DNA of 64,000 bases from Polyangium sp. 15x6. Its GTDB lineage: Bacteria > Myxococcota_A > Polyangia > Polyangiales > Polyangiaceae. The position numbers were made by a program, and so were the translations under genes. The notes beneath the pieces were generated by a model that ran no database searches, was not told where the DNA came from, and worked only from the letters and a program-made list of their open reading frames with translations. This document shows, one piece after another, positions 1 through 64,000 of this stretch (the stretch's first letter is position 1; each line of letters starts with the position of its first letter). The stretch lies in NCBI RefSeq assembly GCF_029960785.1, contig NZ_JASBQE010000029.1:1-64000 (forward strand). The letters run 5' to 3'.

Positions 1-941
<941 letters not shown>

Positions 942-1200
942 CCGAAAGCTCCTACTTCACCGACAACGGACGTCGCCGGGTCACGAGAGACCTGGGGTTG
1001 GCCCCGAGTGCGGGCCGGGCAAACGCGTGGTCGGCAGACGACCGGAGCGTACGCCACTGGTGGCCCTATATCCGAAATCGTGACGGGAGCGAAGCGGATG
1101 TCGCCGGTTCGGGCCGTTCTTCGCGGGACGAAGCGTTCCAACGCGGCAAACCGCGCTACGGCGCGCCGCGTTCGTGCGGTGAAACGCGGAAAATGCGGAC

Positions 1201-1482
1201 CTAAGGTTTGGACTTTCCCGAGTCCGAGGAGCCCTCGGGTGTGCACACGAGGCAGTCGAGGCCCTGGATCTCGATGGAGACCTTCTGCGCCACGCCGAGC
1301 CCGTACGGGCAGTGCCGGCACTTCGAGTGGCAACAGTAACCGCGCTTCAGATGGTAGACCGACGTGAAGACGACCTTCTGGTCTTCCTTGTAGAAGTCCA
1401 CGCCTTCGAGAAGCTGGCTGAACTTGGGAAGCGCTTTCGACAAAGCCACCGCCTCACGGGTCCACGTCGCTCGTTCGATCAA
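1201..1482 (-). CDS. DUF5522-like zinc-binding protein
   Basis: This 93-residue protein carries the motif YHLKRGYCCHSKCRHCPYG near its middle, the signature of the small DUF5522 family, whose Cys/His cluster probably binds a metal. The biochemical role is not established. The first usable start is a TTG at 1482 without a clear ribosome-binding site. The same frame is open for 22 more codons up to the TGA of efp at 1549-1551, and that stretch looks protein-like (SPDFRQSYRDVLVRALIERA). The true N-terminus may therefore lie upstream of the TTG. It sits 66 bases downstream of efp on the same strand and is probably co-transcribed with it. Confidence 0.7.
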   Translation of the reverse strand: MIERATWTREAVALSKALPKFSQLLEGVDFYKEDQKVVFTSVYHLKRGYCCHSKCRHCPYGLGVAQKVSIEIQGLDCLVCTPEGSSDSGKSKP

Positions 1483-1548
1483 AGCACGAACGAGGACGTC
1501 ACGGTAGCTCTGTCGAAAATCGGGACTCGTGCGCGGGGAGGGGCGTCT

Positions 1549-2115
1549 TCAGCGGTTCACGCGCTCGAGGTACTTGCCATCGGCGGTGTCGACCTTGACC
1601 CACTCGCCTTCCTTCACGAAGAGCGGGACGTTGATCACCGCGCCGGTCGAGAGCGTGGCGGGCTTGGTGGCGCCGCTCGCGGTGTCGCCCTTCACGCCCG
1701 GCTCGCAGACCGTGATTTGCAGGACGACGCTCGGCGGGATTTCGACGCCGATCGGCTGCTCGTTGAAGAGCGTGACGTCGACCATCATGCCGTCGGACAG
1801 CCACTTGGCGTCGTCGCCGACCTTGTCGCCGGGGACGGTGATCTGCTCGCCCGTGTTCTGGTCCATGAACACGAAGTCGGAGCCTTCCGGGTAGATGTAC
1901 TGGAACGTGCGCGTCTCGACGTTCGCCGGCTCGAGCTTCTCGCCCGACTTGAACGTCCGTTCCAGGACGTTGCCGTTTGCCATGTTCTTCAGCTTCACCC
2001 GGGTGAAGGCCTGGCCTTTGCCGGGCTTAACGAACTGGAACTCGATGACGGAGAAGGGGTCCTTGCTCCCATCGAGCATCATCTTGAGGCCTTTACGGAT
2101 GTCGCTCGTGTCCAT
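1549..2115 (-). CDS. efp: translation elongation factor P
   Basis: Elongation factor P binds between the P and E sites of the ribosome and relieves stalling at polyproline stretches. The 188-residue length matches the family. The N-terminal KOW-like domain contains the loop KPGKGQAF, with Lys33 at the position that is post-translationally modified in many bacteria, and the two OB-fold domains follow. The ATG at 2115 (MDTSDIRKG) was chosen because it gives the usual family N-terminus; the frame is open further upstream but that sequence is not family-like. Lysine 2,3-aminomutase-type enzymes can modify EF-P, and a member of that family begins at the far end of the window, but nothing links the two here. 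Confidence 0.96.
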   Translation of the reverse strand: MDTSDIRKGLKMMLDGSKDPFSVIEFQFVKPGKGQAFTRVKLKNMANGNVLERTFKSGEKLEPANVETRTFQYIYPEGSDFVFMDQNTGEQITVPGDKVGDDAKWLSDGMMVDVTLFNEQPIGVEIPPSVVLQITVCEPGVKGDTASGATKPATLSTGAVINVPLFVKEGEWVKVDTADGKYLERVNR

Positions 2116-2218
2116 GCGGGGCGCTTCCTGGTAGCTTGACTTGGGCGCCCCCCTTAGCACAGGCAAGGGGGTGGCGCACAAGGGGCGAGGCGACTACCCC
2201 ACCCTTCCGACGAAGATC

Positions 2219-3079
2219 ATGGATCAATTCGACGACGAGTTGCGGGAGATCAAGCGTGAGATCGTCGAGTCTCGCGGGCTCATCATCAAGACGAACAACC
2301 TGACGAACGCCCTGGCGGCCGATCTCAAGACGATCTCCAAGCGCCAGCTCGGCTTCGAACGGCGGGCTTTCTGGAACAGCGCGAGCGCCAACCTGCTCTT
2401 CGTTCTGGTGGTGATCGGCGTGGTCAAGCTCGCCTGGGATGCGCGCATCGACTCCGTTCAAGCCGAGACCAAGCAGGCGAAGGACAAGATCACAAAGCTC
2501 GAGTCCGACGTGAAGGAGATGCAGCGGCGCGCGGACGATCGGACGCGGGCGGAGTCGGCGGCCGCGGCGTTCTACGAGCTCGTACGAGCAGGCAGGCGGC
2601 AGGAGATCATCGACGGGTTCGAGGCGCTCCGGAAGGAGCCGCTCTCGCGGGCCGAGCTCGCCTTCTTCACGGACGCGGTGGACACGGCGCGCGCCGAGCT
2701 CGGCATCAAGAGCTACCAGCTCGGGCTCGACCACCTGCGCACGGGACGCTGGCACGAGGCGGCCGTCGCGTTCGAGGACGCGATCCGGATGAAGGAGAAC
2801 GCGGCGCACACGCCGTCGGCGCGGCTCAACCTGGCGCGCGCCTACCGCAAGCTGAACCGGCAGCGCGACGCGATCCCGATGCTGATGCAGCTCTCGGAGG
2901 CCTCGCCGGACAAGGAGATCACCGACGACGCGATGTTCCTGCTCTGCGAGTGCCTCGTCGACATCCAGGCCTGGAACGACGCGAAGACCACGCTGCGCGC
3001 CTTCATCCGCCGCTTCCCCGACAGCCCGTTCCTGAACGACGCGCGGATGGAGCTCGCGGATATCTCACTCAAGCATTGA
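2219..3079 (+). CDS. membrane-anchored coiled-coil TPR protein
   Basis: The 286-residue protein starts MDQFDDELREIKR, has a charged N-terminus, one transmembrane helix at about residues 55-76 (around NLLFVLVVIGVVKLAW), a coiled coil at about 80-115, and C-terminal helical repeats at about 165-286. Those repeats include the TPR-like segments GLDHLRTGRWHEAAVAFEDA and ARAYRKLNRQRDAIPML. It is probably a periplasmic or cytoplasmic scaffold held to the inner membrane, but the partner is unknown. The ATG at 2219 is preferred over the GTG at 2141 because the upstream residues are basic, low in structure and probably noncoding. It is divergent from efp and convergent with the lipoprotein gene at 3132. 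Confidence 0.8.
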   Translation: MDQFDDELREIKREIVESRGLIIKTNNLTNALAADLKTISKRQLGFERRAFWNSASANLLFVLVVIGVVKLAWDARIDSVQAETKQAKDKITKLESDVKEMQRRADDRTRAESAAAAFYELVRAGRRQEIIDGFEALRKEPLSRAELAFFTDAVDTARAELGIKSYQLGLDHLRTGRWHEAAVAFEDAIRMKENAAHTPSARLNLARAYRKLNRQRDAIPMLMQLSEASPDKEITDDAMFLLCECLVDIQAWNDAKTTLRAFIRRFPDSPFLNDARMELADISLKH

Positions 3080-3085
3080 AGGCGG

Positions 3086-3124
3086 GATCGTTGGGGCAGC
3101 AACGATCACCGGGCGGGCGCCCGG
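3086..3124. terminator. two hairpins between convergent genes
   Basis: Seven bases after the stop of the TPR gene, GATCGTT (3086-3092) pairs with AACGATC (3101-3107). This is followed by CCGGGCG (3109-3115) pairing with CGCCCGG (3118-3124). The pair fills most of the gap between two converging genes, which is where a bidirectional terminator is expected. There is no long T tract, so the mechanism is inferred from position and structure only. Confidence 0.55.
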
Positions 3125-3131
3125 CGCATGT

Positions 3132-3683
3132 TCACTTGCCGCCGCAGGGAGCCAGGATGGCTCCGAACGTGCCGGAGAGGCAGTCCGAGATCATCGCGCA
3201 CGGCTGGGACAGACACGCCGTCAACTCGTCGATCACGCTGTCCTGCGCGAGCTCGAAGCCGTAGCAGTAATCATCCAGAAAGGGGTTCCCCTCCATGTTG
3301 CACTCCGCGAGCCGCGGGAGGCACGCGGCCTCGAAGGCCTTCGTCGAAGCCGTTTCGGGCATCGTCGCAGCGACGGTCGAAACACAAGAATCCATCGACG
3401 TCATGCAATCGCGCTCGACGATGCATTTCTGGCTGGGGGCGACCGCCTCGGCCCGGTAGAGATTCCTGTTGCAAACCCATTTCGCGGTGCATTCCTGCAC
3501 CTGGCTCGGCTCCGGCATCAGGCCGCACGCCGTGTCCCGATCGAAGAGCGCCTGGCAGAACTTCGAATCATCCGCCGGCTTCTGATCGTTGTTCTCCGTC
3601 TCCGGGTCGTCGCTGCACCCGGGGAGACTCATCGCGGCGACGAACGCGCCGAAGGCCACACCAAACATCGTTCGCATCTTCAT
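3132..3683 (-). CDS. Cys-rich lipoprotein
   Basis: This 183-residue protein starts MKMRTMFGVAFGAF and has a lipobox at SLPGC (Cys22), followed by a short acidic linker and a domain with about a dozen Cys residues. Spaced Cys pairs in the mature part suggest disulfides and an extracytoplasmic location. No family is recognised. The start at 3683 lies one base beyond the TGA of the upstream esterase gene (3685-3687), so the two are almost certainly one transcript, and the lipoprotein may accompany the esterase on the cell surface. Confidence 0.75.
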   Translation of the reverse strand: MKMRTMFGVAFGAFVAAMSLPGCSDDPETENNDQKPADDSKFCQALFDRDTACGLMPEPSQVQECTAKWVCNRNLYRAEAVAPSQKCIVERDCMTSMDSCVSTVAATMPETASTKAFEAACLPRLAECNMEGNPFLDDYCYGFELAQDSVIDELTACLSQPCAMISDCLSGTFGAILAPCGGK

Positions 3684-3684
3684 T

Positions 3685-5046
3685 TCACAACCCCTTGAAC
3701 AGATCCATCGGCCGAAATACCCGCGCCCGCCACGCCGCCTCGTTGTGCGGCGCCCCCGCTTCCCACCAATGGTACACGTCCGTCTGCAGCGTGTAACCCA
3801 CCGAAACCAGGACGTCCCGCATCTGCGCATTCTCGCAGGCGTTGTCGCCGAGCCCGACGTCGTCCTCGATCCCGTCGCCATCCGTGTCCTTGCACTTGGC
3901 CTCATTTTCGGCCTGGCCGAGCGCCGGATCGCCGCCACCCGAATCGAGGTAGAGCACCGTCGTGCGATGGCCGTGCGCGGCATACCGCTCGATCATCGTC
4001 TCGTTCTTCGACGTCTCGCCCATCTTGCCCCAGCCCATCGTGCCCGAGAGGCTCGCCGCGTACTCGTATTCGCCCGGGAAACGGTCCGCGATGTGGAATG
4101 AAATGAGCCCGCCGAGCGACGAGCCCATCGTGCCCACCTTCGGCGGCTCGCCGTATCGATCCGCGACGAGCTTGCGGACCGTGCCGTTCACGAAATCCGC
4201 ATAGGCGTCGCCCTTGCCGCCCCAGGGCTCGACCATGCCGTCCTCGTCGAGATCGATGATGTCGGGCACGTGCGTGTACTCGTCCATTCGACCGATGCCC
4301 GTGTTGTCGATTCCCACGAGCATCATCCCCGCAGGCACGCTGCTTTGCAGCATCCAACCGCCCCACACCGCCGCTGGATCGAACAGGTTCTGCCCGTCGT
4401 GCACGTAAAGCACGTGCGTCGCCGCGCCCTCCGGCACCCACACGTTCACCGTGCGCTCCGGCATCTGCGCGTCGCCGATCCGGAAGAATCGATCGAGGTG
4501 CGCCGCCTTCGGCGCGACGAGGCTCATTTCCCCGTTGTCGTCGTACGTGTACGAGCGCGCCCACGGGTCGGCCTCCCAGATCGTCTTGTTCGTGAACTTG
4601 TAGCGACTGCCCGCTGCCAGCTCCTTCAGGTGCAGAAAGCGAAAGCCCGCGTTGTCGATCTTCATCGGGCTGCCCACCCAGCCGTCGTGATCACCCGCGA
4701 CGAGATCCAGGCTCGGGTTCGTCGAGACGAACAGATGCCCGCCCTCCACCCACACGGGCCATCCGTCGCTCGCGGCGTACTTGTCCATCGTGCCTTCGAG
4801 GTCCGCGCGGAGCTCGGCGAGCAGGCCGTCGAGGCTCGTCGCGGTCGAACCGCCTTGCCCCGCGCCGCCCGCGGCTCCGGTGCCGCCCGCGCCTCCGAGT
4901 CCGCCGCCGCCTTGCCCGTTTCCTCCCGCGCCTCCGCCGCTCCCTCCGTCCCCGCAGCCGACGATCATCGCCGCGAGCGCGACGAACGCAGGGAAGAGCA
5001 TCCACGACCCGCAAACACGAGCACCCGAGGAACGAGGGTTCGTCAT
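3685..5046 (-). CDS. esterase D-family lipoprotein
   Basis: The 453-residue product has a lipoprotein signal ending MIVGC, then a Gly-rich tether (GGSGGGAGGNGQGGGG) and a CBM48-like beta domain at about residues 85-180. A putative esterase (PF00756-like) alpha/beta-hydrolase domain follows. Visible active-site features are the nucleophile elbow GSSLGG, the acidic residue region YLDSGGG, and a late His in AGAPHNEAAW. The family hydrolyses acyl esters, for example on polysaccharides; the substrate here is not evident. An inserted DTDGDGIEDD stretch looks like a calcium loop. The ATG at 5046 is chosen because it places the signal peptide correctly. It is likely an outer-membrane or surface enzyme. 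Confidence 0.85.
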   Translation of the reverse strand: MTNPRSSGARVCGSWMLFPAFVALAAMIVGCGDGGSGGGAGGNGQGGGGLGGAGGTGAAGGAGQGGSTATSLDGLLAELRADLEGTMDKYAASDGWPVWVEGGHLFVSTNPSLDLVAGDHDGWVGSPMKIDNAGFRFLHLKELAAGSRYKFTNKTIWEADPWARSYTYDDNGEMSLVAPKAAHLDRFFRIGDAQMPERTVNVWVPEGAATHVLYVHDGQNLFDPAAVWGGWMLQSSVPAGMMLVGIDNTGIGRMDEYTHVPDIIDLDEDGMVEPWGGKGDAYADFVNGTVRKLVADRYGEPPKVGTMGSSLGGLISFHIADRFPGEYEYAASLSGTMGWGKMGETSKNETMIERYAAHGHRTTVLYLDSGGGDPALGQAENEAKCKDTDGDGIEDDVGLGDNACENAQMRDVLVSVGYTLQTDVYHWWEAGAPHNEAAWRARVFRPMDLFKGL

Positions 5047-5126
5047 GACGTACCGCCTCCCGAAGTAGCGAACGAAGAGCGGGAGTGTGGGCGTGTGGCT
5101 CCGCGAAGGCAACGGCCGCGGCGGCG

Positions 5127-6506
5127 TCAGCGCCGACGTGTTTTGCGTCCCTCGCGCTCCGCCTCCGCGGCCTCTTCCTCGGCGAGTCGCTCGGCTTCGG
5201 ATGCGTCCTTCGTGTCGCTCACGTCCACGCGCACCTTCGGCGCGCTCGGATCGCTCACGTCCCGCACATCGATCCGCGCGCCCTCGACCTTCAGCGCCTG
5301 CGCGCGGCTGCGGATCACGCCCTTCGCGCGTTCGAGCGCGGCGTGCGCCGTCTTGCCCGCCTCGTTCACGTTGCTCGCCGTCTCGCGCATCACCTTGCCG
5401 AAGAACAGCGACAACATTTGCAGCACGAAAGGCGCGACCACGCGCACGCCCACGAACACCGCGATCTGCGCGATCGTGAGCCCGAACAGGATGAACCCGG
5501 CGATCGGCCCGGGGATCACGTCCGAGCCCCCGTGACGCTCGTACTCGCGCGCCCAGCGCTCTTGCCGCTCTTCCCAGCGCTCTTGCCTCCGCGCCCAGCG
5601 CTCGGCCCTTCGTTCGGCTCTTCGCTCGGCCTTCTCGGCTTTGCGTTCGGCTTTGCGTTCGTGGTGCTCGGCCTTCTCCTCGCCCTTCGCCGCGTGTTTG
5701 TCCGCCTTCTTCGACGGCGCCTCGCCGAGCTTCTCGACGAGCGGCGCGAGCCTGCTCGCGCGTTTGTCCGGGTCGGGCTCGAGCATGGCCACGAGCGCGG
5801 TCACGAGCGCCGGGCGCGCGGATCGACCGAGCGCGGCTTCGACGTCGATGGCGAGGCCTTTGTGCGGCAAATCCTCGGGTTGCATGCCCGTGAGCATCGA
5901 CACGGCCGTCGCGCCGATCGCGTAGACGTCGGAGGCGGGCATCGCGCGGCCCTGGAACTGCTCGGGCGCCATGAACCCGAACGTGCCGACCACGGTGCTG
6001 CCGCCTTGGGGCTTCATCTTGTCGCGCACCGCGCCGAAATCGATCAGGGCAAACGATCCGTCGGGCCTCCTGAGCACGTTGCTCGGCTTGATGTCGCGGT
6101 GCACGACGGGCGGCGCGCGGCCGTGCAGGTAGTCGAGGATCGCCGAGGCGTCGCGCAGGAAGCGGATCACGTCGGCCTCACCGAGCGTCGCGCCGCGCTG
6201 CTGCATCGCGGCGAGGCTCTCGCCCTCGATTTTCTGCGTGACGAGGAAGAGCTCGCCGCCCTCCTCGAAGTGCTCGACGTAACGGGGCAGACCCGGATGC
6301 GACAAGCTTGCGAGCACACGTGCCTCGCGCTCGGCGAGCTCCACCTCTTTCCAGCTCTTCGCGCCGCGCACGCGGAATCGCTTGATCGCGACGGGCTGGC
6401 CTTCCTTCTTGTCGACGGCCTCGAACGTCGCGCCTTGCCCACCCTCGCCGAGGAGGCGCACGACCGCGTATCGACCCTCGCGCAGGTTCTCCGGTGCGTC
6501 GTTCAT
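5127..6506 (-). CDS. membrane Ser/Thr protein kinase
   Basis: The 459-residue protein has a complete Hanks-type kinase domain at about residues 12-270: glycine loop LLGEGGQGA, catalytic Lys42 in VAIKRF, the HRDIKPSN loop, IDFGAV and APEQ. It should therefore be active. The kinase is followed by a very charged repetitive linker rich in Lys/Arg/Glu (KAERKAEKAERRAERRAE type), a hydrophobic stretch of one or two helices (around AGFILFGLTIAQIAVFVGV), and a cytoplasmic or periplasmic tail rich in Asp and Val. The ATG at 6506 is used; a GTG at 6521 would add five residues. The substrate and signal are unknown. Confidence 0.9.
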   Translation of the reverse strand: MNDAPENLREGRYAVVRLLGEGGQGATFEAVDKKEGQPVAIKRFRVRGAKSWKEVELAEREARVLASLSHPGLPRYVEHFEEGGELFLVTQKIEGESLAAMQQRGATLGEADVIRFLRDASAILDYLHGRAPPVVHRDIKPSNVLRRPDGSFALIDFGAVRDKMKPQGGSTVVGTFGFMAPEQFQGRAMPASDVYAIGATAVSMLTGMQPEDLPHKGLAIDVEAALGRSARPALVTALVAMLEPDPDKRASRLAPLVEKLGEAPSKKADKHAAKGEEKAEHHERKAERKAEKAERRAERRAERWARRQERWEERQERWAREYERHGGSDVIPGPIAGFILFGLTIAQIAVFVGVRVVAPFVLQMLSLFFGKVMRETASNVNEAGKTAHAALERAKGVIRSRAQALKVEGARIDVRDVSDPSAPKVRVDVSDTKDASEAERLAEEEAAEAEREGRKTRRR

Positions 6507-6891
6507 GAAGTCCGCGGGCACGGACGATAGCGCGGAACAGCGGCCCGGGTGGCAGGAGATTCGGTGGCCTCCTCTACGGTTCGCCCGGTTGTCAGGGCTC
6601 GAAGAACGCTCCGGCCGCGTTCACGTTCTCGCGGGCCCATTCGAGGTTCGGCAGGCCGTCCGTAACATCGGCGGGGGCAACGGCCGGGGCGGCGCGGACA
6701 CGCGAGCGAGCGCTCTCCTGGAGGTTCGAGCCTCCAACGCTGGAGGCGTACGCCTCCATCTTACGCCTCCGGGAGAGCGTATCTCTGCTGCACATCCCTC
6801 GGAAACGGCCTTCTTCCGTCATGGCATGGCCATTGCTGAAGCCAGGTCACACGCGGCCAACGATACACCCGACCGTAGGGAGGATTCCCCC
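6507..6891. other. intergenic region without a supported gene
   Basis: This gap of about 385 bases lies between the divergent kinase and lipoprotein genes. No frame in it looks like protein. Its main content is the nested inverted-repeat block at 6711-6779. The ribosome-binding site of the next gene, AGGGAGG, lies at 6877-6883. Confidence 0.6.
6711..6779. repeat. nested inverted repeats and palindrome
   Basis: Outer arms CGCTCTCC (6711-6718) and GGAGAGCG (6772-6779) enclose a hairpin TGGAGG-TTCGAG-CCTCCA (6719-6736) and a perfect 18-base palindrome TGGAGGCGTACGCCTCCA (6741-6758). The block could fold into a cruciform or a branched RNA. It lies about 110 bases upstream of a plus-strand lipoprotein gene and between divergent genes, so it may be an operator, a structured leader or a mobile-element remnant. 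No function is assigned. Confidence 0.6.
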
Positions 6892-7275
6892 ATGATGACC
6901 AGCACGCTGCACGAGACCTTCGTCGTCCTTCTGTTCAGCGCAGCCGCCGCCGCCGCCGGCTGCTTGCCCGATTCCGCGGGACCCGCCACGCCGGCGAAGC
7001 CGCTCGTCGAGATCACCGAGATTGAGGGCGCGGTGGCCGCCGAGGACCAGAGCGCGCTCGCGGACCAGATCCCGTGCGCGGGCGCGGCCGATTGCCACTC
7101 CGACAAACCCGCGCTCGCGAGCGTCGACGCGTGCATTCAAGATTCGGCCTGCGCTGCGAGGCTCGGCAAGCTGCTCCAGGGCCTGCTCGTCGCCGAAGGG
7201 ACGCCCGTGCACACCGCCGTGGAGACGGGCGACCACCGGCGCGTGGTGGCGGCGCGGGGCTCGCGTGCGCATTGA
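6892..7275 (+). CDS. short lipoprotein, probably frameshifted
   Basis: A strong ribosome-binding site (AGGGAGG at 6877-6883) precedes the ATG at 6892. The product begins with a signal peptide and lipobox AAAAGC, followed by a mature part with two closely spaced Cys pairs (CAGAADCHSDK, CIQDSACAARL). The frame stops at 7275 after 127 residues. A shifted frame beginning near 7250 then continues with credible protein sequence (ALNDASGTEFQIESYDDD) up to about 7390. The gene therefore looks interrupted by a one-base indel near 7245-7260 and may be a pseudogene or a sequencing error. No family is recognised. Confidence 0.55.
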   Translation: MMTSTLHETFVVLLFSAAAAAAGCLPDSAGPATPAKPLVEITEIEGAVAAEDQSALADQIPCAGAADCHSDKPALASVDACIQDSACAARLGKLLQGLLVAEGTPVHTAVETGDHRRVVAARGSRAH

Positions 7276-7399
7276 ACGACGCGAGTGGAACGGAGTTCCA
7301 GATCGAGAGCTACGACGACGATAAAACCTTCTGCATCGACAAGCCTTCCCTGTTCGTGACCCGCTTCACCACCGCTCCGACTCGTGATAGGAAGGGTCC

Positions 7400-8641
7400 A
7401 TGCGAGGACGGAAAACGAATTGGCTTGGGATGGTCGTGGGCGGTTTGTCGCTCGGGCTCGCGCTCGTGGGTGCGTGCTCGGCGTCGGGCGGGAGCGGGAC
7501 CGGGAACGGCGCGAGTGAAGGCGCGGGCGCTTCTGGCGCTTCGGGGCAAGGCGGCGCGGGCGCGTCGGGCGGCAATGGGCCCGGCCCGGGCGGCAGCGGC
7601 GGCGGCACTTTCGTCGGGTCGTCGAGCAGCGGCACGGGCGGCGGGCTCCCGGACGCCGATACGTGTGCGAGCGTCTCGTCCGAGGCGACGGCGGGCAAGC
7701 AGCCGGCGGATATCATCATCGCGGTCGACACCTCGGGCAGCATGGACGAGGAGATCGCCGAGGTGCAGGCGAACCTGAACAAGTTCGCGCAGCTCATCAC
7801 GGCGAGCGGGATCGACGTGCACGTCGTGATGATCGCGGACGCGACGATGTGCATCCCCGCGCCGCTCGGCAGCGGGAGCTGCAATGGAATGGACGAGAAG
7901 CTCCCGGGCTACCGGCACGTCGTGCAGACCGTCGCCAGCACGGACGCGTTCCAGCAGATCCTGAACACGTATCCGCAATGGAAGGACGTGCTGCGGCCGA
8001 ACGCGGTGAAGACGATCGCCGTCGTGTCGGACGACAACTCCGACATGGCCGCGAACACGTTCGTGAACCAGCTCCTCGCGCTCGACCCGACGTTCCAGGG
8101 CTTCAAGTTCGACGCGATCGTCTCGTTCGAATCGGGCGAGCAATGCATCTTCCAGTGCGCCTTCGGCAACTGCGCGAATTGCCCGTTCACCTGCTGCAAC
8201 AAGCAGTCGTTCGCGTGTGAGCCGATCTCGGCGGCGGAGGGCACGGTCTACAAGCAGCTCGTGCAGCAGACGGGCGGCGTCCTCGGCAACCTCTGCACCC
8301 AGAACTTCGACCCGGTCTTCAACGACATGGCGACCGCCGTCGTCTCGGAGGCGAAGATCTCCTGCGATTACCCGATCCCGGTTCCGCCCGACGGCACGAC
8401 GATCGACCCGAAGAAGGTCAACGTCGTCTACACGAACAGCAATGGCACGAAGACCACCATTTACAACGTGCCCACGGGTCAGGCCGATTGCGGGAACACG
8501 GGCGGCTGGTATTACGACGTGCCCGGCGCCCCGACGAAGATCTCGATGTGCCAGAATACCTGCGCCGCGCTCCAGGGCGACGCGGGCGGGAAGGTCGAGG
8601 TGCTCTTCGGCTGCGAGACGCAGATCAAGCCGCCGGAATGA
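7400..8641 (+). CDS. vWA-domain lipoprotein
   Basis: This 413-residue lipoprotein has its signal peptide ending at VGAC, a long Gly/Ser/Ala tether at about residues 27-80 and a von Willebrand factor A domain. The metal-ion-dependent adhesion site is DTSGSM (Asp110-Met115), with further likely ligands downstream (VVSDDNSDM). A Cys-rich insert follows (CAFGNCANCPFTCC). Such surface vWA proteins bind proteins or other ligands through a divalent metal. A ribosome-binding site AGGAAGG precedes the ATG at 7400. It ends only six bases from the converging gene at 8648. Confidence 0.88.
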   Translation: MRGRKTNWLGMVVGGLSLGLALVGACSASGGSGTGNGASEGAGASGASGQGGAGASGGNGPGPGGSGGGTFVGSSSSGTGGGLPDADTCASVSSEATAGKQPADIIIAVDTSGSMDEEIAEVQANLNKFAQLITASGIDVHVVMIADATMCIPAPLGSGSCNGMDEKLPGYRHVVQTVASTDAFQQILNTYPQWKDVLRPNAVKTIAVVSDDNSDMAANTFVNQLLALDPTFQGFKFDAIVSFESGEQCIFQCAFGNCANCPFTCCNKQSFACEPISAAEGTVYKQLVQQTGGVLGNLCTQNFDPVFNDMATAVVSEAKISCDYPIPVPPDGTTIDPKKVNVVYTNSNGTKTTIYNVPTGQADCGNTGGWYYDVPGAPTKISMCQNTCAALQGDAGGKVEVLFGCETQIKPPE

Positions 8642-8647
8642 TCGGAT

Positions 8648-9493
8648 TCAATCCTCCGGCGACGCCCACGCGTGGCGCCGGACCCACGTGCCCACCAGCG
8701 TCGCTTGCACGACCGCCGCGGTCGTGATCACGAGCCCCACGAAATACTGCCCGAAGAACGGGATGAACCCCACCGTGTAGGCCGCGAGCAGGATGGCCGC
8801 CATGCCTGCCGCGGTCGACGCGACGAAGAGCCCGAGGAGCTTTCCGTAGGCTCGTGGCGAATGCGAGACGATCGCTACCCAGGCGACCGGCCAGAGGCCA
8901 TTGATGGCGTGCCCGGTCATCGAAATCGCGAGGATCACCGCGGGCGTCACCGCGATCCCCACGAGGGTGAGGGCGAGCGTGAGCCACACGTTTCCGGGCA
9001 GGAGGATCGCCGAGAGGAGCGCCGGCCAGAAGCCTCCGAGCACGCACACGAGGCCGCGGAGGAACGAAAGAAAAAGATCCCAGCGCGAGGTGAAGCTCGC
9101 CGAGAAAGGGAGGCCCGGCGCGTCGCGGCCCACGTGCTCCACGATCTGGAAATACGCGGCGGAGAGCGTGCCGAGGTAGATCACGTTGAAAAACGTGGAT
9201 ATGGAGGCCACCGGGATCGCGGTGAGCCAGTAAGGCACGGCGAGCGCGGCGAGGAGGAGCATGCCCTCCTCGTCGAAGGGGCGTCGCAATGCGAGGGCGA
9301 AATCCTCGCGCTCGGGGCGCTCGGGCTCGGGCAGGGGGCTCGCGAGGGCGCCGCAGCGCGGGCACATCGTCAAGGGACGCGGGTTTTGCTCCGTGACGAA
9401 GAGCTTTAGGCACGGCGTGCAATGGAGCGCGCCGCATTGCGTGCACGCGTGCGTCGCGCTCGTCCCGGGGTGTGCCTGGCAGGGGCCCGCCAT
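8648..9493 (-). CDS. zinc-ribbon/B-box-like polytopic membrane protein
   Basis: The N-terminal 55 residues of this 281-residue protein carry a Cys/His pattern (CQAHPGTSATHACTQC, then CTPC and CPRCG) typical of a B-box-like or zinc-ribbon module. The remainder has about six hydrophobic helices. This layout, with a soluble zinc module followed by an integral membrane domain, is common among uncharacterised deltaproteobacterial proteins; the function is unknown. The ATG at 9493 was chosen because it starts directly before the zinc-binding motif. It lies 49 bases downstream of the pxpB-pxpC gene on the same strand and could share its transcript. Confidence 0.75.
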   Translation of the reverse strand: MAGPCQAHPGTSATHACTQCGALHCTPCLKLFVTEQNPRPLTMCPRCGALASPLPEPERPEREDFALALRRPFDEEGMLLLAALAVPYWLTAIPVASISTFFNVIYLGTLSAAYFQIVEHVGRDAPGLPFSASFTSRWDLFLSFLRGLVCVLGGFWPALLSAILLPGNVWLTLALTLVGIAVTPAVILAISMTGHAINGLWPVAWVAIVSHSPRAYGKLLGLFVASTAAGMAAILLAAYTVGFIPFFGQYFVGLVITTAAVVQATLVGTWVRRHAWASPED

Positions 9494-9542
9494 CGAAGGG
9501 GGATCGTTACCCGACCTGGGCGGAAAAGGCAATGACGAGCCG

Positions 9543-11048
9543 TCAGGCGCCGCGCCCGAAACGCAATCGTTCTCCGGGCCGAAGCCGCGCGAGCGTGCCG
9601 AGGGACGCGCGTCGCACGACGGCGAGGACCGGATACCCGCCCGTCGTCGGATGATCCGGCCCGAGCACGATGGGCGTGCCGTCCGTCGTGACCTGCACCG
9701 CGCCCCGTAACATCGGGACGGGCAGGGCGAGATCGGGCCGATCGCGCGGTATTTTCGCGCCTTCGAGCCTTTGCCCCACCCGATCGCCGAGGCGCGAGAC
9801 GGTGAACGTGGACGCGAGGAGCACATCGAGCGCGTCCGCGGGAAAACGGCCTCGATGCGGACCTTCGTCGATCACGATCGTCGCGATTTCGTTCTCTGCG
9901 GGCGGCGTGGAATGGCGCGAAGGCCGCGCGGCGGTGGATTCCAAATCGCCCACGGGCACGACGTCCCGCCGCCGGAGCGCGCGTCCCGCGGCGCCGCCGA
10001 GGCGCGCGACGAGCAAGGTCGCCCGCGCGCCGAGCGCCATGGGTACGTCCATCCCGCCGCGCGCCGCGAGATAACGCACGGCGCGGGGGCCCTCCTCCAC
10101 GCGGAACGAGTCTCCCTCCGCGAGACGAACGGGCGCCGCGCCGTCCACCGAAAGGATGACCTCTCCCCGGGCCCGCACCGAAAGCGCGCCGAGGGGCACC
10201 TCGATCGCCGCTGCACCGGGCGCATTGCCCACGGCCTCGTTCGCGGCCGCGTGCGTCTCCGGATCGAGCGGCCCCGACGGCGGGAGCCCCCGCGCGAGTT
10301 GCCCCGCGCGTCCTCCATCCTGCACCGTCGCGCACGCGGGTGCGGCCTCCACGACGAGGGCGCGGATGGATTGTTCATTTGGGACAATCTCCTTCCGCGC
10401 CGGCACCGGCTCCGCCTCGCTCACCGGCTCGAACCGCACCCGATCCCCCGGCGAAAACAGAATCGGCGAATCACGGCCTGGATCAAAGAGCGAGGCCCCG
10501 GGCGCGCGGCCGAGCAGATTCCATCCCCCGGGCGAATCGAAAGGATAGATCCCGGTGAACGTCCCCGCGATGCCCACGCTGCCCGCCGGCACGCGTGGGC
10601 GCGGCGAGCTCCGGCGCGGCAAAACCAGCCTGGGATCGATCGGCCCGCAATACCCGAATCCCGGCAAGAACCCGACGAGCTCGACCGTGACCTCACGCTC
10701 GGCGTGCAGGCGCACGACAGCCTCCGTCGATACACCGAGCGCACCCGCGATCGATTCCAGATCCGGCCCATCGTACACCACGGGGATCACGTGCGTTCGT
10801 CCGGACACATGTGCCCTCGCCGCGCCGGAAACCGCGGCCGTGATCGTCCGGACAACCTCGTCCGAGCACGCGACGTTCGCCACGACGACCACGCCGCCGC
10901 CGACCACCACGTCGCTCCCCGGAAAAACCTCGCGCAACGCAGCGGCCGCCGCATGCGTTCGCGCGGCCCGATCCGGCGCGCTCTCCACGCCGAGATCGAC
11001 GTACACCGCCGATTCCCCGTACGAAAGGACGCCCGCCCCGCCGCTCAC
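9543..11048 (-). CDS. pxpB-pxpC: fused 5-oxoprolinase subunits PxpB-PxpC
   Basis: The 501-residue protein joins the two domains that are usually separate subunits of the ATP-dependent 5-oxoprolinase. The PxpB part (about residues 5-210) includes GFLPGFGYCG and PRPRVPAGSVGI. The PxpC part (about 225-500) includes ATVQDGGRAGQ and HPTTGGYPVL. With PxpA the complex hydrolyses 5-oxoproline (pyroglutamate) to glutamate. The GTG start at 11048 overlaps the TGA stop of pxpA in a GTGA, indicating translational coupling. The long open frame upstream of 11048 is antisense-like sequence within pxpA and is not part of this protein. Confidence 0.92.
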   Translation of the reverse strand: MSGGAGVLSYGESAVYVDLGVESAPDRAARTHAAAAALREVFPGSDVVVGGGVVVVANVACSDEVVRTITAAVSGAARAHVSGRTHVIPVVYDGPDLESIAGALGVSTEAVVRLHAEREVTVELVGFLPGFGYCGPIDPRLVLPRRSSPRPRVPAGSVGIAGTFTGIYPFDSPGGWNLLGRAPGASLFDPGRDSPILFSPGDRVRFEPVSEAEPVPARKEIVPNEQSIRALVVEAAPACATVQDGGRAGQLARGLPPSGPLDPETHAAANEAVGNAPGAAAIEVPLGALSVRARGEVILSVDGAAPVRLAEGDSFRVEEGPRAVRYLAARGGMDVPMALGARATLLVARLGGAAGRALRRRDVVPVGDLESTAARPSRHSTPPAENEIATIVIDEGPHRGRFPADALDVLLASTFTVSRLGDRVGQRLEGAKIPRDRPDLALPVPMLRGAVQVTTDGTPIVLGPDHPTTGGYPVLAVVRRASLGTLARLRPGERLRFGRGA

Positions 11049-11755
11049 GCCCGCCCCCGCGTTTCCAGGAGCCCCGCCAATTCGAGCCCTCCCCGCACGG
11101 CCCGCGCAATCGTGAGCGCGCCGGGCGTATCCCCGTGCACGCAAAGCGTTTCGAACGTGCCCGCGGCCGCGAGGCGCAACGCCTGCGCCCGCGCCGACGC
11201 CGGATCCGTGATCAACGCGCCCGCCTGCGTGCGTGGCACGAGTTTTCCCTCGGGCCCGTACGCCCGATCGGCAAACCCCTCGCGCAGATACGCGCGCCCC
11301 TCCGCCGCCGCGAGGCGGGCGAGCGCGCCCTCGGGCGGACCCACGAGCGCCACCCGAGCCCCGAGCCCCGCGTCGATTCCCGAGGCGACCGCCGCCGCGA
11401 TCGCCGGATCCCGCGCCGCATCGTGATAAAGTGCGCCGTGCGGTTTCACGGCCTCGATCGCAATGCCCACCCGCCGCGCCACCCGGGCGAGCGCCTCGAC
11501 CTGCGACCGCACGGACGCCGCGAGCTCCGCGCTCGTCATCACCACGCTCGTCCGGCCAAACCCGGCCCGATCCGGGTAGGAGGGATGCGCGGCGAGCCGG
11601 GCGCCCGCGCGGCGCGCGAGCTCGCACGCACGTTCCATCGTGGCCTCGTCGCCCGCGTGCCCGCCGCACGCGACGTTGACCATCGTCGCGATCGAATAAA
11701 GCTCCTCGGGTTCGCCCGGTAGCTCGCCGAGGTCCACGTTCAGTGAGACGGCCAT
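11045..11755 (-). CDS. pxpA: 5-oxoprolinase subunit PxpA (LamB/YcsF family)
   Basis: This 236-residue LamB/YcsF-family protein has the usual N-terminus (SLNVDLGE), the metal-site region NVACGGHAGD, VKPHGALYH in the middle, and the conserved LCVHGDTPGA near the end. It is the third component of the 5-oxoprolinase that opens the pyroglutamate ring. It is the first gene of the coupled pair with the fused pxpB-pxpC, whose GTG overlaps its stop. The start at ATG 11755 fits the family N-terminus. It is slightly shorter than the usual 245-250 residues. Confidence 0.93.
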   Translation of the reverse strand: MAVSLNVDLGELPGEPEELYSIATMVNVACGGHAGDEATMERACELARRAGARLAAHPSYPDRAGFGRTSVVMTSAELAASVRSQVEALARVARRVGIAIEAVKPHGALYHDAARDPAIAAAVASGIDAGLGARVALVGPPEGALARLAAAEGRAYLREGFADRAYGPEGKLVPRTQAGALITDPASARAQALRLAAAGTFETLCVHGDTPGALTIARAVRGGLELAGLLETRGRA

Positions 11756-11775
11756 GATTCCCTCACCCTGCCATT

Positions 11776-12822
11776 CTAGGGATCCGAACGCACCACGGTC
11801 CACGTGAGCGCGTGCCAGAACGCGCCCGCCGCAATGCCCGGCTGCGCGCCCACCGCGACGAGCGTGAACGCCCGCCCGTCCTCGAAGTCCGCCTGCGTGA
11901 GCCCGCCCCGCGAAAGGGCCGCATCGAGCGGCGACGCCGAGGTCTTCACGATCTGCCCCGGCACGAACGTGAGGATCTCCGCTTGCGCGATCGATCCCCA
12001 TTCGAACCGCGCGAGCTGCCGGAACGGCGGAACGGGCCCGACCGCCCCCGCCGTGAGCGAGGGCGCGACCTGCTGCGGCATTCCTCCTTCGGTCCCGGGC
12101 ACGAGCCGCACGTCGACGGAAGGCATCGGCTGCGCCGCGTGCGCGGCCTGGAGCGAGAGTTTTCCCTCGGCCGTCACGCGCGACATGGCCGCGGCGAGCA
12201 GCCCCGGATTGGGCGTGTCCGCCGAATACGTCGGGCCACACGCCTCTTTTTCGAGCGGATCGGTATGACCGGGCCCGCCCACGCAGCCCGTCGGCACGAG
12301 CAAAAGGCTCCGCTTGGCGACGAACGCGGAGGCCGGAATCACCGCGACCGGCGCCACCACGACGCCCGCCGGCGCATTGCCCTCGGTGAGCGTGGCGCAT
12401 CCGAGATCCTTGGTTTTCGCGAGGTCGCCGGCGATGACGTGCAGATACACGTCCTCGTCCGCGGGCAAGAGGCTCGCCGGATCGACCCGCGAGGCCGCGG
12501 CGAATGCGAGCCCCGACGGATCGGCGGGATACGGCGCGGGATCACCGCCGTCGGGGTAGGGGACGAAGCAGAGCCGGATCGCCTCGTGATCGTTCACGCC
12601 ATTGACGATCGTGAGCACGGGCGGTCCGTCGGGCTCGGGCACGACCTCGCTTCCGCCCGCGCCGCCGCCGCCGGTGCCGCTCGACGACGAGGAGCTCGAA
12701 GAAGCGCTCGTCGACGGCTCTGGCGGCGCGTCCGTGCCTTCCGCGCAGCCGGAAGCGAGGCCAAACGCAAGGGGCGCAAGGGCGGCGAGGAGGAATGTCG
12801 TCGGGCGGAGGAGGGCGGTCAT
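11776..12822 (-). CDS. lipoprotein with Ser-rich tether, unknown function
   Basis: The 348-residue protein has a signal peptide ending GLASGC (lipidated Cys26), a Ser/Gly-rich linker at about 33-60 and a globular part of about 280 residues. It has few Cys. The globular domain resembles proteins with DUF4397-like beta repeats (VLTIVNGVNDHEAIRLCFVP and VYLHVIAGDL), but this is a tentative impression. It is encoded just upstream of pxpA on the same strand with 20 bases between, so it may lie on the same transcript, although the functions are not obviously related. Confidence 0.75.
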   Translation of the reverse strand: MTALLRPTTFLLAALAPLAFGLASGCAEGTDAPPEPSTSASSSSSSSSGTGGGGAGGSEVVPEPDGPPVLTIVNGVNDHEAIRLCFVPYPDGGDPAPYPADPSGLAFAAASRVDPASLLPADEDVYLHVIAGDLAKTKDLGCATLTEGNAPAGVVVAPVAVIPASAFVAKRSLLLVPTGCVGGPGHTDPLEKEACGPTYSADTPNPGLLAAAMSRVTAEGKLSLQAAHAAQPMPSVDVRLVPGTEGGMPQQVAPSLTAGAVGPVPPFRQLARFEWGSIAQAEILTFVPGQIVKTSASPLDAALSRGGLTQADFEDGRAFTLVAVGAQPGIAAGAFWHALTWTVVRSDP

Positions 12823-12850
12823 GCGCCGAGTTTAGCGCGCGCCGGGGGAT

Positions 12851-14887
12851 TCAGCGTCGGATCGAGTAGAGGAAGCTCGCCTTGGGCTGCCGGAGCCATC
12901 GATCGGTGATCGTCTTCTTCAGATCCGCGTACGCGCCGGGCGCGTCCACGTATTTCGCGACGAGCGCCTCGGCCCCGGGTTTGTCGCCGCTGCCCTTGAT
13001 CTTCGCCACGATCCCCATGAGCTTCTTGCTCGCCGCGGGGAACGCATCGAGCTTCACCGAGAAGCAGCCCGCATCCGTACCATTCTGCGCTTTTTCGTTC
13101 GCGTTCCAGACGAGCACGCCCTCGTCGAGCAGAAAGCCCACCTGGATCGCCGCGAGCTGGCTGTAGTTGAGCGGGTGCTTGGCTTCGTCGTACATCCCGC
13201 GCGAGATGTGGCCGAAGCCCCAGGCGATGTCTCGCACGTGCGCGAAGTTCGCCTTGGTCTTGTCGATCGTGCCCCGCTCGACGAGCCAATCCGTGAAATA
13301 GAGCGCAGCCGACTGGGCCTTGAGCTCCTCCAGCGTGCTCGCGAGCGGCCCGCCGAAGATCTCGCTGTCGATCTTGCCATTCACCGCGTACTGATGCGAA
13401 GGCCCGAGGTTGTGCGCCGCTTCGTGCAGGACCGTGCTCATGAGCTGCGGCCCCGGATCGTCCGTGTACGACGTCATGGTCTGCGCGCAGAACAAGGACG
13501 CGGCGAGCCCGTGCTGCGAGGCGATGCTGTCCGGGTCGGTATAAAAGTTCGTCATCGCGACCGTGCGGCCGCGCCCCTGGTTGCCCACGGGGCCGAAGTT
13601 CGGCAGGCTCTGGCCGATCGTCGCGCCAAACGCATCCCGCGAGTCGCCCGCGTTCAAGATGACCGTGATGAAATCGGGCAGCTTGAAGGAGACCTTCTGC
13701 GCTGCATACGGCGGCCCGGCGAGCGCCGCGAGCGCCTGCTCCATGTCCTGCTTCAGCGGATCGAGCTTCTCCTTCCATTCGATCGAGCCCTGGTCGATCC
13801 GCGCGAAGCTCACGTGAAAGCCCGCCTTCTCGCTGCACGGCTCGAAATACGTCTCGTCCGGGCCGATGCGTAGATACCATTTCGAGTTGAACGTGCTCAT
13901 CCGCGCCCACGCCTCGTCCGCCTCGAACCAGCTCCCGTCGCGGAACGCCTTCGCGGCGGCACGCAAATACGTCTGGAACGAGGCCTCGTCCGGATTCGTG
14001 ATCGCCTCGGCCGCCGCGTCGAGCTCGCGCGCCACGGCCTGCATGTCGTTCTCGTAGGCGCGGTGGTACGGCACGGCCTTGAGCGCGTCACCCTCGCCCG
14101 TCACCACGACGAACGGATCCATGAGCGCGCGGGCGTCCGGGCGCGCCGCGAGCACCTTGCAGAAATCGGGATTCGATTGCAGCTCCGCGGGATAGAGCCC
14201 CGACGGGACGCGCTTCTGCTCGCCCGGCGGCCGCGGGATCGCGTAGCAATTGACGTCGCCCTTCGTCGGCGGCGCCTCGCATTGCGGGCCCTGGTTCCGA
14301 TAGAAGAGCCGCCGGCTCGCCGGATCGTCCGCGGGGACCCTCGAGGCGAGCGAGAGCGTGCCGGTCTGCTTCTGGTAGATCTTCTCGACGAGCCGCGCCG
14401 CCGCGAGCACGTGATGCACGATCGCCCGATCCTCCTCGGTCGCGGCGCCCGCGTGAAAGTCCGAGGCCACGAGCGTCGGCCGGCCCGCGTCGAGCTCGCG
14501 CAGGACGGCCTTGCGGCGCTCGACCTCGCCGGGCGCGAGGCCCTGGAAGCTCGGGCCGTTCTTCACGAAGGACACGATCGAGGCGTACGCCTGGCCGAAC
14601 GTCGGGTTGAAGCCGCCGGCCGAGACCCAGTGGGTCTCCTCCGTCTGCGTCGGGCCCCAGAGCACCGCGAGCTCGTTCGGATCGAGGGTCTTGTCCTGAT
14701 CCGCGTCCGCGGTCCAGAAGAGCGGCAGATCGAGGGCGACCGCGGCGCGATTGAAGTCCGCGCGAGGTACCGCATCGAACGTGGCCTGCCAGACCCCGTC
14801 CGGCGAGACGGCCGGCGGCGCGCCGCCGCACGAGGCAGTGAGCGCGAGGACCAACGGAAACGCGAGGCGAGGCCAGGAAAAACGCAT
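12851..14887 (-). CDS. M49-like zinc metallopeptidase lipoprotein
   Basis: This 678-residue protein begins with a lipoprotein signal (ALTASC). Near residues 488-492 it has HEAAH, followed at about 518-528 by TLEELKAQSAAL. Dipeptidyl peptidase III (family M49) uses HExxGH and a downstream EECRAE/D motif, so HEAAH plus EELKAQ fits a divergent relative with His488 and His492 as metal ligands, Glu489 as catalyst and a Glu at 520 or 521 as third ligand. The one-residue-shorter HExxH spacing is unlike classical M49. The substrate is unknown; the location is probably the outer membrane or periplasm. The ATG at 14887 is preferred for the signal peptide. Confidence 0.7.
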   Translation of the reverse strand: MRFSWPRLAFPLVLALTASCGGAPPAVSPDGVWQATFDAVPRADFNRAAVALDLPLFWTADADQDKTLDPNELAVLWGPTQTEETHWVSAGGFNPTFGQAYASIVSFVKNGPSFQGLAPGEVERRKAVLRELDAGRPTLVASDFHAGAATEEDRAIVHHVLAAARLVEKIYQKQTGTLSLASRVPADDPASRRLFYRNQGPQCEAPPTKGDVNCYAIPRPPGEQKRVPSGLYPAELQSNPDFCKVLAARPDARALMDPFVVVTGEGDALKAVPYHRAYENDMQAVARELDAAAEAITNPDEASFQTYLRAAAKAFRDGSWFEADEAWARMSTFNSKWYLRIGPDETYFEPCSEKAGFHVSFARIDQGSIEWKEKLDPLKQDMEQALAALAGPPYAAQKVSFKLPDFITVILNAGDSRDAFGATIGQSLPNFGPVGNQGRGRTVAMTNFYTDPDSIASQHGLAASLFCAQTMTSYTDDPGPQLMSTVLHEAAHNLGPSHQYAVNGKIDSEIFGGPLASTLEELKAQSAALYFTDWLVERGTIDKTKANFAHVRDIAWGFGHISRGMYDEAKHPLNYSQLAAIQVGFLLDEGVLVWNANEKAQNGTDAGCFSVKLDAFPAASKKLMGIVAKIKGSGDKPGAEALVAKYVDAPGAYADLKKTITDRWLRQPKASFLYSIRR

Positions 14888-14934
14888 GCGCCCTTCTATC
14901 ACGAGAGGCCCGGAAGTAGGCTTCCCAAAGCCCC

Positions 14935-16116
14935 GTGACCGCACGCGATTCGAAGACGCTCCGCCTCACCCGCTCCGCCGCCGCCTCCGTTCGCCGAGGT
15001 CATCCCTGGGTGTACCGCGAAGGCCTCGCACGGCCGCCCAAGCTCGACTCGGGCACGCCCGTCGCCCTCGCGAGCGAGGAGGGCCAGCCGCTCGGCGTGG
15101 GCCTCTGGGACGCGGAATCCCCCATCGCAGTGCGCGTCTTCGGCCAGAGCGGGCGCCTCGACGAGCGCGCGCTCGTCGAGCGGATCGAGCGCGCGTTCGC
15201 CCGTCGCGAGGCGTTCGTCGGGCCCGACACCGACGCCTACCGACTCTGCAACGGCGAGGGCGACCACGTGCCCGGCCTCGTGATCGACAGGTACGCGCAC
15301 GTCGCGATCGTCCGCCTCGACGGCGATCACCTCGATCCGTGGATCGACAAACTCGCGCCGAAGCTCGCGCGCTCGCTCGCCGCACGCGGCGTCCGCAGCG
15401 TCGCGCTCCGCCGCGCCCGCGACGAGGCCGGCGATCGTCGTATCCGCCCGCTCGCCGGCGACGAGCCCGAGGACCGCGTGATCGTCCGCGAGAACGGCAT
15501 GGCGATGGAGGTCGACCTCGCGCACGGGCAGAAGACGGGCGCGTTCCTCGATCAGCGCGACAACCGCGCCCGCGTCCGCGCGTTCGGCGCCCGCCGCGCC
15601 CGCGCGCTGAACCTCTACAGCTACGCAGGCGGCTTCTCGGTCGCGGCCGCGCTCGGCGGCGCCGCGCACGTGACCTCGGTCGACGTGGCGGCCGCCGCGC
15701 ACGCGACCGCGCAACGCTCGTTCCGCGCGAACGGGCTCGACCCGGCGAAGCACGCGTTCGTCACGGCCGACGCCTTCGCCTTCCTCGAAGCCGCGGCGCG
15801 TCGTGGTGAGAAGTTCGACCTCATCGTCTCGGATCCACCGAGCTTCGCGCCGAACGAGCGAACGAAGCCGCGCGCGCTCGCCGCGTACCGCAAGCTCCAC
15901 GGCGCGCTCGCCAAGGTCTTGGCGCCGGGCGGGCTGCTCTGCGCGGCGTCTTGTTCGAGCCACGTCTCGGCCGAGGAGTTCCTCGGGACACTCGACGACG
16001 CCGCGCTCGGGCGGGACGACCTCTCGCTCGTGGCCATGCACGGCCAGCCGCCCGATCATCCCACGCTGCCCGCGTGGTTCGAGGGCCGGTACCTGAAGTT
16101 CGCGGTCCTCGCCTGA
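14935..16116 (+). CDS. RlmI-like class I rRNA methyltransferase
   Basis: The 393-residue enzyme matches the RlmI/RlmK layout. An N-terminal PUA-like domain (SVRRGHPWVY) is followed by an EEHEE-type linker domain and a C-terminal Rossmann methyltransferase with NLYSYAGGFSVAAALGG for SAM binding, IVSDPPSF as the catalytic motif IV and CSSH near the end. Members methylate cytosine C5 in 23S rRNA; the exact target position here is not known. The GTG at 14935 starts the PUA-like domain. The divergent metallopeptidase gene is 47 bases away, so the promoters must overlap. Confidence 0.88.
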   Translation: MTARDSKTLRLTRSAAASVRRGHPWVYREGLARPPKLDSGTPVALASEEGQPLGVGLWDAESPIAVRVFGQSGRLDERALVERIERAFARREAFVGPDTDAYRLCNGEGDHVPGLVIDRYAHVAIVRLDGDHLDPWIDKLAPKLARSLAARGVRSVALRRARDEAGDRRIRPLAGDEPEDRVIVRENGMAMEVDLAHGQKTGAFLDQRDNRARVRAFGARRARALNLYSYAGGFSVAAALGGAAHVTSVDVAAAAHATAQRSFRANGLDPAKHAFVTADAFAFLEAAARRGEKFDLIVSDPPSFAPNERTKPRALAAYRKLHGALAKVLAPGGLLCAASCSSHVSAEEFLGTLDDAALGRDDLSLVAMHGQPPDHPTLPAWFEGRYLKFAVLA

Positions 16117-16118
16117 CG

Positions 16119-16151
16119 GTTCGTCGAGGCGAACCCGTTGGACGTCCAACG
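16119..16151. terminator. two hairpins between convergent genes
   Basis: GTTCG (16119-16123) pairs with CGAAC (16130-16134). Directly after it lies a perfect 16-base palindrome, CGTTGGACGTCCAACG (16136-16151). Both lie in the 49-base gap between the methyltransferase stop and the stop of the converging kinase gene. Position and symmetry suggest a bidirectional terminator; no T tract is present. Confidence 0.5.
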
Positions 16152-16165
16152 ATCAGGCGCGCCGA

Positions 16166-17809
16166 TCAGAAGCCGGGATCACGCACCTTGGGCAGGTTGT
16201 CCGGGCTGCCCGATTTCGTCGTGCCGGTGCTCTTCGTGCTCGGCGCCTTCGTGGTGGTGGGCGTCGTCGTGGCCTTCGTCCCCGCGCCGTGGTTAGGCGC
16301 CCCGGGCTGCGTCGCGGCGCTCGTCGCGGGCGCGGCGCTCGCGACGGGCGGGGGGAGGGTGGTCGGCGTGGGCGCGGGCGTGGGCGCCGCGGGCGCCTGC
16401 GTGGCGGCGGGCTGCGTCGCGGCCTCCGGCAGCGTCGAGTTTTGCGAGAACGCGATGACCGCGCCGCCGATCGCGAGCGCGCCGATCGCGCCGAACACCA
16501 CGGCGAGCTTCTTCTTTCCGCCTCCCGTGAAGGCCGCGGCGTCGACGTCGGCGACGATCGCGGCGGTCGTCGGCGACGAGGGCGCGCCTTGCGTCGCGGT
16601 GAGCGCGCCCGGCATCAGGCTCGCGCGGCCGTGCGCGATCGTGGCGATGTCGGTCATCGTTCCGGGCGGCGGGATCGACTGCAGCCCCGGCGGGATCGTG
16701 GGCATGCGATTGCCGAGCAGGCCCGGCGGGATCGTCCCGCCGTTCGCCCGCGCCTGCGCGAGGAGCGCGGCGCGCTGCGCCTTGAGCTGCTCGCGTTGCT
16801 CGGCGCGCTCGTCGGCGACCTTGAGGCCCTCGCGGATCGCCGTGCGGCGCTTCTCGGCGCGCTCGCCGAGCATGCCCTTCACGAACGCGACCACGTCCTC
16901 GTCGGGCTGCCCCGCGAGCTTGAGCTCCGTGATCCCGCGATCGATCGCGCGCGCGAACTCCGCCATCGTCGGGTAACGCTTGTCGGCGTCCTTCTCGAGC
17001 GCCTTCATGACGATGTCGTTCAGGAGCTGCGGACAGTTCGGCATCTCCGAGATCAGCGAGGGCGCCGGCTCTTTGTCGCAGATCCGGCGCAGCGTGATCA
17101 TGTCGTTGTCCCCGCGGAACGGGTGCTTCGAGGCGAGGAGCTGGTAGAGCACGATGCCGAGCGCGAAGATGTCCGTGCGGCGATCCACGGCCTTGCCGAG
17201 CGCCTGCTCGGGCGACATGAACGGCACCTTGCCCTTGAGCTGCCCGTCCTTCGTCGCGCCCGTGTCCGAGACGGCCGTGGCCTTGGCGACGCCGAAGTCC
17301 ACGATCTTCACGACGCCGTCGTACGTGACGAGGATGTTCTGCGGCGAGACGTCGCGATGCACGAGCCCGACGAGCGTGCCGAGCTCATCCTGCAGCTCGT
17401 GCGCGGCGTGGAGCCCGAGCGCCGCGTTGAGGCAGATGCGGAGCGCGATGAGCATCGGCACGCCGCCCTTCTGCCGCGACGCGCGCGCGAGCTGACTGAG
17501 CGGCTCGCCGTCGATCCACTCCATCACGATGTAGATCAGCCCGTCCTGCTCGCCGAGATCGAGGATCTCGCAGACGTGCGGATGCCGGATGCGCGAGGCG
17601 AGGCCCGCCTCCGCGAGGAACATCTCCTCGAACTGCGGATCCTGCGACAGCTCGGGCAACATCGTCTTGACCGCGACGATTTTCTGAAAGCCGCGCGTGC
17701 CCTTCATGCGCGCGGCCCACACGACGGCCATGCCGCCCTGCGCGATCGGTACGAGCAATTCGTACCGCCCCAGCGTGTGTCCCGCCCCCACGTCCCCGAG
17801 CGAGCTCAT
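16166..17809 (-). CDS. membrane Ser/Thr protein kinase
   Basis: This 547-residue protein has a complete kinase domain at about residues 15-285: glycine loop PIAQGGMAVV, Lys48 in VAVKTM, HRDVSPQN, VDFGVAK and SPEQ. Several Pro-rich and Gln-rich stretches follow. One transmembrane helix lies at about 450-470 (KKLAVVFGAIGALAIGGAV), with a Thr/Pro/Ala-rich outer tail. The HRDVSPQN form of the catalytic loop is typical of myxobacterial kinases. A GGGGGGA ribosome-binding site precedes the ATG at 17809. The signal and substrates are unknown. Confidence 0.92.
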   Translation of the reverse strand: MSSLGDVGAGHTLGRYELLVPIAQGGMAVVWAARMKGTRGFQKIVAVKTMLPELSQDPQFEEMFLAEAGLASRIRHPHVCEILDLGEQDGLIYIVMEWIDGEPLSQLARASRQKGGVPMLIALRICLNAALGLHAAHELQDELGTLVGLVHRDVSPQNILVTYDGVVKIVDFGVAKATAVSDTGATKDGQLKGKVPFMSPEQALGKAVDRRTDIFALGIVLYQLLASKHPFRGDNDMITLRRICDKEPAPSLISEMPNCPQLLNDIVMKALEKDADKRYPTMAEFARAIDRGITELKLAGQPDEDVVAFVKGMLGERAEKRRTAIREGLKVADERAEQREQLKAQRAALLAQARANGGTIPPGLLGNRMPTIPPGLQSIPPPGTMTDIATIAHGRASLMPGALTATQGAPSSPTTAAIVADVDAAAFTGGGKKKLAVVFGAIGALAIGGAVIAFSQNSTLPEAATQPAATQAPAAPTPAPTPTTLPPPVASAAPATSAATQPGAPNHGAGTKATTTPTTTKAPSTKSTGTTKSGSPDNLPKVRDPGF

Positions 17810-17940
17810 GCGTCCCCCCTCAAACCCCCGCACGCGCACAAAACGAGGCCGCCCGAGCACCTCGCCCGGTCTCGCAGCTCGTACCTCGCCGGACCCTGCA
17901 CGGTTTTCGTCCGTCAGGATCGCAGAAGGACGGCCGCGCC

Positions 17941-19131
17941 TCAAGAAGATCGCAACGAGCCGTCCCTGTCGAACTTCTGCATGCAGCTCAGCAAAAACCG
18001 CACGATCGCCTCCGCCTTCGGCACGAGCGTGGCCACCTCGATCTGCTCGTCGTGCGTGTGAAAGCCCGATCCGCGCGGCCCGAGTCCGTCAATCGAGGGG
18101 ATGCCGAGCGCCGCCGTCGTCGCCGCATCCGAGCCTCCACCCACGAGCGGCGCCTCGCCGTCTCCGAGCCCCGCGGCCCGCGCGCACGCGGCGTACGTCT
18201 CGTAGAGCGCCGCGGACGCCGCGGTGCGCTCGAGCGATGATCGCGCGATGCCGCCCGTCACCGTGACCGTCGTCCCCGACACGGCCGCTTCTTTCGCGGC
18301 CTCGGCGAGCGCCACGAGGAGCGCGTCTCCGTCGGCGCGCCGCTCGTAGCGGAAATCGAGCTCGGCCTCGGCCCGAGCGGGCACCGTGTTCTTCGAGTGT
18401 CCGCCGCGGATCGTCCCCACGTTCACGGTCACGCCGCGCGTGTAGTCCGTGAGCTTTTGCGCGTGATCGATGAACCGCGCGAGCGCCCAGATCGCGTTCG
18501 CGCCGTCTGCATGCGCGTTGCCCGCGTGCGCCGCTTTGCCCGTCGCGACGATATGCGCGCTGCCCGTGCCCTTGCGCGACGTGATCACGAGATCCTTCGC
18601 GCGCCCGGCTTCGAACACGAGCGCCGCGCGCGCGCCCGCGACCTCCTCGGCGATCACACGTTGCCCCTCGGGCGAACCGACCTCTTCGTCCGACACGATC
18701 ACCACGCGGATCGGCACGCGCGCGAGCAGCCCCACGTGCGCGAGCGCGCGCAGCGCTTCGAGCACCACGACGAGCCCGCCCTTCATGTCGAGGACCCCGG
18801 GGCCCCGCGCGATCGGCCCCTCGCGCCGGAACCCCTCGAAGGTCCCGGGCGGAAACACCGTATCGAGGTGCCCCACGATCGCCACGCACCCCGCGGCCGA
18901 CGCTTCCGCTGCCTCCGTCCTCGCGACCCAGTGCGGAGCGTACCTTGCGCTCGCGTGGGACCGCACCGAGCTCACGCCTTCGATCCCGCGCAGCTCTGCC
19001 GCGAGCATCTCGCCCACGCGTGTCCCGCCCGGCACGTTGTCCGTGAACGAATTCACCCCGACGAGCGCTTCGAGCAGCACGAGCGCCGCTTCTTCCCGCA
19101 CGCGGAGGTGCGCTTTCGCCGCCTCGATCAT
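17941..19131 (-). CDS. M20-family metallopeptidase
   Basis: The 396-residue protein is a carboxypeptidase G2/ArgE-type M20 enzyme. It shows the metal ligand sites GHLDTVF, GVLDMKGG, SDEEVGS (catalytic Glu) and GGGSDAA, plus HTHDE near the C-terminus. The insertion between halves (about residues 185-295) is the usual dimerisation domain. Enzymes of this group hydrolyse N-acyl amino acids or short peptides using two zinc ions. There is no signal peptide, so it is cytosolic. The ATG at 19131 is chosen; the frame is open upstream but that sequence is not family-like. Confidence 0.9.
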   Translation of the reverse strand: MIEAAKAHLRVREEAALVLLEALVGVNSFTDNVPGGTRVGEMLAAELRGIEGVSSVRSHASARYAPHWVARTEAAEASAAGCVAIVGHLDTVFPPGTFEGFRREGPIARGPGVLDMKGGLVVVLEALRALAHVGLLARVPIRVVIVSDEEVGSPEGQRVIAEEVAGARAALVFEAGRAKDLVITSRKGTGSAHIVATGKAAHAGNAHADGANAIWALARFIDHAQKLTDYTRGVTVNVGTIRGGHSKNTVPARAEAELDFRYERRADGDALLVALAEAAKEAAVSGTTVTVTGGIARSSLERTAASAALYETYAACARAAGLGDGEAPLVGGGSDAATTAALGIPSIDGLGPRGSGFHTHDEQIEVATLVPKAEAIVRFLLSCMQKFDRDGSLRSS

Positions 19132-19259
19132 GCGCGGAGCTTCGTCCAAAACGCCCGGATTGACGAGCCCCCCGCGCCTTGCCCGTGTGACGGCGTGCGC
19201 TACATGACAGGGAATCTGGGCGAGGCGTGGTTGTTGGTCGGGGCGGGGTGCGCGGCCGG

Positions 19260-19817
19260 ATGAATTTGCTCCATACGTTGGAAATCCACGCATCGCAGAT
19301 CTTCGTGGGCGTGGGTGTCTTCGGAGTGAGCCTCGCGCTCAGCCTGGCCGTGGTGGCGCTCGTGATCGTCCGGCTCGATCCGGATCATTTCGAGGAGACA
19401 CGAGGCCCGGGTCGGTTCCTCGCGGATCGCCCGGCCTGGCAGCGCGCCCTCGGGATCGCCGGAAAGAACCTGCTCGGGTTTTTCCTGGTCATTCTGGGGA
19501 TCGTGCTCTCCTTGCCCGGCGTGCCAGGCCAAGGGCTGCTCACGATTTTCATCGGGCTCGTGCTCCTGGACGTTCCGGGCAAACGCGCGATCGAGCGGCG
19601 GATCATCGCGGTGCCGGCGGTCTTTCGCGCGTGCAACCGACTGCGCGCTCGTTTCGACAAACCGCCGTTCACCCTAACGACGGGGCGGCGCGCGAAGGAA
19701 CGCGACGAGCTCGCGGACGAACGGGTCCGGCTCGGATTCGATCCGCGCGAGGGCCTCGGCGCGCGGAAGATCCCTCACGAAGAGCGCACGAAACGCCCGC
19801 TTCAGCGCGACACGTGA
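19260..19817 (+). CDS. PGPGW-like small membrane protein
   Basis: The 185-residue product has a first transmembrane helix at about residues 13-38 and a second segment, GFFLVILGIVLSLPGVPGQG, carrying the signature of the PGPGW family of small membrane proteins (PF09656-like). The function of the family is not known. A charged helix with RARFDKPPF follows at about residue 135. The frame then runs a further 46 residues and overlaps the 3' end of lpxA by 144 bases in antisense. The end of the protein beyond RARFDKPPF is probably extra sequence gained by loss of an earlier stop. The ATG at 19260 is used. Confidence 0.72.
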   Translation: MNLLHTLEIHASQIFVGVGVFGVSLALSLAVVALVIVRLDPDHFEETRGPGRFLADRPAWQRALGIAGKNLLGFFLVILGIVLSLPGVPGQGLLTIFIGLVLLDVPGKRAIERRIIAVPAVFRACNRLRARFDKPPFTLTTGRRAKERDELADERVRLGFDPREGLGARKIPHEERTKRPLQRDT

Positions 19818-20438
19818 TTCGAGCGGCACGCCCGTTCGTTCGAGCCCGACGCGGTTCAGAGCTCGCACGCGCGCCCGGTTTCCCTCGGCGATCACGAACG
19901 GCGGCACGTCGCGCTCGACCATCGATCCGCCCGCGAGGAACGAGCGCGCGCCCACGCGGACGAACGGCGCGACAGCGACGTGACCGCCGGTCACCACATA
20001 ATCCTCGAGCACGACGTGCCCCGCGAGCAGCGTCCCGTTCGCGAGCGTCACGCGATCCCCCACGATCGCGTCGTGCGCGACGTGCACGCCCACCATGAAG
20101 AGCCCCGCGCTCCCGATGCGCGTCACGCCGCCGCCATGCCCGGTGCCGCGGTGTGCTGTCACGTGCTCGCGAAATACGTTGTCGTCGCCCACGACGAGCG
20201 TGGTCGGCTCGCCCGCGTACCTTCGATCCTGCGGCGCGCCGCCGATCACCGCGAACGAATGGACCACGTTGCGGCGTCCGAGCCTGCTGCCCGCCGCGAT
20301 CACCGCGTGCGCGTCGATGCGGCAGCCGTCGCCGATCTCCGCGTCGCCCTCGAGGACGGCGAACGGGCCGACGACGACGTCCGCGCCGAGCTTCGCCCCG
20401 GGATCGACGTGCGCGAGCGGATGGATCGAGACGGCCAC
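19674..20438 (-). CDS. lpxA: UDP-N-acetylglucosamine acyltransferase
   Basis: LpxA transfers a 3-hydroxyacyl chain from acyl-ACP to UDP-GlcNAc, the first step of lipid A synthesis. The 254-residue protein has the left-handed beta-helix hexapeptide pattern throughout (IGDGCRIDAHAVI, VGDRVTLANG). It also has VHVAHD with His122 at the position of the catalytic base (His125 in the E. coli enzyme). The C-terminal helical region follows residue 190. The GTG at 20438 is the only in-frame start near the first strand. No lpxD, fabZ or lpxB is adjacent, so the gene is isolated from the usual cluster. Confidence 0.93.
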   Translation of the reverse strand: MAVSIHPLAHVDPGAKLGADVVVGPFAVLEGDAEIGDGCRIDAHAVIAAGSRLGRRNVVHSFAVIGGAPQDRRYAGEPTTLVVGDDNVFREHVTAHRGTGHGGGVTRIGSAGLFMVGVHVAHDAIVGDRVTLANGTLLAGHVVLEDYVVTGGHVAVAPFVRVGARSFLAGGSMVERDVPPFVIAEGNRARVRALNRVGLERTGVPLESRVALKRAFRALFVRDLPRAEALARIESEPDPFVRELVAFLRAPPRR

Positions 20439-20556
20439 GGGCGGCGCATTCTCGTGACCCGCGCCGCGCTTGGCAAGGCGAACGCCCGCAAAGTTGTGCC
20501 GCGCGAGGGCCGGCCGGCCGAAGCCTGCACGGCGCCTCGCGCGGCCCCGCGATCCG

Positions 20557-21384
20557 TCACGGGTTCGAGAAGTGGTAGCGCGCCGTCACGGTCGCCGTGA
20601 TCGTGAGCTCACCGGGCTCGACCGTCGTCTTCAGCTCGAGCGACGCCTTCGCGATGCCCGCGTCGAGCCAGATCGGCGACAGGCGGCCCTGCGAGCCATC
20701 CAGGCTGTGCAGCCCGAGCAGCCGGACGCCCGACGAAGCCGCGAGGATCTTCGCGTTCCGCTCCGCGTCCACAGCCGCGAGGTGCAGCGCCTTGGCCTGC
20801 GCCTCCTCCGGGCGCGCGAGGAAGAACGAGATCCCCTGCACCACGTTTGCGCCCGCGCCGACGGCCGCGTCGATGACCTTCGCCGCCTGCCCTCCGAGCG
20901 CCTGCGCGTCCGCGAGCCGCAGCGTGATCGACAGCGTGTTCTGCGCGCGATAGCCGACGATCCTCGGCGCGCGGTTGGCCTCGGGCTTGTCATGGACCGG
21001 GTAGATCTGCAGCGTCGTCGTCTGCAACGTGAGGCCCTCGAGGCCGAGCTTCTCGATCGCGCTCGTCACGAGCGCCATCTTGCGCGCGAGCTCGCTCTGC
21101 GCCTGATCCAGCGTCTTCGCCTGGACCTCGACGCCGAGCTCGGCGCGCATCGCGTCCGGCTTCGCCACGATCTCGCCCTGGCCGCTCGTCGTGATGAACT
21201 CCGTGAGCTGCTCTTGCAGGACGATGTTCGACTGCGCCTTCTCGCCGACCTGCGCCCCGGCGCCGCTGCTCTTCACCTCGGCCTTGGCCTGCGAGAAAGC
21301 GGCCGGGAAAACGAACGACAGGACTCCGAGCGCCATGCCCGCGAGCCGCCGCGAGCCGCTCCGGAGACGTTTCGTCATTGCCAT
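20557..21384 (-). CDS. SIMPL-domain (DUF541) exported protein
   Basis: The 275-residue protein has a signal peptide (about residues 1-34) and a SIMPL/DUF541 domain at about 60-275, with the typical start SGQGEIVAKPDAM, central GYRAQNTLSITLR and late ARYHF. SIMPL proteins are periplasmic or outer-membrane proteins linked to stress tolerance; their molecular activity is unsettled. A GGGGGGA ribosome-binding site sits just upstream of the ATG at 21384. It lies downstream of the terminator-like hairpin at 21533-21561 and so probably has its own promoter. Confidence 0.88.
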   Translation of the reverse strand: MAMTKRLRSGSRRLAGMALGVLSFVFPAAFSQAKAEVKSSGAGAQVGEKAQSNIVLQEQLTEFITTSGQGEIVAKPDAMRAELGVEVQAKTLDQAQSELARKMALVTSAIEKLGLEGLTLQTTTLQIYPVHDKPEANRAPRIVGYRAQNTLSITLRLADAQALGGQAAKVIDAAVGAGANVVQGISFFLARPEEAQAKALHLAAVDAERNAKILAASSGVRLLGLHSLDGSQGRLSPIWLDAGIAKASLELKTTVEPGELTITATVTARYHFSNP

Positions 21385-21532
21385 GATGTCCCCCCTTCAC
21401 GGCGCGGAGATGGCTCTCCGCGCGTTATTTCCCATGGCGGACGAGCCGCCACGTGCAACCAGGGCGAGCGTGGGGCCCGAGCCGTGCTTTGACCAGGTGG
21501 GGACGGACGGACGGCGCTCCGAAATGGAAACA

Positions 21533-21561
21533 GCCCGCTACGAAGGGAAAACGTAGCGGGC
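21533..21561 (-). terminator. terminator-like hairpin after the pseudokinase gene
   Basis: GCCCGCTACG (21533-21542) pairs perfectly with CGTAGCGGGC (21552-21561) around a nine-base loop. It begins 30 bases after the stop of the gene at 21591 on the minus strand and is followed on that strand by TGTTTCC. It is the best terminator candidate in the window, although the T tract is short. Confidence 0.65.
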
Positions 21562-21590
21562 CGCCTCGGGGGAAACGCAGAGCCGAGAGA

Positions 21591-23306
21591 TTACTTGCAC
21601 TTCTTGAAGAGACCGACCCCCGTGCATTTCGTGCCGGTCTTCGCCGTGCTCGTCGGCTTCGTCGTCGGCGTGGGGTTCGTCTTCGTCGTGCTACCGCCGC
21701 CGCTGCCGCTCGACTTCGCGGTGTTCGCGGCCTGCGCCGTCTCTTTCGGGGCCTCGGCGAGCTTGAATTCCTTCTCGAACTTCTTGCCGGCCTCGATCGT
21801 GATGTCTTCGCTCTGCGTGACGTACCCGGCCTTCGAGAGCTCGACCTTGTGCGCGCCCGGCGCGAGCTTGAGCTTCGATGGATCCTCGATCGCCTTGTCG
21901 TCGACCTTGATCGTGTCGCAGCCCGGGTTGCACTTGATCGCGACCTCGACCTCCTCGGCCGCGGGCGGCGGCGTGGGCGGCGGCGTCTCGCCCGTGCTCG
22001 GGGGCGCCGCGGTGCTGTCACCGGTCGTGGTCGGCGCGCCCGTCGGCGTGATGGCGATCGGCGCGTTCGGGTCGTCGCCCTCTTTCTTGTCCTTGCCGCC
22101 CGCGATGATGAACGCGCCCACCGCGCCGCCGATGAGCAGCACGGCCGCGACGCCGATGATGATCGGCAGCTTCTTCGAGCCGCCGCCGGCATCCATCGGC
22201 AGGCGCGGCGCCGCCGTCGTCGGCGCCGCCGGGCCGGGGCCCATGCCCATGCCCATGTCCGCGTTCGTCGGTCCGCCCGGACCCATGCCGGGACCACCCA
22301 TGCCGCCTCCGGGCGGAGGCGGCGGCGGGTAGCCCGAGCCATCATTCGCGCCGACGGGCTGGTACACCGGCACCGCGGCCGTCGGGCCCATCGGATCGGC
22401 GCCGCCGATCGCGGGGAACGCGATGGTCGCGCTCGTGGCCATCTCGGGCATGTTCGCCGCGGCGGAGAAGGCCACGGCGAGCTCGCTGGCCTGGCGGAAG
22501 CGCTCGTTCGGATCGAGCGCGAGCGCGCGATTGAACACCGCGTCGAGCACGGGCGAGACCATCGCGCCGAGCTCCTGCGCGCGCTGCGACGCGGGCTGGC
22601 GAGGGCCGACGAGCTCGTGTTGCCACGAGGCGAGGTCGGGCTGCGCGCCCTGGCAGGAGCGCCAGTACGGCCGGCCCGTGAGCGCGTAGAAGAGCACGAG
22701 GCCCATCGCGAACACGTCGGCCGCGGGGCCCGCGGGCGCGCCGCCTTGCATTTGCTCGGGCGCGACCCAGGGCGCGGCGATCGCGTAGCCCTCGTTCGTC
22801 TGGACGTAGCTCCGCGCGAGGCCCGCGCCGAAGTCCATGATGCGCACGGCGAAGCCTTGCGGCGCGACGAACACGTTCGTCGGCTTGAGCGCGTGATGCA
22901 TGAGCTGCCGCACGTGGGCGTTGTCCAGCGTGCGCGCCATGTTCTGCGCGATCTGCGCGACCTCCTGCGGCGAGAGCGGGCGCTGCGAGACGAGCTGCGC
23001 GAGTGACGGCGTCGGTGACAGCTCCGTCACCGTGAAGGGCGCGGCGGTCTGCGGATCATAACCCGCGTCGAGGACCGGCAGCACGGCGTCGGGCGGCAGC
23101 CCGTTCGTCGCCGTGTAGATCTGCTCGATCATCGTCATCACTTCGGGGCGCTGCGCGATGTTCGGCGAGTAGATACGCACCGCCATCGCGCGCCCCGTCG
23201 CGTCGATGACGCGGTAGGTGGCCGAGGAGCCGCCGTTGCCCAGGAGGGCCTGGACCGAGTATTTTCCCGCGATGACGTAGCCGGGGGAGAGCTGGGGCGC
23301 GGTCAC
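21591..23306 (-). CDS. PEGA-domain pseudokinase
   Basis: The 571-residue protein has a kinase fold, but key residues are missing. The Lys of VAIK is Arg44 (AVRIY), and the catalytic HRD is HHA (His137, His138, Ala139) in HHALKPTN. The DFG (Asp158) and APEQ motifs are intact. It is therefore likely to bind nucleotide or partners without phosphotransfer. A Gly/Met/Pro-rich linker, a transmembrane helix at about 385-408 (PIIIGVAAVLLIGGAVGAF) and a PEGA domain (AIKCNPGCDTIKVDD, LKLAPGAHKVELSKAGY) follow. The GTG at 23306 is used. A lipoprotein gene lies eight bases upstream, so the two genes form an operon. Confidence 0.88.
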   Translation of the reverse strand: MTAPQLSPGYVIAGKYSVQALLGNGGSSATYRVIDATGRAMAVRIYSPNIAQRPEVMTMIEQIYTATNGLPPDAVLPVLDAGYDPQTAAPFTVTELSPTPSLAQLVSQRPLSPQEVAQIAQNMARTLDNAHVRQLMHHALKPTNVFVAPQGFAVRIMDFGAGLARSYVQTNEGYAIAAPWVAPEQMQGGAPAGPAADVFAMGLVLFYALTGRPYWRSCQGAQPDLASWQHELVGPRQPASQRAQELGAMVSPVLDAVFNRALALDPNERFRQASELAVAFSAAANMPEMATSATIAFPAIGGADPMGPTAAVPVYQPVGANDGSGYPPPPPPGGGMGGPGMGPGGPTNADMGMGMGPGPAAPTTAAPRLPMDAGGGSKKLPIIIGVAAVLLIGGAVGAFIIAGGKDKKEGDDPNAPIAITPTGAPTTTGDSTAAPPSTGETPPPTPPPAAEEVEVAIKCNPGCDTIKVDDKAIEDPSKLKLAPGAHKVELSKAGYVTQSEDITIEAGKKFEKEFKLAEAPKETAQAANTAKSSGSGGGSTTKTNPTPTTKPTSTAKTGTKCTGVGLFKKCK

Positions 23307-23314
23307 GACGTTCC

Positions 23315-23953
23315 TTATTCGGCCTTGATGGACTCGATCGCCTTGCTCACCGCGCCCATGCCGGCCTCGTCATCGTCGGCCGCGAAGCCCAGGCCGAGCA
23401 GCGCGGGTTCGCCGTCCTTGAGCGGCGCCTGCAGCACGAGCAGCGTGCCCTTCTTCTTCGCGCGCTCCGAGCCCGCCGCGGTCCAGACGTTGAGCTTGAC
23501 GCCGTTGACCTCTTGCGTGTTGTCGGGCTTCTTCCAGTTGACCTTGTAGCCCTTCGGCAGGGTGACGGTGGTCGTCTTGATGAGCTCCGCGAGCGCCGCT
23601 TCACGCGCCGCAGCGTCCTTCTTCGCGTCCTTGTCCGGCGTGTACGAGCCGAACACGACGATCGCGCCCTCCTCCGAGGCCTGCGCGATCGTCTGCGCCT
23701 CGCCTTGCGCGTACGTCCACTTCTCGGCGGGTTGGAAGACGACCTTGGCGCTCTTGACCGTCGCCGTCGTGCCCTGCTTGGCGGCGCACTTTTCGTCGAG
23801 CGACTCGCACTTGGGCGGGGGCGGCGGCGTCTCGACGGTTTTCTCGGCGCCATCGCCTTCCGGCGGCTTGGGTTCGGGCGTGTTCCCGCCGCAGGCCGCG
23901 GCCACGAGAAGCAGTGCGAGGGGAGCGATTGCTTTGAAGGTGCGGTAGACCAT
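23315..23953 (-). CDS. lipoprotein, unknown function
   Basis: The 212-residue product has a signal peptide and lipobox VAAAC (Cys21), a short Pro/Glu-rich linker, and an alpha/beta domain with two Cys (CESLDEKC) and a central repeat of Lys-rich helices. No family is recognised. It ends eight bases before the GTG of the pseudokinase gene, so the lipoprotein could be its extracytoplasmic partner. The ATG at 23953 gives the correct signal peptide; the open frame upstream is unrelated sequence from the neighbouring gene. Confidence 0.78.
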   Translation of the reverse strand: MVYRTFKAIAPLALLLVAAACGGNTPEPKPPEGDGAEKTVETPPPPPKCESLDEKCAAKQGTTATVKSAKVVFQPAEKWTYAQGEAQTIAQASEEGAIVVFGSYTPDKDAKKDAAAREAALAELIKTTTVTLPKGYKVNWKKPDNTQEVNGVKLNVWTAAGSERAKKKGTLLVLQAPLKDGEPALLGLGFAADDDEAGMGAVSKAIESIKAE

Positions 23954-24066
23954 GCGCAAATCCGAGCGTGTCAGATGCCGGCCGGCGTCCGCAAGTATTT
24001 CGGGTCTCGCCCCCCCCACCTTCGCCGCCGGATCCTGGGGCGCGGGGAGCGCTCGGGAGACGAAGC

Positions 24067-24774
24067 TCAGGGCTTCTTCTTCATGCCGGGCAGGTAGGCC
24101 TTCTCCGGCGCCTGCTCGAGGAACTCGATCTTCTCGGCCGTCATGATCCCGTACTTCGGGTTCGCGGCGGCGCCCGAGCTCGCCTTCGTGAACGTCACCG
24201 CGTAGGTGCCCGTCACCTTGACCTTCGCCCCGACATTGGGGATCGGGTTCGGCAGGTCCGCGCCCCAGAACTCGTCGGCGAGCTTCGCCTCGCCTTCCTT
24301 GCCCTTCGGCTGCTTGTCGATCGCCTCGATCAGCGTGAAGACCTGGGCGAAGTTCGAGGCCCAGCCCATGACGTCGATCATGTCCTTCGTCTCGCCCTTC
24401 TCGTCCGCGATCGCGAAGGTCGGGATCGGCGCCTTGCAGTCCGGCGGATCGCCCTTGCCCGTCTTGTGGATCGAGCACGCAGGCGCGTCGGCGTAGTTCG
24501 TCTTGACGATGTAGCCGACGATCGAGACCTGCTTCGCGTTGACGTCCTCGAAGTGCACGCGGCTGCGGAGATCGTGCGTGATGCCCCAGACCGTGTACGC
24601 GCCGTCCGGCGTCTTCTTCTGCTTCTGCGGGAGCGTCGGCACGGCGGGCATCGAGGCCTTCTTGCCGCTGACGGCGGGCTTGGCCTTGTACGGCTCCTCC
24701 GACGGCCCGCAGCCGAGCACGGCCGAGCCTGTCACGGAGGCGAGGGCGAAAACGAGTGCATGTCGGACGTTCAT
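24067..24774 (-). CDS. lipoprotein, unknown function
   Basis: This 235-residue protein starts MNVRHALVFALASVTG, with a lipobox SAVLGC (Cys21) and a Lys/Pro-rich linker. Its globular domain contains VWGITHDLRSRVHFED and NPIPNVGAKVKVTGTY, which looks like an OB-fold-type beta-barrel; that resemblance is tentative. GGAGAG precedes the ATG at 24774. It belongs to the same minus-strand run as the pseudokinase and the lipoprotein at 23315, about 110 bases upstream of that lipoprotein gene. Confidence 0.78.
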   Translation of the reverse strand: MNVRHALVFALASVTGSAVLGCGPSEEPYKAKPAVSGKKASMPAVPTLPQKQKKTPDGAYTVWGITHDLRSRVHFEDVNAKQVSIVGYIVKTNYADAPACSIHKTGKGDPPDCKAPIPTFAIADEKGETKDMIDVMGWASNFAQVFTLIEAIDKQPKGKEGEAKLADEFWGADLPNPIPNVGAKVKVTGTYAVTFTKASSGAAANPKYGIMTAEKIEFLEQAPEKAYLPGMKKKP

Positions 24775-24901
24775 GAGTCTCTCCGGGCCGCTCGAGGGTA
24801 CGCCCTCGGGCACAGGCTGCCGCCCTGGGCAGGGGGATTGGGCTGGAAAGGGCTAACACGATGGCGCACGGCGCGTAAAGAGATTCGCCGAAGGAGGGGA
24901 G

Positions 24902-24930
24902 CCGAGGCGCCTCGGTCCCTCATAATGAGG
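24902..24930. promoter_or_regulatory. two adjacent palindromes upstream of glgC
   Basis: A perfect 14-base palindrome CCGAGGCGCCTCGG (24902-24915) is followed two bases later by CCTCAT-A-ATGAGG (24918-24930). They lie in the 244-base gap between the divergent lipoprotein and glgC genes, about 90 bases before the glgC start. Adjacent dyads in a divergent promoter region are typical of operator sites; no regulator is identified. Confidence 0.4.
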
Positions 24931-25018
24931 CGCTCGAGCAGGCCGACAGGCCCGTCCAAACCTGCTGGCGACGTCGAGCGTCGCCTGGGCCACGAAGGTA
25001 GGGTAGTCTCCACGAACC

Positions 25019-26284
25019 ATGCGCGAGACGAAGCTGCGCGCCCCGTTCGAGACTTCACGCGTCCTCGTCATGATCCTGGCGGGTGGAGAGGGCCGGAGGC
25101 TCGGTCCTCTCACGTCGGATCGCGCCAAGCCGGCGGTTCCGTTCGGCGGGCGCTACCGGATCATCGACATCGTCCTCTCGAACTTCGTCAACTCGGGGCT
25201 GCACAAGATCAAGATCCTCACGCAGTACAAGAGCGCGTCGCTCGACGAGCACATCGCGCGTGCGTGGCGCCTGTCGCCGATGCTCGACAACTTCATCGAG
25301 ACGATCCCGGCGCAGCAGCGCACCGGCAAGAGCTGGTTCAAGGGCTCGGCCGACGCCGTCTACCAGACCCAGCACGTCATCACGGACGAGTCGCCCACGC
25401 ACGTCTGCATCTTCGGCGGCGACCACGTCTACAAGATGGACATGCGCCAGATGCTCGACGAGCACCTCGAGCGCTCTGCCGAGGTCACGGTCGCGGCCAT
25501 CCCCGTCCCGCGCAAGGAGGCCACGCAGTTCGGCGTGATCGAGGCCGACGCGAGCGGCCGGATCATCGCCTTCCACGAGAAGGTCCCCGACCCGCCGCCG
25601 ATGCCCGGCCACCCCGATCTCGCCCTCGCCTCGATGGGCAACTACATCTTCAACACGGGCCATCTGCTCGACGCGCTCGAGCAGGACGCGAAGAACGAGC
25701 AGAGCGCGCACGACTTCGGCCGCGACATCATCCCGTACATGGTCAAGAACGGCAGGCGCGCGTTCGTCTACGATTTCCAGACGAACCGCGTGCCCGGCGA
25801 GGACGAGGGCTCGAACGCCTACTGGCGCGACATCGGCACGATCGACGCCTACTGGGCCGCGCAGATGGATCTCATCAGCGTGCAGCCCGCCTTCAACCTC
25901 TACAACCAGCGCTGGCCGATCCGCACCGCGATGAGCCACGATCCGCCGGCGAAGTTCGTCTTCCGCGACGAGTGGAACGCGCGCGTCGGCATCGCGACCG
26001 AGAGCCTCGTCTCGCTCGGCTGCATCATCTCCGGCGGCCGCATCCATCGGAGCGTCCTTTCGAACCGCTGCCGTGTGAACTCCTTCAGCCACGTCGAGGA
26101 GAGCGTGCTCTTCGAGAATGTCGTGATCGGCAGGCATGCCAAGATCCGCCGCGCGATCATCGACAAGGACGTCGAGGTCCCGTCGGGGGCCGAGATCGGC
26201 TACAACCTCGAGGAAGACAGGAAGCGCTGGTACGTGAGCGAGGGCGGCATCGTCGTGATCCCCAAGCGCGCGAAGATCGGCTGA
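25019..26284 (+). CDS. glgC: glucose-1-phosphate adenylyltransferase
   Basis: GlgC makes ADP-glucose from glucose-1-phosphate and ATP, the committed step of bacterial glycogen synthesis. The 421-residue length fits. The N-terminal nucleotidyltransferase has MILAGGEGRRLGPLT, RAKPAVPFGG, the metal-site region GGDHVYKMD, the sugar-phosphate region FGVIEAD and FHEKV. The C-terminal left-handed beta-helix has the hexapeptide pattern (GCIISGGRIHRSVLS). The start is the ATG at 25019. The next gene begins ten bases later, which suggests an operon with the phosphatase. Confidence 0.96.
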   Translation: MRETKLRAPFETSRVLVMILAGGEGRRLGPLTSDRAKPAVPFGGRYRIIDIVLSNFVNSGLHKIKILTQYKSASLDEHIARAWRLSPMLDNFIETIPAQQRTGKSWFKGSADAVYQTQHVITDESPTHVCIFGGDHVYKMDMRQMLDEHLERSAEVTVAAIPVPRKEATQFGVIEADASGRIIAFHEKVPDPPPMPGHPDLALASMGNYIFNTGHLLDALEQDAKNEQSAHDFGRDIIPYMVKNGRRAFVYDFQTNRVPGEDEGSNAYWRDIGTIDAYWAAQMDLISVQPAFNLYNQRWPIRTAMSHDPPAKFVFRDEWNARVGIATESLVSLGCIISGGRIHRSVLSNRCRVNSFSHVEESVLFENVVIGRHAKIRRAIIDKDVEVPSGAEIGYNLEEDRKRWYVSEGGIVVIPKRAKIG

Positions 26285-26293
26285 GCGGGAGCG

Positions 26294-26983
26294 ATGGGTC
26301 GAACGGTCGTGGTTGGCGACCTGCACGGATGCAGGTACGAGCTCGAAGATCTGCTCAGCCACGTCGGTTTCGGCGCGGGCGATCAGCTGGTCTCCGTGGG
26401 TGATCTCGTCGTGCGCGGGCCCGATCCGGCGGGCACGATCGACGTGCTCCGCAAGCTCCAGGCGCGCGCCGTGCGTGGCAACCACGAGGATCGGCTCCTG
26501 CGCTACCGGCAGATGCCTCCGAGCATCGCGCCGCAGCTCGGGAGCCTGCAGCGCGATGTCGTGCGGGCCCTGCGCCGCAAGCACTGGGAGTTCCTCGCGT
26601 CGCTGCCGCTCTGGATCGACTTGCCGGAGCACGGCCTGCGCGTCGTGCACGCCGGCGTCGATCCCGCGCTGCCGATCGAGCGCCAGAGTCCGCGTACGCT
26701 CATGTACGTGCGTTCGCTCAACGTGAGCGGCGTGCCCGAGGAGCGGCGCGGCTCGATCCTGTGGGGCGAGCGCTACGTCGGGCCGCCGCACCTCGTCTTC
26801 GGGCACAACGCCCTCGAGCGCCCGCAGATCCACCGTGACGCGACGGGCATCGACACGGGCTGCGTGTACGGCGGCCGCCTCACCGCGATGGTGCTACGCG
26901 CGGGCGAACATCCGCCTCCGCCCGAGGATCGGATGAGCGTCCTCGTGAGCGTGCCGGCGCGAAGGACCTACTACCCGCGCTGA
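26294..26983 (+). CDS. PPP-family metallophosphatase (ApaH/PrpE type)
   Basis: The 229-residue protein has all five metallophosphatase motifs: GDLHG, GDLVVRGP, GNHED, VVHAG and GHN. This suits a PPP-family phosphatase with a two-metal centre, acting on phosphoproteins or on dinucleotide polyphosphates. It is a plausible counterpart to the many Ser/Thr kinases in the window, although no direct link is visible. A GGGAGCG element lies before the ATG at 26294. The close spacing to glgC suggests they are transcribed together. Confidence 0.87.
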   Translation: MGRTVVVGDLHGCRYELEDLLSHVGFGAGDQLVSVGDLVVRGPDPAGTIDVLRKLQARAVRGNHEDRLLRYRQMPPSIAPQLGSLQRDVVRALRRKHWEFLASLPLWIDLPEHGLRVVHAGVDPALPIERQSPRTLMYVRSLNVSGVPEERRGSILWGERYVGPPHLVFGHNALERPQIHRDATGIDTGCVYGGRLTAMVLRAGEHPPPPEDRMSVLVSVPARRTYYPR

Positions 26984-27039
26984 ACGAGCGATCGCACGGC
27001 GCTCGCCAACGGCGCGCGTTTCCGGCTACCCTCAGGCCC

Positions 27040-27942
27040 ATGCGCTCCGTCTGGCTTCGCCTCGCCGCGACGCTCGCCCTCACGGCTGCTTGCCATTCTG
27101 CGTTCGTCGTCGCGACGCCCTCCCTCGCGTTTGCGCAAGCCGCTGCCAAGGGCGACAAGGCCAGCGTCACCTCGCTCATCCAGCGCGGCAGCGCGCTCTT
27201 CGACGACGCCGAATACGAAGAGTCGATCCAGACGCTCTCCGCCGCGCTCCTCCGCCCCGGCACGAGCAAGCAGGAGAAGATCGAGATCTACCGCCTGCTC
27301 GCCTACAACTACATCGTGCTCAAGCGCGTGGACGAGGCGGACGCCGCCGTGCGCGGGCTGCTCGTGCTCGACGAGACGTACACCTTGCCGCCGACCGAAT
27401 CGCCGCGCTTCAAGGACTTCTTCAAGGCGACGCGCGAGAAGTGGGAGGCCGAGGGCAAGCCGGGCCGCGAGAAGATCGACTCGCCCGTGGCCGAAAAGCC
27501 GATCCGCATCATGCACACCTCGCCCGCGCAGGTGCCGCCGGGGACCTTGATCAAGCTCACGGGCCGCGTCGAGGATCCGGACGGCCGCGTGCGCGCGATG
27601 CAGCTCGCGTATCGCGCGGGCGCCGAGGGCAAGTTCGTCCTCGTGCCCGCGAGCTACACGCTCGGAGAGTTCCGCGCGCAGATCCCGAGCGACGCGGTCA
27701 AACCCCCGCTCGTCGAGTACTACCTGCAGGCGATCGACAAGGGCGGCTTGCCGCTCACCTCGCGAGGTGATGCCGCGACGCCGCTGCGGATCGCCGTGCC
27801 TGCGGCGCAGAAGAGCGGTGTCTTGTCGAGCCCGTGGTTCTGGGTGCCCGTCGGCCTCGCGGTCGTGGGCGGCGGCGTGGCTGCGACGTACTTCCTTCTC
27901 AACCAGCGGACCTCGACCGTGACGATTCGCGTGACGGAGTAG
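27040..27942 (+). CDS. TPR protein with C-terminal membrane anchor
   Basis: The 300-residue protein has a signal peptide (about 1-33, ending SLAFAQA), TPR helices at about 40-115 (RGSALFDDAEYEESIQTL, LAYNYIVLKRVDEADAAV), a beta-rich domain around 150-245 and a C-terminal transmembrane helix at about 272-292 (FWVPVGLAVVGGGVAATYF). Similar proteins with N-terminal TPR and C-terminal helix occur beside secreted-protein or kinase genes in myxobacteria; the function is unknown. The ATG at 27040 is used. Confidence 0.82.
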   Translation: MRSVWLRLAATLALTAACHSAFVVATPSLAFAQAAAKGDKASVTSLIQRGSALFDDAEYEESIQTLSAALLRPGTSKQEKIEIYRLLAYNYIVLKRVDEADAAVRGLLVLDETYTLPPTESPRFKDFFKATREKWEAEGKPGREKIDSPVAEKPIRIMHTSPAQVPPGTLIKLTGRVEDPDGRVRAMQLAYRAGAEGKFVLVPASYTLGEFRAQIPSDAVKPPLVEYYLQAIDKGGLPLTSRGDAATPLRIAVPAAQKSGVLSSPWFWVPVGLAVVGGGVAATYFLLNQRTSTVTIRVTE

Positions 27943-27993
27943 CCGATCTCGGGTGGCCCGAAGGCCCGATCCGCGCCAGAACCTCGACCTGAA

Positions 27994-28890
27994 ATGACCG
28001 AGCCCGTTTATCCGTTCGTCGCCGTCGACGTCCCCCGCGATCGAGCCGAAGAGCTCGGCGCACACCTCTTCGATCTCGGCGCCATGGGCGTCGAGGAGCG
28101 CGACGAGCAGACGCTCGCGAAAGGCGCGGGCTCCGGACAGGTGACCCTCGTCGCGAGCTTCTCCACGCGCGAAGAAGCCGACCAGGCGATCGCGGCGCTC
28201 GTCGAGGAGGACCCCTCGCTCGCGCCGCGCATCGAGGAGATCGTGGGCGACGCCTGGCGCGACGCCTGGAAGCAGCACTTCGAGCCGTTCCAGTTCACGT
28301 CCGACATCGTCGTGGTGCCGCCGTGGGTCGCTTACGAGAAGAAGCGCGCGGACGAGCACGTGCTCGAGCTCGAGCCGGGTCGCGCCTTCGGCACGGGCCT
28401 GCATGCGACGACCGCCCTCGTCGCCGAGATTCTTCACGATCGTAAGAGCTCGCTTCCGGGCGCGCGTGTGCTCGACGTCGGCACGGGCAGCGGGATCCTC
28501 GCGCTCGTCGCGCTGATCTACGGCGCCGCGAGCGCGCTCGCGATCGACAACGACCCCGAGGTCATCGACGTCGTGCGCGAGAACGCCGAGCGCAATGGCC
28601 TCGTCGATCGCGTCGTCGTCCGCGAGCAGACGATCGAGCACGTGACCGAGACGTTCCCCGTCGTGCTCGCGAACATCGAGACGCGCGTGCTGCGTCCGAT
28701 CGCGGAGGATCTTGCGCGCGCGGTCGCGCCTTCGGGGCTCTTGATCCTCTCGGGGATCCTCGCGGCCGAGCACGACGAGATCGTCGCGCGGTACACCTCG
28801 CTCGCGCGTTCGCTGCGCCACCTCGAGACGCGACGCCGCGGCGACGGCACGGGCGACGACTGGGTCGCGATCGCGTTCGCTGCGTCATGA
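27994..28890 (+). CDS. prmA: ribosomal protein L11 methyltransferase
   Basis: PrmA trimethylates ribosomal protein L11. The 298-residue protein has the N-terminal substrate-binding domain, the conserved DAWKQHFEPF and GRAFGTGLHATT segment, SAM-binding VLDVGTGSGILAL at about residues 157-170, and the catalytic VLANIE. The stop overlaps the start of rsmE in ATGA, so the two rRNA/ribosome-modifying genes are translationally coupled. The ATG at 27994 fits the family start. Confidence 0.95.
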   Translation: MTEPVYPFVAVDVPRDRAEELGAHLFDLGAMGVEERDEQTLAKGAGSGQVTLVASFSTREEADQAIAALVEEDPSLAPRIEEIVGDAWRDAWKQHFEPFQFTSDIVVVPPWVAYEKKRADEHVLELEPGRAFGTGLHATTALVAEILHDRKSSLPGARVLDVGTGSGILALVALIYGAASALAIDNDPEVIDVVRENAERNGLVDRVVVREQTIEHVTETFPVVLANIETRVLRPIAEDLARAVAPSGLLILSGILAAEHDEIVARYTSLARSLRHLETRRRGDGTGDDWVAIAFAAS

Positions 28891-29615
28891 GGGGCCCGCT
28901 GCGTGTCCCCGTCGCCCGCGTCGAGGCGGGCTCTTCGATCCTCGACGAAGACGCCTCCCGGTACGTCGCGCGCGTGCATCGCAAGCGCCTCGGCGATCGC
29001 GTGGTGCTCTTCGATCCCGACCGCGCGATCGAGGCCGACGCCGAGATCACCGCGATCGATCGCGCGAGCGTCTCCGTCGTCGTCGAGGAGCCCCGCGCGG
29101 CCACGTTCCTGCCTGCGCGCCGCGTGACGCTCCTCCAGGCCACGTGCAAGAGCGACAAGTTCGACGCCATCGTCCGTGACGCGACCGAGCTCGGCGCGAG
29201 CCGCGTGGTCCCGATCGTCGCCGAGCGATCCGTGGGCCGCCCCGCGGACGGCCGCGCGGCGCGGTGGCGCCGCATCGCGGTCGAGGCCGCGCGGCAATGT
29301 GGTCGCGGCGACGCTCCGGCGATCTCATCGCCGATGGAGCTCGTCGAGGCCGTGCAGCTCTTCGCCTCGGGCGAGGGCGTTCATGGCTTCTGCCTGGATC
29401 CCGTGGCCGACGCGCCGCTCGGCCCGGCGATCCGGCGCCTCGGCCCGGAGGTCGAGCTCGCGTTCGTCGTGGGCCCCGAGGGGGGTTTGTCGCCGGCCGA
29501 GATCGAGGCGTGCACCTCGGCCGGCCTCTCGCGTGTCTCGTTCGGCCCGCTCACGCTCCGCGCCGAGACGGTATGCGCGGCGGTGCTCGGCGGCGTGGTG
29601 CTCCTCTCGCGATAA
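28887..29615 (+). CDS. rsmE: 16S rRNA m3U1498 methyltransferase
   Basis: RsmE methylates N3 of U1498 in 16S rRNA. The 242-residue protein has the N-terminal PUA-like domain and the SPOUT methyltransferase fold with its conserved knot motifs: RVTLLQATCKSDKFD, ELGASRVVPI, FVVGPEGGLSPAEIE and LRAETVCAAVL. The ATG at 28887 overlaps the stop of prmA by four bases. The pairing of prmA with rsmE is common in bacteria. Confidence 0.95.
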   Translation: MRGPLRVPVARVEAGSSILDEDASRYVARVHRKRLGDRVVLFDPDRAIEADAEITAIDRASVSVVVEEPRAATFLPARRVTLLQATCKSDKFDAIVRDATELGASRVVPIVAERSVGRPADGRAARWRRIAVEAARQCGRGDAPAISSPMELVEAVQLFASGEGVHGFCLDPVADAPLGPAIRRLGPEVELAFVVGPEGGLSPAEIEACTSAGLSRVSFGPLTLRAETVCAAVLGGVVLLSR

Positions 29616-29628
29616 CGCCTCGCGCCGG

Positions 29629-29699
29629 GGACAAACGCCGCGGACAAACGCGGGCCGCGGACAAACCCCGCATCGGACTTGACAAACCCGGGCGCCCGG
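29629..29699 (+). promoter_or_regulatory. four GACAAAC direct repeats and a palindrome upstream of the kinase-nuclease pair
   Basis: The 98-base gap between rsmE and the histidine kinase gene holds four copies of a nine-base element: GGACAAACG (29629), GGACAAACG (29642), GGACAAACC (29659) and TGACAAACC (29680). The spacing is 13, 17 and 21 bases. A perfect 12-base palindrome CCGGGCGCCCGG (29688-29699) follows. TTGACA at 29679 matches a sigma70 -35 element, but no good -10 is seen. The cluster may be an operator recognised by the kinase's own winged-helix-like domain, which is a guess. Confidence 0.5.
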
Positions 29700-29713
29700 C
29701 ATCACCTTCCGGC

Positions 29714-31261
29714 GTGTCTTTCCTCGACGACGTGCGCCGCACTCTCGATCGCCCGGAGGGCTCCTCGTGGGCGCTCTCGGGCCTCGGCGCGCATCGGAAG
29801 ACGCTGCTCGACGCGCTCGAGGTCCTCGAGGCGCGCGGTGAGCCCGAGGAGAAAATCGAGCGCTTGCACGACGTCTGGTCCGACAAGCTCGGGGCGTTCG
29901 TCCAGGAAATGCAGCGATTGCTGGAAGGAGGCCTCGCGTTCGGCGCGAGCGCCGCGGAGCAGCATGCGCTCGTCGACGTCGCCCTCCGCCGCCGGCTCGG
30001 TTTGTCCGATTCGGCTGGCTCGCGCATCCGCGATCGCGAGCTCGATCGCCTCTCCAGCGAAGTCCTTTTCTCCATCCAGCGCCCCGAGCGCACCCCGACC
30101 CTTTGGCCCGAGCGGTATGCGCTCGAAGTGCGCGCATTGCGGCGCGCCGAGGGCGAGACGCTCCTCACGCCCATTGGCCGGCTCGTCCTCGGCCTGCCCG
30201 AGCGGGATGCCGTCCGCTGGCTGCTCGCCGTCGAGGTCGCGCAATCGCGCGGGCCCTCGGATCCTTGGCGATTGTCGCGCGCGGCCGCGGCGCGCCTCGT
30301 CGCGGCCCGCAGGCTCCGTGTCTTCTGGTATGGCAGCGAAGTGGCCGCGCATCCGCAATCGCTCGATCGTCTCGCTGCGCTCGGCCTCCTTTCGTTCGAG
30401 GACGAGGCCGAGGAGGCGCTCACCACCTACGAGCTCACCGAGAATGGCGCCGAGCTGCTCGCCGAGGTCGCCTCGGGCGATACGCCGATGGTCCTCCTCG
30501 CCGGCGCGCTCATTCAGGACGAGACGGCCGCCGTCCTCGGTCGCATTCGCGCTGCCACGACATTGATCCAGCGCGAGAGCGCCGCATTCGCCATGACGCG
30601 GCACGCGCGCATGGTCGCGCACGAGATCCGCAATGCCCTCGTCCCCGTGCGCGAGGCCATCGACGACCTCTTCGCCTCGCTCCAGCGCGACGGCCGCGGC
30701 GCGCTCGTCGATCGGCACGGCGCCACCATCACGGGCGGCGTGGATCGCATCTTCCGATTCATGACCGAAATGGCGCAGGTCGTCGAGCGCGCCGGCCCTC
30801 CGCCCGAGCCTTTCGACGTCGCGGCGGCCATCGAGGACGCGCTCGCCGCCCTCGCCGAGGAGCTCGGCCGCGTCGCGTTCTTCGACCGGCCTCGCTTCCT
30901 CCCGCCCGTTCGTGGCCGCCGGGATCGGTTCGTCCTGGCCATCGTCGATTTGCTCCGCAATGCGGCGCGCGCCCGCGACGACCGTCCGGCCGAGATTCGT
31001 GTGGCCGCCGCGCTCGACCCCGACGGCGCCATCGTCGTCACCGTCGACGACGACGGCCCGGGCGTCCCACCCGAGTATCGAAAAGCGATCTTTGCGCCCG
31101 GGTTTTCCCTGCGCCCGGGTGGGACGGGGCAGGGGCTCGCGCTCGTGCGCGAGGTCGCGCGCGCGGAGCTCGGCGGCGAGGCGCATTGTGAAGAGAGCCC
31201 GCTCGGCGGCGCTCGATTCGTCCTCCGCCTGCCCGTGGATGCCGGAAGGAGCGCCGCGTGA
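29714..31261 (+). CDS. cytosolic histidine kinase with N-terminal winged-helix-like region
   Basis: This 515-residue protein has no transmembrane helix. The first 270 residues are helical, ending in a winged-helix-like segment (around TTYELTENGAELLAEV, a form common in wHTH domains) at about residues 160-265. A histidine-kinase core follows: His303 in VAHEIRNALVP, the N box DLLRNAARA, the G1 box DDDGPGVP and the G2 box GGTGQGLAL. It should autophosphorylate on His303. The GTG at 29714 begins the protein-like sequence (MSFLDDVRRTL). Its stop overlaps the GTG of the response-regulator gene in GTGA, so the pair is coupled. Confidence 0.88.
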   Translation: MSFLDDVRRTLDRPEGSSWALSGLGAHRKTLLDALEVLEARGEPEEKIERLHDVWSDKLGAFVQEMQRLLEGGLAFGASAAEQHALVDVALRRRLGLSDSAGSRIRDRELDRLSSEVLFSIQRPERTPTLWPERYALEVRALRRAEGETLLTPIGRLVLGLPERDAVRWLLAVEVAQSRGPSDPWRLSRAAAARLVAARRLRVFWYGSEVAAHPQSLDRLAALGLLSFEDEAEEALTTYELTENGAELLAEVASGDTPMVLLAGALIQDETAAVLGRIRAATTLIQRESAAFAMTRHARMVAHEIRNALVPVREAIDDLFASLQRDGRGALVDRHGATITGGVDRIFRFMTEMAQVVERAGPPPEPFDVAAAIEDALAALAEELGRVAFFDRPRFLPPVRGRRDRFVLAIVDLLRNAARARDDRPAEIRVAAALDPDGAIVVTVDDDGPGVPPEYRKAIFAPGFSLRPGGTGQGLALVREVARAELGGEAHCEESPLGGARFVLRLPVDAGRSAA

Positions 31262-32190
31262 GACCGATGGGCCGCATTTTGATCATCGACGACGACCCGA
31301 GCTTCTTGCAGCTCTATCGCGCGCGGCTCGGCGCCGAGGGGTATCTCGTCGAGACTGCGAACGAGATCGAAACGGCGCTCGTGCGGCTCGACCAGGGCGG
31401 CTGGGACGTCGTGCTCGTCGATCAGAAGCTCGACGGCAAGACGGGCCCGGACACCGGGCTCGACCTCGTCTCCGAGGTTTCCCGACGCGCGCCGCTCGCG
31501 AAGACCATCCTCGTCACGGGGTATGCCACGGAGGCGGCGGTCACGCGTGCGTTTCAGGACGGCGCTTACGATTACCTCGAAAAAGGCCCGATCTTCCGGG
31601 TCCTCTTGCTGGCGAAACTACGCAATGCGCTCGAGGCCGTGCGGGCACACCATTACGGCGAGCTCTCCTCGGACGAGGCCGAGGCGGCGATTCGCGACAC
31701 CTGGGCCGCGGCCGAGAGCGAGACGGATCCGAACCGCAAGGGCAAGCTGCTCGAAGACCTCATGGTCCTCGTCTTCAAGACGATCCCCGGCTTTCGCCAC
31801 GCCTCGGCCCGGCGCCGCAACGAGGAGGAGGAGATCGACCTCGTCATTCGCAACGAGTCCACCGATCCCTTCTGGGTGAACGAACGCACCTCGTACATCC
31901 TCGCCGAATGCAAGAACTGGACGCGGCCCGCGGGCGCCACGGAGATACGGAGCTTCTTGTGGAAGCTCTCGCGCAAATTCAATCGATCCCGCCTCGGTCT
32001 TTTCATTGCGCCGGGCGGTTTTTCCGCGCCCTTGCGCAGCGATCTGCACGGCGAGCGCCGGGATGATTATCTCGTTTTGCTCATCGGAAAGGCCGACCTC
32101 CGGGAGCTCGTCCTCGCGCCGGATCGAAATGCCTTCATGAAGAAGTTGCACGAACGGGCCGTGCTCGAATTGCACGGCGAGGTCCGTTGA
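31258..32190 (+). CDS. response regulator fused to a PD-(D/E)xK nuclease-like domain
   Basis: The 310-residue protein has a complete receiver domain (about 1-125): acidic pocket Asp11-Asp13, phosphoacceptor Asp55 in VLVDQK, Thr87 and Lys109. In place of a usual DNA-binding output, residues 155-290 resemble a restriction-endonuclease-like fold: Glu166 in KLLEDLM, Asp194 in EEEIDLVI, and Glu217-x-Lys219 in ILAECKNW, with a flanking Arg/Asn-rich RRRNEEE. This matches E...D...ExK of Mrr/PD-(D/E)xK nucleases. It is the likely partner of the coupled kinase and could be a phosphorylation-controlled nuclease. The GTG at 31258 is used; an ATG at 31267 is possible. Confidence 0.85.
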   Translation: MRPMGRILIIDDDPSFLQLYRARLGAEGYLVETANEIETALVRLDQGGWDVVLVDQKLDGKTGPDTGLDLVSEVSRRAPLAKTILVTGYATEAAVTRAFQDGAYDYLEKGPIFRVLLLAKLRNALEAVRAHHYGELSSDEAEAAIRDTWAAAESETDPNRKGKLLEDLMVLVFKTIPGFRHASARRRNEEEEIDLVIRNESTDPFWVNERTSYILAECKNWTRPAGATEIRSFLWKLSRKFNRSRLGLFIAPGGFSAPLRSDLHGERRDDYLVLLIGKADLRELVLAPDRNAFMKKLHERAVLELHGEVR

Positions 32191-32197
32191 GAAACCG

Positions 32198-33676
32198 TCA
32201 GCGCTTGCGTGCGCCGATCAGCTTCCGCAGGGCCTCGGCCAGCGTCGGGTAGGTGCGGCGCGATTGCATGTCGACGCCGAGGTCCACCATCGTCTTCGCC
32301 ACGCTCGGCCGGATCCCCGAGAGCAGCCCGGTCGCGCCGACGAGCTCCACGCTGCGCATCACGTTCGAGAGGTGCTGCGCCGCCTCCGCGTCGACCGTGT
32401 CCACGCCCGTCAGGTCCAGAATCACCGCGCTCGATTGCCGGCAGACGACCTCCGTGAGCAGCCGTTCGAGCAGGATGCTCGCGCGGGCCTGGTCGATCGA
32501 GCCGATGAGCGGCACGACGAGCACGCCCTGCCAGACCTCGATGATCGGGCTCGACAAACCGATGATGGCTTGCTTTTGCGATTGGATCAGCGCGACCTGC
32601 TCTTCGAGCCGCCGCTGGTTGTCCACGCGTTCCGTCACGTTCTCGGCCACGGAGTAGATACGCACCACGCGGTCGCCGAACGTGTCGCGCACGGGGATGA
32701 TCGTGTTGCGCCAGTGCGTCGTGACATGCGATATCTCGGAGGCGACCTGCTCCCCAGCGAATGCCCGCTCCATGTCTGCGCGGAAGTCCTCGCGGCCGCC
32801 ATAAACCTCATAGAGGTTTTTTCCGACGAGCTCGCCGGGCGCGAGGCCGAGGTCCTTGAGGCCGTTTCCCAGGGACATCTTGCACGTCCCGTCCGCGTCC
32901 ATGGCCCAGATCGCGAGGGGAAGCTCCGAGAGCGCCCGGATCAAGGCCTTGGCCTGGAGGGTCTCTTCCGAGTTCTCGTTGGCGCGGAGCGAGAATCCAA
33001 CGATTGCGGTGACGTCGCCGGCCGCGTCTCGTACGGGCGTGAGACGGCGTATCCAGTCGGACATGCCTTCGATGCTGTCCCCGTAGAGCTCCTCCCCTGC
33101 GAGGGCGCGCTCGGTCTCCTCGCGTGCGACCGATCCGGCGGGATAGAGCTTGAACGCATTCATGCCGACGAGCGCGCCCGGCTTGACGCCGAAGTGGGCG
33201 AGCCCCCTGCCTTCCGAGACCAGGATCGTCCCATCCTTGGCGATCGACCAGAGGATCCCCTCGAATCGATCGAAGATCTTGCCGAGGAGCACGCTCCGGA
33301 GCGGGACGGGCTCGTCTTTCGTGAGGAGCGGCGCCAGTTGCGCTGGAACGTCCGCGCGGGGCTCCGCGGGGCCGTCCCTCCGAACGCATACTCCGCCGTT
33401 CCCGACCGACCACGCGGTCCAGCGTTTCGTCATGCCTGCCGCGGGGCGCGCCAAAAACATCGATTTCGTCGATTGCCCATCCGCCACGGCCGCGCAGGCC
33501 GATGATACAACGCTCCGATCCACCGGATCGAAGAGCGCGAGCAGCGATGAGGCCTCGCCGAGCTCTGCGCGGGCCGCTTCATTTCGCGCCACCACGACGT
33601 CGCCCTCGACGAGCAGCAGTGGATCCGGGCACCCGTCGAACATCCCGCCGAGGTGGCGGTGTATGTCCCCTACCAT
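32198..33676 (-). CDS. multi-PAS STAS-domain regulator (RsbR-like)
   Basis: The 492-residue cytosolic protein has two or three PAS-like domains (around GILWSIAKDGTILV and LPLAIWAMDADGTCKM, plus a weaker N-terminal one). A coiled-coil linker follows, then a C-terminal STAS domain at about 375-490 (SSPIIEVWQGVLVVPLIG, VILDLTGVDTVDAEAAQHL). This layout resembles RsbR-type stressosome proteins, in which a Thr/Ser of the STAS domain is phosphorylated; no RsbS, RsbT or sigma gene is next to it. The ATG at 33676 is the first reliable start. It converges with the receiver-nuclease gene, seven bases apart. Confidence 0.82.
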   Translation of the reverse strand: MVGDIHRHLGGMFDGCPDPLLLVEGDVVVARNEAARAELGEASSLLALFDPVDRSVVSSACAAVADGQSTKSMFLARPAAGMTKRWTAWSVGNGGVCVRRDGPAEPRADVPAQLAPLLTKDEPVPLRSVLLGKIFDRFEGILWSIAKDGTILVSEGRGLAHFGVKPGALVGMNAFKLYPAGSVAREETERALAGEELYGDSIEGMSDWIRRLTPVRDAAGDVTAIVGFSLRANENSEETLQAKALIRALSELPLAIWAMDADGTCKMSLGNGLKDLGLAPGELVGKNLYEVYGGREDFRADMERAFAGEQVASEISHVTTHWRNTIIPVRDTFGDRVVRIYSVAENVTERVDNQRRLEEQVALIQSQKQAIIGLSSPIIEVWQGVLVVPLIGSIDQARASILLERLLTEVVCRQSSAVILDLTGVDTVDAEAAQHLSNVMRSVELVGATGLLSGIRPSVAKTMVDLGVDMQSRRTYPTLAEALRKLIGARKR

Positions 33677-33776
33677 GGGCCCGGATTTAACAGAGATGCG
33701 AGAGGGATACAACCCGAGGCGTCCTCCGAGCGCGCGTGATACGAACAACACGGAGGTCCCCCATGAATCCGGCCGT

Positions 33777-35432
33777 TCAGAGCGGGTGCACAGGCTCGTG
33801 CGCCGCATTCTTGCCGGCGAGGAAGCCGAAGACGAGGGCGGGTCCGATCGTCCCGCCCGCGCCCCAGTATCCGCGGCCGGCCGGCGATGCAATGCAATTG
33901 CCGGCGCCGAAGAGGCCGGGGATCTCCGAGCCGTCGGGGCGGAGCACGTGCCCGTCCGTCCCGACGATCGGGCCGCCGCACGTATCGAGCGTCCCGGCGC
34001 CGAGGATCACCGCGTAATAAGGCCCGCTCGTCGACATCGGGTGCATCGTGCGATTCGTGGTCACGCTGCGCGACGGCCCTTGCCAGGCATTTTCGAAGGA
34101 CGTGGCGCCACGCTGGAAATCGAGGTCCACGCCCGTCGCGGCGAATCCATTGAAGCGCGTGATCGTGGCCTCGAGGTTCGTCACGAAATTCGGATCGAGC
34201 GCCGCGGTGGGCACCACGGCGCTCGCCGCGAACCGCTGGCCGCGCAGCGCATCGAGTCGCGCGTCGATCGCTGCGGCGAGCTCCGCGCGTGTATTCGCCT
34301 TGATGACGAACGAGGGCAATGTCCCCGGCGTCGGCACGACGCCGCGCCACGGCCAGGCCGTCGGCTCCTGGGCCACGGCCTCGTCCCAGATCATGAACTG
34401 GAGGAGGTTCGGCTCATCGGTCCCGAGCGCCAGGAAATGGCTCTGCGCCCGGATGTGGTAAGGCATCTTCTCGTTGACGCAGCGGCGCCCGTACTTGTTG
34501 ACGAGGATCGTGCTGTCGCCGTAGACGCTGAATGCGATGGCGCCGAGGTTCGTCACGTGGCCATTCTGCGCCGCGGCTTCCTCGATCGCGAGCTGGAAGT
34601 AAAATCCATTCGATAGATTCCCGAACGCGGCGCCGAGGCTCGCCGCGATGTCCAGGAAATCGCCCTTGCCCGTGGGGACGCTGCCGGTGCCGAAGAGCGG
34701 CCCGCGTTGCAACCCGAGCACTTTTTCGCGCGTATGGGAAAAACCGCCGGTCGCGAACACGACCGCGCGCCGCGCCCGCGCCCGCTTGCGAACGCCGTTG
34801 TGCTCGATCTCCACGCCGACCACCTCACCGTCCTTCTTCTGGATCGCGCCGACGACCCGGTGTTTCGTGCGAATGGGCACGTGCCTCGCGTCGAGCCAAT
34901 CGATCATCGACTGCGTCAGAAGGAAACCCGGCCATCCGGCCAGGCCCGGAGGCGCATTGCCGAGCACGCGGCCATAAGGAGAGACGTTCTCGGGCAGGCC
35001 GGCGTGGTAGTCCGGATCCGCGATCGGGCTCGGAGAGAAGCCGAATCCCGGGTAGATGTAGGGGAACAGGGCGCCGAGCTGCGTGAGCTCGTCGATCACG
35101 TCGGAGCCGCGATCGTAGAACGTGGCGAGGAGGTCGTACTCGCGTTTCGGCAGGCCGAGCCGCGGCGCTGCCGGGTCGTAGAGCGACGGATAGGAGAGGC
35201 GGGCCATGAGCTTCAGCGCGTCGGGACGCGGATCCGTGAGGCCCTGCGCCCGCATCAGCGAGTTGTTGGGGATCCAGAATGCGCCGCCCGATATCGAGGT
35301 GGTCCCCCCGGGCTCGGGACCCGCCTCCAGCAAGAGCACGGATACGCCCTCGTGCACGGCTGCCACCGCTGCGGCGAGCGCCGCGCCACCAGCCCCCACG
35401 ATCACCACGTCCGCATCATAGTGCCATGTCAT
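33777..35432 (-). CDS. FAD-dependent oxidoreductase (KstD-like)
   Basis: The 551-residue protein starts with the dinucleotide-binding motif DVVIVGAGGAALAAAVAA. It has the second FAD-contact region (GAGNCIASPAGRGYWGAGGTIG) near the C-terminus and the FAD-binding-2 family layout shared with 3-ketosteroid 1-dehydrogenases and fumarate reductases. The conserved segment GGFSHTREKV is present. The substrate is not evident; a steroid or a related ketone is a guess from the fold alone. A ribosome-binding site GGGAG lies before the ATG at 35432. It is divergent from the ferritin-like lipoprotein gene. Confidence 0.85.
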   Translation of the reverse strand: MTWHYDADVVIVGAGGAALAAAVAAVHEGVSVLLLEAGPEPGGTTSISGGAFWIPNNSLMRAQGLTDPRPDALKLMARLSYPSLYDPAAPRLGLPKREYDLLATFYDRGSDVIDELTQLGALFPYIYPGFGFSPSPIADPDYHAGLPENVSPYGRVLGNAPPGLAGWPGFLLTQSMIDWLDARHVPIRTKHRVVGAIQKKDGEVVGVEIEHNGVRKRARARRAVVFATGGFSHTREKVLGLQRGPLFGTGSVPTGKGDFLDIAASLGAAFGNLSNGFYFQLAIEEAAAQNGHVTNLGAIAFSVYGDSTILVNKYGRRCVNEKMPYHIRAQSHFLALGTDEPNLLQFMIWDEAVAQEPTAWPWRGVVPTPGTLPSFVIKANTRAELAAAIDARLDALRGQRFAASAVVPTAALDPNFVTNLEATITRFNGFAATGVDLDFQRGATSFENAWQGPSRSVTTNRTMHPMSTSGPYYAVILGAGTLDTCGGPIVGTDGHVLRPDGSEIPGLFGAGNCIASPAGRGYWGAGGTIGPALVFGFLAGKNAAHEPVHPL

Positions 35433-35676
35433 GCGAGTGCTCCCTGTTCGAGGAACGAGTCAAAGATCCGGCCAGGATTGATCCATCTAACCGATATCAC
35501 CCCACGCCCGCGGAGAATTTCCGTCCAGTGAGCACGATTTTGCTCCCGTTGCCATTTTGTGCCAGGGATGCGCGCCATGGAGCGTCAGGAGTGCCAGGGG
35601 GTTTTCGGCGGCCGTCGCGAAAAGCCGCGCTTCCCCGGCTGGAACGGCCCTTGCCGTGCCGGGGGTCGAGGTGCTC

Positions 35677-36981
35677 ATGGCCAGGTCCAATCGAGTCGGC
35701 AGAATTCTGCGTCACGTCCTTTCTCTCTCGATCGCCCCCGCCGCCGTCGCTTGCGGGATCGATACCGATGGCTTCACCGCGGTCACGTGCGGGTCCGATC
35801 GTTACCTCTCCGATTTGCGGACCGCCGAGGAGCTCGATTACATGGAGCTCATCAACATCGGCGAGGGAACGTCGGACGAGCGGCGCGTGGTCGCGACCTC
35901 CGGGGACAAGTGCGGCTCCGCGAGCAACGTCGCCATGTGCGAGGCCGCGATCGCAGCCGCCACGTCGTCCCAAGGTTTTCGTATCGGCCAGTGCGTCGAT
36001 TCTTGCCCGCGCCACATCCTGGTCACGAACAAAGGCGACGAGGTCAAGGTCCTCGATACGAAGGAGGCCGTCCTCGCCTTGATCCGACCCATCGACACGG
36101 CCGGCGAGGCCGTGCTCGCCGCCGAGCTCGCGGAGTATCACGTCGCCTGCGACAACACGGACGAGGGCGGCGTCCGGGCCTCGGGCTCCGGCTTCGACGT
36201 GCTCGGCACGAGATACACCGAGGTCTGCGATCCGATCGAGCGCGAGCTCTACCTCCTCGGCATCAATGCCGACGGGAACGTCCAGGAGATCGACTCCGAG
36301 GTCGTCGAATGGGAGTCCGGCACCTGCATTGGCCGGCGCCCCGCGGGGCTCGCGCGCCGCAAAGCCCGCGGCTCGACACGCGTGGGCGTATATCTCGCGA
36401 GCGTCGCGCACCTCGAAGCCGCGAGCGTCGACGCGTTCGAGGCTCTCGCCGCGGAGCTCGCCCATCACGGCGCGCCGCGCGCGCTCATCGAGCGTGCCGG
36501 TATCGCGCGTCGCGACGAGGTCCGGCACGCGCGGGTGATGCGCAGGCTCGCGTCGCGTCATGGCGGGCAATTCCGCGCCCCGAGCGTCGCGAAGCAAGCC
36601 CCGCGCTCGCTCGAGGCCATCGCGCTCGACAATGCCGTCGAGGGTTGCGTGCGCGAGACGTTCGGCGCGCTCGTCGGCATGTGGCAAGCCCGCGTCGCGA
36701 AGGATCCTGCCGTCCGCCGCGCCATGCGCCGCATCGCGCTCGACGAGGCCCGGCATGCCTCGCTCGCGTGGGCCATCGACGAATGGATTCGTCCGCATCT
36801 CGACGACGCGGCGCGAGAAAGGGTGGAAGCCGCGCGTCGGAATACGCTCGAAATCGTGGCGGCCGAGGAGCGGGCTGGAAATGACCCCGAGCTCGTCTCG
36901 ACCCTGGGCCTACCCGATGGTCCTGCCGGCGAGCGGCTCGCTCTTCATTTCAAGGAAGCCGTACTCGCGCTCGCGGCGTGA
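35677..36981 (+). CDS. ferritin-like-domain lipoprotein
   Basis: The 434-residue protein has a lipobox at AVAC (about residue 23), a Cys-containing N-terminal domain and a C-terminal four-helix ferritin-like domain at about 260-430. Possible di-iron ligands are Glu in VAHLEAASVDAFEAL, DEVRHARV (E..H), Glu in EGCVRETFGAL and DEARHASLAW (E..H), which is the repeating E-ExxH pattern of ferritin-like proteins. It could bind iron or another metal pair at the envelope. Similar domains recur in Polyangiales lipoproteins. The ATG at 35677 fits the signal peptide. Confidence 0.82.
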   Translation: MARSNRVGRILRHVLSLSIAPAAVACGIDTDGFTAVTCGSDRYLSDLRTAEELDYMELINIGEGTSDERRVVATSGDKCGSASNVAMCEAAIAAATSSQGFRIGQCVDSCPRHILVTNKGDEVKVLDTKEAVLALIRPIDTAGEAVLAAELAEYHVACDNTDEGGVRASGSGFDVLGTRYTEVCDPIERELYLLGINADGNVQEIDSEVVEWESGTCIGRRPAGLARRKARGSTRVGVYLASVAHLEAASVDAFEALAAELAHHGAPRALIERAGIARRDEVRHARVMRRLASRHGGQFRAPSVAKQAPRSLEAIALDNAVEGCVRETFGALVGMWQARVAKDPAVRRAMRRIALDEARHASLAWAIDEWIRPHLDDAARERVEAARRNTLEIVAAEERAGNDPELVSTLGLPDGPAGERLALHFKEAVLALAA

Positions 36982-37072
36982 AGCGCGGACGATGGGCTCG
37001 CGGGGCCGCCGCGCGGACTTAGATTTCCTGGGCGGGCGCGCTATCGTGGCGCGTTTGCCCAGGAGGTCCACG

Positions 37073-38395
37073 ATGCCCCGGATTGTCAGGATGTTGTGCA
37101 TCACCGCCGTCGCGGGCGGTTGCGTCGGAGCCCCGGCGATCGCACAGCACGATATCGGTGGACGGATGGATTTCCTCCCGCCCGCGCGGGAAGTGAATCG
37201 CCTCGCCGAGGCCCCTCCTGGCCGAACCCTGGCCATCACGGGCGCGACGCTCTTCGATGGTCGCGGCGCGCCGCCCGTGCCCGACGCGGTGGTCGTCGTC
37301 CGCGAAGGACGAATCCTCGCCGTCGGTCCGCGCGTCGCCGTGGAAATCCCCGCGGGCGCGGAGATCGTCGATGCGACGGGACAATCCGTTTTGCCCGGCC
37401 TCATCGACGCCCATTTTCACCTCGATGGCGACATTCCCCTGCCGTCCCTGTTCCTCCAGCGCGGCGTGACGTCCCTGCGCGACCCGGGCGCATGGATCGA
37501 GGCGTATGACCCGGTGCGCTCTTCCTCCGCACCGATCCCGCGCCTCTTTTTGACCGGACCCCACCTCGACGCGCCGCCGCCCGCGCACCCGAAGGACGCG
37601 CTCATCGTCCTCGATCCGGCCGAGGCGCGCGCCGCCGTCCATCGCCTCGCAGACCAGGGCGCGTCGGCCATCAAGGTTTATTATCGATTGCCCCTCGCCA
37701 CCATCCGGGCCGTCAACGAGGCCGCCCACGAGCGGGGCCTCATCACGACGGCGCACCTCGAAATCGTGGACGCGGGCGACGCCGTGCGCGCTGGGCTCGA
37801 CGGCGTCGAGCACGTCACCTCGTTCGGCACCGCGATCGCACCGCTGCGCGAGGCCGAGGCTTTCCGGCAGGCCGTCCTCGCGGACAACGCCGCCCGCGGC
37901 CCGGGTCGTTATGCGCTCTGGAGCAACGTCGATCTGGATTCCCCGCGCGTCCGCGCGATCCTCGACCTGCTAATCTCCGAGGGCACGTTCTTCACGCCCA
38001 CGCTCGCCATTTTCGAGCGCCGCCCGGGCGATCGAGATAGCAATGACGCCGAGGCCCGCGCCTTCACCAAGATGCTCGGCTTCGTCCGCCGCGCGCATGG
38101 CGCCGGCGTCCGGATCGTGGTCGGCTCCCATTCCGACGTGCCCCACGCCGAGCGCGGAGGCGCATACGTCCGCGAATTGGAACTTCTCCACGAGGCCGGC
38201 CTCTCGCGGGGTGAGGTCCTCTCGGCCGCCACGCTGGAGAATGCGAGATTCTTTCGTATCCAGGACCGGCTGGGGAGCCTCGAACCCGGTAAAATCGCCG
38301 ATTTGATCCTCGTCGGCGGCAACCCCGGCGAGGACCTCTCCGCCATGCGCGACGTCCGCCGGGTCATGCTGAACGGGGTATGGGTCAGGCCTTGA
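37073..38395 (+). CDS. exported amidohydrolase-family protein
   Basis: The 440-residue protein has an exported N-terminus (a signal peptide or lipobox ending VAGGC) and an amidohydrolase fold: DAHFHLDG as the first metal ligands, AIKVYY with a Lys, AHLEI and GVEHVTS with further His ligands, GSHSD near the end, and GKIADLILVGGNP as the closing beta strand. This points to an imidazolonepropionase or prolidase-like metal hydrolase; the substrate is unknown. A strong ribosome-binding site AGGAGG (37061-37066) precedes the ATG at 37073. Confidence 0.87.
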   Translation: MPRIVRMLCITAVAGGCVGAPAIAQHDIGGRMDFLPPAREVNRLAEAPPGRTLAITGATLFDGRGAPPVPDAVVVVREGRILAVGPRVAVEIPAGAEIVDATGQSVLPGLIDAHFHLDGDIPLPSLFLQRGVTSLRDPGAWIEAYDPVRSSSAPIPRLFLTGPHLDAPPPAHPKDALIVLDPAEARAAVHRLADQGASAIKVYYRLPLATIRAVNEAAHERGLITTAHLEIVDAGDAVRAGLDGVEHVTSFGTAIAPLREAEAFRQAVLADNAARGPGRYALWSNVDLDSPRVRAILDLLISEGTFFTPTLAIFERRPGDRDSNDAEARAFTKMLGFVRRAHGAGVRIVVGSHSDVPHAERGGAYVRELELLHEAGLSRGEVLSAATLENARFFRIQDRLGSLEPGKIADLILVGGNPGEDLSAMRDVRRVMLNGVWVRP

Positions 38396-38428
38396 GCGCC
38401 CCGGCGCGTGGGTCGAGACGGTCTTACG

Positions 38429-39595
38429 TCAGCGCGGGCCGAGGGACAACGAGAGCAACGCGAGGAACGCACCCTCGCCGTATTTCGTATTTGGATCGAA
38501 TCGCGCCACGTACCTCGCAGGGTCCGCGGTCACGACGGTGCCAGCGCTCACGAGCGTGAGATCGGGGTTTTGCCAGCGCGGCAGGAGCGCGGAGAGCGTC
38601 TCCGCCGCGACGCACGCATACCCTGGTTCGGGAAGCCAACCCATACGAGCGCCAACGCCCATTCCATAAGCGATGAGCGAGGAAGCCGACGTCTCCTCGA
38701 CATTCCCTTCGAGGTCCTCCGCCCCGAGGACCGTCATCCAGAGGCCGGAGGGCCTTCGTTCGGCGAGCAGCGCCGCGGCCGTTCGCCGGTAGCTCTCAAG
38801 AATGAAGGAATGGGAAGGGTGGCTCTCTGGTAGGTGAAGGAGCACCTCGGAGAGGCCGGCCAGGACCCAGCCATTGCCGCGTCCCCAGAAGACCGGGCTC
38901 CGCCCGGTGCTCGGATCGGCCCACCCGGGCAGCGTTCCCTCGGCGCTCCGCTCCGCCCAGCCGTGCACGTGCAAGCCCGTCCGAGGATCCACGAGGTGCT
39001 GGATATGCAGGACCGTTTGTCGCGCGGCCTCGTTGATGAAGGCATCGTCGCCCGTGGCCGCCCCGAGCCGCGCGAGGAACGTGAGGAGCAGGAAATCCGA
39101 GTCGACCCAGAGCTCCACCGAGCCCTGGTACCCCTCCAGCGCGGAAGAAATGTGCGAAATGCTCCCGTCCTCGGCCCTCTGAAAGGTCCGCCGCATGGAG
39201 TCGTGGATGCTCTTCGCCGCCGCGAGATACCGGACTTCGCCGGTCTCCTGGTACAGGAAGAGCACGTTGAGCCCGCAGGCGATGAAATCGACGTCGGGCG
39301 AGGCCGGCTCGAACGACCCATCCTCGCCGATGGCCGTGTCCAGGCTCGACTGGAGATATTCGAGCCACGCCGCCCGCGCCGTCGGATTCGCTGCATACAC
39401 CTTCTCCACGCCCCACAAGAGCGTCGCGTCGCGCCAGTAACAGCGGGCGCTCGAAGCCGGGTATTTCGAGCGGACCGCGGACAGCACCTCGCCCGCGACA
39501 ACCTCCACGCGCGCGGGTGGATCCGGGCAGGCGGCACCTTGAAATGGGGGAGGAACGAGCAGGACGACGAGAACCAACGTGAGCAGGGTTCGCAT
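38429..39595 (-). CDS. GH105/GH88-like unsaturated glycuronyl hydrolase
   Basis: The 388-residue exported protein (signal peptide about 1-20) is an alpha-helical barrel enzyme. It shows ARCYWRDATLLWG, DVDFIACGLN, FWGRGNGWVLAGL, ETSASSLIAYG and a C-terminal GEGAFLLALL-like motif. This is the pattern of unsaturated rhamnogalacturonyl or glucuronyl hydrolases (GH105, with GH88 as relative). They remove unsaturated uronic acids from oligosaccharides made by lyases. The ATG at 39595 has an AAGGGA element at suitable spacing; an ATG at 39601 is also possible. Confidence 0.8.
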   Translation of the reverse strand: MRTLLTLVLVVLLVPPPFQGAACPDPPARVEVVAGEVLSAVRSKYPASSARCYWRDATLLWGVEKVYAANPTARAAWLEYLQSSLDTAIGEDGSFEPASPDVDFIACGLNVLFLYQETGEVRYLAAAKSIHDSMRRTFQRAEDGSISHISSALEGYQGSVELWVDSDFLLLTFLARLGAATGDDAFINEAARQTVLHIQHLVDPRTGLHVHGWAERSAEGTLPGWADPSTGRSPVFWGRGNGWVLAGLSEVLLHLPESHPSHSFILESYRRTAAALLAERRPSGLWMTVLGAEDLEGNVEETSASSLIAYGMGVGARMGWLPEPGYACVAAETLSALLPRWQNPDLTLVSAGTVVTADPARYVARFDPNTKYGEGAFLALLSLSLGPR

Positions 39596-39786
39596 GGTCA
39601 TTCCCTTCTTTCCGGCAACCCGGACGCCGTTCAGCGGGCCTTCGCAGTCGATGCGGGAGCCTGCAAGGAGCGTGACCCGGCCGCGCTCGACCACGCGGGC
39701 GCTCGGCCGGGCGCCGCCCATCCCGCCCCGCGCACGGTCGCGACCTCCTTCGCCTCGCCGCCGCCTTCGTGTACACTCCGCCCCGC

Positions 39787-40908
39787 ATGCGCGGCGCCAT
39801 CCTCTTCAACGGCAATGCCGAGTCCGACGAATGGCTCGTCCGGGCCGCGGCCCCATTCCTCGCGACGTCGCGGCACAAGGATCCGGCCATCGCCGCCGCG
39901 CGCCGCACCCTGCTCGTCACGGCCGGCTGGGCCGACCACGAGTACGACGAGGCGCACGTCAAGCGCGCCCTCAACGCCGCTGGCTTCCCCTCCGTCTTCG
40001 AGGACGGCTTCGATCGCGCCCACGAGAACCTCTCCCTGCTGACCGAGCTCGACGGCGTCCTCGCCGAGGCGCCCGAGCTCGCCGAGGCGTTCCGCGAGCT
40101 GCGCCGCGCCGAGGCCACCGCGCGCAGGTTTTACCTCGAGCACAATGCGCACACGATCGACCTCTTCCGCCGCACCCTGCGCGAGGCGAAATCCGAGGCG
40201 CCCGACACCGATCTCCAGAGCCTGCTCGCCGATATGACGCACCCCACGGGCCCCCGCGCGCTCGCCCGCCACGCCCTCGCGCGCGAGCTCCGGCGCGCCT
40301 TCCACACGCTCGAATCGAACGACGACCACCTCTTCGAGCTCTTCGGTGATATCGAGCGACGCGCCTTCGACGCCGCCGGCGCCCTCTACCACCCGGCGTT
40401 CCGTGCCGCGAAAGAGCGGCTCGAAGCGCGCATCCTCTCCGCGAGCAACATCTTCCTCTTCGGCGGCCGCCTCGATCTCTTGCTCGGCGCGCTCCGCTTC
40501 TTTCGCCTGCGTGACGTCTTCGTCGAGGCCTTGCGCCGCGGCGCGCAGATCGTCGCCGTCTCCGCGGGCGCCATGGTCCTTTGCGAGCGCGTCATCGTCT
40601 ACGACGATTTCGCCGAGACCCCGCGCGATTTCCAGCTCTACGACCGCGGCCTCGGCATCGTGCAGGACATCCAGATCTTCCCCCATTGCATGGAGCGCAT
40701 TCAAACGGACGACCCCGACAACCTCGCCTACCTCGCGCGAAGATTCCGCCATCACGCGTGCGTGGGCCTGAACCAGCGCTCGCTGCTCCGGCTCGACCTC
40801 TCGCCGCGCCGGGCCGTCAGCGTCGGCGCGGGCGACGGCGTCTACGTCTTCGGTCCCGACGGGAGGAAGCGCTGCCATCACGCCGGCGAGGAGGTCTCGA
40901 TCTCGTGA
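39787..40908 (+). CDS. peptidase S51-like protein
   Basis: This 373-residue protein has a C-terminal peptidase-E/cyanophycinase-type fold with VAVSAGAM as the candidate nucleophile Ser loop and LRRGAQIV just before it. The first half (about 1-210) is an additional helical domain rich in Glu and Arg. The S51 family includes aspartyl dipeptidase and cyanophycinase, so a role in cutting Asp-containing peptides is possible. The ATG at 39787 is preferred to a GTG at 39769. Its stop overlaps the GTG of the next gene in GTGA. Confidence 0.75.
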   Translation: MRGAILFNGNAESDEWLVRAAAPFLATSRHKDPAIAAARRTLLVTAGWADHEYDEAHVKRALNAAGFPSVFEDGFDRAHENLSLLTELDGVLAEAPELAEAFRELRRAEATARRFYLEHNAHTIDLFRRTLREAKSEAPDTDLQSLLADMTHPTGPRALARHALARELRRAFHTLESNDDHLFELFGDIERRAFDAAGALYHPAFRAAKERLEARILSASNIFLFGGRLDLLLGALRFFRLRDVFVEALRRGAQIVAVSAGAMVLCERVIVYDDFAETPRDFQLYDRGLGIVQDIQIFPHCMERIQTDDPDNLAYLARRFRHHACVGLNQRSLLRLDLSPRRAVSVGAGDGVYVFGPDGRKRCHHAGEEVSIS

Positions 40909-41882
40909 ACGGCATGGTCGACCGGAAGAATCGGGTATTTTCGTTCCTCGGGCACTGGTTCACCATCGCGCCGGTCGCGCGGCACACGCTCGCGCCGCGC
41001 CGCGTTTCGGCTTCCGTTCCGTTTCGGCTGACGGTCCCGGACACGAAATACGGCGAGGTTCGCCTCTCGGGCCGATTGCACCACGCGGCGTCCGACACGC
41101 TGCTCGTCGTCGTCCACGGCCTCGGGGGCGACGTCCGCAGCCATTACGTGCTCTCGGCCTCCGCTGCCGCCGAGGCCGCCGGAATCGCGAGCCTGCGCGT
41201 GAACCTGCGTGGCTCCGACCGCACGGGCGAGGACATTTACCACGCGGCCCTCACCCAGGACCTCCACGCGATCCTCGCGAGCGCGGAGCTCTCCCGCTAT
41301 TCGCGCATCCTCCTCCTCGGATACTCGCTCGGCGGGCACATCGTCCTCCGGGCCGCCACCGAATCGCTCGATCCCCGCGTCCGCGCCGTCGCCGCGGTGT
41401 GCCCCCCGCTCGATCTCTTCGTCGGCGCGCGCGCCATCGACGAACCGGCGCGGCTCGTGTATCGACGCCACGTCCTCTCGGCCATCAAGGAGATTTACGC
41501 CGAGGTCGCGGGCCGCCGCCCCGTGCCTTTGCCGCTCGCCGAGGCGCGCCGCATTGCCACGATCCGCGACTGGGACGAGCACATCGTGGCCCCGCGCTTC
41601 GGCTTTCGCGGCGCGGACCATTATTATGGGGAGTCGAGCGTCGCGCCGCGCCTCGCGACGCTCGCCGTCCCCTCGCTCGTCGTGGCCGCCGCGCACGACC
41701 CCATGGTCCCGGCCCACACGCTCCTGCCCATTCTCTCCGGCGCCCGCCCGCCGCTCGAGGTGCGGTGGATCGATCGCGGCGGGCACGTCGGTTTTCCGGC
41801 CCGCGTCGACCTCGGTTTTCCCGGGCCGGGCGGGCTCGAAGATCAGGTCGTCGCGTGGCTCCAGGGCCGCGCGGGGGCTTGA
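40905..41882 (+). CDS. YheT-like alpha/beta hydrolase
   Basis: The 325-residue protein has the hydrolase fold of the YheT group: HGLGGDVRSHYVL, RGSDRTGEDIYH, the nucleophile elbow GYSLGGH, an acidic residue in AAAHDPMVP, and the catalytic His in GGHVGF. The substrate is unknown; family members are thought to act on esters. It is coupled to the S51-like gene by a GTGA overlap, with AGGAGG upstream of the GTG at 40905. A copy of its last 14 codons reappears at 42470-42511, evidence of a local duplication. Confidence 0.85.
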   Translation: MNGMVDRKNRVFSFLGHWFTIAPVARHTLAPRRVSASVPFRLTVPDTKYGEVRLSGRLHHAASDTLLVVVHGLGGDVRSHYVLSASAAAEAAGIASLRVNLRGSDRTGEDIYHAALTQDLHAILASAELSRYSRILLLGYSLGGHIVLRAATESLDPRVRAVAAVCPPLDLFVGARAIDEPARLVYRRHVLSAIKEIYAEVAGRRPVPLPLAEARRIATIRDWDEHIVAPRFGFRGADHYYGESSVAPRLATLAVPSLVVAAAHDPMVPAHTLLPILSGARPPLEVRWIDRGGHVGFPARVDLGFPGPGGLEDQVVAWLQGRAGA

Positions 41883-41898
41883 CGCGCGGCCCTTCGGT

Positions 41899-42450
41899 TC
41901 ATTTGGGGACGCACGTCCCCGGCGTGTCCGGGTTGAAGCACATCTGGCCGCACGGGCAGACGCTCGCGCCGTCGCATGTGCCCCCCAAGCAATCCGCGTC
42001 GGACCAGCACTTCGGCAGCAGCACCTTCTCCTTGCAGCGGTTCATGACGCACGTGGCGACGAGCGGGCAATTCGACGTCGTCTGACAGCATTGGTCCAAG
42101 CCCGGGCATGTCGAAATATCGACCGTGCCCTCGGGACACTCCCACTTCCCGCTCATGCAGACGGGGGGCACGGTATCCCCGGCTTGGCACGATACCTTGC
42201 ACGTTGGCCCAACGGCGCCACACGGGACGGATACTCCGCCCGTGCCACCGCTCCCGTTGTTGCCGCCTCCGACGCCCCCCGTGCCGCCGCCGCCGGCGTT
42301 GCCGCCGCTCGCGCCGTGGCCCGCACTGCCGCCTTCCCCGTCACCCCCTTCGCCCCCGTTCCCCGAGGGCGGCTCGTAACTCCCGAGCGCACAAGCCGTG
42401 AACATCAAGGAAACGAACGCGATCGAAACGAAGCCAAGTCGATGGTTCAT
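41899..42450 (-). CDS. Cys-rich lipoprotein, duplicate copy
   Basis: This 183-residue protein starts MNHRLGFVSI with a lipobox TAC, then a Gly-rich tether (GGEGGDGEGG and GGTGGVGGG) and a Cys-rich domain with fourteen or so Cys. It is a clear paralogue of the neighbour at 42530: both share the N-terminus and the pattern CW-S-x-A-x-C followed by CPCGQ/CACGQ and DTPG-CVP. The duplicate carries the tail of the hydrolase gene with it (42470-42511). Function is unknown; the domain is probably disulfide-bonded at the surface. Confidence 0.85.
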   Translation of the reverse strand: MNHRLGFVSIAFVSLMFTACALGSYEPPSGNGGEGGDGEGGSAGHGASGGNAGGGGTGGVGGGNNGSGGTGGVSVPCGAVGPTCKVSCQAGDTVPPVCMSGKWECPEGTVDISTCPGLDQCCQTTSNCPLVATCVMNRCKEKVLLPKCWSDADCLGGTCDGASVCPCGQMCFNPDTPGTCVPK

Positions 42451-42469
42451 GCCCCGGATGATACCATGA

Positions 42470-42511
42470 GATCAGGTCGCCGCGTGGCTCCGGGACCGCG
42501 CGGGCACGTGA
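42470..42511 (+). pseudogene. vestigial 3' end of the YheT-like hydrolase gene
   Basis: These 42 bases encode DQVAAWLRDRAGT plus a stop, aligning codon for codon with the end of the hydrolase gene (DQVVAWLQGRAGA plus stop, 41841-41882). 36 of 42 bases match and the stop is retained. Nothing before it resembles the gene, so it is only a tail carried by a tandem duplication of the adjacent lipoprotein gene. Confidence 0.85.
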
Positions 42512-42529
42512 GCGTCGGGGCCGTTGTTG

Positions 42530-43120
42530 TCAAGACGGCACACACTTGCCCGGCGTATCCTCCGTGAAGCAGTCCTGTCCGCATGCGCAAACCATGGCGC
42601 CCTCGCAAACCTCTGCTTCCGTGCAATTCGCGTTGGACCAGCATTCCCCGGGGATCAGCGGCTCCTTGCACACCTTGTTGACGCATGTGAACGTCGCCGG
42701 GCATTCCGACGGCGTCGTGCAGCAACCGGACTGCATCGGGCAGTTGCTCGCATCGGTCGAGCCGGTGGGACAGACCCACGCGGCGGCGATGCATTCGGGG
42801 TTCGCCGGCATGTGCGGCATGCAGTCGTACCAGCAGACGGGCGGAATCTGACCGCTGCAATCCACACTCGACCCCCCATGGCCGCCCGTGCCAGGGATGC
42901 CGCCGCTCCCGCCGTTTCCACCATTACCGCCATTTCCACCGCTGCCGCTCCCGCTCGCGGTGATCGCCCCGCCGCCTCCCTCGCCGCCGGCGCCCCCCAC
43001 GCTCGGGCCCTCTCCCCCTTCGCCCCCGTTCCCCGTGGGCGGCTGGTAACTTCCGAGCCCACACGCGGCAAGCCCCAAGGAAACGATCGTGATCGAAACG
43101 AAAGCAAGTCGATGGTTCAT
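42530..43120 (-). CDS. Cys-rich lipoprotein
   Basis: This 196-residue paralogue of the gene at 41899 begins MNHRLAFVSITIVSL, with a lipobox LAAC, a Gly-rich tether (GGNGGNGGNGGSGG) and a Cys-rich domain. Its ATG at 43120 lies 13 bases after the stop of the kinase-STAND gene at 43134 on the same strand, so it is most likely expressed with that kinase. It is probably the ancestral copy, because the duplicate carries foreign flanking sequence. Confidence 0.85.
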   Translation of the reverse strand: MNHRLAFVSITIVSLGLAACGLGSYQPPTGNGGEGGEGPSVGGAGGEGGGGAITASGSGSGGNGGNGGNGGSGGIPGTGGHGGSSVDCSGQIPPVCWYDCMPHMPANPECIAAAWVCPTGSTDASNCPMQSGCCTTPSECPATFTCVNKVCKEPLIPGECWSNANCTEAEVCEGAMVCACGQDCFTEDTPGKCVPS

Positions 43121-43133
43121 GCCATCGATCGTA

Positions 43134-46100
43134 TCACGGAATGGCGAACGACCATATGACCGTGAGCGGCTTTCCCTCGAATGGTTGCACGATCACCTGC
43201 CGGAACGCGCGATCCACGCACGCCCCGACCTTCGTCCCCACGAAACGCTCGTCGAGCGAGACGGCCGAGACCGTCCCCTTCGGATCGAGGACGAGCGCGA
43301 CCTTGCCGTTGCCCTTCGGCTGCTCCTCGTCCTCGCGCTTGCAAGAGGCGGCGACCACCTTCGCCTGCGAGAGCTTCGAGTACGCCTCCCCGAGCACCAC
43401 GGACCGCGCCACGGGCCCGCCGCGCGGCTGCGGCAACGCCGTCACCGGCCCCGTGAGCCCGGGCTCGACGACGGGCGGCGGGATGTTTTCGGTCTCGCGC
43501 AGGAGGTCTTCGAGCGGCTCGGGCAGCTTCGCGTTGTCGCGCTCCTGCTTGACGAGATACTCGTCGAGCTGGCGGACGACGCTCGAATCGAGCGCCGTGG
43601 GCTCCTTCGGCTCGGAGGGCGACGCCTTCGCCTGGAGCGCGAGCGAGCCCTGCACGAGCTTCAGCGCCGTCAGCGCCGCCTTCGCCTCGGCCTCGCGCTT
43701 CTCGGCCTCCTTTTGCCCCGAGACGGCGCGCTCCCGGTCGGCCTGCGCCTTCGCCTCGCGCGCGAGCGCGAGCGCCGCCTCGGCCTTCGCCATGGCCGTG
43801 TCCGCCTCGGCCTGCGCGCGCTTGGCCTCGAGGTCGACGTACACCGTCCCCGCCGCGAGCGCGATCGCCCCGGCGAGGATGCCGAGCACGCCCACGATGA
43901 TGCGGCTCCTCTGCGTCGCTGCGACGCTGGCCGCGTAAAACCGTTTTGCCGCGCCTTCGAGGCGCATCTGCCGCACCCGCAGGATCTCTTCGAGCATGAG
44001 CAGGCGGCGCCTTCGCCAGAGGAGCTCGGGGTCGGGTTTTTCCTCCCAAACCTTCGCGGCTTCCTCGAAATCCTGGATGACGAGCCGCTCCTCGCGCTCG
44101 CTCGCGACCCAGTCCCTCAGCCTGCCCCAGTGCACGAGCAGCGCCTCGTGGGCGAGCGTCACGAGCTCGACCTCGCCGTCCTTGCGCCGCTCGGTCTCGC
44201 GCAGGACGAGCCGCGCCTCCGCAAAGACCTGCACGACCGCGCGCGCCGCGGGACCGAGCTCGCGCACGAGCTCTCCGATCCGCCGCGTCATGCGCGCCCC
44301 CGCGGGCGTCGTCAGCGAGAGCAGGATGCGCTGCACCACGCGCTCGGTGCCCGCCTCTTTCACCGCGCGATCCATGGTCTCGTTCGCGTGCCGCGAGAGC
44401 GCCCCGGAGAACTCGATCGCGCGGAGCGACGACCGCGTGATGAGCTTCCTCGCGCGGTCGCGGCTGTGCCAGAGCTCGCGCAGCGCGAACTCGACGAGCG
44501 GCATCGATCCGGCCGTCGTCTCCAGCGCTTCGAGCAGCTCCTTGCGCAGCCGCGGATCCTCGAACGTGTAGCCGTAGCTCTCGAACGCCGCGTCGATGAC
44601 CTCGCCCCACGCGGCCGGTCCGAGCGGCGAGACGAGCACCGCGCCGCGCGTGATCACGCGGCCCACCTGCTCGTGCGCGAGGATCGGATCGAGCAAATCG
44701 CGCCGCGCCGTCACCACGACGCGCAGGCCCGGCCAGGGGCGTTCGCCGAGCCGCGCGAGCAGATCGAGCGTCCACGTCTGGCTTTTTCCGCCGGGGCCCT
44801 GCGCGAGCGTGGCGATTTCTTCGAGCTGATCGACGAGCAGCACGAGCCCGCGCTTGCTCTGCGAGAGCCAAGCCGCGACCCGCGCGGCCGCCTCCTCGGG
44901 CGAGCGCTTCGGATCGAGGCCCATGTGAAAGAGCGCCGTCGTGAGGACCTGCCGCGGATCGGTACCGGGCGAGATCAAGACGGTCTCCCATTGCCGCGGG
45001 CCGCCGAGCGCGCCGTCGGCGATCGCGGGCAGGATGCCGGCGCGCGCGAGGCTCGATTTGCCGCTCCCGCTCGGGCCGAGCAGCGCCGCGAGGCCACGCG
45101 TGCGCAAGACTTCGAGCGCCGCCGCGACCTCGACCCTGCGGCCGAAGAACACGTCGCGGTGCTCCTTCTCGAAGCGCTCGAGCCCACGGAACGGGCCGTC
45201 TTCCTCCGGCGGCAGCGCGCGCCTTCGCCCGACGAGCGCGCTGCGAATGCGTTCGAGCTCGATCGCCACGATCTCGGCGGATCGAGGCCGCTCCTCCGGC
45301 TCGGGGGCGAGCAGCGCGTCGATGAGATCGCCGAGCGAGGCCGGGATCTCCGACACGAGCTCGGCGACGCGCGGCGGCCCTTTTCGCCCGTGGAGGACGT
45401 CCTCGTCGAGCGAGCCCCGACCCGCCGCGGGCGTCCGACCGACGAGGCAAACGAAGAGCACCGCGCCGAGCGCATAGAGATCACTCGCGCTCGTCGCGGG
45501 CGAGAGATCACGCCAGCAGACTGGATCGACGAACCCCCGTTTTCCCCCGATCGCCTCGAGCGGCGATCGAAAACCTCGATCACTCGGGCGATCCCGCGGC
45601 GTCCCGGGCGCGCTCGGGATCTTCGATCGTATCGAGGGAATGGTTTGTCCTGGCGTGGCGTTCGACGCGGCCGAGATGCCGAAATCGATGAGCTTGTAGG
45701 CCGCGGGCGTGCCGAGCAGGGCGACGTCGACGACCACGTTCGCGGGCGAGATGTCGCGGTGCACGAGCCCGGCGCCGTGCACCGCGACGAGCGCCGAGGC
45801 GATCGCGATGCCGGCGTCGATCGTCTCGCGCACCGAGAGCGTCTGCTTGTCGCGCAGCCGCTCGCCGAGCGACTCGCCCGCGACGTACTCCATCGCGAGG
45901 CCGATCACGCCGCGCGCCTCGTCGACGGGGAGCTGGTAGAAGCGCACGACGTTCGGGTGCTCGACGCGGCAGAGCCGCGCCGCCTCGTCGATGATCGCTT
46001 GCCGGCCGGCCTCGCCGCCCGCGTCGAGCGAAAAGAGCTTCACCGCCGAGAGCCGGAGCTTCGTCGTGCCCGCGGTCTCTTCGGCCAGCCAAACCGGCGC

Positions 46101-46208
46101 GAAGCCGCCGCGACCGAGCTGCCGCACGAGCCAGAACGCCCCGATGCGCCGCTCGGCATCGGAGAGATCGGTCAGCCGACGGACGGCTTCGGGCAGGGCG
46201 CTCGACAT
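43134..46208 (-). CDS. Ser/Thr kinase fused to STAND-type ATPase
   Basis: The 1024-residue protein has a kinase domain at about 25-320 (glycine loop QLGRGGFAPVW, Lys57, HRDISPAN, IDFGIS). A novel-STAND ATPase follows (Walker A LLGPSGSGKSSLARAG at about 378, Walker B LLVDQLEE at about 453, then helical LxPL-type segments). A transmembrane helix lies at about 775-795 (IIVGVLGILAGAIALAAG), then a coiled coil and a C-terminal domain resembling the AgmX/TonB-like fold (ending GKVALVLDPKG and VIWSFAIP). STAND ATPases usually act as switchable hubs. No APE-type P+1 loop is obvious. The downstream lipoprotein genes likely share its operon. Confidence 0.88.
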   Translation of the reverse strand: MSSALPEAVRRLTDLSDAERRIGAFWLVRQLGRGGFAPVWLAEETAGTTKLRLSAVKLFSLDAGGEAGRQAIIDEAARLCRVEHPNVVRFYQLPVDEARGVIGLAMEYVAGESLGERLRDKQTLSVRETIDAGIAIASALVAVHGAGLVHRDISPANVVVDVALLGTPAAYKLIDFGISAASNATPGQTIPSIRSKIPSAPGTPRDRPSDRGFRSPLEAIGGKRGFVDPVCWRDLSPATSASDLYALGAVLFVCLVGRTPAAGRGSLDEDVLHGRKGPPRVAELVSEIPASLGDLIDALLAPEPEERPRSAEIVAIELERIRSALVGRRRALPPEEDGPFRGLERFEKEHRDVFFGRRVEVAAALEVLRTRGLAALLGPSGSGKSSLARAGILPAIADGALGGPRQWETVLISPGTDPRQVLTTALFHMGLDPKRSPEEAAARVAAWLSQSKRGLVLLVDQLEEIATLAQGPGGKSQTWTLDLLARLGERPWPGLRVVVTARRDLLDPILAHEQVGRVITRGAVLVSPLGPAAWGEVIDAAFESYGYTFEDPRLRKELLEALETTAGSMPLVEFALRELWHSRDRARKLITRSSLRAIEFSGALSRHANETMDRAVKEAGTERVVQRILLSLTTPAGARMTRRIGELVRELGPAARAVVQVFAEARLVLRETERRKDGEVELVTLAHEALLVHWGRLRDWVASEREERLVIQDFEEAAKVWEEKPDPELLWRRRRLLMLEEILRVRQMRLEGAAKRFYAASVAATQRSRIIVGVLGILAGAIALAAGTVYVDLEAKRAQAEADTAMAKAEAALALAREAKAQADRERAVSGQKEAEKREAEAKAALTALKLVQGSLALQAKASPSEPKEPTALDSSVVRQLDEYLVKQERDNAKLPEPLEDLLRETENIPPPVVEPGLTGPVTALPQPRGGPVARSVVLGEAYSKLSQAKVVAASCKREDEEQPKGNGKVALVLDPKGTVSAVSLDERFVGTKVGACVDRAFRQVIVQPFEGKPLTVIWSFAIP

Positions 46209-46271
46209 GCCAGGGCGGACATTGTCACGAGGCCAGGGCGGCGTGTCAAATGGAGCCGACGCGGGATCGAG

Positions 46272-46622
46272 TCAGGTGCGTGTTCGCCGGAAGAGAGCCT
46301 GCACCTCGTCTACCCGATCGGCGACGATGCAGAGCATCCAGTGGCGCACGCGATGGTCGGGAATCGTATACGCAATGAGGCGCAGCTTGCCGGAGAGACC
46401 CCGCGGCGGCAGCGCCGTGCTGAAGATGGGCGTCTTGCGGGTCGTCTCCATCTCCGGCCGCGTCCGCGCCGCCTCGTCGAGAGGCTGCTGTTCGGGCTGG
46501 ATCCAGTGCGCGTTTCCCATCGGGCGCGGCGACACCTCGCGCGGCACGCCCGGCCTGTCCATCAGGTCGCGGTCGGCGCCCCAGAAGGGCAGGTCGTTCG
46601 GTCGATGTTCCTTCCTTTGCAT
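46272..46622 (-). CDS. small conserved-looking protein, unknown function
   Basis: This 116-residue soluble protein (MQRKEHRPNDLPFWGADRD) has a strong ribosome-binding site GGAGGGAGG at a good distance from the ATG at 46622. It lies 21 bases downstream of the alcohol dehydrogenase gene, so the two probably share an operon. The first half is rich in Pro/Arg and the second half contains VRHWMLCIVADRVDE. No family is recognised and nothing ties it to the dehydrogenase biochemically. Confidence 0.65.
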   Translation of the reverse strand: MQRKEHRPNDLPFWGADRDLMDRPGVPREVSPRPMGNAHWIQPEQQPLDEAARTRPEMETTRKTPIFSTALPPRGLSGKLRLIAYTIPDHRVRHWMLCIVADRVDEVQALFRRTRT

Positions 46623-46643
46623 GTTCGCCTCCCTCCTGGAAAA

Positions 46644-47795
46644 TCACTTGGCCCCTGGTGGAATGAGCGCCACCTTGAGGACCCCGTCCGTGCGGGCATT
46701 GAAGATGCGATACATCTCGGCGGTCTCCTCGAGCGGCACGCGATGGCTGATGAGCGCCTTCGGGTCGATGCGACCCTCCCGGATGTGCTCGACGAGGCGG
46801 GGCATGTAACGCTTGACGTCGCATTGCCCTGCTTTGATCGTCAGGCCTTTGTTCATCGCGGTGCCCACGTCCACGAGGTTCCACGGCGGCCCGTAGACGC
46901 CGATGATCGAGACCCGCCCGCCGCGCCGCGCCGCCTGGATCGCCCAGTTCAGCGCCACCGGCGATCCGGCCTGGACACGGAGCGCTTTGCCCAGGACGCC
47001 GTGCAAGAGCGACCCTTTCGCTTCGAGGCCGACGGCTTCGATGCACACGTCCGGACCACGACCGTCCGTCATTTCGAGCAGCCGCGCGACGACGTCGGGG
47101 TGCTCCTTGAAATCGATGGTCTCCGCCGCGTTGTACGTCCGTGCGAACGCGAGGCGATCCTCGACGGAGTCGATCGCGATGACCCTGCGCGCGCCCAGGA
47201 TCCATGCGCACCGCTGCGTGAAGAGCCCGACGGGCCCGCAGCCGAAGACGGCCACGGTGTCCTCGGGCGTGATGTCGCCCATCTCCGCGGCCTGATAGGC
47301 CGTGGGGAGGATATCCGAGAGAAACAGCACATCCTCGTCGGAGAGGTCGTTCGGGATCTTCATCGGCCCGACGTCGGCAAACGGGACACGCACGAGCTCG
47401 GCTTGTCCACCCTGGTACCCGCCGGTCGTGTGCGAATACCCGAACACGCCGCCGACGACCTTCGTCATCGGATTCGTGTTCTCGCAGAGCGAGGTCCGCT
47501 CGCGCTGGCAAAAGAAACACGTGCCGCAGGCGATGTTGAAGGGCACGACGACACGATCGCCGCGCGAGAGGCTCGCGACCGAGGGGCCGACCTCCTCGAC
47601 GACGCCGGTGAACTCATGGCCGAAGATCGTGCCGACGCGGGTATCGGGGATGTAGCCGTTGTACAGGTGCAGATCGGAGCCGCAGATGGTCGCGCGCGTC
47701 ACCCGCAGAACGACGTCGTTCGGATGTTCGATCCGCGGCTCGGGATTTTCCTCGACGCGGACCCGCCTCGGGCCATGGTACGTGAGTGCCAGCAT
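46644..47795 (-). CDS. zinc-dependent alcohol dehydrogenase
   Basis: This 383-residue medium-chain dehydrogenase has the catalytic zinc ligands Cys38 (ATICGSDLH) and His (GTIFGHEFTG), the four-Cys structural zinc lobe (CGTCFFCQRERTSLC) and the Rossmann motif VAVFGCGPVGLF. It resembles the glutathione-independent formaldehyde dehydrogenase-like branch of NAD-dependent alcohol dehydrogenases. The real substrate is unknown. GGGAGGGAG precedes the ATG at 47795. The small gene at 46272 is directly downstream. Confidence 0.92.
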   Translation of the reverse strand: MLALTYHGPRRVRVEENPEPRIEHPNDVVLRVTRATICGSDLHLYNGYIPDTRVGTIFGHEFTGVVEEVGPSVASLSRGDRVVVPFNIACGTCFFCQRERTSLCENTNPMTKVVGGVFGYSHTTGGYQGGQAELVRVPFADVGPMKIPNDLSDEDVLFLSDILPTAYQAAEMGDITPEDTVAVFGCGPVGLFTQRCAWILGARRVIAIDSVEDRLAFARTYNAAETIDFKEHPDVVARLLEMTDGRGPDVCIEAVGLEAKGSLLHGVLGKALRVQAGSPVALNWAIQAARRGGRVSIIGVYGPPWNLVDVGTAMNKGLTIKAGQCDVKRYMPRLVEHIREGRIDPKALISHRVPLEETAEMYRIFNARTDGVLKVALIPPGAK

Positions 47796-47903
47796 GCGTG
47801 ATCTCCCTCCCGAGGGTCACGAATGCAAGAGGCAGACCGGCGGTCAGCGAGGCCCGGACGATTCCGAGAGAATCGCGTCAAGCTGGAAATGCCGAGGAAT
47901 CGA

Positions 47904-49382
47904 TCACGGCTTCGTGAGCACGCCCTCGATACGCACGGTGACGGGAACCTCGAACACGCCGGAGACGCCGCCGCTCGTGTAGGCGTAATGGCGCATGACG
48001 AAGGCGCCCTCGGCGTCGGTGCGCGTGACGAAGCGGGTCGTGACCTTGCCATTCTGGTTGAGCTCCGCGGTCATCCAATCGGGCCCTTCGAGGCCGCCGC
48101 CGAGGGCGCCCGGGAAGGTGTCCGCGGTGGCGCCGACCATCACGTGAAACCACCGATACCCCTGGGGCGTCTCGAACGGTGGCAAATCGAAGACGAGGGT
48201 ACCGACGACGCCCACCGCCTCCGGCAGGCCGGTGGTGAAGCGCAGGTCCTGGTCGTTGTGGGTGAGCACGGGCGCGGGCGTCTCGAGCGGCTTTTCGAGA
48301 GGTCGATACACGAGGCCGTCCACTGGGGAGGGCGAGAGGAAGCCGACTGCGTCGATCCATGGCTCGATGCCGCTCTCGGTCCCCGGCTCGGTCTCCGAGC
48401 TGCTGCGAAGCTCGACCTCGCCGCCCTCGGCGCCCACCATGAAGAGGCTCGTATATCGCCAGGGAAAATGCGAATCGGCGGGAGCGCTTGCCCAGCGCGG
48501 AAGGGCATTGTCGGCCCCCGCCGGTTGCGCAGGCCCCATGTGGAACGTCACGGGGGCTTCGCGCCAAACACCGGGGCCGAGGTGCACCGCGCCGAACATG
48601 CCCGTGGCCCCCTGATCGGCGCCGAGCACGGGATAACGATGCACGGTATCGAGCGTCGGCCACGGGTCCTTCCAGCCGTCGTCGTTCGGATTCGCCGCGT
48701 AAAACCGCACGGGTTGGTCGAGCAGGTGCACGTAATGCCCGCCGGCCGCCTCCGGGACGAGGAACGCGCCGAGCTCGACGAGGACGTCCGCGTTCGCATT
48801 GCCAGGCACCTCGACCACGAACGCGCCGTCCGCGCCGCGCATCACGAGGAAGCCGTGCGTCGCCGAGACGAGCGGCCCGACCGTGTGCGGCGCGCCGGGG
48901 ATCGCCGCGTCGCTCGGCTCGACGCGCACGTCGATGTCCTCCGGGGACGTCGTGCGCACCGTGACCGAGCCGATGACGCCCACGACGTCCGCCGTCGCCG
49001 CGCCGAGATCACAATCGTCGAGGTTGATCGCGATGCGCCTGGAATTGCCCTGAATGGGCGGAAACACACCGCATTTCGCGCCCGCGGGGTTCGTCGTATC
49101 GACCAGGACCGCGGGCGCCGTCTCCCGGAAGACGAGCGGCGCGCCGAGCTCGGGGGGCGTCGAGGGGCCGCCACCCGCGCCGCCTGCGCCTCCATTTCCA
49201 CCGCCCGCGCCGCCGATTCCCCCGCCGCCTGCGCCGCCGGTGCCGCCGGATCCGCCATCGCCGTCGCTGGACGGCCCGCCGGTGGGGTCCACGCCGGCGG
49301 CGCACGCCGCGAGGGCGAGGCCGAGCGCAATCGAGAGGAGCGAGGGGGCAAAAGGAGAATGGCGGTCGTTTTTCATGGCCAT
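47904..49382 (-). CDS. lipoprotein with Gly-rich tether
   Basis: This exported protein of about 492 residues (from the ATG at 49382; the ATG at 49376 is also possible) has a lipobox LAAC, a long Gly-rich tether (GGSGGTGGAGGGGIGGA) and an extensive beta-rich region of about 400 residues. It contains recurring segments such as VIGSVTVRTTSP and VVGTLVFDLPP, which suggest beta-sandwich repeats. Few Cys are present. No family is recognised. It is divergent from the kinase gene at 49573, with about 190 bases between. Confidence 0.72.
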   Translation of the reverse strand: MAMKNDRHSPFAPSLLSIALGLALAACAAGVDPTGGPSSDGDGGSGGTGGAGGGGIGGAGGGNGGAGGAGGGPSTPPELGAPLVFRETAPAVLVDTTNPAGAKCGVFPPIQGNSRRIAINLDDCDLGAATADVVGVIGSVTVRTTSPEDIDVRVEPSDAAIPGAPHTVGPLVSATHGFLVMRGADGAFVVEVPGNANADVLVELGAFLVPEAAGGHYVHLLDQPVRFYAANPNDDGWKDPWPTLDTVHRYPVLGADQGATGMFGAVHLGPGVWREAPVTFHMGPAQPAGADNALPRWASAPADSHFPWRYTSLFMVGAEGGEVELRSSSETEPGTESGIEPWIDAVGFLSPSPVDGLVYRPLEKPLETPAPVLTHNDQDLRFTTGLPEAVGVVGTLVFDLPPFETPQGYRWFHVMVGATADTFPGALGGGLEGPDWMTAELNQNGKVTTRFVTRTDAEGAFVMRHYAYTSGGVSGVFEVPVTVRIEGVLTKP

Positions 49383-49572
49383 CGACCATTGCAACGGCGA
49401 TGCCACGCCCTCCGGGGACGCCCCCGCCTTGCGCTGCGCTCGGCGGGCAGCGGCCCGCGTGTGCAACCTTTGGCCCGAGGATGAGCAACTCGTTGCACAC
49501 GCGCTCGCGCCGTTGACCGCGGCGCACGAGGGCGGCTACCTTCGCGGAGAGCCGGAACCCGAAGCGAAACGC

Positions 49573-50964
49573 ATGCTTGGAGGTTGTCTGGGCAACGAGT
49601 TTCTCCCCGGCGACCGTTTGGGGCGATACGAGCTCCTCAAGGTCATCGGCCGCGGCGGCTTCGCGGCCGTTTGGCGCGCTCGCACCGTGGGTCCAGGCGG
49701 ATTCGAGCGCCTCGCGGCCATCAAGGTGATGCAGCCAGCGCGCGCCAGCCTCAAGCGCTTCCAGGACATGCTGCTCGACGAGGCGCGGCTCGTCGCGCGG
49801 ATCCAGCATCCGAACGTCGCCCAGATCTGGGACGTCGGCGAGGACCCGCGTTCCCTGTACTTCGTGATGGAGCTCGTCGACGGCGCCTCGCTCGACGAGC
49901 TGCGCTATCGGGCCGAGGCCGAGGGCAACGTGCTACCGATCCGCGCGGTGTTCCGGGTGCTCGCCGACGTCTGCGGCGGCCTGCACGCCGCACACGAACT
50001 CGCCCAGGAGGGCGCGCCGCTCGGGCTCGTGCACCGGGACGTCTCGCCCCAGAACATCCTCGTATCGCGCCTCGGCATCGGCAAGCTCATCGACTTCGGC
50101 ATCGCCAAGGCCAAGGAGCGGCTCGCCGCCGACACGACGACGGGGTTCATCAAGGGGAAAATCAGCTACATGGCGCCGGAGCAAGCCCGCTCCGAGGACC
50201 TCGATCGGCGCGCGGACGTGTGGGCGATCGGCGCCGTCGCGTTCGACCTCGTGGAGGGACACCCGCCCTTCGAGGGACAAACCGAGGTCGGGCGGCTCGC
50301 CGCGCTCGTCGGCCCCGCCCCCGCGCCCGCCCTGCATGAACGCGTGCCCGCGCCGCTGCGCGCCGTCGTGGATCGCGCGCTCCGCAAGGACCCGAACGAG
50401 CGGCTCCCGACGGCGCTGGCCCTCAAGGAGGCCATCGAGGAGGCCCTCATCGAGGCCGAAATGGAGACGTCCACCGATGAAGCCGCGGCCCTGCTCGCGC
50501 CCTACTTTCTCCCCGCCGAGGGCGCAGCCGCGCCGTTCGAGGCGACCGTCGCGGAACGCCCCCTCGGCTCCACCGTCGCGGTACCGAGCCCCGTGACCGA
50601 GGTGGTGCAGATCCCGATGAACCGCGGGAGGTCCTTGCCTCTGCTCCTCGTCGGGCTCCTCGGGCTCGGCGGCGCCCTCGCGGCGCTCCGCGCGATCCTG
50701 TCGCCCACGTCGCTCCCCGCGGTCGAGGCTCCCTCCGAGGCCGCCGCCGCGCCCCGACCGGCCTCGCCGCCGACGGTGGCCCTGGCACCGGCGCCGTCGA
50801 TGTCCGCGCCCCCGCCCACTTCTTCTGCGTCCGCTCTGCGCGCCCCTTCGCCGCCTGCGCGCACGGCTCCATCGACGACCTCGCGTCCGGCGGCACCACC
50901 CGTGCATGGGTCGTCCACGCGACCCCGCACGAGCCATCCAGACGATGACGATGCGATCGAATGA
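49573..50964 (+). CDS. membrane Ser/Thr protein kinase
   Basis: The 463-residue protein has a complete kinase domain at about residues 15-290: glycine loop VIGRGGFAAVW, Lys51 in AAIKVM, HRDVSPQN, IDFGIAK and APEQ. A Pro/Ala-rich region with one transmembrane helix follows at about 355-375 (LLLVGLLGLGGALAALRAI), with a disordered tail. The 3' end overlaps the start of the next gene (50945), so it is the first gene of a signalling run that includes a TPR membrane protein, a lipoprotein and an FHA-sigma54 activator. The ATG at 49573 was chosen; sequence upstream is unlike a kinase. Confidence 0.9.
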   Translation: MLGGCLGNEFLPGDRLGRYELLKVIGRGGFAAVWRARTVGPGGFERLAAIKVMQPARASLKRFQDMLLDEARLVARIQHPNVAQIWDVGEDPRSLYFVMELVDGASLDELRYRAEAEGNVLPIRAVFRVLADVCGGLHAAHELAQEGAPLGLVHRDVSPQNILVSRLGIGKLIDFGIAKAKERLAADTTTGFIKGKISYMAPEQARSEDLDRRADVWAIGAVAFDLVEGHPPFEGQTEVGRLAALVGPAPAPALHERVPAPLRAVVDRALRKDPNERLPTALALKEAIEEALIEAEMETSTDEAAALLAPYFLPAEGAAAPFEATVAERPLGSTVAVPSPVTEVVQIPMNRGRSLPLLLVGLLGLGGALAALRAILSPTSLPAVEAPSEAAAAPRPASPPTVALAPAPSMSAPPPTSSASALRAPSPPARTAPSTTSRPAAPPVHGSSTRPRTSHPDDDDAIE

Positions 50965-51997
50965 CCGAATCCGCTGGGCCTGGTGTTTCCTTTTCGTGGC
51001 GAGCCTCGTGGCCGCACCCGCGCGCGTGTACGCCGGGGATCCCGCGGCGGACCGCGACGAGGCCAAGCGCCTGTACGTCGAGGCGAAGCGGCTCCGCACC
51101 CAGGGCAAGCGCGCCGAGGCCCTCGAGCGCTTCCGGCAGGCTCACGAGCTCGCCCCGACGCCCGTGCTCCGCCTGGAGCTCGCGCGCATGCTCGAAGGCG
51201 AAGCCAAGCTCGTCGAGGCGCACCGGCTGCTCGCCTCCATCGAAGAGATGCCCGTCTCGCCCACCGAGACGCAAAAAGGAAAGGACGCGCGGGCCGAAGC
51301 GCGAACCCTCGCGGCGTCCGTCGGCGCGCGCATCCCGAAGGTGACGATCTCCGTCGCGCCGAGCTCCCAGGGCGCGCAAGTCCTCCTCGACGGCGCGCCG
51401 CTCCCGAGCGACACGCTCGGCGCAGAGATCCCGCTCGATCCCGGCGAGCACCGGGTCTCCCTCGTCCGCGGCGACGTGACCGCGGAGAAAACGATCACGC
51501 TCGCGGAGGGCGAACGCGTGCCTGTCGAGCTCCGAGCGCCCGACCCCGCGCCCCCGCCCGCGCCGGCACCTTCCGCCTCCGTCCCCGTGCCGACCACGAC
51601 GACCACGGCGCCGGCCGCCGCCCCTCTGCCTCTCGCGCCCCGTCCCACGCTGGCCGAGCCCGCGCCTCGACGTGCCCTCACGCCGTGGGTCCCCGTGTCC
51701 TTTGCCGCGGGCGGGCTCGCGCTCGCGGCGGGGCTCGTCACCGGCGGGCTCGCCATGTCCCAGGTCGACAGGCTGGAACGTGGCTGCCCGAGCAACGCGT
51801 GCCCGCCCCCGTATCACGACCTGCTCGCCGCCCACCAGGCGCTGACGACCACCTCTTCCGTCACCATCCCCGTCGGCGCCGCGCTGCTCGTGGCCGGCGC
51901 GGTGACGTGGGTCGTCACGAAAAACCGCAGCGCCTCCCCCGTGACCGCCACGTTGCGATGGACCGGCGCGGGTCTTGCTGTGGACGGCGCCTGGTGA
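50945..51997 (+). CDS. exported TPR protein with membrane anchors
   Basis: The 350-residue protein has a signal peptide (about 1-32, ending ARVYAG) and TPR-like helices at about 35-125 (LRTQGKRAEALERFRQAHEL). A PEGA-like beta module (VLLDGAPLPSD, LDPGEHRVSLVRGD), a Pro/Ala-rich linker and two C-terminal transmembrane helices (GGLALAAGLVTGGLA and GAALLVAGAVTWVV) follow. It starts inside the end of the kinase gene (ATG at 50945, 20-base overlap), so it is probably translationally coupled and may act with that kinase at the envelope. The ligand is unknown. Confidence 0.82.
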   Translation: MTMRSNDRIRWAWCFLFVASLVAAPARVYAGDPAADRDEAKRLYVEAKRLRTQGKRAEALERFRQAHELAPTPVLRLELARMLEGEAKLVEAHRLLASIEEMPVSPTETQKGKDARAEARTLAASVGARIPKVTISVAPSSQGAQVLLDGAPLPSDTLGAEIPLDPGEHRVSLVRGDVTAEKTITLAEGERVPVELRAPDPAPPPAPAPSASVPVPTTTTTAPAAAPLPLAPRPTLAEPAPRRALTPWVPVSFAAGGLALAAGLVTGGLAMSQVDRLERGCPSNACPPPYHDLLAAHQALTTTSSVTIPVGAALLVAGAVTWVVTKNRSASPVTATLRWTGAGLAVDGAW

Positions 51998-52002
51998 GCC
52001 TC

Positions 52003-52455
52003 ATGAAGACCTTCGCGACGACGGTGATCCTCTTCCTCGCCACGCTCTCCGGCTGCGCCCAGATCCTCGGGACCGACGACCTCGAGCCCTGCGACGCGGA
52101 TCGCTGCGGCGACGACCGAACCTCCGGCGGATCGAGCTCCTCCGGCAGCGGTGGCGACGGCGGCGGCGCCCCTTGCGACGCGGCCGACATCGAGCTGACC
52201 GTGCACGTCAGTGGATCGGTCAAGATCGAGATCGACGGGACCGACATCGACTTCGAGCTCGACCATCCTGGCCCCGCCTGCGTCTCCAAGGGCACGACCA
52301 CGCTGCGCGCCACCTGCGATCAGAGCGGCGGCTCGGACCCGGAGATCGTCGTCGCGTGGGGCCACGATGTCTGCTCCACCGACGCCACGACCTGCACGCT
52401 CGATCTCCAAGAGGACACGACACTCACGCTCGTCGCGAAAGACCCCTGCCTCTGA
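52003..52455 (+). CDS. small Cys-containing lipoprotein
   Basis: This 150-residue lipoprotein has a lipobox LSGC, a Ser/Gly-rich tether (GGSSSSGSGGDGGG) and a compact beta-rich domain with six or so Cys (for example CVSKGTTTLRATCD). It starts just after the TPR gene at 50945; a GTG at 51994 overlapping that gene's stop in GTGA is an alternative start. Together with the TPR protein it may form the envelope part of the kinase system. The family is not recognised. Confidence 0.72.
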   Translation: MKTFATTVILFLATLSGCAQILGTDDLEPCDADRCGDDRTSGGSSSSGSGGDGGGAPCDAADIELTVHVSGSVKIEIDGTDIDFELDHPGPACVSKGTTTLRATCDQSGGSDPEIVVAWGHDVCSTDATTCTLDLQEDTTLTLVAKDPCL

Positions 52456-52504
52456 GCGCCGCGCGGGTGCGCGCCCTCGAACGGCGGTACGATGACCTGC
52501 CGCC

Positions 52505-54184
52505 ATGGACCGCAAACCGCCGCAGCAGACCGAAGACCACGCCTACGCCGCGCGACCGCGGGAGACGCGCCTGTGCCTCACCGTCGCGCTCGGCCCGCAA
52601 AAGCCCTTCGTGGTCGTGCTGCCCCCGGACGGCGCCGTGAGCGTCGGCCGCGACCCGCAAGCATCCCTCGGCCTCGCCAATCCCACCCTTTCCCGCCTGC
52701 ATTTCGCCCTCGATGGGCTCGCCGGGGACGTCACCGTCCGCGACCTCGGCTCCCGCAACGGCACCTTGCTCGAAGGCGCGCGGCTCGGCGAGGCGCCCGT
52801 GTCGCTCCCGCTCGGCGCGGAGATCATCGCCGGCGAAGGCCGCTTCTCCCTCATCCGCAGGACTAGCTTGCCGCACGGCGCGCGCGCCTTCGAGCTCGTC
52901 GCCGGCTTCGAGGTCGGGCTCGTCGCCCTGCGCGCCGCGGGGAAGAGCCCCGTCACCATCGCCGCCGTCGAGCTCTCCGCGCCGTTCCACGAGTCTCCCG
53001 ACGCGCTCACCGTCTTCGCGCAGCTCCCGCCCGAGGCGCTCCTCGGCCTCGTCTCCGACACCACGCTCCTCCTCGCGGCGCCGTCCGCCACCGCCGCCGC
53101 ATGGCTCGTGGATGCCCTCGCGCAGCGCGGCGTCGCCGCGTCCCGGCACGCCACGCTCCTGCTCACGGACGATCGCACCGACGCGGTCCCTCGCATCCTC
53201 CGGCAGCTTCACGCAGCGCCGCCGTCCTCCGCGGCCGAGGACGATCACGACGTACCGCCGGCATTCCGCTACCCGTCGTTGCGAAAGATCCACGCCGACT
53301 TGCGCCGCATCGCGCCGCGCCCGATCAGCGTGCTCGTCACGGGCGAGACGGGGACGGGCAAGGAGGTCGTCGCGCGGGAGATTCATCGCCTCAGCCGGCG
53401 CAAAGGACCGCTCGTCGCCGTCAACACCGCGGCGCTGCCCGAGGCGCTCATCGAGAGCGAGCTCTTCGGGCACGAGCGCGGCGCTTTTTCCGGCGCGCTC
53501 GGAGCGAAGGCGGGGCTCCTCGAAACGGCGGACAAGGGCACGCTTTTTCTCGACGAGATCGGCGAATTGCCCCTCGCGCTCCAGGCGAAGCTCCTGCGTG
53601 TCCTCGAAGAACAATCGGTCCGCCGCGTCGGCGCCAACGTCGAGCGGAAGGTCGACCTCCGGATCGTCGCCGCGACCCACCAGGACCTCGAAGGCCTCGT
53701 CCGGGAGCGCCGCTTTCGTCAGGACCTTCTTTTCCGCCTGAATGGCGCGCTCGTCCTCCTGCCGCCGCTTCGCGAGCGCCGGGACGAGATCCCCGCCCTC
53801 GCGCGGCACCTCCTTGCGGAGCTGACGAACGGGTCTCCGCCGCTCCTCTCCGCGTCCGCGCAGAGCGCGCTCTCGGGGTATACGTTTCCGGGCAACGTGC
53901 GCGAGCTCAAGCAAATGCTCTCCCGTGCGCTCGCGTTCGCCGATCACGGCGTCATCGAGGTCGAGCACCTCCCGCAAACCGTAAAACCCTCGTCGTGCGT
54001 CGAGGCGACCGAGCGACACGCGGCGGCCGACGTCCGCGCCTCCGTCCGGGATTTCGAGCGTGATCGCATCGTCGAGGCGCTCGCGCAGGCGGGCGGCAAC
54101 CGCACCCGCGCTGCGGAAATCCTGGGCCTGCCGCGCCGAACGTTGCTGTACAAACTGTCCAAGATGCGCCTCTCGCAGGAGTGA
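52505..54184 (+). CDS. FHA-domain sigma54-dependent activator
   Basis: The 559-residue protein starts with an FHA domain at about 40-125 (SVGRDPQASL, LSRLHF, LGSRNGTLL), which binds phosphothreonine. A linker of about 130 residues leads to a sigma54 AAA+ domain at about 260-490: Walker A GETGTGKE, GAFSGA as the sigma54-contact loop (Thr of the usual GAFTGA is Ser), FLDEIGELP and the arginine-finger region. A Fis-type HTH is at the end (GNRTRAAEILGLPRRTLLYKL). It is an RpoN-dependent activator that could read Thr phosphorylation by the upstream kinase. It is the likely output of the 49.6-54.2 kb signalling run. Confidence 0.9.
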   Translation: MDRKPPQQTEDHAYAARPRETRLCLTVALGPQKPFVVVLPPDGAVSVGRDPQASLGLANPTLSRLHFALDGLAGDVTVRDLGSRNGTLLEGARLGEAPVSLPLGAEIIAGEGRFSLIRRTSLPHGARAFELVAGFEVGLVALRAAGKSPVTIAAVELSAPFHESPDALTVFAQLPPEALLGLVSDTTLLLAAPSATAAAWLVDALAQRGVAASRHATLLLTDDRTDAVPRILRQLHAAPPSSAAEDDHDVPPAFRYPSLRKIHADLRRIAPRPISVLVTGETGTGKEVVAREIHRLSRRKGPLVAVNTAALPEALIESELFGHERGAFSGALGAKAGLLETADKGTLFLDEIGELPLALQAKLLRVLEEQSVRRVGANVERKVDLRIVAATHQDLEGLVRERRFRQDLLFRLNGALVLLPPLRERRDEIPALARHLLAELTNGSPPLLSASAQSALSGYTFPGNVRELKQMLSRALAFADHGVIEVEHLPQTVKPSSCVEATERHAAADVRASVRDFERDRIVEALAQAGGNRTRAAEILGLPRRTLLYKLSKMRLSQE

Positions 54185-54354
54185 GGGCGCTCTCAGGCCG
54201 CCGGCCGGTGTGCAACGCCTGGCGCACCGCCCTGTGCAAGCCATTGCATACCGCGGCCGATTTCCCCGGCAAACGGGCCCGCGTCCTCCTGGTACGGATC
54301 GTGTTCATGGGAAAGCCAGCGCCTCGAACGGCGCTCGCACCGAAAGGGAAACCC

Positions 54355-54702
54355 ATGAGCCTGTATTCGAAGACGCTCGCGCTGGTGTTCGCCTCCACGA
54401 TCCTCGCCACGGTCACGCCCGCGCTTGCGGACCAAGCGGACAAGGCCGCCTGCGTGGGCCTCGCGGAGGGGGACGATTGCACGGACGGCGATGGCAGGGC
54501 CGGATATTGTATCCCCGACGAGAGTGATTCGGGGGTGCTCACCTGCGAGGACCTGCGCTCGGACGGCTCGGGCGGCTCGGGTAGCTCGAACCAGCCCATC
54601 ATCGCGTGCTCGACGACCCCGGGTGTCCCGGCGCCGCTGCCCCTTTCGCTCCTCGCCGCGGCTGCGCTCGCGTGGGGGCGCCGGCGGGCTCGCCCGCGCT
54701 GA
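54355..54702 (+). CDS. small exported protein with MYXO-CTERM-like tail
   Basis: This 115-residue protein has a signal peptide (ending ALADQ, about residue 27), a Cys-containing mature part with DDCTDGDGRAG and CEDLRSDGS, and a C-terminus with a Cys in ACSTTP, a hydrophobic helix and RRRARPR. This tripartite end is the MYXO-CTERM-like sorting signal seen in myxobacteria, where the Cys may be processed by a rhomboid-like sortase. AAGGGAAA precedes the ATG at 54355; an ATG at 54307 lies upstream but without a good site. Its function is unknown. Confidence 0.75.
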   Translation: MSLYSKTLALVFASTILATVTPALADQADKAACVGLAEGDDCTDGDGRAGYCIPDESDSGVLTCEDLRSDGSGGSGSSNQPIIACSTTPGVPAPLPLSLLAAAALAWGRRRARPR

Positions 54703-54716
54703 GCCCCGTCGCTACG

Positions 54717-55391
54717 TCACTTCGACGGCGGCGGCACGTCGAAAAAAAGCGACATGAAAAAGACCCGGTCGTGGGTCCAGCCCGAAGCATCCTCCCGGCT
54801 CCGGAGCATGAAGCCCGCGTCGAGGCGCGTCTGGGGCGAGAGCATTCGCGCGAGGCCGATCAGCGCGCGGTTCTGGTTCAGGCCGAGCCCCGAGAGGTCC
54901 ACGAGCACCTCGTCCCAGACGAACGGCAGCCATTTCGCGCCCTTCGGCGCGTAGTTGATCCGGAGCTGATTGCGATACCGGTACCTCGTCTCCGTATCGC
55001 GGAACCTCGCCTCGAACCGGTTCCGGTCGTTCCACGTGAAATCACCGATACGACCGAAAAAGTTCGGCTCGAACTCGAAGCGCGCCTCCTGCGCGAATGC
55101 GCCCGTGGCCAGGCGATCGGCGTAGATCGTCCCGTGGACGCCGACGAACAGGAAGTCGGTCAGAAAAAACAGAGGCCCCGTCCGCAGGAACGACTGGTGC
55201 AGGCCGCCGCTTCGACCGTTCATGCGCGACTCCGCATACACGCGGAGATCGATGCGCGGGAACGTCGGCTTGTCCGCGCGGACGATCGGCACGCGGTTCT
55301 CGGACCAGAGCCAGACTTCGTAATCGGCGTGCGCCTCGGACGCGAGGCAGAGCGCGAGGAGGGCGGCAGGGACGGCGAGGGCGCGCTTCAT
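54717..55391 (-). CDS. DUF2490-like outer-membrane protein
   Basis: The 224-residue protein has a signal peptide (about 1-22, ending EAHA) and a beta-barrel-like sequence with the typical alternating aromatic strands of DUF2490 proteins (WLWSENRVPI, RYRYRNQLRINY, DRVFFMSLFFD). DUF2490 members are predicted outer-membrane proteins of unknown role. The ATG at 55391 fits the signal peptide. It converges with the small MYXO-CTERM-like gene, 14 bases apart. Confidence 0.8.
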   Translation of the reverse strand: MKRALAVPAALLALCLASEAHADYEVWLWSENRVPIVRADKPTFPRIDLRVYAESRMNGRSGGLHQSFLRTGPLFFLTDFLFVGVHGTIYADRLATGAFAQEARFEFEPNFFGRIGDFTWNDRNRFEARFRDTETRYRYRNQLRINYAPKGAKWLPFVWDEVLVDLSGLGLNQNRALIGLARMLSPQTRLDAGFMLRSREDASGWTHDRVFFMSLFFDVPPPSK

Positions 55392-55443
55392 GCCCTGCAG
55401 TCGAGCCACAGGTTTCGTTGGTGGTCAAGCGATCGGGCGCGCC

Positions 55444-57570
55444 CTAGCCCTGATCGAGCACCGCGGACGTGCTTTGCCAGCTCCCGATGTCCCGCGGCAC
55501 GAGGTTCGCCCCGCCACCACGCGCGTCCATGACACGCGCCCCCTCGTGCGTGAACGTGATGCCGACGAGCGGCGGCGCCCCCGGATCCTTTTCGTAGTAC
55601 GTCCGCCACACCGGCGACGTCGAGCCCGCTTGCCGACGCATCACCGAGGACATCGTCACGATCCACGGCAGCCCCACCGGATCGAGCGCCATCGCCACCG
55701 GCCGATCCTTGGCCTCGACCTCCTCGGGGATCACCGCGCCTCGATCCAGGCCGAGCACGAAGCCCTCGCCCGCGGCCCACGAGAGCCGCTCGCCGCTGCA
55801 GAGCGCCGCGTACAGCGCGGGTTTGTCCTGCACGCCCGTCGCGTACACCGTCGTCTGTCCATCGTAGCTCGCGAACAGCGCGCGCCCGCGCGTGCCCTTC
55901 GCGTTCGCGCCCACGACGAGCATGCCGTAAGGACCCGAGGACAGCGCGAGCACGTGGCCCGAGAGCGGCAGCGCGACGGGCGCGGACCAGCCCTCGTCGT
56001 TCCACAGCCAGAGCTCGGGCAAGCTGTCCTCGTCGCCCTCCACGGCTGCCGTGACGACGGCGAACGTCTGCCCATCCCCGAGCGCGGCTTCGATCGGCGT
56101 CTCGCGCGGAGGGAGCACGAGCGGGACGATCTGACCCGGCCGCACGAGCCGCACGTGCGAGGGGCCGACGAGCGCGAAGCCCGCGTGCGGGCCGCGCACC
56201 ACGAACGTCGTCGCCGCGACGATCGACGCGTCCTTGGCCCCGATGGGGATGGGCAAGGCGCGCGGGCCCCAGAGGTACATCAGCCGCCCACCGAAGCGCG
56301 CGAGCGCGCGGCCGTCGGGCTGGAACGCGACGTTGCCGGGCCGGAGCGGCGGCAGCATCACGCCTTTGATCTCGACGGGCAGAAGCTCGACGATCTCGGC
56401 GGTCGGCTCGAGCGTCACGGCGGGGCTCGCGAGCGCCTGTGTCGTGCGGAACGCGGTCGTCGCGCGGTCCTCGCGCGCGGCGCGGGCCTTCCAGCGCGCG
56501 GCGGCCGCTTCGAGCAGGGGCAAGAGCGCATCGGCGAAGGCGCGGGCCGAATCGAACCGCGAAGGCGCCTCGCGCGGGGCGAGCGCGCGCGCGGCCTCCT
56601 CGTTTCGCAAGGGATCGGGCAAGGCCGGCGAGGCGCCCTTGCCGAGCACACGATCGAGCTCGCCGAGCGTCGCGCGATCGGCGGCGAAGCCCGGATGCAG
56701 GCGCGGCGCGGTCACGAGCGAACGGCGCTCGCCGGTCACGAGAAAGCCGTTGTCCCAGGGCCCGCGGCACCAGTGCTCGCCTCCGAGGACGAACCACACG
56801 ACAGCGGCGAGCGCGTGCACGTCGGTCCACGGACCGATGAGCGGATTCTTCTCGCCGGGGCGCGAGAGCCACTGCTCGGAGCCTGCGTACTCGCGCGTGA
56901 GCGCCGCGATCGTGTACGTCGCATCGGCGACGCGGGCGATGCCGCAGTCGGCGATCTTCGGCGTCTCGTCGCCGACGGGCCCGACGATGAGCACGTTGTC
57001 GGGCTTGAGATCGCGGTGGATGATGCCCTCGTCGTGGAGCGCGAGCACACCCTCGACGATGCCGCGGCAGAGGCGCAAGGCGCGGATCGGATCACATCCG
57101 TCGGGCGCGCGCGTGACGCGATCGGCGAGCGACGATCCATCGGGCCCGCCGTCGACGTACTCGAGCGCGAGCCAAGGCAGCTTCACGGTCCGCCCGCGCA
57201 CGTCGACGGGCGCCTCGCCCATCCCGTAGAAGCCCACGACGAACTCGGTGGGCGGCGTGCGGTCCATGATGCGGCTGAGCGCCGTGGCCTCGCGCTGCGC
57301 GAGCTGCCCTGCGAAGATCCCTTCTTGCATGAGGTCCGACACCATGGCCGGCTTCATGACCTTCACGGCGATGCGGGGCGGGCAGAGCGGCGAGAGCGCG
57401 GGGGAACGTCTCGAGGGATCGACCTCGGCGAGGAACACGCTCGACATGCCGCCCACGCCGAGCAGCCTGGCGAGGCGCGCGCCAGTGGGGCTGCCCCACG
57501 CGTCTGCAAGCGGGGGCGCGCCGCGCGCGAGGTCGCGAAGATCGACGTCTTGGGAGCGCAGGAGCGGCAT
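55444..57570 (-). CDS. Ser/Thr kinase with DCG motif and C-terminal repeat domain
   Basis: The 708-residue protein has a kinase domain at about 28-380: glycine-loop region LLGVGGMSSVF, Lys70 in IAVKVM and HRDLKPDN with an intact catalytic Asp. The DFG is DCG (ADCGIARV) and the APE region reads GSEQWLS. The metal-binding Asp is still present, so activity is plausible but altered. The C-terminal half (about 395-708) contains repeats with GPHAGFALVGPSHVRLV and WLWNDEGWSAPVALPL, resembling a beta-propeller-like domain. There is no transmembrane helix. The ATG at 57570 begins the protein-like sequence. Confidence 0.87.
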   Translation of the reverse strand: MPLLRSQDVDLRDLARGAPPLADAWGSPTGARLARLLGVGGMSSVFLAEVDPSRRSPALSPLCPPRIAVKVMKPAMVSDLMQEGIFAGQLAQREATALSRIMDRTPPTEFVVGFYGMGEAPVDVRGRTVKLPWLALEYVDGGPDGSSLADRVTRAPDGCDPIRALRLCRGIVEGVLALHDEGIIHRDLKPDNVLIVGPVGDETPKIADCGIARVADATYTIAALTREYAGSEQWLSRPGEKNPLIGPWTDVHALAAVVWFVLGGEHWCRGPWDNGFLVTGERRSLVTAPRLHPGFAADRATLGELDRVLGKGASPALPDPLRNEEAARALAPREAPSRFDSARAFADALLPLLEAAAARWKARAAREDRATTAFRTTQALASPAVTLEPTAEIVELLPVEIKGVMLPPLRPGNVAFQPDGRALARFGGRLMYLWGPRALPIPIGAKDASIVAATTFVVRGPHAGFALVGPSHVRLVRPGQIVPLVLPPRETPIEAALGDGQTFAVVTAAVEGDEDSLPELWLWNDEGWSAPVALPLSGHVLALSSGPYGMLVVGANAKGTRGRALFASYDGQTTVYATGVQDKPALYAALCSGERLSWAAGEGFVLGLDRGAVIPEEVEAKDRPVAMALDPVGLPWIVTMSSVMRRQAGSTSPVWRTYYEKDPGAPPLVGITFTHEGARVMDARGGGANLVPRDIGSWQSTSAVLDQG

Positions 57571-57892
57571 GCTCGGGGAGCGATGGTAGGCGCGGATGGT
57601 GCCTGCCGTCAAAGTGCGCGACAGACGGGCGGGGGCGGAGGCGCACGCGGAGGCGGAGGCGGAGGCGTGGGCGGTACGGGTACGCAGGGGCTCCCGCTCG
57701 GGTCGTCGAGCGTACCGTCGTGTTCGGCCTCTTCAGGGCCAAGCCGTGCTCGCCAGCGTGTTGGGGGGCGTTCCGGGATGAACTGCCGGACGATTCCACC
57801 GTATCCAGCAGGTGAGCGGTGCGGAGCGACGGTGCGGCCCCTCGTGCCGATGATGAGCGTGTGGGCGTGAAATCACAGCATATGACGGGAGC
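57571..57892. other. intergenic region with G-rich tract
   Basis: This 322-base gap between the kinase gene and the small gene at 57893 contains no supported gene. It holds the G-rich tract at 57629-57676, with repeated GGCGGA and GGCG units on the plus strand, which is the template strand for the kinase gene. The remainder has no clear repeat or hairpin. Confidence 0.6.
57629..57676 (+). repeat. G-rich GGCGGA repeat tract
   Basis: Short GGCGGA/GGCG units repeat about eight times on the plus strand, giving many closely spaced G runs that could form a G-quadruplex. It is 60-110 bases upstream of the kinase start. Only the sequence pattern supports this; no function is known. Confidence 0.6.
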
Positions 57893-58132
57893 CTACAGCT
57901 TCGTGCAGCTTCCCGCCGGAGTGCAATTGGCCTTGATGGGGTAGGCGTCGCCGATGCACGAGTCCGTCTCGTTCGTGCCCTTCGGCCGGCAGGTCAATCC
58001 GCCCGCCTCATTTGTGTAGCAGCAGGAGGTAAATGGGAGCGGCTGAGCATTCAATGGCACCACAGCGAACCCAATGGCGCCAAGCGCGAGCGTTGCGATG
58101 ACGATTCTGCGAGCGTGAGCGTAGATGGACAT
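57893..58132 (-). CDS. small exported Cys-rich protein
   Basis: The 79-residue product has a signal peptide (about 1-28) and a mature part with six Cys (TSCCYTNEAGGLTCRP, SCIGDA, NCTPAGSC). GGAGGTTACGCC precedes the ATG at 58132, a strong ribosome-binding site. Small disulfide-rich exported proteins like this are common in Polyangiales and mostly have unknown roles. It stands alone, with no neighbour in the same operon. Confidence 0.72.
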   Translation of the reverse strand: MSIYAHARRIVIATLALGAIGFAVVPLNAQPLPFTSCCYTNEAGGLTCRPKGTNETDSCIGDAYPIKANCTPAGSCTKL

Positions 58133-58467
58133 GGCGTAACCTCCGGGGCAGCAAAGCGTTGTTTCTTGGTGAGGCGAACCTCGCCGCCGCGCTGCCTTTC
58201 TCGTGATGAAGCACGCCCCGTGCCGCGCCCGCCGAAGGATTGGGCGCTCTGGCGATTTTGGCGAGGCGACGCCAACGCGCCCCCGGTGAGTTGTACGCGC
58301 TACAGACGCCCGTCATGCGGGTGTGACAGAAGTCCGTCATGCGGGCGTGACAGCGTCGCGCGGGCGTGACACCACGACCGAGCTTGGCGCCCGCGCGTGC
58401 CTGACGCTCGTCGACGCCGGCGAGGCCATCGCGCTCGAGTTGCTCGCTCGACCGCCACTTCATTTGC
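58133..58467. other. intergenic region without a supported gene
   Basis: About 335 bases lie between the small exported gene and the broken fragment at 58468. No frame looks convincing. It contains the direct repeats at 58311-58372. Confidence 0.5.
58311..58372 (+). repeat. short direct repeats
   Basis: CGTCATGCGGGTGTGACAG begins at 58311 and CGTCATGCGGGCGTGACAG begins at 58334. A third, degenerate copy (GCGCGGGCGTGACACC) ends at 58372. The units differ by one to a few bases at intervals of 22-24 bases. They may be a binding-site array or a small duplication; no gene uses them clearly. Confidence 0.55.
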
Positions 58468-58740
58468 GAGCGTTCCTCCGCCCCGAGCCAGGACGGCGCC
58501 GTCGCCTTCAACGTGAGCAACACGGATGACGCCACCAAGAACACGAAGGACGTGCCGCTGAACCTCAACGCCCAAATGCTCCTGACGTTCGGGACCTGCG
58601 GCGTGGCGGGCGCCTCGAAGTCCGGCGACACGCTCATTCGCCTCATCGACCCCTCGGGCGACCAGCTCCGAAAGAATGACGACGCCTGCGGCGGCACCGG
58701 CTCCAACATCTCGTACGTGCTCCCGACGACCGGGACCTAA
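58468..58740 (+). pseudogene. fragment of an exported PPC-like domain protein
   Basis: From about 58468 the plus strand encodes a convincing piece of protein (ERSSAPSQDGAVAFNVSN, then LLTFGTCGVAGASKSGDT and LIRLIDPSGDQLRKNDD). The sequence resembles the PPC-like C-terminal domains of secreted myxobacterial enzymes. It has no start and ends at a TAA at 58738. Removing one A from the TAAC there restores the family-typical GTYIL, so the stop results from a one-base insertion. It is probably a decayed remnant. Confidence 0.6.
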
Positions 58741-58860
58741 CATCCTCTCGCGCGACGGCGCCGGTCCTAATGCCCACGGAGATACCGCGGGATCCCGCTA
58801 GGGTGGTGCCGCGGCAGCACCCGGATGCGCTTCCCCCATCCGCAGGCGCGCCGCGTCCGC

Positions 58861-58907
58861 GATGAACTGCTCGATGCGCAGTTCATCGACTCCAGCGCTT
58901 GCGCTGG
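58861..58907. terminator. two perfect hairpins
   Basis: GATGAACTGC (58861-58870) pairs with GCAGTTCATC (58878-58887) around a seven-base loop. CCAGCGC (58892-58898) pairs with GCGCTGG (58901-58907). They lie between the fragment on the plus strand and the methyltransferase gene that ends at 59013 on the minus strand, so a bidirectional terminator is likely, with no T tract. Confidence 0.5.
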
Positions 58908-59012
58908 TCCAGGTCCATGGGCAGCGGCGCGCAGTGGCCCTGCAGCTGGAAGCGGACCGCAGATGATTGCGGGCGCGAACGAACACCGTGGTTGGCACCT
59001 GCGTCAACCGGA

Positions 59013-59645
59013 CTACTGACGAAAGCAGCTCCGATAGACGGCAAGATCACCGGAGATCGATACGGGCGCGAGCCATGAGCGCGAGGGCAAGGGTAAATCG
59101 ACGCTGCACACCCGGATCACGCGCGTCTGAGCGATCGACGCGAGGTCGTCCATGACTTGGTTGAGCCTGCTACCGCTGAAGGGGCAATACAGAAAGAAGA
59201 CCGAGCCGCTCGTGATGTAACGAGTGAGCTTCGCCGCATCGCCTTCGATCACCGTCACCCGTTGTGCATTCAATCGTGCAGCGAGGCCGCGTGCCCTGCG
59301 GACGAGCGCCGACTGGATCTCGACCCCAATCGCGCTCGCTCCCGTCAAAAAGTGCGTCAGCGCCGTGGCTCGCCCGAGGCCGGAGCCGACGTCCACGAAC
59401 ACATCCTCGGATTGGACCTCGGCAAGCTCGATCATGCGCAGCAGCGTATCGACCGAGCACGGCAGATATGGAACGCAGCCGCGTGGCAATTCAGGATCGT
59501 CGTGCGGTAGCTCGCCGAGCCCAAAGACCCGATCGAGCCACGCATCGCGTTCGCCCTCGGGAACGTTCGTCAGCGCCGCTCGGAATGCCAGCGGGCTCGC
59601 CTGACGCGTCGATAGCCATCTGCGTATGGTTTCAGGGTCCAACAC
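59013..59645 (-). CDS. SAM-dependent methyltransferase
   Basis: The 210-residue protein has a class I methyltransferase fold: FVDVGSGLGRATAL for SAM binding, GVEIQSALV as motif II, VIEGDAAKL as motif III and VFFLYCPF as motif IV. The LYCPF motif suggests a small-molecule or protein substrate rather than a base; the target is unknown. The GTG at 59645 is the start, with GGAGGA close upstream; a TTG at 59642 is also possible. It stands alone between regions of weak coding content. Confidence 0.8.
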   Translation of the reverse strand: MLDPETIRRWLSTRQASPLAFRAALTNVPEGERDAWLDRVFGLGELPHDDPELPRGCVPYLPCSVDTLLRMIELAEVQSEDVFVDVGSGLGRATALTHFLTGASAIGVEIQSALVRRARGLAARLNAQRVTVIEGDAAKLTRYITSGSVFFLYCPFSGSRLNQVMDDLASIAQTRVIRVCSVDLPLPSRSWLAPVSISGDLAVYRSCFRQ

Positions 59646-60325
59646 TGCTCCTCCATGCGAGCCTACCTCACGAGCGCCTGGTCGTCACCTGTGTCGCGGT
59701 ATCATCGAAGTCGCGGACAGTAGGCCCGTGAGCCCGGAGCTGCGCGACCTCGCCGCGCTTCCGAAAAACCCCTCTCGACGCCGCACCGGTGATCGGTGGG
59801 TTCACCGCCCCCTCTGCTCGTCGTGCTCGCGGGGCAGGTCTACGCGGATGCGCTGGTCTTTGGTGCCACTGGCATAATCTGCCCCCGCCGTGAAGGGGTG
59901 CGGTGCGCGGGTGGCGTGGCTCGAAAAAGGGAATATAGCGGCAACCCACCGATACTCGCTTCCTCGTGATCCCTCGGCCCCACGAATGACGAACATGGCG
60001 AAGTCTGGTAACGTCTTGGCCGGAGGTGCGGAGTTGGGCGGGACGTCAAGCCAAATAGGTGTGTCCGCGAGAGTGCCATGGAAGGTCGAACACGAGCCAT
60101 TGCGTCAGAGCGATAGGAACAAGCTCGGGGAGCTTGGACTGGCTTTCGATTATGGCAGTGCCAGCGCTGCGCGCGGCCGATGCGGTGCCGTTCGTTGGCC
60201 CGACGCTATGCGAAGAAGCGGCCCGCTGACGCGCGACTTCGGAGGGGGCCCTCGAGAACGAGACGATCGAGCCGACGGCGCTCGAGCCGACCGCCCCGCC
60301 CCGCGTTGCCCACGGAGGCCCTGTC
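59646..60325. other. intergenic region, possibly decayed
   Basis: About 680 bases hold no gene that can be supported. The region is visibly less G/C-rich than its surroundings, with several short frames (for example a 25-codon frame ending near 60228) that lack ribosome-binding sites. It may be a degraded gene or acquired DNA. The only clear element is the GGAGG ribosome-binding site at 60313-60317 for the next gene. Confidence 0.5.
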
Positions 60326-61813
60326 GTGCCTGAAGTTGTCCGTATCCTCTCTTGGACGAGCCTGATCTACGGGCTCCTCTCGCTTTCGATCCCTCGGGTT
60401 GGTCACGCCGGAGGCATCGAGTCTACCGTCGCGGGCGCACGCGCGGTCGGTCGCGGTGGCGCGATGGGCGCCTCTGCGACGGGCTTCGACGCATTGCGGT
60501 ACAACCCCGCCCGCCTGCACCTCACGAAACGCTGGAACATGGGGCTCGACGCGCAGCTCCACATCACCGAGGTCTGCTTCGATCGCGAGGACCTCGACGG
60601 CACGACGTACCCGACGGTCTGCAACGAGGCGGCTCCGCTTCTCGTGCCGCAGCTCGGCGTCTCGATCCCGCTCGGGAAGCGGTTCGGGATCGCGTTCGGC
60701 ATCCTGCCGCCGCCTTCCGCGACATCCAAGCTCGAGTTCGGCGACCCGACCGATGGCACGATCGAGGTCGATGGGCAGCGCGTCGCCTCTCCGTCGCGGC
60801 ACGCGAACGTCATCACGGACAACTCGGCGCTCTTCCCGACGGTCGGGTTCAGCGCCTCGCTGCACGAAAGGGTCCGTGCGGGCCTCTCGTTCGGCTCCGG
60901 GATCGTGATGGTCGAGAGCATCTCGTACACGGCCGGCATGCCGGGGGCGGGGCCGACGCTCGACACGCGCAACGCGCTCTCCGGGGTCGATTACTTCGTG
61001 CCGAAGGTCGTCTTCGCGGTCGATGCCGAGCCGATCGACGGCTTCAGCATCGCCTCGATCACGACCTACACGGCCGACGTGAACGCCGATGCTGCGCTCT
61101 TCCTCTCGGGCCTCAGCGGCGGTGGCTTCTCGACGCGCGTCGACGGCGTGAAGGTGAACCAGCCGTTTGGCTGGGAGACCACCGTCGCGCTTCGTTACGC
61201 CCACCCCCGCTTCGACGTCGAGGTGGACGTGGCGTACCAGGGCCACGCGGCGACGCAGCAGACGACGGTCGACATCCCCGACGACGCGGCGCTCCCGATC
61301 GACGTGAGCGTCGATGGAATGCCGCTCGGCGCGCTCCCGGACGTCAAGTACGTCGAACGACGATGGAGGAACCAGTTCGTCCTCCGCGCGGGCGGCGACG
61401 CCATCGTCGTGCCGGATCTCTTGTGGCTCCGCGCGGGCGTCTCCTACGAGAGCAATGGCAACACGCACGGATACCAGTCGGTGGAGAACTTTCTCGCGCC
61501 TCGGACGGCCCTCCACGTCGGCACCAGCGTCCGCGTGCACCGAGCGTTGCAGCTCAACTTCGGCTACTCGAAGATCTTCCAGCCGGACACGACCGTCGCG
61601 CCCGAGGACGCGCGCGTCGAGCAGGGAGTCGGCTCCCGTCCGCCGCCTCTCGATGACCCGAACCGCACCGTCTACATCAATGGCGGACGCTACCGAGGCG
61701 GCGTCCACGTCATCGCCCTCGGCCTCACGTTCGAGCTGCCGGCGCCAGAATCCAAGCCCACGCTTGCCGCCGCCAAAACCTCCGAGGACCCGGCCAACAC
61801 GGAACGGCAATGA
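60326..61813 (+). CDS. FadL/OmpP1-type outer-membrane transport protein
   Basis: The 495-residue protein has an N-terminal signal peptide (about 1-28, ending HAGG) and the family start GARAVGRGGAMGASATGFDAL with conserved NPA in RYNPARL. A long beta-barrel follows with alternating strands. FadL-type barrels bring hydrophobic compounds such as long-chain fatty acids or aromatics through the outer membrane. A GGAGG precedes the GTG at 60326. Its stop overlaps the next gene in ATGA, so a Cys-rich lipoprotein is translated with it. Confidence 0.87.
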   Translation: MPEVVRILSWTSLIYGLLSLSIPRVGHAGGIESTVAGARAVGRGGAMGASATGFDALRYNPARLHLTKRWNMGLDAQLHITEVCFDREDLDGTTYPTVCNEAAPLLVPQLGVSIPLGKRFGIAFGILPPPSATSKLEFGDPTDGTIEVDGQRVASPSRHANVITDNSALFPTVGFSASLHERVRAGLSFGSGIVMVESISYTAGMPGAGPTLDTRNALSGVDYFVPKVVFAVDAEPIDGFSIASITTYTADVNADAALFLSGLSGGGFSTRVDGVKVNQPFGWETTVALRYAHPRFDVEVDVAYQGHAATQQTTVDIPDDAALPIDVSVDGMPLGALPDVKYVERRWRNQFVLRAGGDAIVVPDLLWLRAGVSYESNGNTHGYQSVENFLAPRTALHVGTSVRVHRALQLNFGYSKIFQPDTTVAPEDARVEQGVGSRPPPLDDPNRTVYINGGRYRGGVHVIALGLTFELPAPESKPTLAAAKTSEDPANTERQ

Positions 61814-62634
61814 AGAAGTACGCTTTTTTGACCCTCCTTCTCGCGGGCTGCATCGCCGACTTGAGCATCGGGGTGCCCGAGCCGTCCGAGCAGTGCAATC
61901 CGGAAGGTCTCGACGTGCTCCTCGACGTCTTTCCGACGTGTGACCTCGGGATCTGCGGCGACCTGCCCGAGCACCAGGCGCGCGGCCGCTGCGTCGACGA
62001 CAATCAGCTCGGCGCCGAGCAGCTCGAGCTCCTCGCGCCCTGCGCGAACACCGCGGCGCCCTCGCACTGCGTACCCGTGGAGCTCGTCGTCACCGACGGC
62101 CTCACGAAGCCGCCCGTCTGCGAGTCCATCGGCGGCGCCGAAGGCCGCTGCATGTCGATCTGCGTCCCGCAGATCCATGCGAAGCAGGACCAGCTCCCGC
62201 AGGACGTCTGCGAGGACGGAAAGCTCTGCGCGCCTTGCTACGACCCGTTCACGGGCGAGTCGAGCGGAGCGTGCGACGCGAGCGTCTGCGACGCCCCGGT
62301 CGAGCCCCCGGTCACCTTCCCGACCTGTTGCGAGGGCAAGGGCGGTGGGAGCTGCGCGCCGCGGACGCTCGTACCCGACGACAAAGAAGAGAAGCTCGGC
62401 GAAGATTCGTGCGGCGCAACCCCGGAGGACGACGTCTGCGTCCCGACGGGCTTCGGCGACACGAGCTACGTGCCGCCGACCTGTGACGCGGGCGTCATTC
62501 TGGGCGAAGGTCGATGCCTCCCGACGTGCATCCCGCTGGTGAGCACCATCGACATCGTCTTGTCGCAGAAAGACTGCCCCGAGGCATTCCAGGTCTGCGT
62601 TCCCTGCTCGCTCAACGGCGACTACTGCAACTGA
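61810..62634 (+). CDS. Cys-rich lipoprotein
   Basis: The 274-residue product has a lipobox LLAGC (Cys14), followed by a domain with more than 20 Cys residues in repeated patterns such as CDLGICGD, CSICVPQ-like and CVPCS. Its start overlaps the FadL-type gene stop (ATGA), so the two are coupled and may work together at the outer membrane. No family is recognised. It ends 28 bases before the 43-bp repeat array. Confidence 0.8.
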   Translation: MKKYAFLTLLLAGCIADLSIGVPEPSEQCNPEGLDVLLDVFPTCDLGICGDLPEHQARGRCVDDNQLGAEQLELLAPCANTAAPSHCVPVELVVTDGLTKPPVCESIGGAEGRCMSICVPQIHAKQDQLPQDVCEDGKLCAPCYDPFTGESSGACDASVCDAPVEPPVTFPTCCEGKGGGSCAPRTLVPDDKEEKLGEDSCGATPEDDVCVPTGFGDTSYVPPTCDAGVILGEGRCLPTCIPLVSTIDIVLSQKDCPEAFQVCVPCSLNGDYCN

Positions 62635-63290
62635 CGTAGGCTTCGCCGCTCCAACCCCGGGCATTGCCGACAACCTCCGCGAGCCCGTCGACGAAGCCCC
62701 CGACCGTTGCCGACAAGCGCGGCGAGCCTGTCGACGGAGCCCCCGGTCGTTGCCGACAAGCGCGGCGAGCCCGTCGACGAAGCCCCCGACCGTTGCCGAC
62801 AAGCGCGCCGAGCCCGTCGACGAAGCCCCCAGCCGTTGCCGACGAGCGCGGCGAGCATGTCGACAATGACCCCAGCCGTTGCCGACGAGCGCGGCGAGCA
62901 TGTCGACAATGACCCCAGCCGTTGCCGACAACCGCAGCGAGCATGTCGACAAAGCCCCCGCCCGTTGCCGACAACCGCAGCGAGCATGTCGACGGAGCCC
63001 CCGCCCGTTGCCGACAAGCACGGCGAGCCCGTCGACGAAGCCCCCGGCCGTTGCCGACAAGCGCGGCGAGCATGTCGAGAACGCCCCTCCTCGTTGCCGA
63101 CGAGCCCGGCGAGCACGTCGACAAAGCCCCTCCTCGTTGCCGACGAGCCCGGCGAGCATGCCTTGGACCTCCCGGCACCTCGTTCACGGTTCACGGACGC
63201 GCCAAAAATGTGCTCCGAGCGGATGGTGAATACCCACCCTTCGTCGAACGCGCACACAGGGCCCACTCCCCTGCACGAAGGAGGATGACC
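62635..63290. other. intergenic region dominated by the 43-bp repeat array
   Basis: No gene is supported in this stretch of about 650 bases. The 43-bp minisatellite occupies 62663-63161. The remaining bases hold the ribosome-binding site of the next gene (AAGGAGG, 63278-63284). Long open frames on both strands here are artefacts of the repeat, which has no stop codon in any frame. Confidence 0.7.
62663..63161. repeat. 43-bp tandem repeat array (about 11.6 copies)
   Basis: The element with core GTTGCCGACAAGCGCGGCGA and a SalI-like GTCGAC begins at 62663, 62706, 62749, 62792, 62835, 62878, 62921, 62964, 63007, 63050, 63093 and 63136, each step exactly 43 bases. Copies differ at a few positions, for example GAGCCCGTCGAC versus GAGCATGTCGAC and ACGAAGCC versus ACAATGAC. 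The first and last copies diverge most. 43 is not a multiple of three, so the array shifts frame at each copy and encodes no stable protein. It is a minisatellite between a coupled lipoprotein gene and a new transcription unit. Confidence 0.95.
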
Positions 63291-63797
63291 ATGTCGGAGA
63301 ACGCAATCGGAAAGTATACGGGCAAGGGTGTCGTCGACGCGATGCCGTTCAAGCACAAGCTCGTCGACGTCAAGCAAGGCGAGCTTTCGAGGTTCAAGCG
63401 CTCGAAGCCGGGGTGCGCCGGCGTCCTCGCCGACCTCGCCGCCGCGATGCCCGAGCACGGCAACGTGGCGCGTATCCATCCGGATTGTTATGCCGAGATC
63501 GTCGATACGGCGCAGACCCTGGAGCAGATCCGCGCCCAGCGCCCCGAGGCCGACAAACTCGCCGAGGTCCTCCGGGAGAGCGAAGTCTACTACGAGGACA
63601 AACTCGAGGGGCTGATCAGCAGGCTCGCCAAGACCGTCCTCGATACCGCGAAGGACGAGAACAAGCCCGCCCTGCTCGCGATCTTCGAGTCCGCGATCCA
63701 GTACCGGACGCAATACGCGGACAAGGGGGTCGCCACCCGCCGCAAGAACCAGCAGAACGCAGGCGCGCCGGACGACGAGGCCCCGAGCGAGGTATGA
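63291..63797 (+). CDS. small helical cytosolic protein, unknown function
   Basis: The 168-residue protein (start ATG 63291, with AAGGAGG at the right distance) has no signal peptide. It is mostly helical, with the segments LDTAKDENKPALLAIFESA and EDKLEGLISRLAK, ending in an Asn/Asp-rich tail. No family is recognised. The frame is open upstream through the repeat array, but the ribosome-binding site defines the real start. Confidence 0.8.
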   Translation: MSENAIGKYTGKGVVDAMPFKHKLVDVKQGELSRFKRSKPGCAGVLADLAAAMPEHGNVARIHPDCYAEIVDTAQTLEQIRAQRPEADKLAEVLRESEVYYEDKLEGLISRLAKTVLDTAKDENKPALLAIFESAIQYRTQYADKGVATRRKNQQNAGAPDDEAPSEV

Positions 63798-63836
63798 CGC
63801 GCCCGCATTGAAACGCCCCGCCTGACCCGCTCCCCT

Positions 63837-64000
63837 TCAATCCCCCGTCTCTCCACTGCCCGGCGGATACACATGCCTCCGCCCCCACGGGTCCTCGACC
63901 GTCCGCCGCCCGTCTTCCCCTTCCGCGCCCAGATACCCCGGCCCGATCGGCACTTTCCCGTAGCCGCCCGGGATATCCAGCACGTACGTCGGCTGCGCGA
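63837..64000 (-). CDS. C-terminus of a lysine 2,3-aminomutase family protein, partial
   Basis: The last 54 codons of a minus-strand gene run off the window end. The sequence begins AQPTYVLDIPGGYGKVPIGP and ends near PPGSGETGD. The PTYVLDIPGGYGKVP-type motif is typical of the C-terminal part of the KamA/lysine 2,3-aminomutase family, radical-SAM PLP enzymes that interconvert lysine and beta-lysine. Which family member it is (KamA, EpmB or another) cannot be decided from this tail. Confidence 0.75.
   Translation of the reverse strand, partial: AQPTYVLDIPGGYGKVPIGPGYLGAEGEDGRRTVEDPWGRRHVYPPGSGETGD

Follow-up and report, generated by a model that had tools for sequence, protein, structure and literature searches.

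The described systems that come functionally nearest to the gene pair analysed here are Detocs and Shedu; by sequence, the pair belongs to neither. Shedu is a PD-(D/E)xK nuclease that carries a regulatory domain at its N-terminus, the N-terminal domain of Mrr binds DNA, and variants of Detocs with other effectors have reportedly been found. The pair lies in the window (the whole 64,000-nt stretch of DNA that was analysed) and resembles Detocs in that two-component signalling is joined to a destructive enzyme as its output. In the available parts of the sources, Detocs is described as a kinase (DtcA), a receiver (DtcB) and a response regulator (DtcC), with DtcB, the third gene, acting as a buffer protein (PMC11728103), and its effector is listed with a PNP (ATP-cleaving) domain (PMC10952713). 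By contrast, the predicted effector domain in the window is an Mrr-like nuclease. A DtcB-like third gene was not found: the next gene in the window is on the other strand and has no receiver, and a receiver profile detected no second receiver in three further loci, L002-L004.

The likeness to Shedu (SduA, DUF4263) is that a PD-(D/E)xK nuclease follows an N-terminal regulatory domain in both. The PADLOC SduA model PDLC00405 matches receivers of the family described here through its positions 5-121 (E 2e-4 in the window, residues 6-100, receiver only; E 3e-8 in locus L072), suggesting from sequence that the model begins with receiver-like sequence, and that receiver-nuclease fusions exist in the Shedu family too. 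The match is not specific, because the PD-T4-6 and PDC-M60C models also match receivers here. Taken by itself, the nuclease domain matches no PADLOC model at E up to 1, and differs from that of Shedu in belonging to Mrr_cat in Pfam, without a sequence match to SduA/DUF4263. With Mrr and the type IV restriction endonucleases (PF04471) it shares domain family, residues and predicted fold, the difference being that a receiver and a dedicated kinase replace the N-terminal domain of Mrr.

Other reports touch on parts of this arrangement. HEF_HK/Response_reg_2 genes, kinase-like and receiver-like, have been linked to restriction enzymes; in the available part of that text the nucleases are encoded by adjacent genes and the domains in question are PF19191 and PF19192 (PMC8011034), whereas in the window the nuclease is the output domain and the signalling domains are PF02518 and PF00072. 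Neither PF19191 nor PF19192 matches the pair at E up to 10 in Pfam. In type I-B CoCoNuT a receiver (REC) is attached to a nuclease-containing defence system, with control by a kinase suggested by the authors; the system is built on a McrBC-type GTPase, and the available part of the account describes no pair of kinase and receiver-nuclease (PMC11090510). Mrr-like nucleases and receiver domains are also mentioned, in the part of the text available, among the effectors of other conflict systems (PMC7159879). The literature searched, which excludes most subscription journals, gave no account of an Mrr-type nuclease that is fused to a receiver and accompanied by a kinase; as far as the available parts show, PMC8011034 and PMC11090510 come closest.

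The kinase and the receiver-nuclease protein

The host is a soil bacterium with a Polyangium-like genome of 13.4 Mb, and the nearest named relatives at the locus are Polyangium species, with a regulator 97% identical. A soluble histidine kinase gene is followed on the same strand by a response regulator gene, both reading frames having been verified (Table 1); both lie where an earlier note, made from the DNA letters, had placed them, with the GTGA overlap it described.

Table 1. Positions in the window of the two genes and their features
Feature	Position	Strand	Evidence or remark
Soluble histidine kinase gene	29714..31261	+	GTG start, 515 aa; ORF and codon-usage call, HATPase_c
Kinase N-terminal input region, residues 1-288, weak MarR-like hint	29714..30577	+	14-row alignment
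His303, presumed phospho-accepting histidine in H-box	30620..30622	+	Invariant in 14 aligned kinases
HATPase_c ATP-binding domain, residues 403-509	30920..31240	+	Pfam PF02518
GTGA stop/start overlap of kinase and regulator	31258..31261	+	Shared by both frames
Response regulator with nuclease output	31258..32190	+	310 aa; Response_reg and Mrr_cat; 7 homologues aligned
Receiver domain, residues 7-110, with Asp11, Asp12, Asp55, Thr87, Lys109	31276..31587	+	PF00072
Helical linker between receiver and nuclease, residues 113-154	31594..31719	+	Helices 113-134 (low confidence) and 138-154, AlphaFold2
PD-(D/E)xK nuclease domain, Mrr_cat-like, residues 158-302	31729..32163	+	PF04471, model, 2p14 match
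Glu166, glutamate of first nuclease helix	31753..31755	+	Kept in 21/21 rows
Asp194, presumed catalytic aspartate	31837..31839	+	21/21 rows; precedes strand 195-199 (second strand)
Glu217-Cys218-Lys219, (D/E)xK motif	31906..31914	+	Glu217, Lys219 21/21 rows; end of strand 213-218 (third)

The kinase has both the H-box histidine, in the motif VAHEIRN, and the ATP-binding motifs of a two-component kinase (HATPase_c, E 4.4e-19). Residues H303, E304, N307, P311, N416, G448 and G472 are invariant in an alignment of the window's kinase, N-terminal input part included, with 13 homologues encoded beside other receiver-nuclease genes; kinases that are not whole (G066/L035, L083 and L069) were omitted or trimmed. 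A cytosolic location, as previously proposed, agrees with the lack of any membrane-like segment (the highest 19-residue Kyte-Doolittle mean is 1.38). The N-terminal input region had been called winged-helix-like. Its profile, searched against the PDB, gives MarR regulators as the best solved-structure matches (E 0.03-0.17), which hints weakly at such a fold; the structure model of the kinase is poor (mean pLDDT 46), and matches in Pfam are all below cutoff, DUF505 among them.

In the regulator, Response_reg matches at E 3.2e-17, and the receiver has its acidic pocket together with Asp55, Thr87 and Lys109, which are intact as had been noted. Asp55 is kept in 20/20 rows of the receiver-nuclease alignment that span it, Thr87 and Lys109 in 21/21, and Asp11 in 19/20, with glycine at this position in L080. 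The AlphaFold2 model of the regulator was built from 18 rows and has a mean pLDDT of 71. Its receiver half aligns with receiver domains at Z up to 11.6 (VIA-align), with a pLDDT of 54-70 that is low because only four near-identical alignment rows cover this half; the nuclease half mostly reaches 77-93, apart from two weak loops.

The C-terminal domain of the regulator is predicted, from its family match and the model, to be a PD-(D/E)xK nuclease of the Mrr_cat family. It scores 22.8 bits against Mrr_cat, above the curated cutoff of 21, and 13/14 rows of the nuclease alignment A1 match the same family at E up to 1. The modelled elements run helix 158-174, strand 179-182, strand 195-199, strand 213-218, helix 227-240 and strand 246-250, an order of helices and strands typical of PD-(D/E)xK nucleases, and on this predicted core the E-D-ExK residues fall at the expected elements. 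Residues 145-309 match the small subunit of R.BspD6I (2p14) with Z 10.9 and 3.3 Å over 151 residues (VIA-align); the related nickase entries 5liz and 6qnz give Z 10.7 and 10.6, with a worse rmsd than 2p14. A Foldseek search with the regulator model returned no nuclease among the best 50 of 1699 matches, places that were filled by the receiver, and the single nuclease sequence had no match in the PDB. Searched against the PDB, the 14-row nuclease profile gave matches at E 1.1 and 1.3, which we did not count as evidence.

Glu166, Asp194, Glu217 and Lys219 are invariant in all 21 receiver-nuclease rows, which differ at up to 63% of regulator positions, and in the 14 rows of a wider nuclease alignment. 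Other positions nearby are more variable: Lys161 is replaced by arginine in three rows, and a single row departs at each of Trp221 and Glu229. That the four residues are kept across alignments suggests that the motif is more than chance. The earlier note had read these residues as standing in the order of an Mrr-type active site, and Pfam assignment, predicted fold and conservation in homologues all agree with that reading.

Distribution, coupling and selection

A search of 317 genomes of the class with a nuclease-domain profile (A3, E up to 1e-3) gave matches at 34 places in 27 genomes; a receiver precedes the nuclease at 23 of these places, in 19 of the 317 genomes, and at the other 11 the receiver profile found no receiver in the same frame. 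In samples of three outgroup phyla the nuclease profile matched in 3/199, 7/349 and 6/247 genomes, once with a receiver. This last case is from Bacteroidota (L102, whole as L134; Response_reg E 8e-11, Mrr_cat E 2e-9), and brings the total to at least 24 receiver-nuclease genes; a search of 118 other genomes, taken as its relatives, gave nothing at E up to 1e-12. All of these genome counts are lower bounds, because a limited number of candidates was scored per genome. Among the matches listed, all six genomes of the window's genus (its own included) carry the nuclease, and none appears among the misses listed. A second copy in genome G577 (L070, 6340-7281), counted among the 23 places, has an in-frame stop between receiver and nuclease, and its orthologues in G576 (L076) and G579 (L074) are open.

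Such fusions thus exist elsewhere together with neighbouring kinases, and the coupling of kinase and regulator proposed earlier recurs: a kinase gene lies directly upstream of 22 of the 24 receiver-nuclease genes, the exceptions being L080, which is preceded by a different gene, and L077, where the contig ends and cuts the receiver. Nineteen of the 20 junctions examined among the 22 pairs, the Bacteroidota pair included, have a 4-base (A/G/T)TGA overlap; four of the 20 come from one genus, and the one miss is L069, where the kinase frame runs beyond the expected stop. Over 14 pairs, kinase and regulator distances correlate with r = 0.92, as would also arise from plain shared inheritance of any two genes; within one protein, receiver distances correlate with nuclease distances at 0.78. 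The tree partly follows families, with six of 11 inner branches well supported. Together the sequences suggest that the kinase belongs to the receiver-nuclease system. Of the Bacteroidota kinase, only the ATPase part matches the family profile, so that the kinases coupled to this nuclease differ in their kind of input. At L083 the kinase is broken up over two frames; that of genome G066 (L035, 7996-8813) is truncated, with no H-box to be found in any of three frames, next to a regulator whose catalytic residues are kept.

Purifying selection acts on both genes: when the window is compared with three Polyangium genomes, the regulator has a dN/dS of 0.028-0.097 and the kinase one of 0.055-0.102, below or overlapping the low end of the values for two reference genes in the same comparison, rsmE (0.077-0.160) and prmA (0.092-0.208). 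These two genes lie upstream of the pair, and a gene for a PAS-STAS protein lies downstream on the other strand. The upstream gene order is the same in L002-L004, and extra genes are found downstream in L002 and L003, where about 4 kb (6937-11290 and 6955-11281, respectively; by eye a Ser/Thr-kinase-like gene and others) separates the regulator from the PAS-STAS gene; the window and L004 are without this stretch. A gene that resembles glmU by eye precedes the pair in three genomes from another genus. With shared upstream order, housekeeping neighbours and no clear defence gene beside it, the pair is a stable chromosomal locus in these genera, yet patchy over the class.

We considered and rejected a defence island: PADLOC scans of ten neighbours, prmA and rsmE excluded, gave no clear defence gene. 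The gene at 21594-23306 had kinase-type matches, mostly to PD-T4-6, and we read it as a general Ser/Thr kinase; elsewhere there was one weak desaturase-type match. Rfam had no match at gathering score in 28000-33000.

Mechanism and role

We consider it likely that the two genes form a two-component system with a nuclease as output in place of a transcription factor, as the domains, the conserved residues, the predicted fold, the fixed gene coupling, the correlated divergence and the purifying selection indicate. Phosphotransfer, the direction of the switch and DNA as the substrate are what we infer beyond this. The cytosolic kinase would sense an internal signal through its own N-terminal domain and autophosphorylate on His303, from which the phosphate would pass to Asp55 of the receiver. 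In response regulators the phosphorylation path ends with the receiver's output face being altered. In the model, the final helix of the receiver runs through the linker into the nuclease helix 158-174, which carries Glu166, so phosphorylation could act by dimerising the C-terminal domain or by repositioning this helix. Nucleic acid, most likely DNA, would then be cut with Glu166, Asp194, Glu217 and Lys219 and a bound metal. We have taken phosphorylation to turn cutting on, as the more usual direction. A phosphorelay-controlled nuclease had been proposed from the DNA alone, and the predicted fold, the conserved residues and the other kinase-linked fusions support it; against it stand L080, with no adjacent kinase and glycine at the Asp11 position, the truncated G066, split L083 and overrunning L069 kinases, and the low model confidence in the receiver part.

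The likely function of the system is a reaction to DNA that is foreign or damaged, or else controlled self-cleavage. A part in defence, against phage or invading DNA, is plausible, though we would not presume it, given the housekeeping neighbours of the pair and its occurrence in every same-genus genome among the matches listed. The evidence on role conflicts, since genes that by eye belong to mobile elements lie close to relatives of the nuclease that have no receiver: conjugation-type genes at L008, a transposase and a resolvase at L012, and an ArdC-like gene at L011. We hold it possible, with less confidence, that the role is one in stress, repair or development. The nuclease would then carry out a conserved cellular task under kinase control, such as DNA repair, recombination, uptake or developmental DNA breakdown; its constancy within the genus, the purifying selection, the prmA, rsmE and glmU-like neighbours and a tree that partly follows families would all fit. 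A general cellular task is harder to reconcile with occurrence in so few genomes of the class, with the isolated Bacteroidota case, and with the receiver-free relatives, which include an AAA/STAND-like fusion.

A doubtful but far-reaching extension is that such pairs form a class of two-component systems whose histidine kinase directly permits the cutting of DNA, be it of the chromosome or of an invader. The class would be fixed in certain myxobacterial genomes and would serve multicellular life, through controlled self-destruction or the breakdown of DNA, instead of being an exchangeable cassette against phages. The targets of most response regulators are transcription, second messengers or other proteins. 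If this pair does switch a nuclease, DNA cleavage would come under fast, reversible phosphorylation control through a conserved, translationally coupled pair, and one more enzyme would join those that are known, or have been proposed, to act behind receivers in bacterial immunity or cell death.

The switch could also run the other way, with the kinase holding the nuclease off: the phosphorylated receiver would be silent, and loss of signal or kinase would release cleavage, as with a toxin and its restraint. A cytosolic nuclease would need restraint, and the near-constant 4-base overlap and the catalytic residues kept in every row fit such an arrangement; however, L080 and L035, the latter with a kinase that lacks an H-box, persist with intact catalytic residues, which is hard to explain if the kinase is an essential antidote (only adjacent genes being considered), and we regard this version as unlikely. 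Inactive PD-(D/E)xK proteins are known, and DNA binding is usual among response regulators, but that this one is an ordinary DNA-binding regulator that does not cut is very improbable, considering that the four nuclease residues are kept in all rows despite the divergence of the regulators.

Relatives outside the pair

Two of the 50,697 phage records match the regulator, in the receiver part only. Plasmid records matching the regulator number 116, and among the matches listed (30) none covers more than 80% of it; two plasmids match the nuclease, and one matches the nuclease part of the Bacteroidota regulator. The nuclease also occurs on three viral contigs, where the stretches examined gave no match to receiver or kinase at E 1e-3; no viral relative of the Bacteroidota regulator was found. 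A mobile origin of the pair was set aside, the phage, plasmid and viral searches having given partial-domain matches (for plasmids, among the matches listed). On one viral contig (L143, 955-2427), two open frames side by side each match the nuclease profile.

Proteins of about 330 aa (L005-L012, L014, L020 and L023), in records from Acidobacteria, acetic acid bacteria, Sphingomonas, Phenylobacterium, Pectobacterium, Syntrophales and Bacteroidota, have by eye a common N-terminal domain before the same nuclease; two of them were scanned (L005 and L009), with no Pfam match above cutoff. In L034 (331-1977) an AAA_16/STAND-like ATPase is fused to the same Mrr_cat nuclease.

The N-terminal input region of the kinase occurs in a further kinase family, f11 (L136 5626-7452, L137 5044-6756, L138 5129-6841 and L139 883-2736), whose match to the profile of the present family is confined to parts of the ATPase region. 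In the stretches examined around these kinases, no nuclease of the type described here was found, and the same sensor may there feed another output. A fragment of the kinase N-terminus also lies in L135 (1851-3032), between genes that by eye resemble NB-ARC and NACHT ATPases.
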